Of a stretch of DNA of 38,816 nt, positions 1-38,816 are shown in pieces. The DNA is from a virus. The stretch is taken from positions 1 through 38,816 of the IMG/VR virus record IMGVR_UViG_3300047176_000016, one strand, 5' to 3'. Positions within the stretch are counted from its first letter, which is position 1. The number at the start of each line of letters is the position of its first letter. The position numbers were made by a program, and so were the translations under genes. Under the pieces are notes generated by a model. The model did not search any database and was not told where the DNA came from. It saw only the letters and a list, made by a program, of their open reading frames with translations.

Positions 1-129
1 TCATGAGTTTCTAATCGGTTAATTTTCATTTGTTTGATATAAAATTAAAATTTTAGTTTAATGCCATTATATCCAACCGCAACCCAGCGTCAAGGGTAAA
101 GGATTATATGACAGCACAAAGTTCCTCAA
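1..129. repeat. Terminal direct repeat, left copy
   Basis: The first 129 bases recur at 38688-38816 with one difference, base 3 (a here, g at 38690). It covers the 5' end of the minus-strand gene at 38201-38716, the divergent intergenic region and the first codons of the scaffold gene. The mismatch is synonymous in the minus-strand gene (His codon CAT versus CAC). The simplest reading is a circular or terminally redundant genome wrapping past its start, with the mismatch as strain variation or an error. Positions 30-107 are very AT-rich and would hold the divergent promoters; I see no convincing -35/-10 pair. An RBS-like GGATT lies just before the ATG at 108. Confidence 0.95.
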
Positions 130-779
130 ATCAGTCTGTAACACCGCAAGTACAAGAAAATAAGCCAAGTGATAAAGAGCTTAATTTTCGAGCACTTGAG
201 CAAAAATATCAACAACAAATTGCCCAAGAAAGGGCAGAAAAAGAACGTTTAGCTAAAGAATTAGAGCAAAAGTCTAGGCTTCCTTACAAAGATGACGATG
301 AAGATGATGCAGAGCCTTACGTTGACCACAAAAGATTAAAAAGAGAACAAGCTAAGTTCGGACAACAACTTAAACAAGAGACTCAAAGTGAAATCCAAAA
401 AGCTGTACAAACAGCCCTACAACAAGAAAGGCAACAAAATTGGATCAAATCTAATCCTGATTTTTACGAAGTCATGAAACATGCAGAGAAATTCGCCCAA
501 GCTGACCCAGAATTAGCCGAAACCATACTTGAAATGCCAGAAGGTTTTGAGCGTCAAAAGTTAGTCTACAAGAATATTAAGGCTCTTGGCATACATAAAC
601 CAGAAGTCAAAGCACCCTCAATACAGGACAAAATAGACGCTAACAAGAGAAGTCCTTACTATCAGCCTTCTGGATTTGCTTCAGCGCCATATGAAGGAAA
701 TAAAGGGGATTACAGCCCAAGCGGTCAAAAGAACGCCTATGAGAAGATGCAGCAACTTAAGAATCAGTTGAGGATTTGA
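108..779 (+). CDS. Capsid scaffolding protein (probable)
   Basis: This 223-residue protein is highly charged, Gln/Lys/Glu-rich and predicted helical. A coiled coil spans about residues 20-55, an acidic DDDEDD patch lies near 62-67, and a long helical Gln-rich stretch runs to about residue 110. The C-terminal third is basic and low in complexity, which in scaffolds usually contacts the coat protein. It sits immediately upstream of the major capsid gene and downstream (across the circle) of the packaging block, the usual scaffold position in podoviruses. The ATG at 108 follows a GGATTAT site. The TGA stop overlaps a following ATG at 779. The call rests on composition and position, not on a diagnostic motif. 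Confidence 0.7.
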   Translation: MTAQSSSNQSVTPQVQENKPSDKELNFRALEQKYQQQIAQERAEKERLAKELEQKSRLPYKDDDEDDAEPYVDHKRLKREQAKFGQQLKQETQSEIQKAVQTALQQERQQNWIKSNPDFYEVMKHAEKFAQADPELAETILEMPEGFERQKLVYKNIKALGIHKPEVKAPSIQDKIDANKRSPYYQPSGFASAPYEGNKGDYSPSGQKNAYEKMQQLKNQLRI

Positions 780-907
780 TGTAAAAACTGGAATATGAAC
801 TAGTCAGAGAAGACGAAAAATTTAAATATTATAAAACAAAACATGGTGTTGAATTCTCAGCTCCAAAAAGTGGCTTTTTTATTGATCGTATAAAACTTCT
901 TTCCTAA
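779..907 (+). pseudogene. Small gene with a stop at codon 2
   Basis: An ATG at 779 overlaps the scaffold stop (TGATG), the normal coupling arrangement, but the next codon is TAA (782-784). The same frame then stays open for 40 codons to TAA at 905-907 and reads like real protein, rich in Glu, Lys and aromatics (for example YELVREDEKF, then KTKHGVEFSAPKSGFF). I see no alternative ATG in that frame. It may be a recently killed coupled gene, one read from a rare start, or one with a suppressible stop. It overlaps the 3' end of the minus-strand gene at 879. Confidence 0.45.
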
Positions 908-1142
908 CAAGTTCGAAAGGCGCCCAAATATCATCATCATCAATTTCATGAACATTTCCAAACTGACTCACCCAATGTAACTTTTCGTTTTCATCTTCAT
1001 CTCTGAGCATTGATGCTTTAAATATGTGATATTTATTATTTTTACTCCTGAAGACTAATAACCAAATATCTTTCGGAGGCTTGTCTTCATAACATATTTT
1101 CCAAATGTCGATATTGATAAATGCTTGACTTGGATTTCTCAT
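879..1142 (-). CDS. Hypothetical 87-aa accessory protein
   Basis: I do not recognise this protein. It is acidic and Trp-rich, with short strand-like segments (KDIWLLVFRS, KYHIFKAS) and an Asp cluster EIDDDDIW near residues 66-73. It looks like a small alpha/beta protein of the kind phages carry as accessory genes. It lies on the opposite strand inside the head operon, between scaffold and capsid, and its tail overlaps the stop-interrupted small gene at 779-907. I see no clear ribosome binding site upstream of its ATG. Antisense orientation in a structural operon suggests an inserted accessory gene. Confidence 0.5.
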   Translation of the reverse strand: MRNPSQAFINIDIWKICYEDKPPKDIWLLVFRSKNNKYHIFKASMLRDEDENEKLHWVSQFGNVHEIDDDDIWAPFELVRKEVLYDQ

Positions 1143-1342
1143 GATTAAAGGTAATTTACTAAGAATCTTGAAAATTTGCCATTAAATAAAAGATTTGATA
1201 TATCCAAGTTTTCGCCCTCCCTGCGTTATGGGAATTCGCGTACGTAGCTTCGCACCTACAACAAGGATATGATCGAGAACTGACGTAACTAGGCTCGTCT
1301 ACCGATCATCATATCAAGATTAACATTCAACTAAAGGTTGAT
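1143..1342 (+). other. Structured leader before the capsid gene
   Basis: No gene is visible in this 200-base gap. It is less AT-rich than its surroundings at 1210-1310. GATATGATCG at 1266-1275 can pair with the segment 1303-1315 (CGATCAT, a CAT bulge, then ATC), giving a long imperfect hairpin about 27 nt before the capsid ATG at 1343. It may be a transcript leader, a processing site or a weak terminator; there is no T-run. Confidence 0.35.
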
Positions 1343-3052
1343 ATGTCAATTACGACAACAGGCAATTTAGGGCCAATGATTTTGCAATCGTTAGCTCCTG
1401 CTATGCTGTATGTGCCTACGCCAACCATGAATTATATTACGGTTTGCGACAAGGTCTCCATGCCAGCAAACGGGGGAACTACTTGCAGATTTATGCGCCC
1501 AAGAGCTTTACAGCCTCCAACTGTTCAGCTAGGTAATAGTGGTATCGATCCTCCGGCTCAAGTGCCTCAGAGGGATATCATAGACGCACAAATGGCGTTC
1601 TTCGGTCGATATGCCAGTGCCGAAGACTCATTCGATTATGTGTATAGACTGGCTGCATAATCAACGAGCAAGTGATATTACAAGACCAGGAAGGAGTTCT
1701 GGCTTGGGTATCTGAAAGACTTGCCGTAGCAATGAGACAGGCTTGAAAATATTAAGTAGGCCTGTATAAACCTCTTCTAAATAACTGGGAACTCTTGTAT
1801 ACTTTATACGGAACCGTATAGGAGTGATATGCAAGACAATCAGAGGGAAGAGTTATCGTATTTAGCCGGATTGTTCGATGGTGAAGGAACAATCTGCATA
1901 CAGAAGGATTCGAGACCATTATCCAAAGATAATGGTCGGAACTGGAACCCAATCTATAACATTACGTTTAGAGTTGGGATGATAGAGGAAAAGGCTATCA
2001 AAGGTTTTAAAGAGTTCTTTAAGGTAGGATTCATAGACTGCGAAAAAGTCTATCTTAAATTTAGACCGATGTGGAGATATTCCATAAGGGCTAAAGATGA
2101 TGCAAGAATGGTAATTGAGAAAATATTACCTTTCTTAAGGGTGAAAAAGCCACAAGCTGAATTAGCTCTAAGATATTTCGTAGATTGTCCTTCTCAAAGA
2201 GGACAGTATTTGACTCCAGAAGTGTTGGCAAAGAAAGAGCAATACTACCTTGAGATGAGAAGACTAAATGGAGTAGATAACTCACCCGCAACGACTAAAC
2301 GAAGGGGACGCCCACCTAGTGTGCGCGTATGCGATAGTCTGAACTCATAGGTGACTATGAGAGGGAGATCCGAAGAGGTTTCCCCGCTCACAATATAACG
2401 TGAGTCATAAAGTAACAGATTGGAAGATTTAATCCTCCGCGATTATATCGTATCCTCAGCGTCAGAAATAAACGCTGGTGGTGGAAGTAATGGTTTTAAT
2501 CCAACTAACCTTGGATTAACAGACTTTAGTTTAGTAGCTACGACTCTTGATACTAATAACGCTTATAAGTTCATGAGCGGTATTGAAGGTATGGACAGAT
2601 TCGGAACAGGCCCAGTCAGATCAGCCTATTTCATGCTGTCCTCGACTGAGTTACAGTCCGACTTTGATGCGTTGGGATCAGCTGGGGGTATTTCATTTAT
2701 ATCCCAGTGGAATTATCCAACAAATGCCTCTGCTCTTCCTTCTGAGTATGGCTCTGTAGCCAACATTAGGATTTTGACAAGTTCTGAGGCTCCAGTAGCT
2801 AGAAATGCCGTGGCTAATGCTTCTGGTACCCTTAACGATCTGTATTACAATACAGTGTTAGGTAAGCAAGCTATCACGCACATAAATCAAGATGGTTATT
2901 CCATGAATTTGATTTACCGTGATCCTTATTATTCTGGAATGCTTGCGCAAAACGCAACTTTGGCGGTTAAATTCGCCCAAGCTCAAGCGTTAACGCAAGA
3001 TACAGCTATCCGTCAACTCTTAAGCACTCGCTTAAGCAATTTGGGGGTGTAA
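1343..3052 (+). CDS. Major capsid protein, interrupted gene (3 coding segments)
   Basis: HK97-fold major capsid protein of the N4-gp56/P22-coat-like group. The coding segments are 1343-1612, 1654-1743 and 2423-3052. Each starts and ends on a codon boundary, and joined they give 329 residues, a normal length for the family. Segment 1 carries the N-terminal motif with NGGTT (residues about 44-48) and ends in AFFGRY. Segment 2 holds INEQVILQDQ, the conserved strand that follows that Tyr in relatives. Segment 3 begins EDLILRDYI and runs to the C-terminus through INQDGYS. Segments 2 and 3 are separated by a group I intron; segments 1 and 2 by a 41-nt insert that breaks the frame. Unprocessed, segment 1 runs on to a stop at 1658-1660. 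The family match is from memory of homologues. Confidence 0.88.
1613..1653 (+). other. 41-nt out-of-frame insert in the capsid gene
   Basis: Between the conserved FGRY and INEQV segments lie 41 extra bases, a length not divisible by three. The insert begins GCCAGT and ends ACTGGC, a perfect 6-bp inverted repeat exactly at both ends, so it can fold into a stem with a 29-nt loop that brings codons TAT (1610) and TGC (1654) together. A second, competing stem pairs GATTATG (1634-1640) with CATAATC (1656-1662). Read straight through, the frame hits TAA at 1658. Removing or skipping exactly 41 nt restores Y-C-I-I-N-E-Q at the family's spacing. Possible natures are a translational bypass element, a mobile mini-insertion, or an assembly error. 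Confidence 0.6.
1744..2422 (+). mobile_element. Group I intron in the major capsid gene
   Basis: A 679-nt intron with recognisable group I parts. At the 5' splice site, exon ACAGGCU pairs with internal guide GGCCUGU at 1759-1765, giving P1 with the required U.G wobble exactly at the splice point after 1743. P7 forms from GACTA (2293-2297, in ACGACTAAAC) and TAGTC (2335-2339, in GATAGTCTG). A P2-like hairpin TATACGG/CCGTATA lies at about 1806-1821. Three-prime hairpins are CTCATAG/CTATGAG (about 2344-2361) and CTCAC/GTGAG. The intron ends in G at 2422, and joining 1743 to 2423 gives the in-frame RQA-EDLIL expected of this coat family. The endonuclease frame runs into the P7 core. Confidence 0.88.
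1829..2350 (+). CDS. Intron-encoded LAGLIDADG homing endonuclease
   Basis: A 173-residue protein with one LAGLIDADG motif, LAGLFDGEG at residues 12-20, followed by the typical beta-strand TICI. A single motif at this length predicts a homodimeric endonuclease that cleaves intron-less capsid alleles and spreads the intron by recombination. Asp17 and Glu19 fall in the motif's acidic positions. The C-terminus is basic (KRRGRPPS), and its last codons overlap the intron's P7 core, so RNA structure and protein share sequence. The ATG follows GGAG at good spacing, so it is probably translated on its own. The spread depends on recombination, and the phage carries RecT and a YqaJ exonuclease. Confidence 0.9.
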   Translation: MQDNQREELSYLAGLFDGEGTICIQKDSRPLSKDNGRNWNPIYNITFRVGMIEEKAIKGFKEFFKVGFIDCEKVYLKFRPMWRYSIRAKDDARMVIEKILPFLRVKKPQAELALRYFVDCPSQRGQYLTPEVLAKKEQYYLEMRRLNGVDNSPATTKRRGRPPSVRVCDSLNS

Positions 3053-3053
3053 T

Positions 3054-4208
3054 ATGGCTGAATATTCTAGAATGGCTAAAGGTAATTTCACAGCTACAGG
3101 CACATCCCAGATTATTAATCTGCCGTTTATGCCTGATTATGTGGAACTTTGGAACTATAGCAATATCAAGACAAAGACTAATAGCACAATTACAAAAGCG
3201 TGGTGGGATGCTAAATTTATTGATACTGCAAGTAATACAAACCCTACCATGATTGAAGGTTATAATAGTTCAGGCGTGTTGATCTTTGATCAGATTAGTA
3301 ACGCTTCAAGTAATATGGCTATTAACGCCTTTTCGGGTGGTTTAGGTCAGCAGTATGGTGCAGCTCAAGCAATAACAACTGTAACAGCTTCGGCAAGTCC
3401 AACGGTTGTTACAACTACCGCTGCACATGGTTACCAAGTGGGTGATACCGTCATTATGTACGGCATTGCTTTAGGCACAACTAACAACATGCAATTGCTA
3501 AATGGAGTTCCATTTACAATTACTGCGGTTGGTTCAACTACGACATTTTCCGTAAAATGGGATTCTAGCGGTAGCAATTATGCTACGGTTAGCCCAACAT
3601 CGGCATTTGTTAAAAAAGTGCTATTTCCGTTTTTGTATTTACCACAAGATAATATAGTAACGGCGATAACCTTAGGAGCAACAACAACTATTGCTACTAG
3701 TATGTATAGCAATATGGAAGTTGGACAAGAAGTAGCTTTCCGTGTTCCAAACTTTTGGGGCACTACTCAGCTTAATTCTTTGCCAAACGTGTTGATCCCT
3801 GGTTCTCCAATCTATGGTTACGTACAATCCATAACAGACAATTGGACATTTGTTGTTAATATTAATTCGGCGGCTTTTACCGCGTTTACTAATAACGGCA
3901 CGATGACCGCTTCTACACTTATTGGCTTGACTTATCCTCAAGTTGTTGCTGTAGGAGACTTAAACACAGGTAGTTTGTCTTATAGCGGAGGCGCATTGTA
4001 TCCATCTCCTCAGTATCCAACTAGCACTAATCGTGTGTCTACGATAAATGGACCAGCGATTAAGGGAGCTTTTGTGAATAATACTTCACAAGGTTTTACA
4101 ATTGGAGCAGGTTTAGGAGCTGTTATTACGGCGTCTACTGGTACTTTAATTGCTAATACTAACCAAGTGTATTGGCATGCTTATTCCCATGATTATGGGA
4201 ACCCATAG
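3054..4208 (+). CDS. Virion protein with FCCH-like repeats
   Basis: A 384-residue, Thr/Ser/Gly-rich, all-beta protein starting 1 nt after the capsid gene, so probably a decoration or head/tail-associated protein. Residues about 108-140 (VTASASPTVVTTTAAHGYQVGD) resemble the small FCCH-type beta module common in phage structural proteins (a TxxHGxxxGD signature). A second, more divergent copy follows at about 205-235 (ATTTIATSMYSNMEVGQEV). The N-terminal 100 residues include INLPFMPDYVELWNYS. The C-terminal part about 220-310 is related to the next gene (4255-4677): both share GTTQLN/GCTQLN and VGDLNTG/IGDINTG. Exact role unknown. Confidence 0.65.
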   Translation: MAEYSRMAKGNFTATGTSQIINLPFMPDYVELWNYSNIKTKTNSTITKAWWDAKFIDTASNTNPTMIEGYNSSGVLIFDQISNASSNMAINAFSGGLGQQYGAAQAITTVTASASPTVVTTTAAHGYQVGDTVIMYGIALGTTNNMQLLNGVPFTITAVGSTTTFSVKWDSSGSNYATVSPTSAFVKKVLFPFLYLPQDNIVTAITLGATTTIATSMYSNMEVGQEVAFRVPNFWGTTQLNSLPNVLIPGSPIYGYVQSITDNWTFVVNINSAAFTAFTNNGTMTASTLIGLTYPQVVAVGDLNTGSLSYSGGALYPSPQYPTSTNRVSTINGPAIKGAFVNNTSQGFTIGAGLGAVITASTGTLIANTNQVYWHAYSHDYGNP

Positions 4209-4216
4209 TTTAACTA

Positions 4217-4246
4217 GGAGGGGACAAATTTGTCCCCTCCCTTTTT
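4217..4246 (+). terminator. Rho-independent terminator after head gene block
   Basis: A perfect 24-nt palindrome (4217-4240: GGAGGGGACAAA and its complement, four bases forming the loop) is followed by CTTTTTG. It sits between 4208 and 4255, closing the capsid transcript. It is a strong hairpin and, being symmetrical, could also work weakly on the other strand. Confidence 0.85.
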
Positions 4247-4254
4247 GAGGTAAT

Positions 4255-4677
4255 ATGACAGTTTTAAGAGGTGTAATATCTTATCCAATACCCCTTTATT
4301 CAAATGTTCCTATTCAACCCCAGTTTTATATTCCAAGTAGATTTGTGATATCCGGAGTTGTTTTGGGAAATTCAACCACTGTAACAACCTCAGTCAATCA
4401 CAACTATGTTATAGGTCAACATGTTAGACTTTTAATACCTGTAGGGTATGGATGTACTCAACTAAATGATAAAGATGGTTATGTGGATTCAATCCCAGCA
4501 CCAAATCAAGTTGTTGTGACTATAAATTCATTACAAGCAAACGCTTTCATAAATGCCAGTCTTAAACAACAACCTCAAATTTTAGCTATAGGAGACATAA
4601 ATACAGGTGTAACAAATGCAAATGGTCGTTATCAAACACAAACTTTTATCCCTGGAAGTTTCATAAATATTTCTTAG
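4255..4677 (+). CDS. Virion protein, paralogue of the preceding gene
   Basis: A 140-residue beta-rich protein that starts right after the terminator at 4217-4246, with GAGGT before the ATG. It repeats the C-terminal module of the 384-residue protein upstream: STTVTTSVNHNYVIGQHVRLL, then GCTQLN, then a QVVVTINS strand, then AIGDINTG. In effect it is a stand-alone copy of one FCCH-like repeat plus the following strand pair. It probably decorates the head or sits at the neck. Gene duplication within the cassette is the simplest origin. Confidence 0.6.
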   Translation: MTVLRGVISYPIPLYSNVPIQPQFYIPSRFVISGVVLGNSTTVTTSVNHNYVIGQHVRLLIPVGYGCTQLNDKDGYVDSIPAPNQVVVTINSLQANAFINASLKQQPQILAIGDINTGVTNANGRYQTQTFIPGSFINIS

Positions 4678-4694
4678 CCTTTTGTGTAAATTCA

Positions 4695-4738
4695 AAATTT
4701 AATGTATATATATAATTTTAAATTTATGTATATATAAT
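4695..4738 (+). promoter_or_regulatory. Duplicated AT-rich promoter-like element
   Basis: Two near-copies of a block reading AAATTTA-(A)TGTATATATA-AT lie at 4695-4716 and 4720-4738, each ending in TATAAT. The first TATAAT (4711-4716) is well placed to be a -10 for the gene starting at 4749. The second is only 2 nt before its GAGGTG ribosome site, so it is unlikely to serve that gene. No clear -35 is visible. The location just past a terminator supports a new transcription start. Confidence 0.45.
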
Positions 4739-4748
4739 GAGGTGTACT

Positions 4749-5336
4749 ATGGTTCAAAAACCTATCCCAACAAGCTCTTTAGCTAACCAAGAACTAGAAA
4801 AAGTCGAAAAACAATTTGAGGCATTTGATAATCAAGTGAAGGAAATGACTTTGGATAGGATGAATTTTGCTCCTAAGCCAGAATCAGAACCACAAGTTAA
4901 GCTTTCTTCTGGAGAAATAGCCAATTCAAGAGAAATATACCTTAAGCCTGTTAAATCTATCGGTTCATCCCAAAAGTTTAACGAAGATTACAGAAAACAA
5001 TATGAATTTGATAAAGAATATGTGCAGTTTATAGCCGAAAACAAAGAAATCATTGGTGAAACTATCGATATGTGGACAAGACCTTATGGAGGGATGCCAG
5101 CAGAAGAATGGAAAATCCCAGTAAATAAACCTGTATGGGGTCCTAGATATCTGGCAGAACAATTAAAAAGAAAATACTACCATAGACTTACTACTCAAGA
5201 CAATAGAAGTGCGGGTTCTGACGGAATGGGACAATACTACGGTTGCATGGTCATAGACACAACTATACAAAGATTAGATGCGCATCCTGTAAGTAATCGC
5301 AAATCAATTTTTATGGGATCAACAAGTTTTGGTTAA
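4749..5336 (+). CDS. Hypothetical virion-block protein
   Basis: A 195-residue protein of unknown function. I chose the ATG at 4749 because GAGGTG lies just before it; an ATG 12 nt upstream has no such site. Residues about 13-40 form a short coiled coil (LEKVEKQFEAFDNQVKEM). The rest is mixed and charged, with a conserved-looking WTRPYGGMPAEEWKIP stretch near 110-125, a tail rich in Arg/Tyr, and a GSDGMGQYYG segment at about 160-170. Position between capsid and connector genes suggests a head-completion or neck protein, but no motif proves it. Confidence 0.5.
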   Translation: MVQKPIPTSSLANQELEKVEKQFEAFDNQVKEMTLDRMNFAPKPESEPQVKLSSGEIANSREIYLKPVKSIGSSQKFNEDYRKQYEFDKEYVQFIAENKEIIGETIDMWTRPYGGMPAEEWKIPVNKPVWGPRYLAEQLKRKYYHRLTTQDNRSAGSDGMGQYYGCMVIDTTIQRLDAHPVSNRKSIFMGSTSFG

Positions 5337-5345
5337 AAACAAATA

Positions 5346-6557
5346 ATGAACCTTTTAAGCGACATCATAACGTACGTTCGTAGGTATATTAAAAACTCTA
5401 CGAACGATCAAATAACCGATGATTTAATTATTGATTACATTAATCGTTTTTGGATCCATGATGTAGATGCTCGCATTCAGCTTTTTGATTTAAAAACTAA
5501 ATATCAGTTTCAAACGGCTCCTGGCTATGATCAATACAATATGCCCATGTATAATATTTATCAGGAGTCGGCACCTCCCAATCAACAAAATATAAGTTAT
5601 TATCCCGTTTATCAAGGATTTTTAGATCCTGTTTATATTAATGGTATTCAAGTTCCTTTTTATACACAAAAGACTTCGTTTTTTAATACATGGCCTAATG
5701 TGGTTCAGCAAATGAATACGTATGTTATGGGTGATGGAGGCGCTACTTATCCATTTACATTTCCTGTTGCTCCTAACAACATAATGCCAATAAATATTCC
5801 CTATCAATATATTTTGAGAGGCCATATTGATATGAATGGCATTATTGCTTATGCAAATTCAACAGGAACTTATCAAGATCCGCCCATTGTAACTACATTT
5901 AATACAGAAATTCCTGTTGCAAATACTTTTGCCCAGGTTTTTATAACTTCAAATCTTTCGGATGGCACAAGCGTTGTAGTATCAGATAGTGGACAATTTT
6001 TGGAAGGTAATCAAAATTATGGTTTGTTAATGTCTCCTGGACAATCTCCTTTAGGAAATAGTGCTTTGCCTGGTGGATATAGTATAACAAGCAACACGAT
6101 AAACTATTTCACGGGTCAGGTTAATGTGACATTTCCTGTTAATATTCCCGTGGGAATGAATATTAATGCTCAGTGTTTCCTTTTCCAAACTGGTTTACCT
6201 CGTGGAGTGCTTTTCAATAACAATGTTTTGACATTTCGGAGTCCTCCAGATCAACAATATCTCGTGGAAATAGACGCTTATTTAACTCCAGCAGGATTTT
6301 TATCCACTAATCAAGCTATTCAGTTTGCATATATGTCCGAGTATATATCTAGAGGAGCAGCTAGAAAGATTCTTTCCGATACTGGAGATATAGATCAATT
6401 TATGTTTTATGAACCTTTTTTTAGAGAGCAAGAAATGCTTGTATGGAAACGTAGCCAAAGGCAGTTTACGGCCACAAGGACTCAGACAATCTATAGCCAG
6501 GGTGTAAATCAACAAGGCCAGGGTGGTTTCAACAGTTTAGGAGGAAGTACTTTATGA
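5346..6557 (+). CDS. Head-to-tail connector, P22 gp4-like
   Basis: A 403-residue protein whose N-terminus (IITYVRRYIKNSTNDQITDD then YINRFW, residues about 7-35) matches the helical adaptor domain of podovirus gp4-like tail accessory proteins that bind below the portal. A long beta-rich insertion (about 60-300) contains many Asn/Pro/Tyr residues. The helical C-terminal domain (about 310-370: EYISRGAARKILSDTGD) is the conserved part that returns to the adaptor fold. The tail is Gln/Gly-rich. Its stop overlaps the next ATG (ATGA at 6554), so translation is coupled. Family assignment is by pattern and by position. Confidence 0.68.
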   Translation: MNLLSDIITYVRRYIKNSTNDQITDDLIIDYINRFWIHDVDARIQLFDLKTKYQFQTAPGYDQYNMPMYNIYQESAPPNQQNISYYPVYQGFLDPVYINGIQVPFYTQKTSFFNTWPNVVQQMNTYVMGDGGATYPFTFPVAPNNIMPINIPYQYILRGHIDMNGIIAYANSTGTYQDPPIVTTFNTEIPVANTFAQVFITSNLSDGTSVVVSDSGQFLEGNQNYGLLMSPGQSPLGNSALPGGYSITSNTINYFTGQVNVTFPVNIPVGMNINAQCFLFQTGLPRGVLFNNNVLTFRSPPDQQYLVEIDAYLTPAGFLSTNQAIQFAYMSEYISRGAARKILSDTGDIDQFMFYEPFFREQEMLVWKRSQRQFTATRTQTIYSQGVNQQGQGGFNSLGGSTL

Positions 6558-7135
6558 CATATCCATTTGCAATAGACACAACGATTCCCTTTTCTCAAAA
6601 TGATCCCGCCGATGATCAGCCTAAAATGTTAGTAAATACTAAAAATACTGTAGGTTTTTTAGAAGTTGATCATGTTGCACCAGGATCAGCAGGAGCCGGG
6701 TTTCATGAGCAAGTTACCTTTTATCAAGAACAAGCAACTCCAACACCTTCCGGTACGGAATCTGTAGCTTACACAATAGCAGGAATAGCAGATGCTACGA
6801 AACCTCAACTTGTATGGACTAATATTGCAGCCACATTTCCATTAAGTGCTATCAAAGCCTTTGGAAATTTTAATAGACAAACCGTAGCTGGCGCAATGAC
6901 TTTTTTAAGCTCGTTTAATGTTGTATCTGGAATATTTGTACCAGGAATTCCAAATAGTTATCAAATTACACTAACTCCCGGAGCTGTAACAGGCAATAAC
7001 GCTGCCGTAACGCTAGGAATAGGAGTTACCGCAGGTATTGTTTCTTATGGATTTACTGGCATGGGTCTTTTAAATATATTTGACTCTTCAAATATTGGTG
7101 GATCACAAATAAGTTTCTTAGTTCTTCAAATGTAG
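6554..7135 (+). CDS. Virion protein with short-tail-phage N-terminal motif
   Basis: A 193-residue protein whose first 60 residues follow a pattern common in podophage virion or tail-fibre proteins: N-D-P-A-D-D-Q-P-K-M-L-x-N-T, then EVDHV and a Gly-x-x-HEQVTF strand. The remaining 130 residues are small and beta-rich, with the hydrophobic, Gly-rich C-terminus typical of trimeric virion components. It overlaps the connector gene by 4 nt and is followed 5 nt later by the tail hub gene, so the three are probably co-translated. Role likely structural, not further resolved. Confidence 0.6.
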   Translation: MTYPFAIDTTIPFSQNDPADDQPKMLVNTKNTVGFLEVDHVAPGSAGAGFHEQVTFYQEQATPTPSGTESVAYTIAGIADATKPQLVWTNIAATFPLSAIKAFGNFNRQTVAGAMTFLSSFNVVSGIFVPGIPNSYQITLTPGAVTGNNAAVTLGIGVTAGIVSYGFTGMGLLNIFDSSNIGGSQISFLVLQM

Positions 7136-7140
7136 GTCAT

Positions 7141-9909
7141 ATGGCCGATCAGATATTTATAGGAAATTTTGGAAAGGGTCTTAATTTAGATCGAGAACCC
7201 TTCAATATTGATAACGACGCCTTTCCTACCCTTTATAATTTCTACAGTTGGAGAGGACGTATTAAGAGAAAAAGGGGAACTGAGCCATTAGCTAGACTTG
7301 AAAGACAAATTGAATCAGTAGTAACCCCTAATTTCAATACAGAACCTTGGGTCTTTGGGCCTTTAACGCTTTCGGGAGGTGCTGGAAATCTTATTACGGG
7401 ACCTTGGACGACTAATCTTACCGATATGTATAAACTGCAATCAACGGCAAGCATCGCGCCAGGATCCATAAATTTTACAGTTGGAGGCAATGTATATACT
7501 GAGCCTGCAACTCAAGATGGAACGCTTGTAGGTACTCCGGCGGGAGCTGGAACTATTAACTATGCCACAGGTGAGGTAACAATTGTAGGAGGGGGTTCAG
7601 ATACTTTAACAGGAACTTTTTCCTATTATCCAGATCTTGCAGTAATTGGACTTGAAGATTTCGTTACTAATAATGCTAGTGATTTTTTCCCAGTTCTATT
7701 AGCCTTTGATAATTCTTATAGTTACCAAGTTAATCAAACTGTAACCCCAGTTAATTTTTACAATACTACCTATTATAAAAATTCAAACGTTCCTTTTGTA
7801 TGGACTGCTGATGATTCCCATCTTTTTTGGACAACCAATTACCAATCAGCTCTATGGGCCACCAATAATAAACCTGGACTGCATTATGTAAATGCAACTT
7901 ATATTTCTGGATCAGGAACAAATGCAATCACCTTCAATTTCAAATCTGCCAGTGTTAATTTCACAAATCTAGTTGTAAACGATGTAATTTTCTTCAATGA
8001 ATGGACAGCATCAGGAGTTACGATAAATCTTTTGCAGGGCACTATTACCGATGCAACGGGCGCTGCTTCAGGAAATTATGTAGTTACCTTCGTTGCTAAT
8101 CAAACTGTATCTGGAACAGGTATAGCTTTTTTACTGACTAATTCTATTCCAGGCCAAGACGGGATAAGATGGTATGACGGCGATCCTACAGCGCATAATG
8201 GTATTCCTGCAGAAACAGGTTTAGGATGGGTGAATTTCTCACCTCCTCTTACCAATTTTACCGTTTCTATCAATGATCAAGTTCCCAAATTATACTATCT
8301 GGTAGGCGCTCTTGCCATAGTGCCTTTTAAGGATCGAATTTTGTTTTTTGCTCCTCAAATTCAGGAAGTGGGAGGATCGGTTATTCAGCGTGCTTTACAA
8401 GATGTGGTTATTTGGAGTTGGAACGGAACGCCTTATTATACGCCAGCCACAGCGACGACCACATTAGGAGTGACGGTATATACACCTGGTCTTGTTCCCA
8501 CTAACTCTTCCGGTTCGGAATCCTCAGACCCTACTGGTTATTTTGTCGACCTTACAGGAAGAGGAGGTTGGGGATCGGCAGGAATTTCTCAACCCATCAT
8601 TTCAGTATCAAGCAATGAAGATGTTTTATTAGTAGGTTTTGGCAATAGAGGTAAAAAAGCCCGATTTGTCTATACTTCTGACGATCTTGATCCTTTCTAT
8701 TTTTACCTAATAAATAATGAATTGCCATCTTCTTCTACATTTTCGTCTATTTCTATGGATAAAGGAGCAATTGATATAGGTACACTTGGTATTACAATGA
8801 CTACCCAGCAGAGTTGCAATAGGATAGATTTAGAAATTCCAGACTCTGTTTTTCAGATTCAAACTTTAAATAATGGCCTTTTGCGAGTTAATGCAATACG
8901 GGACTTTTTTAGAGAATGGATTTACTTTGCTTATCCATACACAGAAAGCCGTTGGCAATATCCTACGCAGACATTTCTATTGAATTATCGCGATAATACG
9001 TGGGCTATTTTCTACGAAAACTTTACTAGACATGGAAACTATCGACAGCAAATGAAAAATACTTGGGTTACCATTGGGGCTAAATTTGGGACATGGGCAG
9101 CATGGAGAGAGCCTTGGAATGCCGGATCTTCACAAGCGAATTTTCCAAGTATTATTGCAGGTACGCCGCAGGGATTTGTAGTGGTAAAAAGCCAGGGAAC
9201 TAATGAGGCTCCAACTGGTTCCATTGCAACAATAGTTGATGATGGATTTGGTTTTGCAGAGATTACCTCTTACAATCATTGCGTAGCTGTAGGAGATTAT
9301 CTTTTATTTTTAGACGCTTTAGGAACTACCGCTATTAATAATGTGATAGGGCAAGTTACAGGTGTTATAAATGCCAATGAATTCATAGTTGACATTCCAA
9401 CACCTGGAGGGGTTTATTTAGGACTTGGAACATTTACAAGACTTTCTCAGCCTCTTTTTCAAACAAAACAATTTCCCGTTTATTGGCAAGAAGGGAGGAA
9501 AGTAAGGCTCGGAGTGCAAAAATACTTGCTCGATTTTACGGCAGACGCTCAAGCAACTCTTAATATCTACTTAAGCCAGGATGTAACGAATGCCTATAAT
9601 ATGGGACCTATTATACCTTCTGAAGGAGTTACAAATAACGCTTTAGTTTATTCCCAAATTCTTTACACATGTCCAGAAAATCCCACAGGTATTTCTGGCC
9701 TTACTCCTGCAAATACAAACCTTCAAATGCCCACTGCTAATGAACAAAATCAGATTTGGCATAGGGTAAATACAAGCCTCATAGGTGACACTTTCCAAGT
9801 AGGTATAACGCTAAATGATGCGCAAATGAGGAATTTAACTTATGCCACCAGTGAGATTACTTTGCATGGGATCATCTTTAAAGTAGATAGAGGGCCAGAA
9901 TTAGCATGA
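7141..9909 (+). CDS. Large tail hub protein, P22 gp10 / T7 gp12-like
   Basis: A 922-residue protein, the largest in the genome. The N-terminus GKGLNLDREPFNIDNDAF followed by YSWRGRIKRKRGTEPL (residues about 12-50) is the typical start of the podovirus tail-tube/stabilisation family: a strand, a DxF-like loop, then a basic segment. The body is a long series of beta-strands with aromatic/Gly loops, interrupted near residues 580-640 by IDLEIPDSVFQI and a WxxF-rich region, as expected of a beta-propeller hub. An FCCH-like module (SYNHCVAVGDYLLF) lies near 710. It follows the connector gene and overlaps the next gene by 4 nt (ATGA). The exact subfamily is uncertain. Confidence 0.68.
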   Translation: MADQIFIGNFGKGLNLDREPFNIDNDAFPTLYNFYSWRGRIKRKRGTEPLARLERQIESVVTPNFNTEPWVFGPLTLSGGAGNLITGPWTTNLTDMYKLQSTASIAPGSINFTVGGNVYTEPATQDGTLVGTPAGAGTINYATGEVTIVGGGSDTLTGTFSYYPDLAVIGLEDFVTNNASDFFPVLLAFDNSYSYQVNQTVTPVNFYNTTYYKNSNVPFVWTADDSHLFWTTNYQSALWATNNKPGLHYVNATYISGSGTNAITFNFKSASVNFTNLVVNDVIFFNEWTASGVTINLLQGTITDATGAASGNYVVTFVANQTVSGTGIAFLLTNSIPGQDGIRWYDGDPTAHNGIPAETGLGWVNFSPPLTNFTVSINDQVPKLYYLVGALAIVPFKDRILFFAPQIQEVGGSVIQRALQDVVIWSWNGTPYYTPATATTTLGVTVYTPGLVPTNSSGSESSDPTGYFVDLTGRGGWGSAGISQPIISVSSNEDVLLVGFGNRGKKARFVYTSDDLDPFYFYLINNELPSSSTFSSISMDKGAIDIGTLGITMTTQQSCNRIDLEIPDSVFQIQTLNNGLLRVNAIRDFFREWIYFAYPYTESRWQYPTQTFLLNYRDNTWAIFYENFTRHGNYRQQMKNTWVTIGAKFGTWAAWREPWNAGSSQANFPSIIAGTPQGFVVVKSQGTNEAPTGSIATIVDDGFGFAEITSYNHCVAVGDYLLFLDALGTTAINNVIGQVTGVINANEFIVDIPTPGGVYLGLGTFTRLSQPLFQTKQFPVYWQEGRKVRLGVQKYLLDFTADAQATLNIYLSQDVTNAYNMGPIIPSEGVTNNALVYSQILYTCPENPTGISGLTPANTNLQMPTANEQNQIWHRVNTSLIGDTFQVGITLNDAQMRNLTYATSEITLHGIIFKVDRGPELA

Positions 9910-10421
9910 CAACACAAAGTCCTCAAACTGTTAATACTCAAACGGCTCCTTACCTTCCAAGGCAAAGAAATTTTCCATCTAATAACCCTGAAGGTTTGGC
10001 CTTGGAGATTGATAAAGCTTATGTTGATATTGCAGCTCGTGTGAATGTAAAGACTAATGGTCTTTTTGCAGTGAATTATCAGGTGACGACGGGCGAGCAG
10101 TGGTATTTAAATGGGCAGCCTAAAAAACAACAAACTCTTAGACGAGTTTACAGTTTTGGGGCTATTGCAGCAGGAACTGAATTGGATATACCCATAGGCA
10201 TTACAGGATACACTCAATTTACTCGCATTTATGGAACTGTCATAACGACAATGCCAGATTATAGACCTCTACCCTATGTAGATCCTATAACTTTAACTAC
10301 TGGTATGGGTGTTTTAGTTGGACCTGTTGCAGGAGTACAAAGTATTCGTATTGTTGTGGGAGCAACAGCACCTTCGGTGACTAGCGGACTTGTTGTGCTA
10401 GAGTGGTTAAGTGCATTTTAA
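9906..10421 (+). CDS. Conserved podophage tail-region protein
   Basis: A 171-residue protein. The signature YLPRQRNFPSNNPEGLALEI followed by DKAYVDIAARVN (residues about 16-48) occurs in small proteins next to tail-hub genes of many short-tailed phages. A Trp-Tyr-Leu-Asn-Gly segment and a series of beta-strands follow, including an R-V-Y-S-F-G strand. No catalytic motif is seen. It overlaps the tail hub gene by 4 nt and precedes the ejection-protein block, so it is probably a virion component of the tail machine. Function not established. Confidence 0.6.
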   Translation: MTTQSPQTVNTQTAPYLPRQRNFPSNNPEGLALEIDKAYVDIAARVNVKTNGLFAVNYQVTTGEQWYLNGQPKKQQTLRRVYSFGAIAAGTELDIPIGITGYTQFTRIYGTVITTMPDYRPLPYVDPITLTTGMGVLVGPVAGVQSIRIVVGATAPSVTSGLVVLEWLSAF

Positions 10422-10457
10422 ATAATTATTTGATAATGTTAAGAAAATGAGGTGTAT

Positions 10458-11105
10458 ATGTCTTCAATGACTGGAATGGGTGGATATGGTCAAATGGCTG
10501 GACCAAATGGACAAGTAGGCAACAAGATTCCTTCAGGATATAAAATGGGACAAATGCAGAATTATACTCCTGAAATGATGCAGCTTTTTCAAAGTTTATT
10601 TTCTCATTTAGGTCCAGACAGCTTCCTTTCAAAACTTGCTGGAGGAGATCAGAGTCTTTTTGAAGAAATAGAAGCTCCAGCACATAAGCAGTTTCAGGGA
10701 CTACAAGGACAAATAGCCTCTAGATTTAGTGGTATGGGTATGGGAGGAAGAAAAGGAAGCGGTTTTCAAAACGCTATGTCGCAAGCGGGCTCTGATTTTG
10801 CACAACAACTGCAATCTAATCGTCAAGGTCTTCAAAGACAAGCATTAATGGATCTTATGGGGATGAGCAATAATCTTTTGCAACAAAAACCATACGAGAA
10901 TTTCCTAGTTAAGAAACAGCAAAAGCCAAGTTGGCTTGCAGGAGCTGCCCCTTTGGCTGGCGCAGGGATTGGAGCAATGTTAGGCGGTCCTGCTGGGATG
11001 GCAATCGGGGGATCTTTAGGATCTTCATTTGGTGCAGGATTAAACGGCCAGCAAACTCCTGAAACTGATTGGTCAGGTATCTCTAAATTTTCTACCTCAT
11101 GGTAA
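10458..11105 (+). CDS. Probable DNA-ejection protein 1
   Basis: A 215-residue protein. I chose the ATG at 10458, preceded by GAGGTG; a GTG two codons upstream lies inside that ribosome site. The N-terminus is rich in Met, Gly and Gln. The middle is helical (QAGSDFAQQLQSNRQGLQRQ, residues about 110-130). Near the C-terminus lies a hydrophobic Ala/Gly segment with GxxxG spacing (WLAGAAPLAGAGIGAMLGG, about 158-176). A small helical protein with one glycine-zipper membrane segment, next to long helical proteins, matches the ejection proteins of P22- and T7-like phages. Confidence 0.55.
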   Translation: MSSMTGMGGYGQMAGPNGQVGNKIPSGYKMGQMQNYTPEMMQLFQSLFSHLGPDSFLSKLAGGDQSLFEEIEAPAHKQFQGLQGQIASRFSGMGMGGRKGSGFQNAMSQAGSDFAQQLQSNRQGLQRQALMDLMGMSNNLLQQKPYENFLVKKQQKPSWLAGAAPLAGAGIGAMLGGPAGMAIGGSLGSSFGAGLNGQQTPETDWSGISKFSTSW

Positions 11106-11109
11106 TTTT

Positions 11110-11802
11110 ATGGTTCAAATAATTGAAGAAAACAAAAAACCCACTTTTTCTAGAATGTTTGGTCAAGCTTTTGCTAATCTAGGACAAACTGTAGGGAAAG
11201 GAGCATCTCAATATTTGCAAGGGAAGCAGGCACAACAAGAGCAGAAAAAGAGAGAAGCACAACTTACCCAACTCACTGGAATGGATGCTCCACCTGAGTT
11301 TCAAGAAGCTATTTTTAAAAACATGCTTCAACAAAAGCTGCAAGAACAAAAATATGGTTTTGAATCTAAATTAGCTGATGAAGCTGGACAAAGAAAACTT
11401 AAGGAATCAGCCGATAAACTAAGGGGAGAAGAAGAGCCTTTAAGAGGCGCTTTAGATGTTGTTGACCGAATGAGAGCAATACGTAAGAAGGGAAATTTAG
11501 GTGTAGGTACAAGTTTTTCTCCATTTCCAGAAACAAGACAGCAAGCAGGAGAATATGAGCAATTAGGAAAATCTCTTATTCAATATGCATCAAACATTCC
11601 TATTAGAAACCAAATAGAATTCCAAACGCTTGCAGAAGAGTTATACGATCCAAGCATTACCGATGCTAGAGCTGAAGGCGTTTTAAATGCTATGGAGAGG
11701 ATCATAAATAATTCTCTCCAAAAATTTGAAAGACAAGAAGGCAGTTCAGAAAAACCATCCGATAAAAAAAATCGACCTCCTTTATCTTCATTCCAGAGGT
11801 AA
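11110..11802 (+). CDS. Probable DNA-ejection protein 2
   Basis: A 230-residue, almost wholly helical and charged protein. Residues about 35-100 are dense in Gln/Lys/Glu (KQAQQEQKKREAQ) and look coiled-coil. A more globular helical stretch follows (YEQLGKSLIQYASNIPIRNQIEFQTLAEELYDP split over about 150-185) and ends in a Pro/Lys-rich tail. It starts 4 nt after the previous gene and ends 1 nt before the next ATG. Lack of enzymatic motifs and position among ejection-type genes support an internal virion protein carried into the host with the DNA. Confidence 0.55.
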   Translation: MVQIIEENKKPTFSRMFGQAFANLGQTVGKGASQYLQGKQAQQEQKKREAQLTQLTGMDAPPEFQEAIFKNMLQQKLQEQKYGFESKLADEAGQRKLKESADKLRGEEEPLRGALDVVDRMRAIRKKGNLGVGTSFSPFPETRQQAGEYEQLGKSLIQYASNIPIRNQIEFQTLAEELYDPSITDARAEGVLNAMERIINNSLQKFERQEGSSEKPSDKKNRPPLSSFQR

Positions 11803-11803
11803 A

Positions 11804-14011
11804 ATGAATAATAATTTTGATTATGAAGGAGCAAAAAAAGCAGGATATAGCGACGAGGAAATAAATTCTTTTATTCAATCCAAAAAGCCAAAACAATCTG
11901 CTTCTGATATAAATCAAAAATTGCTTCGACATAATCCTAAATTTGATGTGCAAGGAGCGATTGATTCAGGTTATTCGCCCACAGAAATCAATGAATATCT
12001 AGAGGAATTTAAACCCAAAAGATCATTAGCGCAAAAAGCCGGAAGATTAGGAACTCAAGCAGCTTTGGGAGCTGCCGAAAATGCTTTATTACCTTATGAG
12101 ATAGGCGTAGCTCCATTGGCCTCTAAAGAAGCTCAAACCGCTCAATATAGGGAAGGAGTCGGCGAAGACATAGAAAGGCTCTTAGAGCAAAAGTCTATGG
12201 GTCTCTGGGATGAACAAGATGAAGCACTATATAAGCATCTCAGCGAACAAATGCAAGATCCTGAAAAATCTTCTGAATATGTTAAGTCCGCTGATATAGG
12301 AATAAGAGGTTTAGCCGAGCAAGCCACGGGTTTAGATCTACATCCTGAAGGCATAGAAGAAAAGGCCGCTAATTGGATTGGATTTATAAAAAATCCTAGC
12401 AAATTAGCTAATCTTGCTAAAACTGGCATTACTGCAAAAGAAGCAATTAAAGCCATCGCTCCTAGCGGAACGGATCTTTTGAGGGGATTAGGAGCTGGAA
12501 CAGCTTTAGAGATGGCGGAACAGGGTAATTTCGGCCCTATAGGAACAATGGCAGCCGTTGTAATAGGTGATGTAGCAGGTGGAGGGGCTTCAGCGTTACT
12601 CAAAGAAGGAACTAAAGCAGTATCTCAACCTAAAAAATATCTAGCTGAATTATCAGCGAAGTTTACTCCAAAGGAAAAGCTTAATCTGCAAAAAGAGATC
12701 ATTGATGATTTTAAAAAATCTGGTTTACAAGCAGATTTAGGAACGCTCACAGATAGCAATTTGATCAAGTGGACACAATCAAGATTAGCTCAATCCGGAC
12801 TCACTGGAAAAGCTCTAGATGAGTTTAGGCATGAATTAACGGATCAAATTAAGAGAGAATATAGGGGATTAGCTGAATCATTAGGAGAAGCTAAATATGC
12901 CACCGCTCACGAAGCCGGAGAAGCTGTAAAAGAAGGAATAAAAACGATCCGTGAAAGTGATCTTAAAGCAACTAGAAATCTTTATGAAAATGCTTCGAAA
13001 GCTCTTAAGGAAAGAACTTTTGTGGACTCCAACAAATTAGCTTCAGTAATAGAAAAATTGGAGAAAAATTTAATTCCTGGGTCTATCAAATCTACAGAAC
13101 AACAAACGGTTCTGAATACTTTGGAAAAACTTAAGAGAGATCTTTATGACTCATCAGGCAAGCTTATGTATGCGGATGTGAAAGAACTCATGAATAATAA
13201 GATCGCTTTGAATGACATTATAAATTATGAAGTGCAGGGCGGCTCTAAACAATTGCTAAAAGAAGTGGTAAAAGAGATTGATAAGGCGATTATTTCTCAT
13301 GGCAAGGAGAATCCAACATTTGCTAAGAATTACATAAATGCCAATAAGAGATTTTCCCAACACGCAAAAACTTTTAGAAGTAGAGAAGTTGAGCAACTTT
13401 TGAGATCGTCCGACCCAGCTCAACTGCTCAATAAAATGAATACCACACACGGCATTAGAACTTTGGATAAAGTACTTTCGAAATCACCTGAAGGCAAAGA
13501 GATTTTCAATAGTCTAAAACGTTTAAAACTTGATAAAGCAATAGGCGATAACCTTGTCGATAGTGCTACACAGCAGGTAAAATTGGGAACTTTTTCAAAA
13601 CTTCTTGAAAAATCCAATAACAAAGAAATATTCAAGGAAATTCTAGGAAAAGAAGGATTTAAGCGTTTAGAAAGATTACAGAAAAATGCTGGAAAATTAG
13701 CTAGTGCAGCAGATAAGTTTTATAATGCTTCAAAATCTGGTGTAGTGGCCGCAGATGCTGCTGTAATGGCAAAAGGTATGAATGATGTAGCCCATGTTCT
13801 GATGGGGAATCCTTGGCCTCTTGCCAAAACTGTTGGAGGTATCATAGCAGCAAGAAAATTGAGCGGTTTGCTAGCAGATCCCGAATTTCTAAAACTAGCG
13901 GAGCAAGCTATAGTCGCCTCAGAAAAAGGCTCTAAACCTGAGTTATTCCAAATATTCGGAAAATTACGACCATATATACTTCCTCTTATGCAGCAAACTA
14001 ACGAGATGTAA
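11804..14011 (+). CDS. Large internal virion / DNA-ejection protein
   Basis: A 735-residue helical protein. The ATG at 11804 follows CAGAGGT; earlier in-frame starts lie inside the previous gene. Two short repeats open it: FDYEGAKKAGYSDEEINSFI and FDVQGAIDSGYSPTEINEYL (residues about 4-70), a small helical repeat seen in ejection proteins and other phage internal proteins. Ala/Gly-rich helices with possible membrane character follow at about 195-265 (GLGAGTALEMAEQG, then AAVVIGDVAGGGASALL). Long amphipathic helices run through to residue 650, and a hydrophobic segment occupies about 665-690. I see no lytic transglycosylase motif. It probably forms the trans-envelope conduit for DNA. Confidence 0.62.
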   Translation: MNNNFDYEGAKKAGYSDEEINSFIQSKKPKQSASDINQKLLRHNPKFDVQGAIDSGYSPTEINEYLEEFKPKRSLAQKAGRLGTQAALGAAENALLPYEIGVAPLASKEAQTAQYREGVGEDIERLLEQKSMGLWDEQDEALYKHLSEQMQDPEKSSEYVKSADIGIRGLAEQATGLDLHPEGIEEKAANWIGFIKNPSKLANLAKTGITAKEAIKAIAPSGTDLLRGLGAGTALEMAEQGNFGPIGTMAAVVIGDVAGGGASALLKEGTKAVSQPKKYLAELSAKFTPKEKLNLQKEIIDDFKKSGLQADLGTLTDSNLIKWTQSRLAQSGLTGKALDEFRHELTDQIKREYRGLAESLGEAKYATAHEAGEAVKEGIKTIRESDLKATRNLYENASKALKERTFVDSNKLASVIEKLEKNLIPGSIKSTEQQTVLNTLEKLKRDLYDSSGKLMYADVKELMNNKIALNDIINYEVQGGSKQLLKEVVKEIDKAIISHGKENPTFAKNYINANKRFSQHAKTFRSREVEQLLRSSDPAQLLNKMNTTHGIRTLDKVLSKSPEGKEIFNSLKRLKLDKAIGDNLVDSATQQVKLGTFSKLLEKSNNKEIFKEILGKEGFKRLERLQKNAGKLASAADKFYNASKSGVVAADAAVMAKGMNDVAHVLMGNPWPLAKTVGGIIAARKLSGLLADPEFLKLAEQAIVASEKGSKPELFQIFGKLRPYILPLMQQTNEM

Positions 14012-14057
14012 CCGTGTCGTAATATAAAGCTAGGGCAAAAATAATTAGCCAAGTCAT
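13998..14057 (-). CDS. Tiny membrane peptide (tentative)
   Basis: A 19-codon frame with a hydrophobic core WLIIFALALYY. It starts 1 nt after the stop of the upstream tiny gene, and its end overlaps the 3' end of the ejection-protein gene on the other strand. Only its tight spacing in the minus-strand cassette and its membrane-like composition support it. It may be part of a lysis cassette, or chance. Confidence 0.25.
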   Translation of the reverse strand: MTWLIIFALALYYDTVTSR

Positions 14058-14058
14058 A

Positions 14059-14130
14059 TTAGTCATCCTCTTTTTCGAAAAAGTAAAACATAACAATTGT
14101 CAAGAAGCATCCGACGAAACATTCGCACAT
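14059..14130 (-). CDS. Tiny one-helix membrane protein
   Basis: A 23-residue frame reading MCECFVGCFLTIVMFYFF then EKEDD: three Cys in a hydrophobic helix and an acidic tail. The ATG lies 1 nt after the stop of the 61-residue membrane protein, with GGGGAAAG before it. Size, topology and spacing resemble small phage lysis or holin-associated peptides, but no family is recognised. Confidence 0.4.
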   Translation of the reverse strand: MCECFVGCFLTIVMFYFFEKEDD

Positions 14131-14131
14131 A

Positions 14132-14317
14132 TTACTTTCCCCTATTGCGTTCTTCAATCACACAAAGTCTGGCATGGAAATCACACATTTCTTTCTGAAT
14201 TCCTCTTAATTCTTCTCTAATGCCATTATGTAGTGAAATAGATACGCCAAAAAAAGTGAGCATTATCACTAGATTTGATCCTATGATTGCTATTACCTGT
14301 ATCCAAGTTTCATTCAT
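14132..14317 (-). CDS. Small membrane protein, holin-like
   Basis: A 61-residue protein with one clear transmembrane helix (IQVIAIIGSNLVIMLTFFGV, residues about 7-26) and a charged amphipathic C-terminal helix (REELRGIQKEMCDFHARLCVIEERNRGK split, about 34-61). An outside-N, one-helix, charged-tail layout is common in class III-type holins and in holin-associated phage membrane proteins. Its ATG overlaps the stop of the HTH gene upstream (ATGA), so the two are translationally coupled. Position between ejection and fibre genes fits lysis. No neighbouring endolysin is recognised, so the role stays open. Confidence 0.5.
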   Translation of the reverse strand: MNETWIQVIAIIGSNLVIMLTFFGVSISLHNGIREELRGIQKEMCDFHARLCVIEERNRGK

Positions 14318-14541
14318 GTTATGTGTCCTTTTTTAACTCTATTCCTTTCCAATTCATATGTAATCAGTCTCTCAATCTCAGACTCTTTGATTCTGTAAGG
14401 GCTTTTAGGCGCCTTTGAAAGTCTGAAAGCAAGTATTTTGCCTTCCTTGATGAGTTTAAGCACCGTTAGTCTAGTAACCTTTATCTTTTCTGCAAACTCG
14501 TCAACCGTCAAAATATTGTTGTTCATGACATGAGTATACAT
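14314..14541 (-). CDS. Excisionase-type helix-turn-helix protein
   Basis: A 75-residue protein (or 70 residues from the ATG at 14526, MNNNILTVDEF). It carries a MerR/excisionase-like winged HTH: LTVDEFAEKIKVTRLTVLKLIKEGKI (residues about 10-35, given in two parts by the helices VDEFAEKI and TRLTVLKLI), then KAPKSPYRIKESEIERLI, the usual wing and last helix. Such proteins act as DNA-binding adaptors or small regulators. It is first in the minus-strand cassette and is coupled to the holin-like gene, so it may control that cassette. No integrase is present, so it is probably not an excisionase in function. A TATACT lies just upstream. Confidence 0.7.
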   Translation of the reverse strand: MYTHVMNNNILTVDEFAEKIKVTRLTVLKLIKEGKILAFRLSKAPKSPYRIKESEIERLITYELERNRVKKGHIT

Positions 14542-14587
14542 CTTTAAACAACCAAAGTATATCTAAAATAAATTTTATCATTTGTTA

Positions 14588-14635
14588 TTGACATAATGTT
14601 TTTTTTAATTCAAGTTAAGTTTTTACAAGGATGTA
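14588..14635 (+). promoter_or_regulatory. Possible fibre-gene promoter and RBS
   Basis: A perfect -35 hexamer TTGACA lies at 14588-14593 and an AAGG ribosome site at about 14627-14630, in the divergent gap before the fibre ATG at 14639. The -10 region at ordinary spacing is poor, so the promoter call is tentative. Confidence 0.35.
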
Positions 14636-14638
14636 TGT

Positions 14639-16837
14639 ATGTCAGGTCAAGCTTATGGTTTAGGTGGTATGATTACGGTTCCTCCTGCTGTTTTGCAGGG
14701 AAATGGAGCTCCCCCTTTAGGGTTTAGAGGCGTTCAAGGCCAATCTTATTATGATAATTCACAATCTCCACCCATGGAATATGTATTCAATGGTCAAACT
14801 TGGACTACGGCGGGGGCTAATCCTGCAACAAATACATCTTTAGGAAGCGTATTCCTAGCCACTACAGCTCAAACTGAGACAGGAACTGCTCCTAGCGCTC
14901 AATATGTATCTTCAGCCAATGACGTTTATGCTTATGGACAGTCTCTTGTTTTAGCTGGAGCAAACATAGCTCAAACAACTGTAACAGGTATTGTTAACCT
15001 ATCAACAAACGCGCAGGCTGTAGCTGGAACGCCAACAGTTCCAGGTGTTACAGCTTTAGCGGTTCAGCCATCAAATTTAGCTTCTGTATTCGCTTCTCCT
15101 CCAGCAATTGGAGGAACCTTGGCAGCAGCTGGCTCATTTACCAATTTAGCTGCTTCAGGAACATTGGGAGTAACCGGAGCCTCTACATTTAGCTCAGGTA
15201 CTTTTAGTAGTACATTAGGAGTGACTGGGGCTTCAACATTTAGTTCAGGTACTTTTAGTACAACTTTAGGAGTAACAGGACTTTCAACACTTGGCGCTCT
15301 AACTCAAGTTGGAACAAGTAATATTAATGCAACTGGAGGCGCAACCACTAATATAGGAACAGGTGGCACTGGAGCTGTTAACATAGGTAATGCGACAGGA
15401 AATACCGCATTGACAGGTAATTTAACCGTTAGCGGAACTTTTACACCCTCAGGAACGTCAACGCTAGGAGCTACCACAATAGTTGGAGCAACTAATATTA
15501 ATACTTCAGGATCAGCAGCAACTATCATTGCGGGATCAAGTGGCACTGGTACTTTAGCTCTTGGTAATGCGACAGGAAATACGATCCTAACCGGGGGTTT
15601 GACAACAGCCACAGCGGCCGCAATTATTACATTAGGCGCAGCAGCTCAAACAGGAACAATTACTGTTGGATCTAGCACAGCAGCAAACAGTGTTCTAATT
15701 CAAAATGGTGTGGCAGCTTTTGCACAAATCACTAGTATTAACAATGGAGCAAACGCAGCAGCTAGCACAGTTAATATCTTGAATGGGGCAGCCACAACAG
15801 GTGCACAAACGTTAAATATATTTTCAAGCACAAGTGCAGCTACTTCTCAAACTCTAAACCTATTTAATGGTGTCAATACAGCAACTACAAATACGATAAA
15901 TATATCGACTACAACTGGAACCTTAGTAACGATGAACCTTTTGACAGGGGCGGCAGCTTCTGTTTTGAATGTGGGTTCTACTTCAATGGGAAATATCGGA
16001 TTTACCTTAGCTGCGGGAAGCGCTTTTTCTGTAACTGGGGGAACTACTACCACAATCACTTTGGGAACTAACATCACTACAGGAACAGTTTTAATTGGAG
16101 GCGCTGCCCAAACTGGCAATATAACCTTAGGAAGCACATCGGGAGCCAGCCAATCTGTCTTGATTGCAAATGGCGCAGGAGCGACCGGAACTGTTTCTAT
16201 CGCTAACATGTCGACCGCAGGTATGACAGTTAACTTGGCAAGTGCGGCAGCCATTGGAACAGCTTCTACCGTCAATATCTTGAACGGGGCTTCCAATACC
16301 GCTGCATTAACGACTAACATCATGGCAGGTGCAACCCCAGGCGCATCCGATGTCGTCAATATCATGACAGGAGCGTTTAGCGCTGGCACATCTCAATTTA
16401 ATCTCTTTACGGGTACATCAACCGGTGGAACCCAAACTACAAATATTAATACCGGAGCATCAGCTTCTACGGTGAATATAGGAAATATTACGGGAGCTAC
16501 CGCAGTTAATATTAAAGCAGGGACTGGATTAGTTAACGTGACAGGAAACCTAAATTTTGTTACATCTGGAAACAAAATTTTAAGTGCTAACGTTGGAACT
16601 ACTACAGCAGCCGGGGCAAACAGCTTTGGTTCAGTAGCTTTAGTGGGAGGAACAGCAACAGTAGCAACGACTGCCGTTACTGCAAACTCATTGATTTTCT
16701 TGACTTGTCAAGCTTTAGGAACTGTAACAATAGCTTCAGGTCTTGCAGTCACAGCAAAAACAGCAGGAACAAGTTTTGTAATAACCGCAAGTCAAGTAAC
16801 CGACACAAGTACCATTGCATGGTTTATTGTTAACTAA
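14639..16837 (+). CDS. Long repetitive tail fibre 1
   Basis: A 732-residue protein, extremely rich in Thr, Gly, Ala, Asn and Ser with almost no charged residues. The N-terminal ~110 residues differ (PPAVLQGNGAPPLGFRGV, then SYYDNSQSPPMEYVFNGQTW) and probably anchor to the tail. From about 155 it is short strand repeats: two near-identical units LGVTGASTFSSGTFS near 180-210, then many units of the type G-A-T-N-I-N-T-S-G and NIGNATGNTALTGN, as in trimeric beta-helical fibres. The last ~70 residues (NSLIFLTCQALGTVTI) form a likely tip. The repeats make it prone to copy-number change. Probably recognises the host. Confidence 0.72.
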   Translation: MSGQAYGLGGMITVPPAVLQGNGAPPLGFRGVQGQSYYDNSQSPPMEYVFNGQTWTTAGANPATNTSLGSVFLATTAQTETGTAPSAQYVSSANDVYAYGQSLVLAGANIAQTTVTGIVNLSTNAQAVAGTPTVPGVTALAVQPSNLASVFASPPAIGGTLAAAGSFTNLAASGTLGVTGASTFSSGTFSSTLGVTGASTFSSGTFSTTLGVTGLSTLGALTQVGTSNINATGGATTNIGTGGTGAVNIGNATGNTALTGNLTVSGTFTPSGTSTLGATTIVGATNINTSGSAATIIAGSSGTGTLALGNATGNTILTGGLTTATAAAIITLGAAAQTGTITVGSSTAANSVLIQNGVAAFAQITSINNGANAAASTVNILNGAATTGAQTLNIFSSTSAATSQTLNLFNGVNTATTNTINISTTTGTLVTMNLLTGAAASVLNVGSTSMGNIGFTLAAGSAFSVTGGTTTTITLGTNITTGTVLIGGAAQTGNITLGSTSGASQSVLIANGAGATGTVSIANMSTAGMTVNLASAAAIGTASTVNILNGASNTAALTTNIMAGATPGASDVVNIMTGAFSAGTSQFNLFTGTSTGGTQTTNINTGASASTVNIGNITGATAVNIKAGTGLVNVTGNLNFVTSGNKILSANVGTTTAAGANSFGSVALVGGTATVATTAVTANSLIFLTCQALGTVTIASGLAVTAKTAGTSFVITASQVTDTSTIAWFIVN

Positions 16838-16850
16838 ATATAGGGAAAAA

Positions 16851-17093
16851 ATGCTAAATAACATTTCAAAACTTGAGTTTAAAGTAAATCAAAAAGTCTA
16901 TCAAATCCTTTGTGATATAGATTCTCCTCTTGGTGATTTAAAAGAAGCTCTTTTTCAAGCTACAAAGTTTGTTGGGCAAATAGAAGACAATATAAAAGCA
17001 CAGCAAGAGCAACTAGCAAAAGAAATGGAATCTAAAGAGCCTCCTAAGGAGGAATCTCCTAAACCAGAAGGTGAAGATGGCAATAAACAATAG
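16851..17093 (+). CDS. Small helical protein between the fibre genes
   Basis: An 80-residue protein from the ATG at 16851, just after GGGAAAAA. The first half looks globular (ISKLEFKVNQKVYQILCDI), then a helix FVGQIEDNIKAQQEQLAKEM (residues about 42-61) and a low-complexity Glu/Pro/Lys tail. Its end overlaps the next gene's start by 17 nt, and it starts 13 nt after fibre 1. It may be a fibre assembly helper or a minor virion protein; no family is recognised. Confidence 0.55.
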   Translation: MLNNISKLEFKVNQKVYQILCDIDSPLGDLKEALFQATKFVGQIEDNIKAQQEQLAKEMESKEPPKEESPKPEGEDGNKQ

Positions 17094-17406
17094 TCAAGTT
17101 TGTCTATTTGGCACTGAGTTATCAGCCACTATGACAGGAGCTGCCGTATTAATCGGCATACTGCCTCAAAATCCCGTGACTTTAATTTTTGATAATCAAG
17201 GGACATCTTCAGTAGCCATTTATGTGAATGGCACTGGTGCTTCTCAATTGTGGAGAACTTTTCCAGCAGGTGAGGCTCTTGTGTTGGATTTAAGAGATAA
17301 AGCCCATGCAGCGCCAAATTTCACCCCTTCTATAGGTACTACTTTTTACGGTGTTGGAGCTTCGGGAGTTTTTTCAATTTCATATAACTACGCCCAAAAC
17401 ATGTGA
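17077..17406 (+). CDS. Small beta-rich virion protein
   Basis: A 109-residue protein from the ATG at 17077, with AGGTGAAG directly before it; an upstream in-frame ATG at 17071 lies within that site. It is beta-rich and nearly uncharged: VTLIFDNQGTSSVAIYVNGT, a Trp-Arg-Thr-Phe strand, then AGEALVLDLR and a Gly/Ser-rich end. This resembles small beta-sandwich decoration or fibre-associated proteins of phages. It lies between the two fibres in the same transcript, so a fibre-tip, adaptor or decoration role is likely. Confidence 0.55.
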   Translation: MAINNSQVCLFGTELSATMTGAAVLIGILPQNPVTLIFDNQGTSSVAIYVNGTGASQLWRTFPAGEALVLDLRDKAHAAPNFTPSIGTTFYGVGASGVFSISYNYAQNM

Positions 17407-17414
17407 GGTAGCCT

Positions 17415-19547
17415 TTGAGCCAAATATTTAAATCAGCGGCTTCAGGCGGAGGGCTTGTAACTTCAGTCGCAGGTTCTAACGGAGTAACTGCAAGTCCAAC
17501 TACAGGAGCAGTCGTTGTTTCTGGAGTGAATGCGACAACCTCATCAGTCGGCGTCGCTTCTTTCAATCCTGCTGATTTTACAGTATCTCCAAGCGGTGAA
17601 GTAACGGCAATTTCTACCGGAACTGTTACAAGCGTTTCAGGTACGGCAAATCAGGTGGCAGTCGCCAATGGAACTACGACGCCAGTGATATCATTGATCG
17701 GGCCTTATACTCCGTCTACATATACCGCTCATAGCGTATTAATAGGAGAGGGGACATCATCAATCGTAGGCGTAGGCCCAACAGCTACAGTAGGACAAGT
17801 TTTACAAAGTGCAGGGGCTTCTTCCAATCCTGCTTATAGTACGGCGACCTATCCGCTATCAACTACAATTAATCAAATCCTATTTTCAAGCGCTGCGAAT
17901 ACTATCACAGGGCTTTCCACATCGAATAATGGCGTTTTAATTACATCCGCTACAGGAGTACCCTCATTACTTGCGGCAGGAACTACAGGCCAGGTTTTAA
18001 CAGCCACAACAGGCTCTCCCCCTTCATGGGCATCACCTGCAACTTCGGGAACTGTAACTTCTGTTTCAGTTGTATCTGCTAATGGTTTTGCTGGAACTGT
18101 TGCTACCGCAACAACAACTCCTGCTATTACGATCTCAACAACAGCAACAGGAGTATTATCAGGAAATGGAACTTCTATTTCAGGAAGCGCTGTCACCCAG
18201 TTTGATGTTTTAGTAGGAGGCGCTTCAAATGCTATTTCAAGTGTAGGTCCTGGTACAGCAGGACAAATTTTACAGTCTGGGGGTGGTTCTGCAAATCCTT
18301 CGTATAGTACAAGCACGTATCCTAGTACTAATGCCATAAATACTTTATTGTACGCATCATCTGCAAATACCATGAGCGCCTTAGCAACTGCTAATAACGG
18401 AGTTTTGACTACAGGAACTACAGGAACTCCTGTCATTACAGCTCTTTCATCAAATGGGCAATTGATAATCGGGTCAGGATCAGGGGCGCCCGCCGCGGCC
18501 ACACTTACATCAGGTACTGGTGTTTCTATTGTAAACGCAGCCAATTCAATCACAGTTAATGCCACGACAACAAATAATGCCCAAGTTTCAAATCTTGGTA
18601 TTGCATATTCATCAGGAACCTTTACTGTTCAAGGCGCTACAGCCTCTTTAAGCTCTACTAATCCTGCTTATATTACTTTGCCAAGCAGAGCCACACCAGG
18701 TCTTCAAAATACTTTCACGGTTACAGCCAATCAAACATTTACAGACGCTACAGGCACAAATACTTTAGGAAATAGTTTATTTGGATTTACCACCAATATT
18801 GCATACGCTCAAGATGTTCCTTTTTATATTTATTTTGCCGCAGATAACACTGATTCTAACGGTACATTTTTCATATCACGCGTTCCCCATAGAACAGTTT
18901 GTCCTACTGCTGGAAATATAGGTCAATCTGGAAATACTCTTGCTAGCACTCAAGGCTCTTTCTTCGCATTAGCAGCAATTACCGCAGCAAATTTTGCTAG
19001 TCAACCTTGTATCTGTATAGGAGCTTTTAGAATGCGATATACAAGTTCCGCTGTTCCTTGGACTGTACAAACCTTAACAGATGGGTCAACTCCTTCACTT
19101 GCCGTAAATTTGCAAGCAGATGGCATTGGATGCTTTCATGAAGGTACTCGTTTCCAAGTGGCTACAGGTCAATTCGGAGCCGCTACAGGTTCATTTTTCG
19201 CAAATAATGGAGGAACTGCTCCAGCATGGACAACCCAAAGTTATAATTATACGATACATAAGAATGGATTCGTTAGGTTTGATATATCTGGAGCAACTTC
19301 ATCGGCAGGTTCCGGAGCTGTAACAGCCACGCTTCCCCTTCCTTTAGAGAGTATAGATTCTGGAGGAGTTCCAGGTACATTTTTAACGAGTACGGGAGTT
19401 GGAGTTGTGGATTCTAGCGCTTCAAATACAGTTGTTGTTTTTGCTGGAATAAGTTCAGTTCCCTCATTTATTTCTCCTTTCACAAATGCAAATATGGCCG
19501 CAGCAACTTTTGGAGCATCATTTACGCTCTTGATTACTACTGCTTAA
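17415..19547 (+). CDS. Long tail fibre 2 with C-terminal receptor-binding domain
   Basis: A 710-residue protein with a TTG start at 17415, preceded by GAGGTAG. Residues 1-380 are low-complexity Thr/Ser/Gly/Ala repeats. One repeat recurs with 100-150 residue spacing: ATVGQVLQSAGASSNPAYST near 125 and GTAGQILQSGGGSANPSYST near 280, each followed by a strand with INQILFSSAANT / INTLLYASSANT and then NNGVL. From about 390 to the end lies a more varied domain with aromatics and three Cys (PCICIGAF, GCFHEG), likely the receptor-binding head. It ends with a hydrophobic strand FTLLITT. It is the last gene of the rightward structural transcript. Confidence 0.7.
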   Translation: MSQIFKSAASGGGLVTSVAGSNGVTASPTTGAVVVSGVNATTSSVGVASFNPADFTVSPSGEVTAISTGTVTSVSGTANQVAVANGTTTPVISLIGPYTPSTYTAHSVLIGEGTSSIVGVGPTATVGQVLQSAGASSNPAYSTATYPLSTTINQILFSSAANTITGLSTSNNGVLITSATGVPSLLAAGTTGQVLTATTGSPPSWASPATSGTVTSVSVVSANGFAGTVATATTTPAITISTTATGVLSGNGTSISGSAVTQFDVLVGGASNAISSVGPGTAGQILQSGGGSANPSYSTSTYPSTNAINTLLYASSANTMSALATANNGVLTTGTTGTPVITALSSNGQLIIGSGSGAPAAATLTSGTGVSIVNAANSITVNATTTNNAQVSNLGIAYSSGTFTVQGATASLSSTNPAYITLPSRATPGLQNTFTVTANQTFTDATGTNTLGNSLFGFTTNIAYAQDVPFYIYFAADNTDSNGTFFISRVPHRTVCPTAGNIGQSGNTLASTQGSFFALAAITAANFASQPCICIGAFRMRYTSSAVPWTVQTLTDGSTPSLAVNLQADGIGCFHEGTRFQVATGQFGAATGSFFANNGGTAPAWTTQSYNYTIHKNGFVRFDISGATSSAGSGAVTATLPLPLESIDSGGVPGTFLTSTGVGVVDSSASNTVVVFAGISSVPSFISPFTNANMAAATFGASFTLLITTA

Positions 19548-19566
19548 TTAGGCAAAAAATTTTATT

Positions 19567-19587
19567 AATGTAAATCCGCTTTACATT
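19567..19587. terminator. Bidirectional terminator hairpin
   Basis: AATGTAAA (19567-19574) pairs perfectly with TTTACATT (19580-19587) around a 5-nt loop, in the short gap between the converging fibre 2 and minus-strand operon ends. A run of T/A follows on both sides. It is AT-rich, so probably a modest terminator for both transcripts. Confidence 0.6.
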
Positions 19588-19828
19588 ATTTAAATCTATT
19601 TTCAACCCATTCTTCTGTAAATTTTTTTAAATCTTCATGACAACAATCATTATTAGACATTTCATATTCAAAAAAATCAATCATGAATTCTATTAACATT
19701 ATACATATTTTGATTTGGGTTTCTATTTGTAATTTATCTATATCTGAACAAAAAAAATCTTTAAAATTATTTTCATTTATATCAAAATCACTTAAAGAAC
19801 CAAATTTTTTATTTTTAATATAATTCAT
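19586..19828 (-). CDS. Hypothetical 80-aa protein, end of minus operon
   Basis: An 80-residue acidic protein with a hydrophobic helix ICIMLIEFMIDFFEY (residues about 41-55), two adjacent Cys, and a charged tail (EEWVENRF). No family is recognised. It starts inside the 3' end of the upstream 164-residue gene (14-nt overlap) and is the last gene before the terminator. The N-terminal 35 residues are Asn/Asp/Phe-rich. It could be a partner of the membrane and secreted proteins in the same operon. Confidence 0.5.
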   Translation of the reverse strand: MNYIKNKKFGSLSDFDINENNFKDFFCSDIDKLQIETQIKICIMLIEFMIDFFEYEMSNNDCCHEDLKKFTEEWVENRFK

Positions 19829-20309
19829 TCAAATAATACCAATCAGGGACTTGTTCACCTTTTTTCTCAAGTTCTTGTATCAATACTTTTTTATAAAAAT
19901 CGCAAAGTGTGTAATGATATTCAGCTTCTTGTAAAGCTGTCTGTAGCTGATGCCATTCATTGATACAGGCAGCCGTATATTGATAGGCTATTAAAGAAAC
20001 AAATCCTATTATTTTATAAAAAGGTGAAGCATTATTTATGGCTGAAAATAAAAGAACAAGGCAATTATTTCCCATTTCTCTATCTGAAATATTAGGAAGT
20101 AAAACACAAATTTTTTTAGCTTTTTCTAAACAAGCTTTGCCTTCTCTTAGATGTTTTTGCAAAGCGTCTTCATAATCTTCAAGATCAGTTTCTTCGATTT
20201 CATTTTGGATAGATTTTTTATTACAACTCATCATCATTAGAAGGTCATCACTAATCGTTGCGCTAAGAAAAAAAGGCAAACAAAGCAAAATCAGAAGTAT
20301 TTTTTTCAT
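19815..20309 (-). CDS. Secreted or membrane-anchored hypothetical protein
   Basis: A 164-residue protein with a good signal peptide (MKKILLILLCLPFFLSATIS, cleavage likely near Ala17). The mature part is mostly helical with six to eight Cys, and a second hydrophobic stretch ASPFYKIIGFVSLIAY (about 94-109) could be a membrane helix. The remainder is an amphipathic helix with many Tyr/Glu. Its ATG overlaps the stop of the preceding 52-residue gene. A periplasmic or envelope phage protein not tied to the virion suggests host-surface change, exclusion of other phages, or lysis control. Confidence 0.55.
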   Translation of the reverse strand: MKKILLILLCLPFFLSATISDDLLMMMSCNKKSIQNEIEETDLEDYEDALQKHLREGKACLEKAKKICVLLPNISDREMGNNCLVLLFSAINNASPFYKIIGFVSLIAYQYTAACINEWHQLQTALQEAEYHYTLCDFYKKVLIQELEKKGEQVPDWYYLNELY

Positions 20310-20464
20310 AAGTAATTCCTAATGAGAATGTATAGGATAAAAACCAATCCATAAACAATAGCAGGTTTTTGATCTTTTGAAAAGTAATTTATTGCATAAA
20401 CCATAAAAGTAAATATGAAAGCGCTGCAACAAGTTTCTAAAAAAGGTGATAAGTGAAAAATCAT
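20306..20464 (-). CDS. Small two-helix membrane protein
   Basis: A 52-residue protein with two hydrophobic helices: CCSAFIFTFMVYAINYF (residues about 12-28) and PAIVYGLVFILYILI (about 34-48), joined by a short charged turn KDQK. Its ATG overlaps the stop of the 54-residue gene upstream (ATGA), and its own stop overlaps the next ATG. This double coupling supports it as real. A hairpin membrane topology of this size is holin- or toxin-like, but other roles are possible. Confidence 0.55.
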   Translation of the reverse strand: MIFHLSPFLETCCSAFIFTFMVYAINYFSKDQKPAIVYGLVFILYILIRNYL

Positions 20465-20625
20465 TTTTTTGGGTAACGATTCTTATGTTTTTTATCGTAA
20501 CGAATTTTCATTTTTTTTTGTTGATGTTGAGAAGATTGGTTTTTTTCACGATTACCTAAATCATATGCATCAATATTTAAAGATATAAAACTTCCTAAAA
20601 CGATAAATATAAAAATTATTTTCAT
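20461..20625 (-). CDS. Small secreted basic protein
   Basis: A 54-residue protein with a signal peptide (MKIIFIFIVLGSFISLNIDA, cleavage after Ala20) and a very basic, hydrophilic mature part of about 34 residues (QQKKMKIRYDKKHKNRYPKK at the end). Its ATG overlaps the stop of the 138-residue gene (TAATG), and its stop overlaps the next ATG. A short cationic secreted peptide could act on membranes or bind nucleic acid or surface polymers; the function is not known. Confidence 0.5.
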   Translation of the reverse strand: MKIIFIFIVLGSFISLNIDAYDLGNREKNQSSQHQQKKMKIRYDKKHKNRYPKK

Positions 20626-21041
20626 TATTTAATGAATCCTGAGTAATCATAATAAGAAGCACAAAAAGAATTATCGCAGGATTTTCCTAAAATATAAAAA
20701 TTATAGCAAAAAGGGCACCGCCAAAGTTTTAAAAAACTGAAATCCTTGGTTTTAAAAGCTTCGCTTTCAACATAATAAAAACCTTTATTATCGCAATGAA
20801 TTACTTCAGTTTGAAGCCAAATATTTTGACCTTGATGAACTTGAAAACAATGATTATCAGAGGTTATATCATTAATTCCTATATAAATCTTCTCTGAATC
20901 AGGATAGATATGTTTACAGGGATCAATTTTTTTTAAATTAGGAAATACAGAATTCCATATACCTTTATGAGAATGATTAACATATGCATTAAGATTACAT
21001 GATAAAAACCCTATTATAATAATATAAATTAACTTTCTCAT
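20625..21041 (-). CDS. Secreted cysteine-rich hypothetical protein
   Basis: A 138-residue protein with a signal peptide (MRKLIYIIIIGFLSCNLNA, cleavage near residue 19). The mature part is aromatic-rich and ends in a Cys cluster: CPFC at about 109-112, then C and C near 121 and 126. This is zinc-ribbon or disulphide-like. It heads the group of export-type genes and is followed by the coupled 54-residue gene. No family is recognised. Secretion plus paired Cys suggests a periplasmic protein with disulphides. Confidence 0.55.
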   Translation of the reverse strand: MRKLIYIIIIGFLSCNLNAYVNHSHKGIWNSVFPNLKKIDPCKHIYPDSEKIYIGINDITSDNHCFQVHQGQNIWLQTEVIHCDNKGFYYVESEAFKTKDFSFLKLWRCPFCYNFYILGKSCDNSFCASYYDYSGFIK

Positions 21042-21054
21042 AAACTTTTCTTGA

Positions 21055-21282
21055 TTATTTTTTAACTTTAATCAACATATTTCTCAATTGATCAAGCTCT
21101 TCTTGTTGTTTAAGAATTAAACCTAACAACACACCATCACTTTCTTCAAGTTTTTTATGACGTGCAAACATACCTTTTCGAACATTGTCAAAAGATTTTT
21201 TGAAATCTTCTATATCAGAACGAAGTTCTGAAACTTCATCTTGTTCTTGCTCAAATAAATCATATTGCTTACATGCTAACAT
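21055..21282 (-). CDS. Small coiled-coil protein
   Basis: A 75-residue protein that is one long charged coiled coil after a short N-terminal segment: EQEQDEVSELRSDIEDFKKS, then LEESDGVLLGLILKQQEELD and LRNMLIKVKK. It lies between a DUF551-like gene and the secreted-protein group, with 4-nt and 13-nt gaps. No specific function is recognised; coiled-coil partners in phage early operons are often adaptors. Confidence 0.5.
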   Translation of the reverse strand: MLACKQYDLFEQEQDEVSELRSDIEDFKKSFDNVRKGMFARHKKLEESDGVLLGLILKQQEELDQLRNMLIKVKK

Positions 21283-21286
21283 AATA

Positions 21287-21472
21287 TTATTTATCCCTTT
21301 CTAGCCATCTAATAATCTCTCCAATAGATTTTTTTAAAATCTCATGCTCATCGAATTTACCATCTTTGAATAAAACTTGTCCAATAGCTTTAACATTTTC
21401 GCTCCAATTAAATTGGACATGGTAAATACCTTCTTTTTTGGGTAGTCTATTTTTAACATCGATCCAAGGCAT
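21287..21472 (-). CDS. DUF551-like small protein
   Basis: A 61-residue protein opening W-I-D-V-K-N-R-L-P, the diagnostic start of the DUF551 family of short phage and bacterial proteins, followed by strands IYHVQFNW and AIGQVLFK and ending IIRWLERD. Its ATG is directly after the stop of the exonuclease gene, so it is in the same operon. DUF551 members have no established function. Other DUF551-type sequences occur at 28104, 31242, 31313 and 38017 in this genome. Confidence 0.55.
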   Translation of the reverse strand: MPWIDVKNRLPKKEGIYHVQFNWSENVKAIGQVLFKDGKFDEHEILKKSIGEIIRWLERDK

Positions 21473-22336
21473 TTAAAGTACTCTCCACTCTTCTTTTGAA
21501 GGTTTTCTATGCTTTTCTAAATTTATGGTCTTTAATTCTGGTATTTCCGAATAATCTATTTGGCCTTTCCTGAAGATTTTAGATAAGGTGACTCCTGATC
21601 CTGTAGCTTGCATACCATTCGACATGCTAAATAAGCTGTCTTTAAGCGTTTTTTGCCTTCTTTCCAAATCTGCAATTTGTTTTTTGATTTGAAGATATTC
21701 TGTAGCTGCATCTTTCCACTCCTTACTATCCATGTGTATATAGTTTTTTTTTGACTTTGGCTCTGTTTTTGTTAATACGCAATTCCAGAATTCAGCTTCT
21801 TCTCTTAAGAGATTTTCTACATACAAAGGATCATAATGCAGCTCTAAAACCTTTTGCGATTTAGAAGTATAGCTAAAGTAATAAGCTTTTTTCAAGCCTG
21901 AACATTCCATTTGGTGCATTAGTTGAGGAATATACACCGATGGTATTTCACCATCCATAGCGCATTGGTGTGTTTTCCCATCATCTCTAGGGCATTTTAT
22001 TTCTACAATAGCTTTACCTGATATCTCCATTCCATCTAAAGAAGCCATCAAATAATTAATGGTAGGATGCAAAACAACTTTAGGAACCATTAAATAGTTG
22101 GTAAGTTCCTCAAATTTTGTTAAAGCTATAGGTTCAAGATCTCTTCCTCTTTTCATATCTTCATTATCGTAACTGGAAACTTCTGGTGAAAGTTTATCTT
22201 CCCATACTTGAAGAGTAGTTTTCCAAGGATCGACACCCGCAATTACGCGGGCATCTGTAGCAGTAACTTTAGTTTTACGAAAGGCATGCCATTCGGCAGT
22301 GCGCTGTATAAATCTTTGATCAATTTGAGGTTCCAT
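21473..22336 (-). CDS. YqaJ-type exonuclease (lambda Exo-like)
   Basis: A 287-residue protein of the YqaJ/lambda exonuclease nuclease family, which degrades one strand of duplex DNA 5'-3' to expose single strands for the annealase. Visible motifs: RTAEWHAFRKTKVTATDA (residues about 12-29, including the start of the core), GVDPW, GRDLEPIA (about 63-70), then SLDGM and VEIKCP (about 113-118), the E-x-K and Asp of the PD-(D/E)XK active site. A C-terminal helix is coiled-coil. The gene starts 1 nt after the RecT stop; the pair works as a two-component recombination system. No Gam homologue is seen. Confidence 0.88.
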   Translation of the reverse strand: MEPQIDQRFIQRTAEWHAFRKTKVTATDARVIAGVDPWKTTLQVWEDKLSPEVSSYDNEDMKRGRDLEPIALTKFEELTNYLMVPKVVLHPTINYLMASLDGMEISGKAIVEIKCPRDDGKTHQCAMDGEIPSVYIPQLMHQMECSGLKKAYYFSYTSKSQKVLELHYDPLYVENLLREEAEFWNCVLTKTEPKSKKNYIHMDSKEWKDAATEYLQIKKQIADLERRQKTLKDSLFSMSNGMQATGSGVTLSKIFRKGQIDYSEIPELKTINLEKHRKPSKEEWRVL

Positions 22337-23164
22337 CTAAGCCTCCACAGCAATATCTTCAACGATTGTAATAGATTGCTGATACTCTAAAGCATTCTTT
22401 GAGAGCTTCATCTTAACCGAATCGTAAAGTTTGGATGGCAAATTTTGCAAAGAGTTCATTTGTTTAGAAATGAGCCACTCATTAATTGCCGTTTGGCAAT
22501 CAGGAGAGCAATTATCTAATAAAGAATAAAGCTCATCATATTGTTCAGAAGAAATAAATTTTTCATCTTCTACTTTAGCATCAGACATTTGAAGCTCTTC
22601 ATGTTTTATTTCAAGCCTTGGAGATTCTTCTCTGCTTTTGGCTATTTCTTTAAGCTCATCATGAGTATAACCAGCTCCTTTGATAACATCAGGAAATAAT
22701 TGCCTTGCTAGCATAGACATAGCCCTATTGTAAAGCATCACCGCAGGGTATTTGTCGTACATCATTTTAGCAATCCCAGCTCTTTTAGCATCTTCCATGC
22801 TGAAAGTGATTGTCCAAGTATCTCCATTATCTGCACGTTTACCATTCAAGATAACTTGAAGATTGGTAGATTTAGGATCTTTTGTGATGCTATGCCCAGC
22901 TCCTCGGATTAGGCAAGCCATCATTTCTGATGACATACCCACTTTTCCTTGTACAAAGTAAAGACCACCGTTTAAAGCCTCTAAAGGGTTAATTCCAAGA
23001 CTTTTTGCTTTTGAAACGATAGCAAAAATCCCTTCTTGCCCCATCTTCTGATAGTGAGGTGTTTTCATAAGCATTGAACACATTTTTTCTGTTTGTTCAA
23101 TTTCTATTAAAGCAGAACCAAAGTCATCCTTTGGTTGTATAAGCGAAATTTGTTTTGTAGTCAT
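22337..23164 (-). CDS. recT: RecT-family single-strand annealing protein
   Basis: A 275-residue RecT-type annealase. The core runs over residues about 20-175: KMGQEGIFAIVSKAKSLGIN, then NGGLYFVQGKVGMSSEMM, GDTWTITFSMEDAKRAGI, and the signature NRAMSMLARQLFPDVIKGAG. The C-terminal 90 residues are helical and variable, as usual. It anneals complementary single strands made by the adjacent YqaJ exonuclease, for replication-linked recombination and end repair, and would also support spread of the intron and HNH endonuclease. Second gene of the operon behind the promoter at 23652. Confidence 0.9.
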   Translation of the reverse strand: MTTKQISLIQPKDDFGSALIEIEQTEKMCSMLMKTPHYQKMGQEGIFAIVSKAKSLGINPLEALNGGLYFVQGKVGMSSEMMACLIRGAGHSITKDPKSTNLQVILNGKRADNGDTWTITFSMEDAKRAGIAKMMYDKYPAVMLYNRAMSMLARQLFPDVIKGAGYTHDELKEIAKSREESPRLEIKHEELQMSDAKVEDEKFISSEQYDELYSLLDNCSPDCQTAINEWLISKQMNSLQNLPSKLYDSVKMKLSKNALEYQQSITIVEDIAVEA

Positions 23165-23166
23165 GG

Positions 23167-23622
23167 TTAAGCTCTCCTGATTTTAACTTTTTTGTCTAAG
23201 ATTTCTTGATCTGAAAGCCATTCTAGATTAGAAATGGCTCCATTAATGGTTTGATGATCTAATTCTTTATCACCATAGATTTCATTTTTAAGCATCGTGA
23301 CATGTCTAGAAAAAGCTTTTTTGTAATCTTTTACTAGAATTTCCGCTTTAATTTTTGCAGATTCTAGTTGCTGGGGTGTGACTACATTAGGATGGTCGAA
23401 ATCTACATCATCCGTATCAACTTTGTGATGTTTAGCTAGACATTGCAAAGCTTGAGATGCTCTAAGTTCATTGAATTTAACACCGTCAAAAAGCTCTTCA
23501 ATCAAAGCAAATACAGCTTCTTTGGGATCTTTAATAGGATTAAAATCTTCGCCTTCGCAAAATCTTTTGTATTCATCATCGATAGCATTTGTGATCCAGC
23601 TATCATAGCTTCTTTGTGCCAT
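23167..23622 (-). CDS. First gene of the recombination operon, unknown function
   Basis: A 151-residue acidic helical protein. I chose the ATG at 23622 (MAQRSYDSW) since GGAG lies 6-7 nt upstream; an upstream in-frame ATG at 23655 overlaps the proposed -10. It ends 2 nt before RecT. No known domain; short phage proteins in front of RecT can be recombination accessories or DNA-binding partners. Two clusters, ALQCLAKHHKVDTDDVDFD and the tail QEILDKKVKIRRA, are visible. Role unknown. Confidence 0.6.
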   Translation of the reverse strand: MAQRSYDSWITNAIDDEYKRFCEGEDFNPIKDPKEAVFALIEELFDGVKFNELRASQALQCLAKHHKVDTDDVDFDHPNVVTPQQLESAKIKAEILVKDYKKAFSRHVTMLKNEIYGDKELDHQTINGAISNLEWLSDQEILDKKVKIRRA

Positions 23623-23651
23623 ATGGACTCCTTGGTTGGTTACATGCTCAA

Positions 23652-23680
23652 ACATAAAACATTTAATCTTTTTTAGTCAA
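23652..23680 (-). promoter_or_regulatory. Promoter for the leftward recombination operon
   Basis: On the minus strand, TTGACT (complement of 23675-23680) is followed after exactly 17 nt by TTATGT (complement of 23652-23657), a good sigma70-type match. It lies about 30 nt upstream of the ATG at 23622. It implies the ten-gene operon down to 19586 starts here. Confidence 0.65.
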
Positions 23681-23744
23681 ACGTTTTTCTTTTCAATGCA
23701 GATTTTTTTCTTTTCGGCATTGCGTAAAAAGACGAAATTATGGC

Positions 23745-23764
23745 AATGTTTTACCAGTAACATT
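23745..23764. promoter_or_regulatory. Putative repressor operator
   Basis: An inverted repeat AATGTT-8 nt-AACATT lies at 23745-23764, just before the Cro-like gene's GAGG ribosome site. Its place in the divergent gap next to an HTH gene suggests self-control; no footprint evidence exists in sequence. Confidence 0.35.
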
Positions 23765-23774
23765 AGAGGTTTAT

Positions 23775-24035
23775 ATGGATTTAAAAATTTATTTTTACAA
23801 GAAAAATATATTAGGCAGGGACTTCGCAAAGAAAATAGGTTTAAGTCATGGCGCTTTAAGCCAAATATTAAATGGACATCGAATTCCGCATCGAAGTACG
23901 GCAGAAAAAATTGAAGTTGCAACCAATGGAGATGTAAAAGCAACTGATCTTTTGATTTTCTGTTTGCAAAAGAGAGCGCAAAAGGTTATACAAGAAAAGA
24001 AAAATTTACAACAAAAAACGTCATGCCGTTCGTAG
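23775..24035 (+). CDS. Cro/CI-type repressor
   Basis: An 86-residue lambda-repressor-like HTH protein. The DNA-binding core is DFAKKIGLSHGALSQILNGH (residues about 16-35), with the second recognition helix SHGALSQIL, then RSTAEKIEVATNGDVKATDL. It diverges from the leftward recombination operon and carries an inverted-repeat operator candidate at 23745-23764. It probably regulates one or both directions. The size is closer to Cro than to a full CI with a dimer domain. An AT-rich divergent region with a Cro-like gene is a common early switch; no integrase is present, so lysogeny is not indicated. Confidence 0.75.
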   Translation: MDLKIYFYKKNILGRDFAKKIGLSHGALSQILNGHRIPHRSTAEKIEVATNGDVKATDLLIFCLQKRAQKVIQEKKNLQQKTSCRS

Positions 24036-24056
24036 GCAAACTCTTGAAAGTAAAAA

Positions 24057-24074
24057 ACCCCGATTACTCGGGGT
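24057..24074 (-). terminator. Minus-strand terminator hairpin
   Basis: ACCCCGA (24057-24063) pairs with TCGGGGT (24068-24074) around TTAC. On the minus strand it is followed by T6, a good intrinsic terminator; on the plus strand the downstream sequence is only weakly T-rich. It would stop leftward read-through from the origin region into the switch. Confidence 0.6.
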
Positions 24075-24185
24075 CTATTACCGCTTGTAACCAACCAAGG
24101 CGACAAGCTGAGGAAACACTTAAAACAAAACTAGAGATCGACTTAAAAAATCTAGCTTACAAATTTTTATCAACACATAAAAACC

Positions 24186-24435
24186 AGCAAAAAATCAGCA
24201 AAAAACTTAAATGTAGCAATGCAGCAATGCAGCAATGCAGCAAAAAAGTTAAGCACAGCAATGTTAAACAGAGCAACGCAGCAACAAATACAGCAATATT
24301 AACAGTTTCAGCAAAAGTTTCAGCAAAAGTAAAAAACTTTAAAAACAGATTAAAACTTTACACCCAGCAAAAAGATATAAAACTTTAAATCCATAAAAAA
24401 AGTTAAAACCAGCAAAAACCAGCAAAAAAGAGCAA
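24186..24435 (+). other. Candidate replication origin: AGCAA repeat array
   Basis: Sixteen copies of AGCAA, all on the plus strand, lie in 250 bp; many read CAGCAATG or CAGCAAAA, three are adjacent with 8-nt periods (24212-24235), and two lie in a 12-nt repeat (TTTCAGCAAAAG at about 24307 and 24319). Between and after them the sequence is almost pure A/T with a second repeated word, A-A-A-A-C-T-T-T-A-A or its variants. Such a tandem, one-sided array before a replication gene is the pattern of an iteron-type origin with an AT-rich unwinding zone. The frame that crosses it is low-complexity and not credible protein. Confidence 0.6.
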
Positions 24436-24440
24436 AAAAG

Positions 24441-24491
24441 GAAGAGATTCCTAAAATAGGGTCTCTTCAAAAAGGCAAATAAAAGCCTTTT
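24441..24491. terminator. Two hairpins after the repeat array
   Basis: GAAGAGA (24441-24447) pairs with TCTCTTC (24462-24468), with a further internal CCTA/TAGG match. Right after it AAAAGGC (24470-24476) pairs with GCCTTTT (24485-24491). They lie between the repeat array and the initiator gene. They may be terminators or part of the origin structure; the 80 nt after them hold only the initiator leader. Confidence 0.4.
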
Positions 24492-24572
24492 AAAACACGA
24501 GAACTAACACACACGTTGTAAATTCTCCTTTTTTGCTGTTTTTAATGCAACAACAAAAATAAGGAAAATATC

Positions 24573-25559
24573 ATGTCTTCTCATCAAATCGTAAGACCAT
24601 CTGGCGAAAATTACTCTATCGATGTAGTTATGGCCACTGAATATGGAATAGAAGAAGCCTTCTTGATTCGACATCTTCAGTTTTGGATTAGATTTAATAA
24701 AAATAAGCAAACACATCTCATAGATGGTCGAACTTGGACTTATCAAACATTAAAAGAAATGGCGGATCATTTCCCATTTCTAAATGAAAGAAAAATTAAG
24801 TATGCATTGGATAACCTAGAAAAGATGGGCGTTATTTTTAAAGGCAACTTCAATAAGTCTCCAATCGATAAGACTTGTTGGTATTCTTTTGTCCATGAAG
24901 ATGTATTCGTTCCATCTCTCTCGGGAAATTCAAATAAAGTTTACGAAAGACAAAATTGTCCATCGACGGACAAAATTGTCCCATCTATACCAGATACTAA
25001 AACTACAGATACTAAGAAACCCTCCCTAAAGGGTTCCCATTTTGAAGATCCCAAACCTGACAAAAAAGGGGAGGGAGGGTTTCCTTTAAAAGAAGAATGG
25101 CAATTTCTCAAAGACATCGATATTCAAGATCGAGATAAGCAAAGGCTTATTTCTAGATATTCTCCCTCTCTGGTTAAACAAGTGATCGACTATGTGACAT
25201 CGCCTGACTTTGTACTTGATAAGACTTTAGAGGCTGCAATATTCTATTATGTTAAAAATCCAGATCATTTACGTGAAAATAATAAGGAGAAAGAAATAAT
25301 GGATGACTCAGATCAAGTTCTTTTAAATAGAAATGAAGCTGAAAAATTTGCTTGTGAAGTTAGAAAATGCCCTGATTTCCCAGTAGTTTTTCATGGAGGA
25401 CATGAAGGGGGATACGTTGAATTTAGACATTTGAACGGATTCAAGATTTATTTCAATGATAAAAAGTTCGATGAAAAGTTCAAAAATGCTATAAAAAGCT
25501 ATGGTGAGTATGTAAACAAACATAAAAAAGCCCAGGAAAGGCCCAAAAATGACCTATAA
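24573..25559 (+). CDS. Replication initiator / DnaD-like replisome organiser
   Basis: A 328-residue protein. The N-terminal domain (residues about 15-110) has winged-helix features seen in phage replication proteins: AFLIRHLQFWIRFN, TWTYQTLKEMADHFPFLNER then IKYALDNLEKMGVI, the typical HTH with recognition helix and wing. Residues about 120-170 are a Lys/Ser/Pro-rich linker. A helical C-terminal region (about 180-240) with a KQVIDYVTSPDFVLDKTLEAA stretch, split here, recalls a DnaD/DnaB-loader domain. It is preceded by the AGCAA array, an initiator next to its origin. No helicase or polymerase is encoded, so host ones are probably recruited. Confidence 0.7.
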   Translation: MSSHQIVRPSGENYSIDVVMATEYGIEEAFLIRHLQFWIRFNKNKQTHLIDGRTWTYQTLKEMADHFPFLNERKIKYALDNLEKMGVIFKGNFNKSPIDKTCWYSFVHEDVFVPSLSGNSNKVYERQNCPSTDKIVPSIPDTKTTDTKKPSLKGSHFEDPKPDKKGEGGFPLKEEWQFLKDIDIQDRDKQRLISRYSPSLVKQVIDYVTSPDFVLDKTLEAAIFYYVKNPDHLRENNKEKEIMDDSDQVLLNRNEAEKFACEVRKCPDFPVVFHGGHEGGYVEFRHLNGFKIYFNDKKFDEKFKNAIKSYGEYVNKHKKAQERPKNDL

Positions 25560-25634
25560 CGAAACAAAATACTAAAAATGATCCAATAGGTCGGAAAAGT
25601 GATTAGATCGTTTGTATCCAAAAAAGGAGCTTCT

Positions 25635-26003
25635 ATGAATGAATTCGAAGAAGACCTATTGAGTTTAATAAAAAGGTGTGAAATGTTTTTTTCAAATCAT
25701 TTATTTTCATTAGATCATTCAGATCATAATGATTATTTATCTAAATTTAAAAAATCATATAGTTATATAGCTTTTGTAAAAAAATATAGTAAATTTGATA
25801 TAAACATATGTCCTGATATAACGATATGTCCTAAATGTTCTTATGTCCTAAGTAAGCAAGAAGAAAATACTCATATAGGAATAACTTTATCCGAAGAAGA
25901 TGGAGTGCAATTGTTAGAATCTCTTGAGAATGATTCTTATATGAGTGAAAAATTTAAAAATGCTTTAAAAAAATTTATAGAATCTATAAATGACGACACA
26001 TGA
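25635..26003 (+). CDS. Small acidic protein with one CxxC
   Basis: A 122-residue protein from ATG 25635, after AAGGAG at good spacing. Residues about 58-70 read CPDITICPKCSYVL, a possible half of a zinc ribbon (C-x(6)-C-x(2)-C). The rest is helical and acidic, with a weak coiled coil at the end (KFKNALKKFIES). It lies in the early block between initiator and RusA. No family is recognised. Confidence 0.5.
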   Translation: MNEFEEDLLSLIKRCEMFFSNHLFSLDHSDHNDYLSKFKKSYSYIAFVKKYSKFDINICPDITICPKCSYVLSKQEENTHIGITLSEEDGVQLLESLENDSYMSEKFKNALKKFIESINDDT

Positions 26004-26082
26004 TCTGATCATCATTACCATCTTTTTTATTTTGCTAGCTCTTAGATTCTATTATTTAGAAAAAGACGCCCAAGATGATTAA
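25990..26082 (+). CDS. Tiny one-helix membrane protein
   Basis: A 30-residue frame: MTTHDLIIITIFFILLALRF, then a charged tail YYLEKDAQDD. It is a single membrane helix with an acidic end. It starts inside the 3' end of the preceding gene and overlaps the RusA start by 8 nt, so it is embedded in tight spacing typical of real early genes. Function unknown. Confidence 0.45.
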   Translation: MTTHDLIIITIFFILLALRFYYLEKDAQDD

Positions 26083-26803
26083 GATTATCATTCCAGGTGA
26101 TCCTATTGCTAAGATTAGACCTCGATTTCGTAAAAATAGTTTTACTTACGACCCTCAATGTAAAGAAAAGAAGACATGCAAATGGAAAGTCAAAGAAATT
26201 CTGAATAACTACTATTCTCACCTTTCATTTCCACTAAAAGATGCCATAGAATGTCACTTTAATTTTTACTTCAAGCCCCCTAATTCTTTTTCAAAAGCTC
26301 TTAAAAATTTGGTATCTTGGGGTGTATATGATCACATCTTTAAACCCGATATTGATAATTTGTTAAAGTTTTATCTTGACGTGATGAACGAAATCGTTTA
26401 CGAAGATGATAGACAAATAACATACGCTTCGGTCAAAAAGTATTACAACCATAAACCGAGGATAGAGATTATAATCATGGAAAAAACAAATCTTCTTAAA
26501 GAAAAAGTTGAAAAAATTCTAGGCAGTTTTTCAAACGATGAGTTTTGCGAATTAGCAGCAGATCTAGAAGTTGTTTCAGATTGTCTTTGTGCAGATTTCT
26601 TAGAAAGTAATGATGAAGCTAAATATAAACTTCAACTTGAGGCTGCTTATACCTTAAGTGTTTTTGCTGATAGATATGCATCCGTTTTCAATAATATTCA
26701 CAAAAAATATCCCTCTTTTTGGAAAGAAATTTTAAATGATAAAGAATCTATTGATCTTCAAGAAAGAATGGAATGTTTATTAAAAAGTAGTTATGAAAAA
26801 TAA
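26075..26803 (+). CDS. rusA: RusA Holliday-junction resolvase with C-terminal extension
   Basis: The first ~135 residues are RusA: IPGDPIAKIRPRFR (residues about 6-19), a Y-D-P loop, then the acidic active-site helix FKPDIDNLLKFYLDVMNE (about 88-105) and VYEDDRQI (about 108-115). RusA cuts four-way junctions made during replication and recombination, matching RecT/YqaJ. The protein is 242 residues while RusA is usually about 120-140. The extra ~105 residues from about 136 (NLLKEKVEKILGSFSNDEFC onward) form an acidic helical domain with no recognised family, starting FCELAADLEVVSD. It may be a fused second protein or a partner-binding domain. Confidence 0.88.
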   Translation: MIKIIIPGDPIAKIRPRFRKNSFTYDPQCKEKKTCKWKVKEILNNYYSHLSFPLKDAIECHFNFYFKPPNSFSKALKNLVSWGVYDHIFKPDIDNLLKFYLDVMNEIVYEDDRQITYASVKKYYNHKPRIEIIIMEKTNLLKEKVEKILGSFSNDEFCELAADLEVVSDCLCADFLESNDEAKYKLQLEAAYTLSVFADRYASVFNNIHKKYPSFWKEILNDKESIDLQERMECLLKSSYEK

Positions 26804-26954
26804 GACAAATAAGTTAGTTAAAATTATAAAAAGCGAAATAAAAAAACCACATATGGAAGATAACCAAATTTCAAGGGCTTTTGCTCTTAGTTTAGGTTTT
26901 ATATCCATAGTAATTTTATTAGCTTTCGCAGCGTTTGCACTTTGTAAAAGGTAA
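26793..26954 (+). CDS. Small membrane protein
   Basis: A 53-residue protein: a basic N-terminal half (KNKTNKLVKIIKSEIKK) and one hydrophobic helix FALSLGFISIVILLAFAAFAL (about 31-50), ending in CKR. The start overlaps the RusA end by 11 nt. It has the positive-inside pattern of a type II single-pass protein. Function unknown. Confidence 0.5.
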   Translation: MKNKTNKLVKIIKSEIKKPHMEDNQISRAFALSLGFISIVILLAFAAFALCKR

Positions 26955-26963
26955 AGGAATTTT

Positions 26964-27113
26964 ATGCCATTAAAAATGGGCACCTCAAAAAAAACCATAG
27001 GGAAAAATATTTCCGAGATGGAAAAATCAGGCCACAAAAAGAGTCAAAGTATAGCTGCTGCTTTGAATGAGGCAAGAAAATCAGGCGCAAAAATACCAAA
27101 GAAGAAAAACTAA
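26964..27113 (+). CDS. DUF6496-like small basic protein
   Basis: A 49-residue basic protein that matches, from memory, a widespread phage family (DUF6496-type): a start M-P-L-K-M-G-x-S-K-K-T-I-x-x-N-I, then KSGHKKSQSIAAALNEARK, then a Lys-rich end. The family's role is not known; it may bind nucleic acid. It is followed by another small Lys-rich gene. Confidence 0.6.
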   Translation: MPLKMGTSKKTIGKNISEMEKSGHKKSQSIAAALNEARKSGAKIPKKKN

Positions 27114-27123
27114 GGATATAGGA

Positions 27124-27258
27124 ATGGATAAGAAAATAAAAAAAATGGAAAAAGAAACATCTAAAGTCGGAAAAGATCTAAAGAAATTTGAGAAAGCCGA
27201 TAAGAAAAGAGATCATCTTGTTGAAAAAGGCAAAATGATGAAAAAGAAAGGATGCTAA
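27124..27258 (+). CDS. Small lysine-rich helical protein
   Basis: A 44-residue protein from ATG 27124 with AGGATATAGG before it. It is almost entirely Lys/Glu/Met (KKIKKMEKETSKVGKDLKKF, then MMKKKGC), predicted as one long basic helix. It may bind DNA or RNA. Nothing specific can be said. Confidence 0.45.
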   Translation: MDKKIKKMEKETSKVGKDLKKFEKADKKRDHLVEKGKMMKKKGC

Positions 27259-27267
27259 AAACAAAAA

Positions 27268-27405
27268 ATGTTTAATTTATTATTCTTGGTTTTTGGAGTC
27301 GTTGGCATATGTTCTTGCGGGTTAACTATTCCAGAAATTGAGCTTGCTGAAGAAACTGTTGTGGAGGTTATCGAAGAAGCAGAAAAATTACAAAAAGCTT
27401 ATTAG
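27268..27405 (+). CDS. Small secreted or lipoprotein-like protein
   Basis: A 45-residue protein with a hydrophobic start (MFNLLFLVFGVVGICSCG), resembling a signal peptide with a lipobox-like VGIC (Cys at about residue 15), then an acidic tail ELAEETVVEVIEEAEK. It is the last small gene before the structured region at 27416-27544. A phage lipoprotein could alter the host envelope. Confidence 0.4.
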   Translation: MFNLLFLVFGVVGICSCGLTIPEIELAEETVVEVIEEAEKLQKAY

Positions 27406-27415
27406 ACTTTAGCGG

Positions 27416-27544
27416 CAAATTAGGTAGTTGTCTTTTTCTTCACATGAAAGACTCCTTTTGTCTACCTAGTTTGGACCGCCTTTAATCTTTTCCTTTGTGT
27501 AAACCCATGGGGTCTCTCTTTGACCTAAGAGCATTGAGAGGCCC
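27416..27544. ncRNA. Structured non-coding region (candidate RNA)
   Basis: A 160-base gap without a gene holds nested stems. A 12-bp stem joins 27416-27427 (CAAATTAGGTAG) and 27462-27473 (CTACCTAGTTTG), with one G.U. Inside its loop GTCTTT (27430-27435) pairs with AAAGAC (27447-27452). A second hairpin joins GGGTCTCT (27510-27517) and AGAGGCCC (27537-27544), then TTT. It could be a terminator pair, an mRNA leader for 27566 or a small RNA. Confidence 0.4.
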
Positions 27545-27565
27545 TTTCAAAAAAAGAGAGATTAT

Positions 27566-27937
27566 ATGTACATCGATACAATAAGTGATATCAATAAGCT
27601 TCCTCAATATCTATTTTTTAAAATTAAAGGAAAAGTTATTTATGAAAATCGAAAGTACCTTATTTTAGAAGCTCACGAAAAAAAGAAAAAAGAACATATA
27701 TCCATGGCGGTTTTTTTAATCATTTTTACTTTAGGAATTATTCTTTTCATTCCTAAATATCGTAAATTTATAGATAATGCTTTTAATGGCAAAAAAATTA
27801 CTCATTACATAAATATTCTGTTTATACCGCCTACTTTATCAATACCTTTAAGTGCAAGTATGTTAATTCATCTTAGCCAATTTTCTAAAATACCTATTCC
27901 TTCTAAACCTGAAAAAATGAACATCAAAACTTTTTAA
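27566..27937 (+). CDS. Hypothetical two-helix membrane protein
   Basis: A 123-residue protein with a hydrophilic, basic N-terminal half, then a clear transmembrane helix MAVFLIIFTLGIILFIP (residues about 47-63) and a second hydrophobic segment INILFIPPTLSIPLSAS (about 82-98). It sits alone after the structured region, with AAAAAGAGAG before its ATG. No family is recognised; the phage has many small membrane proteins of unknown use. Confidence 0.5.
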   Translation: MYIDTISDINKLPQYLFFKIKGKVIYENRKYLILEAHEKKKKEHISMAVFLIIFTLGIILFIPKYRKFIDNAFNGKKITHYINILFIPPTLSIPLSASMLIHLSQFSKIPIPSKPEKMNIKTF

Positions 27938-27960
27938 AAAATCAACAATAGATTTATCAC

Positions 27961-28089
27961 ATGTATAAATACATAAAATTATTTACTTATTTTTTCATTT
28001 TAGCTAATGTACGTGTGCCCGATAAGTATCCTCCGGAAATACCAAGAGGACCAAATGTACCTTCTCCAAATTATTATGATTTTAACTAA
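27961..28089 (+). CDS. Tiny exported-type peptide
   Basis: A 42-residue frame: YIKLFTYFFILANVRV (hydrophobic, signal-like), then a Pro-rich polar tail PPEIPRGPNVPSPNYYDF. No ribosome site is strong. It is one of the small early-block genes; evidence is composition and spacing only. Confidence 0.3.
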   Translation: MYKYIKLFTYFFILANVRVPDKYPPEIPRGPNVPSPNYYDFN

Positions 28090-28103
28090 ATGAAAAAAGA
28101 ACA

Positions 28104-28143
28104 GTGACTCACTGGATGCCATTGCCGGAGAGGCCGAATGATT
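28104..28143 (+). pseudogene. DUF551 C-terminal stub
   Basis: A short open stretch reads V-T-H-W-M-P-L-P-E-R-P-N-D, the conserved end of DUF551 proteins, and is otherwise truncated. Its end overlaps the ATG of the next gene (28138). The same HWMPLPE ending and overlap recur at 31242-31319, so this looks like a decayed or exchanged copy. Confidence 0.5.
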
Positions 28144-28281
28144 GACTGGTTTATAATCCAAATCTTGAAACTTAAATGCGCTTGGTATGCTGCTCGAATA
28201 GCTTACTACAATGCAAAAAATCAAAGTCTCAGGAAAGAAAAGGAAGAGCTGATACATAGATTAAATCGTAAAGATGAGTGA
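28138..28281 (+). CDS. Small charged protein after the DUF551 stub
   Basis: A 47-residue protein: IDWFIIQILKLKCAWYAARI (an amphipathic or membrane-associated helix), then NAKNQSLRKEKEELIHRLNR, a basic coiled coil. Its ATG overlaps the end of the DUF551 stub, so translation was once coupled. No family is recognised. Confidence 0.45.
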   Translation: MIDWFIIQILKLKCAWYAARIAYYNAKNQSLRKEKEELIHRLNRKDE

Positions 28282-28433
28282 GATTTTAGCTTGTGATGAA
28301 AGAAATAATTTTAAATCTTAACAAAACTTTCACCGCCTTCAAAATAACGCGTAGAAGGTAAAACAATAAATTATTTGAAACATAGTATATATTATCAGAC
28401 GTTACGAAAAATTACGAACAACAAAAAAGATTT

Positions 28434-28682
28434 ATGTCAAGTAAAATAAAATATCCAAAAAACATCAGCGATTATTGGGAAATTGCAAATACACGCGAAT
28501 GCTCATTATGGGCTTGGGGAACTACTCAACCCAAAGAAGGTATGATAAAACTTTTCGAAAAACTCCATCCAGAATATCCTATTAAAGATATGAAAATGAA
28601 AGATAGTGAACCCTTATTCTATTTCATATGTAGATTGGGTTATTTATACCAAATTTCTTGCTTGACTCCTCCAAATCTTTAG
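28434..28682 (+). CDS. Hypothetical 82-aa protein
   Basis: An 82-residue protein with Trp-rich YWEIANTRECSLWAWGTTQP (about 14-33) and a helical centre, ending SCLTPPNL. Directly after its stop, a different frame reads R-D-L-A-D-E-A-L-R-K-H-K-D-N-E-N-V-E before TGA (to about 28737), which looks protein-like, so the true C-terminus may have been lost to a frameshift. No family is recognised. Confidence 0.45.
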   Translation: MSSKIKYPKNISDYWEIANTRECSLWAWGTTQPKEGMIKLFEKLHPEYPIKDMKMKDSEPLFYFICRLGYLYQISCLTPPNL

Positions 28683-28764
28683 AGATTTGGCAGATGAAGC
28701 TCTCAGGAAGCATAAGGACAACGAGAATGTCGAGTGAAATAACTACTAACCAAATTAAGCACCG

Positions 28765-28872
28765 ATGAAAGTTGAAACAAAAATTAAGATAGGCAAATTT
28801 ATTTTTCACCCTTGCACCTCAGGAGTGTTTGCGTTTTATCTTTTTGATATGAATCTTGTTTTAGATTTTTAA
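28765..28872 (+). CDS. Tiny hypothetical protein
   Basis: A 35-residue frame (MKVETKIKIGKFIFHPCTSG, then a hydrophobic end) whose ATG overlaps a preceding small frame's stop (ATGA). It is of marginal support; short coupled frames are common in this block. Confidence 0.3.
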   Translation: MKVETKIKIGKFIFHPCTSGVFAFYLFDMNLVLDF

Positions 28873-28924
28873 TAAATCTCTTTCAAATCATCCTCACATC
28901 ACCTATATTAAAGTAACCCTCTTG

Positions 28925-29106
28925 AGTCTCACTTAGCTAAATCCCTAAAAAAGATTTCGGTGAGACTTAATGGATGAATTAGGTACTAGTCACCCGAATA
29001 CTAGACGCACTGGATGTCAAAAAGAAGTGCCGCAAGCTGCATGTCTTCTCGATAGTAAACCATGTTGGTTGCCCGTGACCGCTTAGCTAGAAATACGGGC
29101 TTTTTT
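28925..29106 (+). ncRNA. Candidate small RNA ending in a terminator
   Basis: A roughly 180-nt unit without a convincing gene, ending in a good terminator: GCCCGT (29071-29076) pairs with ACGGGC (29095-29100), followed by T6. At its 5' end AGTCTCAC (28925-28932) pairs with GTGAGACT (28960-28967). CTTAGCTA occurs twice, once in each hairpin loop (about 28932 and 29081). A 38-codon frame at 28970-29086 could be a small Cys-bearing peptide, but its composition is not convincing. A TATATT lies about 15 nt upstream as a possible -10. Confidence 0.45.
29071..29106 (+). terminator. Rho-independent terminator
   Basis: Stem GCCCGT/ACGGGC with an 18-nt loop and T6 at 29101-29106. It ends whichever transcript covers 28900-29100 and separates it from the next small gene at 29188. 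Confidence 0.7.
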
Positions 29107-29187
29107 AAATGAAAGAAAAAAATTGACAAAAAATTATTTTTTCACAACATCGATAGGTAAATCTCTAAAACCTAACACCAAAAAATC

Positions 29188-29352
29188 ATGGCTAATAAAG
29201 AAAGAATCAGACTTCAAAGAATAAAAAAAGCTAACGAAGAATGGCTAAATCGTGATAAACCTAAACGTCAACGTGCTAAAGATAATGCTTGGAAACATGG
29301 ATCTTGCTTATCCCATATGCAACGTGCAAATCTTGGATATACAAATATTTAA
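29188..29352 (+). CDS. Small basic protein
   Basis: A 54-residue protein rich in Arg, Lys and Asn (IRLQRIKKANEEWLNRDKPK, then RQRAKDNAWKHGSCLSHMQR), starting at an ATG with no strong ribosome site. A TTGACA lies at 29124-29129, possibly part of a new promoter after the terminator. A basic, Trp-containing helix suggests nucleic-acid contact. No family is recognised. Confidence 0.45.
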   Translation: MANKERIRLQRIKKANEEWLNRDKPKRQRAKDNAWKHGSCLSHMQRANLGYTNI

Positions 29353-29411
29353 AATACGAATTTGATAAGGAGTAAGAATGGATTTTAATGAACTGAAGGA
29401 ATGCAATAATT

Positions 29412-29700
29412 ATGCCATGTTTTTGTACTACTCCAGAAGAAGATCTTGAGGAAGCTGAGAAAAAGATAAAGAAGATGATGAGGGAATTAGTTCACGAAAT
29501 TAAATTGGTAAGGGAAAGAGGATATGACCCGGAAGTATTATTAAGGGATACTCATAAACTTATGGATCATATGTTCTATTATTAAGTGATACTCATAAAC
29601 TTATGGATCATATGTTCTATTATTAAGTGATACTCATAAACTTATGGATCATATGTTCTTTGGAAAATGTGATGAAAATTGGTATCCGGTAATTGAATAA
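29412..29700 (+). pseudogene. Small gene frameshifted by a 41-bp tandem repeat
   Basis: From ATG 29412 it reads a 57-residue charged helical protein (CTTPEEDLEEAEKKIKKMMR ... DHMFYY) to TAA at 29583. It stops because two extra 41-bp copies entered near its 3' end. Taking out 82 bp gives a longer tail ending F-F-G-K-C-D-E-N-W-Y-P-V-I-E with its stop at 29698-29700, overlapping the next ATG. A stronger ribosome site (AAGGAG) precedes another ATG at 29378 in a different frame, which may be a leader peptide of 23 residues. The short form may still be made. Confidence 0.5.
29540..29662. repeat. Three tandem copies of a 41-bp unit
   Basis: Copies at 29540-29580, 29581-29621 and 29622-29662 differ by only a few bases (a g/t at the seventh or eighth base of copy 1, and the end of copy 3). 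The unit lies inside a coding frame and is not a multiple of three. It is a recent slippage or recombination duplication. Confidence 0.9.
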
Positions 29701-30350
29701 TGGAAAAAAGAATAACAGAATTTTTGAAAGTAATTGAAGAAATTCCTTTGAATGAGAATGGATGTAAAATATGGCCCATGGGAATTAATTCATGTGGATA
29801 TGGGCATTTCTCGATCAAAAATAAATCTTATAATGTCTCTAGATTACTTCATCAAACTTTGAATCCAAGTTGTCATAAGGGAAAAGTAGTTAGGCATAAG
29901 TGTGACGTTCGTTCGTGTTGTAATATCGATCATTTAGAAATTGGCACCCAAAGACAAAATATAATGGATGCTTCAAATAGGAAAAGATTGCTATTTGGAG
30001 AGAAGAATAATAAAGCCAAGTTCACTAGAGAAATAGTTGAAGAAATAAGAACAAAATACCCAGGAAAGAGCACGATTGAATTAGCTAAAGAGTATAACAC
30101 TCACTCGCAAACAATAAGGTCTATGATCATAGGAAAAACGTGGAATCACGTGCCAGGTAAAAAACCATTGATAAATAGCAAAAGAGCTTTGGGTGAAAAA
30201 ATGGGAAGATCAAAATTAAGTGAAAAACAGGTATTGGAAATACGAAAATATTACCCTGAAAAAACAGGCCCACAACTAGCTAGAGAATATGGTGTTGGTC
30301 ATGCAATGATTTATGCAATAATTAAAAGAAAAAATTGGCTTCACATATGA
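29700..30350 (+). CDS. HNH homing endonuclease with two C-terminal HTH repeats
   Basis: A 216-residue free-standing HNH (HNH_3-type) endonuclease. The N-terminal domain holds NGCKIWPMGINSCGYGHF (residues about 19-36), SRLLHQ, VRHKCDVRSCCNIDHLEIG (about 63-82), and TQRQN; Cys68, Cys73, His80 and neighbours form the usual zinc-beta-beta-alpha core. Two related repeats follow: AKFTREIVEEIRTKYPGKST near 105 and SKLSEKQVLEIRKYYPEKTG near 170, each with an HTH (IELAKEYNTHSQTIRSMI and PQLAREYGVGHAMIYAII). They resemble the DNA-recognition repeats seen behind HNH nucleases. Its ATG overlaps the previous frame's stop and its stop overlaps the next ATG. Confidence 0.82.
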   Translation: MEKRITEFLKVIEEIPLNENGCKIWPMGINSCGYGHFSIKNKSYNVSRLLHQTLNPSCHKGKVVRHKCDVRSCCNIDHLEIGTQRQNIMDASNRKRLLFGEKNNKAKFTREIVEEIRTKYPGKSTIELAKEYNTHSQTIRSMIIGKTWNHVPGKKPLINSKRALGEKMGRSKLSEKQVLEIRKYYPEKTGPQLAREYGVGHAMIYAIIKRKNWLHI

Positions 30351-31048
30351 TCGTGGATGTGATTTCCGATTTGCATGGTTTCTATCCCAAACTTGAAGGA
30401 GTCGATCTCCTTATCGTGGCAGGGGATTTGACAGCTAGAGATGAAATCAAAGAATACATGGCTTTCCATGAATGGGTAAGAAAACAAGAATACAAAAAGG
30501 TAATTCTTATAGCAGGAAATCACGATAATAAAATCCAAGATGGATTTTTCAATCTCGATATAAAAAGAAATGTCACGAAAGAATGGCTAGGATTCGAATA
30601 TCTATGCGATTCAGGAACCGAATTCGAAGGCCTCAAGATTTGGGGTTCTCCTTGGACTAAAACATTTCCTGGCATGAATCCGCATTGCAAGGCTTTCACT
30701 TGCGATACAGAAGAAGAGCTAGCTATCAAATTTTCCTTAATACCTGAAGATACGGATATTTTGATCACGCATGGTCCCCCTCGTGGAATTCTTGATTGTA
30801 ATAAATATGGGTTTAACTGTGGAAGTACCTCTCTTTTTGAAAAATCTCGAAAATTGAAAAACTTAAAATTGTTCTGTTTTGGACATATACACGAAGCTTA
30901 TTCAATGATTAACACTCAAGAGATGAATAATTCTTTACTCATGCTTTTAAGTCCAAATAAACCAAATTGTTTACCTGTTATTGTCAATGCTAGCCATGTA
31001 AACGAAATATACGAACCAGTCAATAAACCAATAAGGATTATATTGTGA
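30347..31048 (+). CDS. Calcineurin-like metallophosphoesterase
   Basis: A 233-residue enzyme, started at 30347 where ATGA overlaps the HNH stop. All metal-binding blocks are present: D-x-H in SDLHG (residues about 7-11), GDLT (about 27-30), GNHD (about 61-64), THGPP (about 143-147) and GHIH (about 184-187). This is the standard di-metal phosphoesterase core, which can hydrolyse nucleotides, nucleic-acid ends or protein phosphates. It resembles small phage-encoded members, where substrate is not known. It sits in the early block with small accessory genes, so a role in nucleotide or RNA metabolism or host control is likely. Confidence 0.85.
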   Translation: MIVDVISDLHGFYPKLEGVDLLIVAGDLTARDEIKEYMAFHEWVRKQEYKKVILIAGNHDNKIQDGFFNLDIKRNVTKEWLGFEYLCDSGTEFEGLKIWGSPWTKTFPGMNPHCKAFTCDTEEELAIKFSLIPEDTDILITHGPPRGILDCNKYGFNCGSTSLFEKSRKLKNLKLFCFGHIHEAYSMINTQEMNNSLLMLLSPNKPNCLPVIVNASHVNEIYEPVNKPIRIIL

Positions 31049-31224
31049 AAGAAAATACTTCCAACAATAAAGACGACTATTTTGGAAAAACATTAACTAT
31101 TAGCGATAAAGTGGTTTATATAGGAGAGGGAGAAGATCCCGCTAAAGATCCTTACATGATAGCTTATGCAAAAGCTTTGAAAGAAGTTTACGGGAAAGAC
31201 AATCAATCAGGAGAAAAACAATGA
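31045..31224 (+). CDS. Small acidic protein with GTG start
   Basis: A 59-residue protein starting with GTG at 31045 that overlaps the stop of the phosphoesterase (GTGA). It reads NTSNNKDDYFGKTLTISDKV, then GEGEDPAKDPYMIAYAKALK. Its stop overlaps the next ATG (ATGA, 31221). No family is recognised; it could be a short regulatory partner. Confidence 0.5.
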   Translation: MKENTSNNKDDYFGKTLTISDKVVYIGEGEDPAKDPYMIAYAKALKEVYGKDNQSGEKQ

Positions 31225-31319
31225 GACAATGGGGAGCCTATAATGGGATTAGCGTTTAGCGTAACGGACTACGAATGTAATGCCCACTGGATGCCGTTAC
31301 CCGAGAAACCTAATGAATG
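31221..31319 (+). pseudogene. Degraded DUF551-type gene
   Basis: Two short frames share this stretch: a 12-residue frame from 31221 (MRQWGAYNGISV, stop at 31257) and one from ATG 31242 that ends D-Y-E-C-N-A-H-W-M-P-L-P-E-K-P-N-E. The HWMPLPEKPNE tail is the DUF551 end. Its stop overlaps the next ATG at 31313. It looks like a truncated, frameshifted copy beside the intact one that follows. Confidence 0.5.
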
Positions 31320-31564
31320 AGTGGATCAAAACCGAAGAACAACTTCCCAACTCTGGAGATTTAGTCATATGTTACAACGATCATCAAAATTTTGATGAGA
31401 ATGGACCTTTTTTCATTTGTAGATATCAGGTTAGTTATTGGGACATGGTCAACGATACACATCCTAACTCAAGTAATTATCGAGATTTTTCCCCAACCCA
31501 TTGGATGCCACTTCCACAGAAACCCACTCAAATTCCTTCCGTGAAGCATGTTGGGTCAATGTGA
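31313..31564 (+). CDS. DUF551 protein
   Basis: An 83-residue protein with the full DUF551 pattern: N-E-W-I-K-T-E-E-Q-L-P at the start, LVICYNDH, a strand with VSYWDM, and T-H-W-M-P-L-P at about 64-70. I started at ATG 31313, which overlaps the stop of the degraded copy upstream. DUF551 proteins are common in phages and integrated elements, and their function is unknown. In this genome similar sequences occur at least four more times. Confidence 0.7.
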   Translation: MNEWIKTEEQLPNSGDLVICYNDHQNFDENGPFFICRYQVSYWDMVNDTHPNSSNYRDFSPTHWMPLPQKPTQIPSVKHVGSM

Positions 31565-31649
31565 AGGATAAAAGTCTTGTATCTCCTCCCAATAAGGTTA
31601 TAAAAGTTTCCTCTGGATAATTTATTCAAATAATTGATATCAATAAAGT

Positions 31650-32117
31650 ATGGAAGAAAAAAATAAAGTCGGTAGACCTAGAGAACACAATAGAGAACAA
31701 ATAGCTATTGATCTAATAGAATGGGCTAGAAAGCCAGATAGCATTAATTTCAATAAGTTTTGCGCTCTATACCATACTCCTTTTCCAGCAACTAAGTTAA
31801 TTGATTGGTCAAAAGAATGTAATGAATTTCGTGGAGCTTATGATACTGCAAAAGCTTTTGTTGCTTTTAGAAGAGAAGAAAAACTTAGTAACGAAGAATT
31901 ACATGTTAAAGCTTACGATCTAAATGCAACTGTTTATGATCTATTAGCAAAAGCAGAAAAACAGGATAACGCTAAGTTCGAAGCGATGCTTAAATTGGCT
32001 GAGCAAGTTAACATTTCTGAAGAAGATAAATCTCGTGTTGTAGCAGTATTGAATCAGCTTAAGTCTTTACAAGAATCAGCTCGTAATATAGCTAGCAACA
32101 ATACTAAAACAGCCTGA
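31650..32117 (+). CDS. Small terminase subunit (probable)
   Basis: A 155-residue helical protein upstream of the large terminase. The N-terminus has GRPREHNREQIAIDLIEWAR (residues about 8-27), then FCALYHTPFPATKLIDWSKE, an HTH-like DNA-binding pair, then a helical middle and a coiled-coil end (LNQLKSLQESARN). This layout, an HTH plus oligomerisation helices, is usual for small terminases that recognise the packaging site. Synteny with the large subunit and portal makes the call likely. A minus-strand gene lies between it and the large subunit and overlaps its 3' end by 64 nt. Confidence 0.72.
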   Translation: MEEKNKVGRPREHNREQIAIDLIEWARKPDSINFNKFCALYHTPFPATKLIDWSKECNEFRGAYDTAKAFVAFRREEKLSNEELHVKAYDLNATVYDLLAKAEKQDNAKFEAMLKLAEQVNISEEDKSRVVAVLNQLKSLQESARNIASNNTKTA

Positions 32118-32455
32118 AGATCAGAGTTTGTGACAAAGCTATGAAGAGCATGGGATGGAAGGTTGTCAATGCTTTTTATTTGTTCTTCTAGCATATCTAA
32201 GAGATCTTTTTTAGTGTAAATAGGCTTAGATTCTGTCTTATCTTTAGATTTATCATCATCTATTTTCTTAAAAGTCACTACAATTTCGTTTCCTTCATCA
32301 TCGACACGCAAAAAATTATTAAAATCTTTTGCAAAGCATCTTAAAGACTCTCCTGCGTCTAGAGATATCTCTCCACATTTGCAAACAACATAATCTGTTG
32401 AATGAAAGCTTTCAATGATGCTTTGACAAAGTTTACATTTAGCTCTGTTTCTCAT
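32054..32455 (-). CDS. Zinc-ribbon protein antisense to the terminase operon
   Basis: A 133-residue protein from ATG 32455 (MRNRAKCKLC). The N-terminal region reads C-K-L-C-x(n)-C-K-C-G with Cys at about 7, 10, 25 and 27, a short zinc ribbon; the following SLDAGESLRCFAKDFNNFLR then VDDEGNEIVV is, from memory, a recurring pattern in small phage proteins. A helical C-terminal half has ALHSFVTNSDL and a hydrophobic end (VLVLLLAILRAD). It lies on the opposite strand between the terminase genes and overlaps the small subunit end. Its coding structure is better than chance antisense. Function unknown. Confidence 0.65.
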   Translation of the reverse strand: MRNRAKCKLCQSIIESFHSTDYVVCKCGEISLDAGESLRCFAKDFNNFLRVDDEGNEIVVTFKKIDDDKSKDKTESKPIYTKKDLLDMLEEQIKSIDNLPSHALHSFVTNSDLQAVLVLLLAILRADSCKDLS

Positions 32456-32466
32456 ATGGTTACAGT

Positions 32467-33756
32467 ATGCAAGAACCTTTCTCCTCAAAGCAATTAGAAT
32501 TTATTATTAACAGTGTTAAGCCTTGGAATCTGGCTCATGGTTCTGTATCAACTGGTAAAACCGTTTGTAGTACCTTTAGATTCATGCAAGCAGTAGATGA
32601 GTGCCCTGACAATGATATAGCAATGATTGGTAAAGCTTCTGCAACGCTTTATAATAACATCATTACCCTTATCTTCGAATCTCCGCAACTAAGCATATTT
32701 AGGCCTTTCTGTACGTGGTTTCCAAGTGATAGGACACTAAGATACAAAGATAAGAGAATAACAACGTACGGAGCAAAAGATGAAGGTTCTACACAGCTTA
32801 TTCAAGGAAGAACCCTTTCTTTAGCCTATTGTGATGAAATGACGCTATTTCCTATTTCATTTATTAATATGTTGGACTCTCGCCTTAGGAAAGAGCATAG
32901 TATGGGATTTGGAGCTATGAACCCCGCTTATCCTGACCATCTTATAAAGAAATGGATTGATAAGGGTGAAGAAGGAGATCCAAATTATTATTCACTTCAC
33001 TTTACTTTGCCTGATAATCCTTACCTGACGGAAACCTATAAAAACCGTATTAAGAATAGTTTGTCTGGACTATTTTATAAGCGTAATTACCTAGGGCTAT
33101 GGTGTTTAGCCGAAGGAGCTATCTTTGATTTCTTTGATCGCAACATACATGTTGTTGAAAGGGCTCCATCGGCTGCCGAATACTTCATTGCCGGTATTGA
33201 TTACGGGACTAGCAACGCTTTTGCTTGTGTATTATTGGGTGTCTCAACGGGAAAGTACACACAAACAGGAAAAAGGCTCTGGGTTGAAAAAGAATACTAC
33301 TGGGACTCAAAACGAGAAGGACGGCAAAAAGTAAACTCTGAATATGCTAATGAAGTCGCTGAATTCCTAGAGCCCTATGGTGTAAAGCATCTTTATATCG
33401 ATCCAAGTGCAGCCGCTTTTAAGCTAGAGTTACAAAGAAGAGGAATTCGTCCAATAGATGCTAATAATGATGTTGAAAATGGAATTCAAATGATGTGTAG
33501 TGAGATGCAGAAGGGATCTCTTTATGTAATTAAAACCTGTCCTAATTTAATTAGAGAGATAGAGAGCTATGTTTGGGATTCTAAAGCCGCAGAAAGAGGA
33601 TGGGATCAACCGTTAAAGAAGAATGACCATGCAGTTGATGCTTTACGGTATTGTATTGCGAGTCACAAAGTGTCTGTATATAATCCATATCCAGAAAACA
33701 CAAGAAATGATCAATATTTAGGTAATAGATTTAATCCAGGTACTAGAAGGTTTTGA
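32467..33756 (+). CDS. terL: Large terminase subunit
   Basis: A 429-residue packaging motor of the PBSX/XtmB-like group. The ATPase domain has Walker A GSVSTGKT (residues 25-32), Walker B LSLAYCDEM (about 118-126) and a coupling segment AMNPAYPDH (about 155-163). The RNase H-like nuclease has IDYGTSNAF (about 243-251), LYIDPSAAA (about 315-323) and DHAVDALRY (about 392-400), with the three acidic metal ligands. It cuts and pumps concatemeric DNA through the portal. Its stop overlaps the next ATG (TGATG). The subgroup suggests headful or cos packaging; this cannot be decided here. Confidence 0.95.
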   Translation: MQEPFSSKQLEFIINSVKPWNLAHGSVSTGKTVCSTFRFMQAVDECPDNDIAMIGKASATLYNNIITLIFESPQLSIFRPFCTWFPSDRTLRYKDKRITTYGAKDEGSTQLIQGRTLSLAYCDEMTLFPISFINMLDSRLRKEHSMGFGAMNPAYPDHLIKKWIDKGEEGDPNYYSLHFTLPDNPYLTETYKNRIKNSLSGLFYKRNYLGLWCLAEGAIFDFFDRNIHVVERAPSAAEYFIAGIDYGTSNAFACVLLGVSTGKYTQTGKRLWVEKEYYWDSKREGRQKVNSEYANEVAEFLEPYGVKHLYIDPSAAAFKLELQRRGIRPIDANNDVENGIQMMCSEMQKGSLYVIKTCPNLIREIESYVWDSKAAERGWDQPLKKNDHAVDALRYCIASHKVSVYNPYPENTRNDQYLGNRFNPGTRRF

Positions 33757-34085
33757 TGCCGCGTAAAAAGAAAGATAACCCCGAAATGCTTCCCGCAATC
33801 AATCATAAAAAAAGAGAGCAAAACTTTGAAGAGATCACAACATTTATGCCTGTTATGCAATTAGGTATTAAAAATCCTAAGTTTATATTGGAAAAAGGGC
33901 AATACAACCGCGCATATATTATAAATCTTCTTAGAACACTGCTAGATCAAATACATTCTATGCGTTTTTCACCTAAAGATTTACAAATCACGCTTCAACA
34001 TAGCATTCAAAAGCTCCTAGTCGATATCGAAATGGAGGACTTTAAGACGAGTGGCGTTAAACATGATCCGGATACTATAAAATGA
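33756..34085 (+). CDS. Hypothetical protein between terminase and portal
   Basis: A 109-residue basic protein starting at ATG 33756, overlapping the terminase stop; an in-frame TTG one codon earlier is less likely. It reads PRKKKDNPEMLPAINHKKRE, then FMPVMQLGIKNPKFILEKGQ, and helices (AYIINLLRTLLDQIHSMRFS, ITLQHSIQKLLVDIEM). It ends 4 nt into the next gene's start. No family is recognised; position suggests a packaging or portal accessory protein. Confidence 0.55.
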   Translation: MPRKKKDNPEMLPAINHKKREQNFEEITTFMPVMQLGIKNPKFILEKGQYNRAYIINLLRTLLDQIHSMRFSPKDLQITLQHSIQKLLVDIEMEDFKTSGVKHDPDTIK

Positions 34086-34351
34086 TTAGCAATTCACCAC
34101 AAACATGGCAGGAAATGATGCATTCTTTTGAAAATAATTTAATTTTGGATAAAAATTTGAGAGATCTCCCTTTTTCTTGCAGGGTTTCCAATGTTCTTGA
34201 TGCCACTAATTTGAAAACGGTAAGAAATTTGGTTTCTAAAACTCCTTCCGAGTTAATGGAATATAGAAATCTAGGTAAACAGGCATTGAAAGAAATTATC
34301 GTATTTTTGGCACAATATGGACTGTCATTGAAGGGTGACTCATTGCCATAA
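34082..34351 (+). CDS. Stand-alone RNA polymerase alpha-CTD-like protein
   Basis: An 89-residue protein whose residues about 24-84 match the C-terminal domain of bacterial RNA polymerase alpha. LRDLPFSCRVSNVLDATNL (26-44) aligns with the E. coli segment containing R265 and N268 (here Arg34 and Asn37). LVSKTPSELMEYRNLGKQAL (50-69) aligns with the N-L-G-K-K-S loop: Gly65 equals G296 and Glu71 equals E302, while K298 and S299 are replaced by Gln67 and Ala68. The domain binds UP-element DNA and activators in the host enzyme. Here it has no alpha N-terminal domain. A host-polymerase mimic or competitor is likely. It overlaps the upstream gene by 4 nt. Confidence 0.85.
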   Translation: MISNSPQTWQEMMHSFENNLILDKNLRDLPFSCRVSNVLDATNLKTVRNLVSKTPSELMEYRNLGKQALKEIIVFLAQYGLSLKGDSLP

Positions 34352-34369
34352 TTAAAATTTTAATATACA

Positions 34370-36535
34370 TTGGCCTCAAATCAACATTTCTATCGAAATG
34401 GAGGCTCTTTGTCTTTATATTACCCGCCCTGGAATAATTCTCTAGAACCTAATCAAGGTAATGTTAGGCAATGGCTTGACAATCTGTATAGCAAATTCCA
34501 GCCCATTGAGCAAAGCCGTTGGAACCAAAGCAACATTGATACTCTTTTCTATGCGGGTGCCCAACAATTCGTAAATCGTTATTTCAATTTTAATCCTACT
34601 TCAGCTTCTCAAAATTATTACTTCAATTTGATTCAACAACCCGTAAACATGATCACGGGAAGAGAAAGACAGCATCGAAAAAACTTTTCTTATATTGCTT
34701 GTGAGGGTGCAGATCCCCTAACTACAGATCAATACACTAAACTTATAACTCACGTTGCTAATAGAGGGTGTATCCATGAGCAAAAGAGTAAGGCTAAAGA
34801 GCTTTCTGCCATAGCTGGAATGTGTCTCATGCAGCCTTATCTTGATTACATGGGTGATGATGCGGCACAAGGTGATTTAAAGGTTAAGATTTGGGAGTAT
34901 AATTCGTTTCTCGTTGATCCTTATTTCCGCTCTCCTGACATGAATGATGCACAATTTGTTTGGTGTCAAGAGTATATAAGCAAGAAAGAAGCAGAATCTC
35001 GTTTTCCCGACAAATTGCAACAAATTGGTCCTATGTCTGGAACGCCTCAAAGATACGGAAGCTTCTATTTCTTACCTGAAAATTACAATATGGCAAGAAA
35101 TGACCTAATGGTCCTTTCTTATGTGTGGTATAAATGGAAACGAAAGAAACGACGGTTATATAGCCGAACTCGTAATCAATTTTTTGATTTTGCAGCCGAT
35201 GAAGAGAATTTGGAAGAGATTTTATACAATATACCCGACATGGAAGAGGTAACAGTTGAAACGCCGACTTGGAAACTTGCTGTTGTTCTTAATGATCAGC
35301 TTATGTTTCAGGGTGATAACCCTCTTGGGTTTGATCAATGTCCTTTTATTCCTTATTTTTGGAACTACGAACCACACATTAACTACTATGATCTACGCGT
35401 TCGTAGTCTTGTGCGCACTATGCGAGACCCTCAGTTTCTTTTTAATTATAAAGTCATTACTAATAATGACATTGCAGCAGCCACCATTAATGCGGGATGG
35501 AAAAGGAAAATCGGAGCGGTAGCTAACGAGGACAATCTTAAGAAATCTGGCCAAGGCTGGGATGTAATCATCAATGATGGCTATGAAATGACAGACGTTG
35601 AGAAGATTATTCCTAGCGCTGTTCCTGAGTCTGATTTGGCTTTAGCACAACAAATGGCTGACCTGATTTATCAAACATCAGGCATTAATATGGAAAACTG
35701 GTCTGGTCAGCAAGATAAGCAGATTTCTAGCCTTACTATGCTTTTAAAACAAGATGCTAACTTAATGGTATTTCAGAAGTATTTTGACCAATGGGATTTT
35801 TCGGATAAACTTCTAGGAGAAAGGCTTTTACAGGTTGCATTGAACAACTGGAATGCTGAAAAAGTCAAATTGTACATAGGTGAAGATCCAACCCCGTTCT
35901 TTTATAGCAAGATTTTCTCTAAATTCCAAACAATAGTAGAAGAAAGTGATCTTACCCCTACACAACAGAATCTTCAAGCGCAACAAATGATGGATATGAA
36001 TCAAGCTTTTGGCAGGGAAGTTTTTCCACCATCTATGATTATTCCTAAACTAAATATCACTGGTAAAGGCGAAATCATACCTTATCTACAACAGCAAGAG
36101 CAACAAATGCAAGCCACTCAATCTGAAGAGATGAATCTTAAACATACCGTTGAAGAAATGAAGATTAAAGAGCTTATGGGTAAGATACATAATCAGCTTT
36201 CTCAAGCACGCGAGAGAGATTCTAGATCCGAATCTAATGTAGGTCTATTCGAAGAAAGAATGAGTATGATATCTAAGAATCACGCTCTTGCTTCTAAAGA
36301 GAAGATGGCAGCATTAGCACAATTATTAGAGACTATACAGAAATTCGGTGAAGTAGAGACATTTCTTAAATCTAATGAACTTGATTCTATTAAATATGAT
36401 GAAGAAGAGAATGAAAAGAATTCACGACAAATGGTAGAAAGAAATGAAGCATCAAAAAGATTTATTGAGCAAATTATGGGTAGTCAACAAAGTCAAAATC
36501 AGCAACAATCGGGCCAAATGGCCCAAATGAGGTAA
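34370..36535 (+). CDS. Portal protein, P22-like
   Basis: A 721-residue portal subunit, the size of P22 gp1. The start is TTG at 34370, without a strong ribosome site; no better start fits before WNNSLEPN. Visible family segments are FNLIQQPVNMITGRERQHRK (residues about 80-99), an acidic stem region around 240-330 with PFIPYFWNYEPH (about 318-329), and the long helix SLVRTMRDPQFLFNYKVITN (about 342-361). Then comes VIPSAVPESDL-like IIPSAVPESDL, and SGINMENWSGQQDKQISSLT (about 440-459). The C-terminal 120 residues are Gln/Glu-rich coiled coil, as in portal barrels. It forms the dodecameric ring at the head vertex. Confidence 0.9.
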   Translation: MASNQHFYRNGGSLSLYYPPWNNSLEPNQGNVRQWLDNLYSKFQPIEQSRWNQSNIDTLFYAGAQQFVNRYFNFNPTSASQNYYFNLIQQPVNMITGRERQHRKNFSYIACEGADPLTTDQYTKLITHVANRGCIHEQKSKAKELSAIAGMCLMQPYLDYMGDDAAQGDLKVKIWEYNSFLVDPYFRSPDMNDAQFVWCQEYISKKEAESRFPDKLQQIGPMSGTPQRYGSFYFLPENYNMARNDLMVLSYVWYKWKRKKRRLYSRTRNQFFDFAADEENLEEILYNIPDMEEVTVETPTWKLAVVLNDQLMFQGDNPLGFDQCPFIPYFWNYEPHINYYDLRVRSLVRTMRDPQFLFNYKVITNNDIAAATINAGWKRKIGAVANEDNLKKSGQGWDVIINDGYEMTDVEKIIPSAVPESDLALAQQMADLIYQTSGINMENWSGQQDKQISSLTMLLKQDANLMVFQKYFDQWDFSDKLLGERLLQVALNNWNAEKVKLYIGEDPTPFFYSKIFSKFQTIVEESDLTPTQQNLQAQQMMDMNQAFGREVFPPSMIIPKLNITGKGEIIPYLQQQEQQMQATQSEEMNLKHTVEEMKIKELMGKIHNQLSQARERDSRSESNVGLFEERMSMISKNHALASKEKMAALAQLLETIQKFGEVETFLKSNELDSIKYDEEENEKNSRQMVERNEASKRFIEQIMGSQQSQNQQQSGQMAQMR

Positions 36536-36537
36536 TT

Positions 36538-36801
36538 ATGAAACAGCATGATGATAGTAGACCAGGAACTTTTAAGTCTGGTGGGCAAAGGATAGATGAT
36601 CATTCATCTTGGATGGGTGGAAAAGGTAAAGCGAGCGTATTTCCAGATGGTCCACATAAAACCAAAGACGAAAGCTCTGCAATGGGCGCAGGATCTTTGC
36701 CAAAATACATGGATACAACGGAAGACATCAAAAGAACCCAAGTTGATGCAGTGAAGAAGATTAAAGGGCATCAAGGCAAGCTTCCAGAGTACAGAAATTA
36801 A
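36538..36801 (+). CDS. Small basic virion-block protein
   Basis: An 87-residue protein starting 2 nt after the portal stop. It is Gly/Lys/Asp-rich and polar (DDSRPGTFKSGGQRIDDHSS, then KGKASVFPDGPHKTKDESS), with a helical end. No family is recognised. It is one of three small basic genes after the portal, possibly head accessory or DNA-condensing proteins. Confidence 0.5.
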   Translation: MKQHDDSRPGTFKSGGQRIDDHSSWMGGKGKASVFPDGPHKTKDESSAMGAGSLPKYMDTTEDIKRTQVDAVKKIKGHQGKLPEYRN

Positions 36802-36806
36802 TTTTA

Positions 36807-36892
36807 GATCCTGTAGAATCAATATGGTAGAGTGTCGGTTGTATAGGTAATGCTATTATATGCAGGTTGCTGGTTCGAATCCAGCCAGGATC
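36807..36892 (+). tRNA. tRNA-like element, isotype unresolved
   Basis: An 86-nt segment with two perfect tRNA hallmarks: a 7-bp acceptor stem GATCCTG/CAGGATC (36807-36813 with 36886-36892) and a T-arm GCTGG-TTCGAAT-CCAGC (36869-36885). A D-loop-like GGTAGAG follows the 5' side. The D-stem pairs poorly, and the anticodon region is about 12 nt longer than in an ordinary class I tRNA, with no clean 7-nt anticodon loop; a loop with GTA (Tyr) is one option only. No CCA is encoded. It may be a divergent class II tRNA, a decaying tRNA or a tRNA-like element used in another way. Confidence 0.55.
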
Positions 36893-36910
36893 ATAATTTT
36901 AAGGATAAAT

Positions 36911-37237
36911 ATGAAAAGCACAAAGACTGTTGAGAGCTATAAGAACACTGCTGCTCAAAAAAATAGGACAACTGAAAAATCAGGCAAATCTAAGTTTGCA
37001 GATCCTATCCGTATTAAAGAGCAGAATCCCAAAGATAAACCCGTTGATGGTGTAGGGATTCAATGGGATTATAGATGCCCGCAATATGATCAGAGATCAA
37101 GTAATTTTGTAAATGCTGGTACTCATTATGGCGTTGGACATAAGCAGCCTGTTGGTCATACGGGTAATCCTAAACAAGTGGTCGATGTGCTTCCACAAAC
37201 ACGGCATAACACCCTTCAAGATGATGATTTAGGTTAA
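36911..37237 (+). CDS. Small basic protein after the tRNA-like element
   Basis: A 108-residue protein starting at ATG 36911 with AAGGATAAAT before it; an earlier in-frame ATG lies within the tRNA-like element. It is basic at the front (NTAAQKNRTTEKSGKSKFAD) and aromatic and polar in the middle (VGIQWDYRCPQYDQRSSNF), with a THYGVGHKQPVGHTGNP segment. It seems small and partly disordered. No family is recognised; perhaps a minor head protein. Confidence 0.5.
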   Translation: MKSTKTVESYKNTAAQKNRTTEKSGKSKFADPIRIKEQNPKDKPVDGVGIQWDYRCPQYDQRSSNFVNAGTHYGVGHKQPVGHTGNPKQVVDVLPQTRHNTLQDDDLG

Positions 37238-37239
37238 TA

Positions 37240-37455
37240 ATGGCCCAAGCCCAACAAGCCGGACAACCTAATAGAGAGCAACCAGGACGTTATAAGAGGG
37301 AGCGCTTTGCTCACACTGCTAATACTAAGTATGGCATGGGTGACAACTACGGCACTGGGATTAAAGCTAAGATAGGCACAGTTAGCCGAGACTATATGGG
37401 GATGACATCTGATTTACCTAAGAAGGTGAAGACTCCTCCTCGTTCTCTGGCTTAG
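37240..37455 (+). CDS. Small basic protein
   Basis: A 71-residue Gln/Arg/Gly-rich protein (REQPGRYKRERFAHTANTKY, then a GDNYGTG segment), starting 2 nt after the previous stop. It resembles the previous protein in its Gly/His/Lys style and repeats the TKYG/THYG flavour, so the two could be distant duplicates. It ends in the region where a minus-strand gene also ends (37418), so the transcripts converge. Confidence 0.5.
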   Translation: MAQAQQAGQPNREQPGRYKRERFAHTANTKYGMGDNYGTGIKAKIGTVSRDYMGMTSDLPKKVKTPPRSLA

Positions 37456-37627
37456 AATATGTAGGCGCGTCTTCAAATGAATAAGTAGCCTGAGCAAACC
37501 ACATTCCATTTTCAGTCCAAACTTTTATTTCTGAATCAGGATGCTCAAACATAAAACGGTTTAGTTGTTCTTCCAAAAAGCATCTTTCGTTAATTTGAAA
37601 AAGCCTGATCCATTTAGGTTTCATCAT
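37418..37627 (-). CDS. Hypothetical 69-aa protein
   Basis: A 69-residue protein, WIRLFQINERCFLEEQLNRF then EIKVWTENGMWFAQATYSFE, ending in an acidic, Pro/Glu tail. It begins with two overlapping ATG codons next to the stop of the preceding gene (ATGATGA-like), so translation is coupled. It is the last gene of the leftward accessory operon and overlaps the 3' end of 37240-37455. No family is recognised. Confidence 0.5.
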   Translation of the reverse strand: MMKPKWIRLFQINERCFLEEQLNRFMFEHPDSEIKVWTENGMWFAQATYSFEDAPTYSKPENEEESSPS

Positions 37628-38016
37628 ACTTTCCTATCTTTTTGTCTAACTTCTAGATCAAACTGCTCTTCGAGCAAGATTATAGACTCTAATTTCTTTA
37701 TTTGAAGATCATAAAACTTCTCTTTGTCTTCATATTCTGCATTCACAGTAGCAATTGCGGCTTCGATCTTCTTTTTCTTGTCTTGTTGCAAATAAGATTG
37801 AAATAGATACAGAGATTTTAGGTATTGCTTTCTTGGTTTGAATACAGGAAGTTTGACGGTTTCCAGCCATGATGTCCAACTTATAAAAGCGTGGTCGAAA
37901 TCAGCTAGAAGTTGCTTTTTTGAGAAGTCTTTTTGTGATTCATGCGCAATTAACCGCTCATCATTGCGTGGATTAAACGGTGTGCATGGTCCTTCTGAAG
38001 CAGGTTTTTTTTCCAT
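37624..38016 (-). CDS. Coiled-coil hypothetical protein
   Basis: A 130-residue charged, helical protein with a conserved-looking front (GPCTPFNPRNDERLIAHESQ) and a long helical region with many Lys/Glu. The C-terminal half (KKKKIEAAIATVNAEYEDKE, then LQIKKLESIILLEEQFDLEV) is coiled coil. The gene starts 1 nt after the DUF551-like gene's stop. A structural or DNA-binding role is possible; no family is recognised. Confidence 0.5.
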   Translation of the reverse strand: MEKKPASEGPCTPFNPRNDERLIAHESQKDFSKKQLLADFDHAFISWTSWLETVKLPVFKPRKQYLKSLYLFQSYLQQDKKKKIEAAIATVNAEYEDKEKFYDLQIKKLESIILLEEQFDLEVRQKDRKV

Positions 38017-38253
38017 TTAAGTTTTCCAAGCGAATTTTTCAAGATCAACAGCAGGGGGCAATTCTATATAGCACCAATGCGTTATATCTTTGTAAGAAAT
38101 CTTACCCTCAACTACTCTAGGATGATTACGGCTATAAAGAAGCGTTTCAACCCATCTATGATTTCCCATTATTATAAGTCGATCTTCTTCAGGTACCTCA
38201 TCAATAAATGCGATCCAATTCCAGTTTACTTTTGGAGGTTCTTTCTTCATCAA
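38017..38253 (-). CDS. DUF551-like protein
   Basis: A 78-residue protein: W-N-W-I-A-F-I-D-E-V-P near residue 12, LIIMGNHRWVETLLYS, then I-T-H-W-C-Y-I-E-L-P-P at about 59-69, the DUF551 arrangement with the HW-x-x-x-x-P end. Its start overlaps the upstream gene's end by 53 nt. It is the fifth DUF551-type sequence in the genome. Function unknown. Confidence 0.55.
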   Translation of the reverse strand: MMKKEPPKVNWNWIAFIDEVPEEDRLIIMGNHRWVETLLYSRNHPRVVEGKISYKDITHWCYIELPPAVDLEKFAWKT

Positions 38254-38716
38254 TCTCTCTCGCTACTTTAATGTAAATCTGTTTCACGGCCTCATTACTC
38301 AAATCATCTTTGAAAGGAGCCGCTAATATACTCATATTTTGCCTGAATTGGTCAATACTCCAAAGAACAGTTTCATTTTCGGTTATATTTCCTTTTATAT
38401 ATTGTCTCCACAGTTCGTAAGGGGGAAGCAGCCAACATATTTCCATCTTATCGGTTTTAGAAATAGCTCTAAAAAGATATGAATTTACTTGTGGCCTAGG
38501 TTTTGTGAGTCTTGCTTGCCATAACATGCGCTTTGAGACGCCATCGTCGGCAGTTCTGGGATGAGCAAACAGATAAACATAAGGTGAATATTGCTGTAAT
38601 CCTATTGAAAGCCTGTTTTTCTTTAGACAATCTTCTGCTCCTTGGGCAATATTTATTGCTTGATTTTCTTTAAAATGTAATAGACGATCGTGAGTTTCTA
38701 ATCGGTTAATTTTCAT
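38201..38716 (-). CDS. Conserved phage protein, first of leftward operon
   Basis: A 171-residue protein with an unusually well-formed central pattern: THDRLLHFKENQAINIAQGA then EDCLKKN (residues about 8-35), YVYLFAHPRTADDGVSKRML (about 46-65), WQARLTKPRPQVNSYLFRA (about 66-84), and EICWLLPPYELW (about 92-103). From memory it resembles a conserved family in phage genomes with no assigned function. It has no known catalytic motif. It is transcribed away from the scaffold gene across the shared intergenic region, next to the head operon. It may be an early or head-related accessory protein. Its first codons lie in the terminal repeat. Confidence 0.65.
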   Translation of the reverse strand: MKINRLETHDRLLHFKENQAINIAQGAEDCLKKNRLSIGLQQYSPYVYLFAHPRTADDGVSKRMLWQARLTKPRPQVNSYLFRAISKTDKMEICWLLPPYELWRQYIKGNITENETVLWSIDQFRQNMSILAAPFKDDLSNEAVKQIYIKVAREIDEERTSKSKLELDRIY

Positions 38717-38816
38717 TTGTTTGATATAAAATTAAAATTTTAGTTTAATGCCATTATATCCAACCGCAACCCAGCGTCAAGGGTAAAGGATTATATGACA
38801 GCACAAAGTTCCTCAA
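38688..38816. repeat. Terminal direct repeat, right copy
   Basis: Matches 1-129 with one difference (base 38690 g versus base 3 a). It repeats the minus-strand gene's start, the intergenic region and the scaffold gene's first seven codons (ATG at 38795, truncated at the window end). See the left copy. Confidence 0.95.

Follow-up and report, generated by a model that had tools for sequence, protein, structure and literature searches.

How does a phage make its capsid protein from a gene whose reading frame is broken? In the window, as we call the whole stretch of 38,816 nucleotides analysed here, the capsid frame read straight from the ATG at 1343 runs for 105 codons and then halts at the TAA at 1658-1660. 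A sequence-only reading had correctly traced this break to a 41-nt block, which it placed at 1613-1653 between two conserved capsid segments, FGRY and INEQV; it proposed that ribosomes hop across the block, and named a removed RNA element and a mobile mini-insert as alternatives. Splice-aware protein-to-genome alignment with 80 related capsid loci moves the 41-nt insert to 1607-1647 (CGATATGCCAGTGCCGAAGACTCATTCGATTATGTGTATAG), with TTCTTCGGT on its 5′ side and ACTGGCTGCATAATC on its 3′ side. Intact relatives read FFGTGCIINEQV without interruption at this site, and since FGTGCIINEQV is invariant in the 11 intact capsids, FGRY is not a conserved segment but FG followed by two insert codons.

Skipping 41 nt does restore the capsid, which without its interruptions (the second lies at 1744-2422) has 329 codons, but the exons comprise 88, 32 and 209 codons and not 90, 30 and 209 as proposed. 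The perfect 6-bp inverted repeat GCCAGT/ACTGGC said to bound the block exists as described but bounds nothing, GCCAGT lying inside the block and ACTGGC being the first six bases of exon 2. Similarly, the homing-endonuclease intron said to start 90 nt downstream is present and bears a LAGLIDADG frame, but begins 96 nt past the block. The features discussed below are collected in Table 1.

Table 1. Positions of exons, putative introns and predicted pairings at the capsid locus of the window.
Feature	Position	Strand	Remarks
Capsid exon 1	1343-1606	+	88 codons, ending ...AFFG; last base is the 5′ splice-site U; from alignment with intact relatives
P1, 5′ strand (UCUUCGGU), end of exon 1	1599-1606	+	predicted to pair with 1619-1626; U1606-G1619 wobble at the splice site
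Putative coreless mini-intron, 41 nt	1607-1647	+	begins directly 3′ of U1606 and ends with omega-G 1647
In-frame extension if unspliced, RYASAEDSFDYVYRLAA-stop	1607-1660	+	LAA codons 1649-1657, TAA 1658-1660; ssrA-like C-terminus
Internal guide, P10 strand (GCCAGU)	1613-1618	+	predicted to pair with 1648-1653; the inverted repeat noted earlier; exon/guide covariation in relatives
Internal guide, P1 3′ strand (GCCGAAGA)	1619-1626	+	predicted to pair with 1599-1606
Bridge, mini strand (CUCAUU)	1627-1632	+	predicted to pair with 1731-1736; compensatory CUCAUC:GAUGAG in L088
Inner hairpin strand (GAUUAUG)	1634-1640	+	predicted to pair with exon 1656-1662 (CAUAAUC), enclosing the 3′ splice site
Capsid exon 2	1648-1743	+	32 codons, TGCIINEQV...AMRQA
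P10, exon strand (ACUGGC)	1648-1653	+	start of exon 2
Bridge, exon strand (AAUGAG)	1731-1736	+	adjoins the partner intron's P1 strand on its 5′ side
Probable partner full group I intron	1744-2422	+	P1 1737-1743:1759-1765; P3 1771-1777:2301-2307; P7 2293-2297:2335-2339; helix positions read from sequence
LAGLIDADG homing endonuclease ORF	1829-2350	+	in the partner intron, overlapping the core; Pfam PF00961, E=2.5e-4, just under the curated cut-off
Capsid exon 3	2423-3052	+	209 codons plus stop

The insert is one of a family. Among the 81 capsid loci formed by the window and its 80 relatives, 46 are free of capsid inserts, 15 relatives were flagged with inserts shorter than 100 nt, and full introns of about 200-1150 nt occur in other capsid loci. 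Two pattern scans that assumed neither a guide nor a neighbouring intron, together with one scan of genome contigs, raised the total to 42 distinct capsid inserts of 29-79 nt, hereafter minis, at codons 88, 91, 104 and 114; automatic calls for L045 (codon 91), L081, the distant L101 (noise) and the guide position in L112 were corrected or dropped. Counting both the capsid and the portal gene, minis are found at six sites. A search for cultured relatives returned one distant, weak match (28% identity), and MAG matches were scattered across unrelated phyla and are probably misbinned. We also observed that capsid genes of the window's phage group hold up to six introns (L091, L103, L106), portal genes having fewer. 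An assembly artefact was ruled out by the equal anatomy of dozens of contigs from different metagenomes. One outcome that the sequence-only reading had named as a refutation, an in-frame peptide insertion or a one-base indel, was likewise ruled out: minis whose length is a multiple of three occur, and none of them is open.

Comparison of the minis reveals a shared anatomy at the exon junctions. With boundaries chosen automatically, U precedes and G ends 120 of the 129 capsid inserts, minis and full introns together. All 42 minis end in G (omega-G), and in 42/42 the splice-site U stands opposite a guide G. The predicted P1 and P10 helices are paired in 291/294 and 198/210 cells, respectively. 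When inserts were swapped among loci with the same site, P1 and P10 pairing dropped, and the observed value was reached in none of 2000 swaps; shuffling the insert gave p < 0.02 for most minis, p-values throughout being partly blind to shared ancestry, an effect that the swaps and the tests with one value per combination lessen. Furthermore, the relatives carry compensatory exon/guide pairs (TTTGGT/CCAAA, ACAGG/CCTGT, ACCGG/CCGGT). The minis thus have the U-G P1, the covarying P10 and the terminal guanosine of group I introns and lack the catalytic core P3-P8; of the hallmarks of Phialophora-type introns they have P1, P10 and the pairing of the intron middle to the 3′ exon, and lack the terminal U. 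This covariation with the exons, similar to that of P1 and P10, supports the alternative of a removed RNA element.

If the mini has no core, one may be found nearby. A Rfam search at the gathering threshold gave no match in the window, and a permissive search of seven loci returned just one tRNA and one spurious overlapping match. As these searches found no core, we built a lineage-specific covariance model from P3, P4, P5, P6, P7 and P8 of the full introns, spanning about 110 nt. In the full introns 97% of the core cells are paired, 16 of 24 pairs show double-sided changes and P7 is invariant, and the model detects cores in most full introns and partners. The minis, at 29-79 nt, are too short to contain this core; in complete loci a full intron always lies 24-168 nt downstream of them. 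The one mini for which no downstream full intron is seen lies in a locus cut by the contig edge, and the same contig has a full intron in another locus. The scores for the window's own partner are weak (RF00028 E=0.005 at 2046-2361, under the gathering score; our lineage-specific model, E=0.09 at 2237-2343), perhaps because of the embedded ORF; taken with the core covariation in the relatives, they suggest that the element at 1744-2422 has the P3/P7/P8 core of a group I intron. Judged by its lack of a core, the mini is no complete group I intron; it would act like the substrate half of one.

Next to the guide, a further helix would tie each mini to its partner. Exon sequence adjoining the partner's P1 strand is complementary to the mini segment 3′ of the guide; it lies mostly 7-11 nt upstream of the partner's 5′ splice site where the partner is at codon 97, 101, 116, 120, 122 or 144, and 15 nt upstream where it is at codon 99. 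For minis at codon 88 the partner lies at codon 97, 99, 101, 120, 122 or 144, and the tail of the mini pairs in most cases with the flank of that particular partner. Tested against stretches from other parts of the same gene, the position of this bridge gave a combined p of 7e-8 (nine site/partner combinations, one median each), and swapping tails within one site and partner reached the observed score in 0 of 1000 trials. Compensatory changes are seen between L057 (GGCTAGA:TCTAGCC) and L070 (GGCGAGA:TCTCGCC) and between L083 (GAACC:GGTTC) and L100 (GATCC:GGATC). Taken alone, the window's bridge has 6 bp and a shuffle p of 0.14; we assign it tentatively, from the relatives. In the minimum-energy fold of 1595-1770, P1, the bridge, the inner hairpin and the partner's P1 are arranged end to end without gaps (z = -3.5), and the folds of other loci resemble it.

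A message that escapes splicing would be read into the intron. The unspliced capsid of the window ends in ...RLAA-stop, and other unspliced minis would give tails such as NEYALLAAA and AEDYDLDYARLAA. In the minis, AA-stop is found in frame in 29/38 (A-stop in 36/38) and in 0/38 in each of the other frames; for full introns the corresponding figures for AA-stop are 31/89 in frame vs 1/89 in the other frames. The tag is present in 23 of the 29 full introns past codon 60 that have no upstream mini, compared to 4 of 42 behind a mini (p = 2e-9) and none of 14 before codon 60 (p = 5e-7). Full introns of the relatives at capsid codons 10-50 never have an AA tail and mostly present an immediate stop. 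These counts suggest that truncated products of sizeable length end in AA, either via the intron itself or via a mini ahead of it. The ssrA tag is a known bacterial degradation tag with an AA C-terminus, and from this likeness we infer that the in-frame tails may act as ssrA-like degrons recruiting ClpXP.

Accounting for these observations together, we give a probability of roughly 0.8 to the reading of the 41-nt block as a satellite group I intron without a core, which is spliced from the pre-mRNA, most likely with the core of its neighbour, and whose unspliced tail would send the product to a protease. It builds on comparison of sequences for the boundaries, P1 and P10, the bridge, the absence of a core, the constant core downstream and the in-frame AA endings. 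As the mini contains no P3-P8, the core would most likely be supplied by the full intron at 1744-2422. The end of exon 1 and the internal guide would form P1 with its U-G wobble, and the guide and the 3′ exon would form P10. The bridge would link both introns, placing the mini's P1, the bridge and the partner's P1 end to end with exon 2 looped out, so that one group I core could serve two guide helices, the mini's and then its own. Because the core departs with the full intron, the mini would probably be excised first or together with it, leaving the predicted junctions TTCTTCGGT-ACTGGCTGC and GACAGGCT-GAAGATTTA in the spliced message. Where splicing fails, ribosomes would enter the mini and add a short tail ending in LAA, and the truncated capsid would be handed to a ClpXP-type protease.

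The hop across the 41 nt that had been proposed takes T4 gene 60 as its model, where a short frame-breaking gap with a hairpin lies close to a homing endonuclease gene. The capsid insert resembles it: it is non-coding, breaks the frame of an essential gene and has a hairpin, and a homing endonuclease gene is again close by. Matched take-off and landing codons, however, are missing here: comparing the last exon codon with the triplet before resumption gave 0 identical and 0 synonymous pairs in the 42 minis. Furthermore, length and sequence of the insert vary freely but the preceding U and the terminal G are constant; covariation tracks the exon junction in the manner of group I P1 and P10, with the U-G wobble exactly at the splice point; a partner-specific bridge has no role in a hop; and in-frame AA-stop endings imply that ribosomes terminate there normally. 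We regard translational bypass as hardly credible at this locus, and predict removal at the RNA level instead. Very unlikely, though a little less far-fetched, are a splice from the mini's 5′ site to the 3′ site of the downstream intron that skips exon 2, and a truncated capsid that is itself the product. Both 5′ splice sites are set by P1-type guide pairing, and skipping would preserve the frame in phase-0 cases; on the other hand, the protein sequence of exon 2 is conserved, the mini possesses a P10 and a terminal G of its own, and the AA endings occur in frame at many different positions.

The main rival to splicing by the partner's core is self-splicing by the mini alone, as an extremely reduced group I intron similar to the 63-75 nt introns of Phialophora rDNA, the downstream intron aiding folding or merely being co-inherited. 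P1, P10 and the pairing of the intron middle to the 3′ exon are as in Phialophora, of which a 67-nt member was spliced in vitro (PMC3160393). A P7 that binds guanosine, together with P3/P8, would nevertheless hardly fit into inserts of 29-49 nt; a full intron lies downstream of all minis in complete loci, each tail pairs next to its particular partner, and the terminal base is G here vs U in Phialophora. We therefore consider self-sufficient minis unlikely. Somewhat better placed, while still improbable, is the view that the AA endings reflect an RNA motif or common ancestry and not a degron, which concerns the degron alone and is compatible with splicing. LLAA codons do lie in the P5 loop region of many full introns, where they share a common descent. 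The endings, however, use varied codons, all three stops and varied positions, sometimes with exon bases out of frame; the excess is confined to the coding frame in minis and full introns alike, and the tag is absent before codon 60, where the truncated product would be short.

The reading of the minis as coreless satellites extends to longer elements. At codon 104 of four capsid loci (L057, L070, L076, L081), inserts of 946-978 nt have the anatomy of a mini and gave no match to the core model. In these inserts (1804-2756 in L057, 1763-2734 in L076) the tag is followed by a LAGLIDADG ORF (292 aa in L057, 288 aa in L076) and then by a 3′ end typical of a mini. A neighbouring core-bearing intron of about 200 nt has no endonuclease, endonuclease and ribozyme being split between the two introns. 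By these sequence features the long inserts are coreless introns with their own endonuclease, and the suggestion of a mobile mini-insert thus holds in part, for some codon-104 elements. We also carried out an out-of-sample test, in which the rules were fixed before other genes were searched and 80 relatives were scanned for inserts in the portal gene. The first portal mini was found in L092, and others at codon 49 (L175, L180/181/183) and codon 20 (L186, L198), with a full intron after each. P1, P10 and the terminal G are present in those of L175, L180, L186 and L198 (p = 0.001), each bridge is 7-10 nt away from the splice site of the partner (p = 0.001-0.008), and compensatory changes separate L186 from L198. 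Taken together with the capsid minis, we consider it likely that this is a natural two-intron, one-ribozyme system, in which the core splices a bridged satellite in cis and then itself, the satellite being able to carry an endonuclease of its own and to spread, and coding for a degron that would mark what is made from unspliced RNA.

Shortened relatives of a catalytic intron class are found in euglenid chloroplasts, where group III introns are thought to be helped in trans; these derive from group II and not group I, and we know of no partner-specific helix in them. The handing over of intron catalysis to another RNA is a proposed step in the origin of spliceosomal introns. If our reading is true, the minis would be a case of this in a bacterial virus: the ribozyme of a neighbour would sustain introns without a core of their own, at several sites and in both the capsid and the portal gene of ordinary phages. 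Such a parting of intron and catalyst, a step central to models of spliceosome origin, would become directly testable with short RNAs. The putative degron, lying in frame, points to phage introns having been shaped so as to limit harm from unspliced messages, an idea that we did not meet in the papers searched. Furthermore, before an insert of 30-80 nt that breaks the frame of a phage structural gene is put down to a pseudogene, a frameshift or an assembly error, it should be examined for this anatomy.

The closest natural relatives of the minis are fungal degenerate introns, and the closest mechanism is that of an engineered spliceozyme. Small degenerate group I introns are already known from fungal rDNA (Phialophora PaSSU and relatives, Arthonia lapidicola, Porpidia crustulata); like the minis they measure tens of nucleotides, have a P10 and lack most of the core, and for one member, the 67-nt mini spliced in vitro without any neighbour intron being described, splicing is of the group I type (PMC3160393). 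The fungal introns occupy two positions in rRNA genes, have a terminal U and a reported P7, need a long exon context and have no described partner (PMC3160393), whereas the phage minis, known here from sequence, interrupt protein genes at six sites in two genes, end in G and measure 29-79 nt, pair to the flank of a specific downstream full intron, include endonuclease-bearing forms and encode a putative in-frame degron. In the group I spliceozyme, an engineered Tetrahymena ribozyme, a group I core removes a core-less intron and P1 plus a second helix place the substrate, as we propose here; the spliceozyme acts in trans and holds the guide itself (PMC4094466), in contrast to the natural arrangement proposed here, where the substrate intron contains the guide and a downstream core acts in cis. 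The full introns resemble phage group I introns (T4 td/nrdB/nrdD, SPO1, the LittleE Cluster J capsid intron) in the 5′ splice-site U, 3′ G, LAGLIDADG ORF and capsid location, and the sections of the account considered here describe neither coreless companions nor degron-coded 5′ ends for them (PMC3706429). In the open-access literature (few subscription papers fell within the search) we found no natural group I intron that lacks a core and is served by that of a neighbour, and no intron-encoded ssrA-like tag. The partner helix, the endonuclease-bearing coreless form and the degron appear to be new.

A few further observations concern other parts of these genomes. In the window, about 560 nt (780-1342) separate an upstream ORF (108-779) from the capsid start, and a small reverse-strand ORF is found at 879-1142. 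A 96%-identical relative, L002, has a tRNA gene upstream of the capsid at 1480-1552 (Rfam RF00005, 70 bits); a tRNA gene was looked for in the window and none was found. Pfam identifies in the window, at 29700-30350, a free-standing HNH endonuclease ORF whose C-terminal segment is Mor-like. Finally, at portal codons 49-50, nearly the position of the portal minis, L144, L153 and L173 carry inserts of 48-53 nt that form near-perfect 17-18 bp hairpins (-34 to -42 kcal/mol), contain an in-frame stop and have no intron mapped close by. The Arg codon CGG precedes the gap and recurs at its end in L144, the corresponding codons are CGG/CGA in L173, and L153 does not fit; with CGG at both ends, L144 is a possible candidate for genuine ribosome bypass.

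Follow-up and report, generated by a model that had tools for sequence, protein, structure and literature searches.

The C-terminal domain of the bacterial RNA polymerase alpha subunit RpoA (alpha-CTD; PF03118) reads the UP element, and sigma region 4 reads the -35 element. In E. coli, the two domains touch via D259/E261 of the alpha-CTD and R603 of sigma (PMC5511352; PMC2613000). T4 Alt, ModA and AsiA and LUZ19 Rac place the host polymerase under phage control at the alpha-CTD or sigma region 4 by modifying, cutting or covering the host domains. The phage described here may exert control at the same point, but it encodes a copy of the domain. Late regulators RinA and Ltr of Gram-positive phages are small proteins encoded beside the terminase genes, and they switch on packaging genes (PMC13123087). 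The gene described here also adjoins packaging genes; however, RinA and Ltr lie upstream of TerS, whereas this gene lies downstream of TerL, and the likeness shown is one of position.

Small alpha-CTD proteins like this one are encoded by isolate phages. These include gp5 of Bacillus phage vB_BmeM-Goe8 (YP_009849950.1, annotated 'RNA polymerase subunit alpha'; alpha-CTD match 4.3e-22), gp26 of Microbacterium phage Mazun (1.7e-13), gp57 of Mycobacterium phage Mithril (6.3e-6), and ORF40 of Erythrobacter phage vB_EliS-L02, which is annotated as an alpha-CTD protein (PMC9127768). Those checked differ from the present protein in their longer N-terminal part and in their neighbours, and they are known as annotations or hypothetical proteins. 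A literature search, with most subscription papers outside its scope, found annotations of phage alpha-CTD proteins and no functional study.

The window is the whole stretch of DNA that was analyzed, a complete IMG/VR virus record of 38,816 bases. Its alpha-CTD gene lies between the terminase and the portal, as a preliminary description of this DNA had stated; that description missed an additional 110-aa ORF (ORF110) in the same interval. The features of the region, including an insertion absent from L082, the nearest relative found, are the following.

32467..33756, + strand: terminase large subunit TerL, left edge of the slot (PF03237, PF17289, phrog_2)
33756..34085, + strand: ORF110, 110 aa, function unassigned (homologues in L082, L075, L081/L095)
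34073..34341, + strand: insertion relative to L082, approximately the alpha-CTD gene (blastn; 269 bp here against 15 bp in L082)
34082..34351, + strand: predicted stand-alone alpha-CTD gene, 89 aa (ATG-start ORF; PF03118 E 1.4e-14)
34139..34312, + strand: alpha-CTD domain proper (PF03118 profile positions 9-66 of 67)
34370..36535, + strand: P22-like portal, right edge of the slot (PF16510 3.9e-51; phrog_156)

The product of ORF 34082-34351 (+), MISNSPQTWQEMMHSFENNLILDKNLRDLPFSCRVSNVLDATNLKTVRNLVSKTPSELMEYRNLGKQALKEIIVFLAQYGLSLKGDSLP, matches PF03118 RNA_pol_A_CTD over residues 20-77 with 54 bits, above the curated cut-off of 23.8 bits, and gives the only PF03118 match in the whole window. About 20 residues precede the domain. 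NCBIfam rpoA models align only via their last ~70 positions, and the N-terminal assembly domain of a full alpha subunit is absent. In a phmmer search of PDB sequences, nearly all matches are bacterial RpoA alpha-CTDs (best 5.5e-9), and in profile ranking RNA_pol_A_CTD stands far above the general helix-hairpin-helix (HhH) families. Identity to other aligned alpha-CTDs is 28-38%, and no close homologue was found among viral contigs. Judged by these matches, the protein is a true stand-alone alpha-CTD and not a generic HhH protein, and the profile search bears out the identification made in the preliminary description.

The 89-aa protein has the RpoA DNA-contact residues R265, N268, N294, G296 and E302 (E. 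coli numbering), with K298 replaced by Gln and S299 by Ala; R265, N268, G296, E302, Q298 and A299 had been read correctly before. Within the 261 face, D259 is kept and E261 is Pro. The 287 face retains T285 and E288 but has Pro for E286 and Ser for V287. The protein is thus of the same family as the RpoA domain and differs from RpoA in standing alone, in residues 298 and 299, and in the changed 261 determinant and part of the 287 determinant. The retained T285 and E288 could serve an activator sponge, a protein that captures host or phage activators whose usual partner is the alpha-CTD, but the substitutions at 286, 287 and 261, and the drift of these faces across phage alpha-CTDs, make such a role very unlikely. 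The earlier proposal that the protein competes for activators is not upheld, given the poor conservation of the 287-type and 261-type faces.

The same contrast between faces is seen in other phages. Viral contigs were scanned with alpha-CTD alignments, and loci were classified by a profile built in this analysis, which gave 70 distinct phage alpha-CTD proteins, among them those of four isolate phages, the window, L077 and L213. The column that varies least is R265 (69 of 70), with L270 next; E302 is kept in 65, N294 and N268 in 62 each and G296 in 61, against 10 for V287 and 24 for E261. These counts are partly biased in that some loci were found by patterns containing some of the counted residues, and R265, E302, N294, N268 and G296 are well conserved in RpoA too. 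The domains of the window, L077 and L025 were not found via the domain, and they keep R265, N268, G296 and E302, as does L213, which was found with L077. The conserved face of phage alpha-CTDs appears from these residues to be the DNA face.

Three groups of matches were rejected. Gut 'Bacteriophage sp.' records H6-H8 carry ordinary bacterial rpoA operons, and most INPHARED matches likewise look like bacterial rpoA contamination. Of the plasmid matches, those that carry a feature name are RpoA by annotation, and the others have no listed gene at that place.

At both junctions stop and start overlap: TGATG holds the TerL stop and the ORF110 start, and ATGA holds the ORF110 stop and the start of the alpha-CTD gene. 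Because of these overlaps, translation of the three genes is probably coupled, as a single unit. ORF110 has no match in Pfam or NCBIfam, and it was ruled out as the missing N-terminal module of a split gene (hhalign 0.1% to the N-module of the sigma4/alpha-CTD slot proteins described below). A promoter and terminator scan of the alpha-CTD region gave no signal above chance, and no structured RNA matched Rfam at gathering cut-offs. Elsewhere in the window, a LAGLIDADG-type ORF (1829-2350) seems to interrupt a capsid-like gene (1343-3052), of which one part lies at 1343-1660 and the other at 2420-3052; the counterpart of this gene in L077 is a single 347-aa ORF (11114-12154). The split, where Rfam likewise gave no match, is probably due to a mobile element such as an intron.

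Scanning for the portal and the terminase yielded some 150 related loci. Among 95 distinct TerL-portal pairs from related phages, the interval ranges from 8 to 5082 bp (median 805) and is shorter than 100 bp in 16. Because of this range, and because terminase and portal can directly adjoin, the interval is a hypervariable cargo (accessory) slot. Relatives' slots also hold endonucleases, DUF551-like genes and other unrelated genes. The preliminary description had taken the gene's place in a packaging operon as a sign that it could act late or be carried in the virion. The gene does stand beside packaging genes, but a gene in a cargo slot cannot be timed from its place alone, which weakens that reading, and none of the findings relates to virion carriage.

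The order TerL - ORF110 - alpha-CTD - portal, with its overlapping stops and starts, could suit a plain HhH DNA binder used in packaging or head assembly, for instance one that helps terminase find its site. The protein's weak similarity in PHROG (E 0.04) to a PmgS-like head protein points the same way, as do alpha-CTD genes near packaging genes in unrelated phages, namely upstream of TerS/TerL in L175 and after an Sf6-type TerS in L180, and upstream of a weakly portal-like ORF in L185. A packaging role is nonetheless improbable: the 16 short intervals mark the place as accessory, most related phages have no alpha-CTD, RNA_pol_A_CTD outranks the general HhH families, and sigma region 4 stands in the domain's place in relatives.

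L082, with a TerL 84% and a portal 90% identical to those of the window, has ORF110 and lacks the alpha-CTD gene. The DNA flanking the insertion aligns with L082 at about 76% and 83% identity, and relative to L082 the gene is a clean single-gene insertion of ~0.27 kb. About 97 related virus records searched whole contain no PF03118 match over the cut-off. The alpha-CTD is not needed by the phage family, because the window copy alone among ~98 records exceeds the Pfam cut-off; an 80-aa slot ORF in L025/L026 is a possible, sub-threshold alpha-CTD (0.0021). The clean insertion, the unrelated genes in relatives' slots and the lack of a close homologue would fit accessory cargo with some other benefit, such as a block on competing phages or on a host defence, or a gene captured recently and with little effect. 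Either is quite improbable, as R265, N268, G296 and E302 persist at 28-38% identity, unlike in a decaying capture. No host is assignable from portal relatives, whose genome-contig matches are spread over MAGs of three unrelated phyla.

Slot proteins of ~220 aa in relatives have a common N-module (LExHIINLIIPIQ ... PLxIDD ... EIKYIGKRLxxIE). In about seven lineages, the N-module is joined to sigma-70 region 4. PF04545 is over its cut-off in L030/L031/L032/L162 (one lineage), L111, L007, L096, L076 and L165; the L040 slot protein is just over the cut-off in a whole-record search, and the L138 match is weaker. L111 has all the -35 contact residues (R584/E585/R588/Q589), and others of the sigma4 slot proteins have part of them. 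In L077 and L213, whose slot proteins are 46% identical, the same N-module in the same slot ends in a diverged alpha-CTD-derived domain, which hhalign matches to the alpha-CTD with 96.4% probability (E 1.1e-9; below the single-sequence Pfam cut-off) and which has R265, N268, G296, K298 and E302. The slot therefore appears to be filled, depending on the phage, by one or the other of the polymerase domains for reading the upstream promoter half. This family shares with the window the TerL-portal interval and an upstream-promoter-reading polymerase module, but its long N-module is lacking in the 89-aa protein.

Other arrangements occur in the same slot family. The N-module stands alone, at about 132 aa and without a C-terminal DNA-binding domain, in L109:7552-7947 and L110:4788-5192. 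In L022:5264-5956, it is followed by a LuxR-like HTH (GerE, E 0.0039, sub-threshold), a possible third exchange. A 57-aa ORF in the TerL-portal slot (L037:5772-5942; also L085/L086) retains only the final stretch of sigma region 4 (KAIRKLRHPSR...) and is apparently a worn-down copy of a sigma4 slot protein. Weak Sigma70_r4 matches in the L078, L118, L132 and L008 records were rejected as endonuclease tails or general HTH proteins, and a 119-aa ORF in the L155 record (L200) was set aside as a doubtful HhH match.

Sigma region 4 is also found in the same polypeptide in 19 of the 70 phage alpha-CTD proteins, nearly always in the order sigma4 then alpha-CTD, and the alpha N-terminal domain is matched by none of the 70. 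Clear fusions are encoded by L246 (211 aa), L243 (227 aa) and L245, whose 304-aa protein has an HTH in addition. The L176-L179 group encodes a separate HTH-sigma4 protein and an alpha-CTD protein in the same genome. The L176/L177 alpha-CTD genes, a close pair with dN/dS = 0.16 over 131 codons, are under purifying selection. The L176 domain is 63.5% identical to that of Salmonella RpoA, against 28-38% for the window copy, which suggests several separate captures of the alpha-CTD by phages. A phage origin of the alpha-CTD contigs is supported by matches to a single terminase family in at least 15 of 50, with 12 above its cut-off.

Three further domain arrangements were observed. ORF34 of Morganella phage Mecenats66 (L216:1117-1680) has a NinX domain (PF10765) followed by an alpha-CTD-like domain. 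Phage proteins of 454-725 aa with a common N-terminal part carry the alpha-CTD mid-protein (L253:3284-5116, L255:3527-4888, L261:3164-5338 and L265:3062-4915). A 303-aa protein (L271:3599-4507) has an alpha-CTD and then an apparent sigma4-like HTH, the reverse of the usual order.

A promoter-directed role is the best reading of the window gene, because the DNA face is kept, sigma region 4 replaces the domain in relatives, and the fusions join both. The evidence, which is that of sequence comparison, favours a promoter-DNA-binding factor over an activator sponge or a packaging protein, and there is about an even chance that the gene encodes a phage transcription factor, a single alpha-CTD acting on promoters via UP-like DNA. 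Such a protein would bind A/T-rich (UP-like) DNA through its retained 265 determinant and would help, place or re-direct host RNA polymerase at promoters, in all likelihood those of the phage itself, with activation as the likelier effect over repression. Alpha-CTD genes near packaging genes in the unrelated phages L175, L180 and L185, the purifying selection in L176/L177 and the precedent of late regulators such as RinA and Ltr beside terminase genes also count for this reading. It agrees with the transcription role proposed for the gene in the preliminary description, to which the sigma4 swap and the fusions lend weight, and not with its activator competition. Counted against a transcription factor are the changes at K298 and S299, the Pro at position 261, where the E. 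coli residue touches sigma R603, the chance-level promoter scan of the region, and the lone occurrence of the window copy among ~98 records.

The main rival is a decoy, in which a free alpha-CTD would occupy UP elements of strong host promoters, such as those of rRNA, and would shut host transcription without aiding phage promoters. A single alpha-CTD binds DNA weakly, which counts against a decoy, and the window gene sits behind the terminase and not among early genes. In favour of a decoy, the 89-aa protein keeps its DNA-binding face and lacks the N-terminal domain by which it could join core polymerase. Goe8 gp5 lies at one genome end with a second copy at the other, a place often used by early takeover genes, and phages are known to hit the same interaction by other means: T4 Alt/ModA modify Arg265 (PMC2988021), and Rac cuts off the alpha-CTD (PMC7552054). 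A decoy leaves the exchange with, and fusion to, sigma region 4 unexplained and is unlikely overall. Both the promoter-directed role and the decoy are more likely than packaging use, some unrelated benefit as cargo, or an activator sponge.

The promoter-directed reading can be extended tentatively to other phages. Tailed phages may widely build promoter-reading factors from captured sigma-70 region 4 and alpha-CTD modules, with the window gene as the minimal one-domain form, a proposal given somewhat less than an even chance. Phages would borrow sigma region 4 (-35) and the alpha-CTD (UP) and use them alone, on an adaptor, or fused; single, swapped or fused, these modules would re-aim host polymerase at the -35/UP region without a full sigma factor. 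Isolate annotations of phage alpha-CTD proteins already exist, and the swap and fusions are the more surprising part. The literature search, with subscription papers mostly outside its scope, found no paper on the sigma4/alpha-CTD swap or fusions, nor one naming both Pfam families.

An alpha-CTD that occurs alone, on an adaptor, or fused to sigma region 4 points to a little-studied steering of host polymerase. Domain copies supplied by the phage would amount to mimicry of the upstream half of promoter recognition, and a promoter-reading role would give a likely function to dozens of small phage proteins, most of which carry no functional name.
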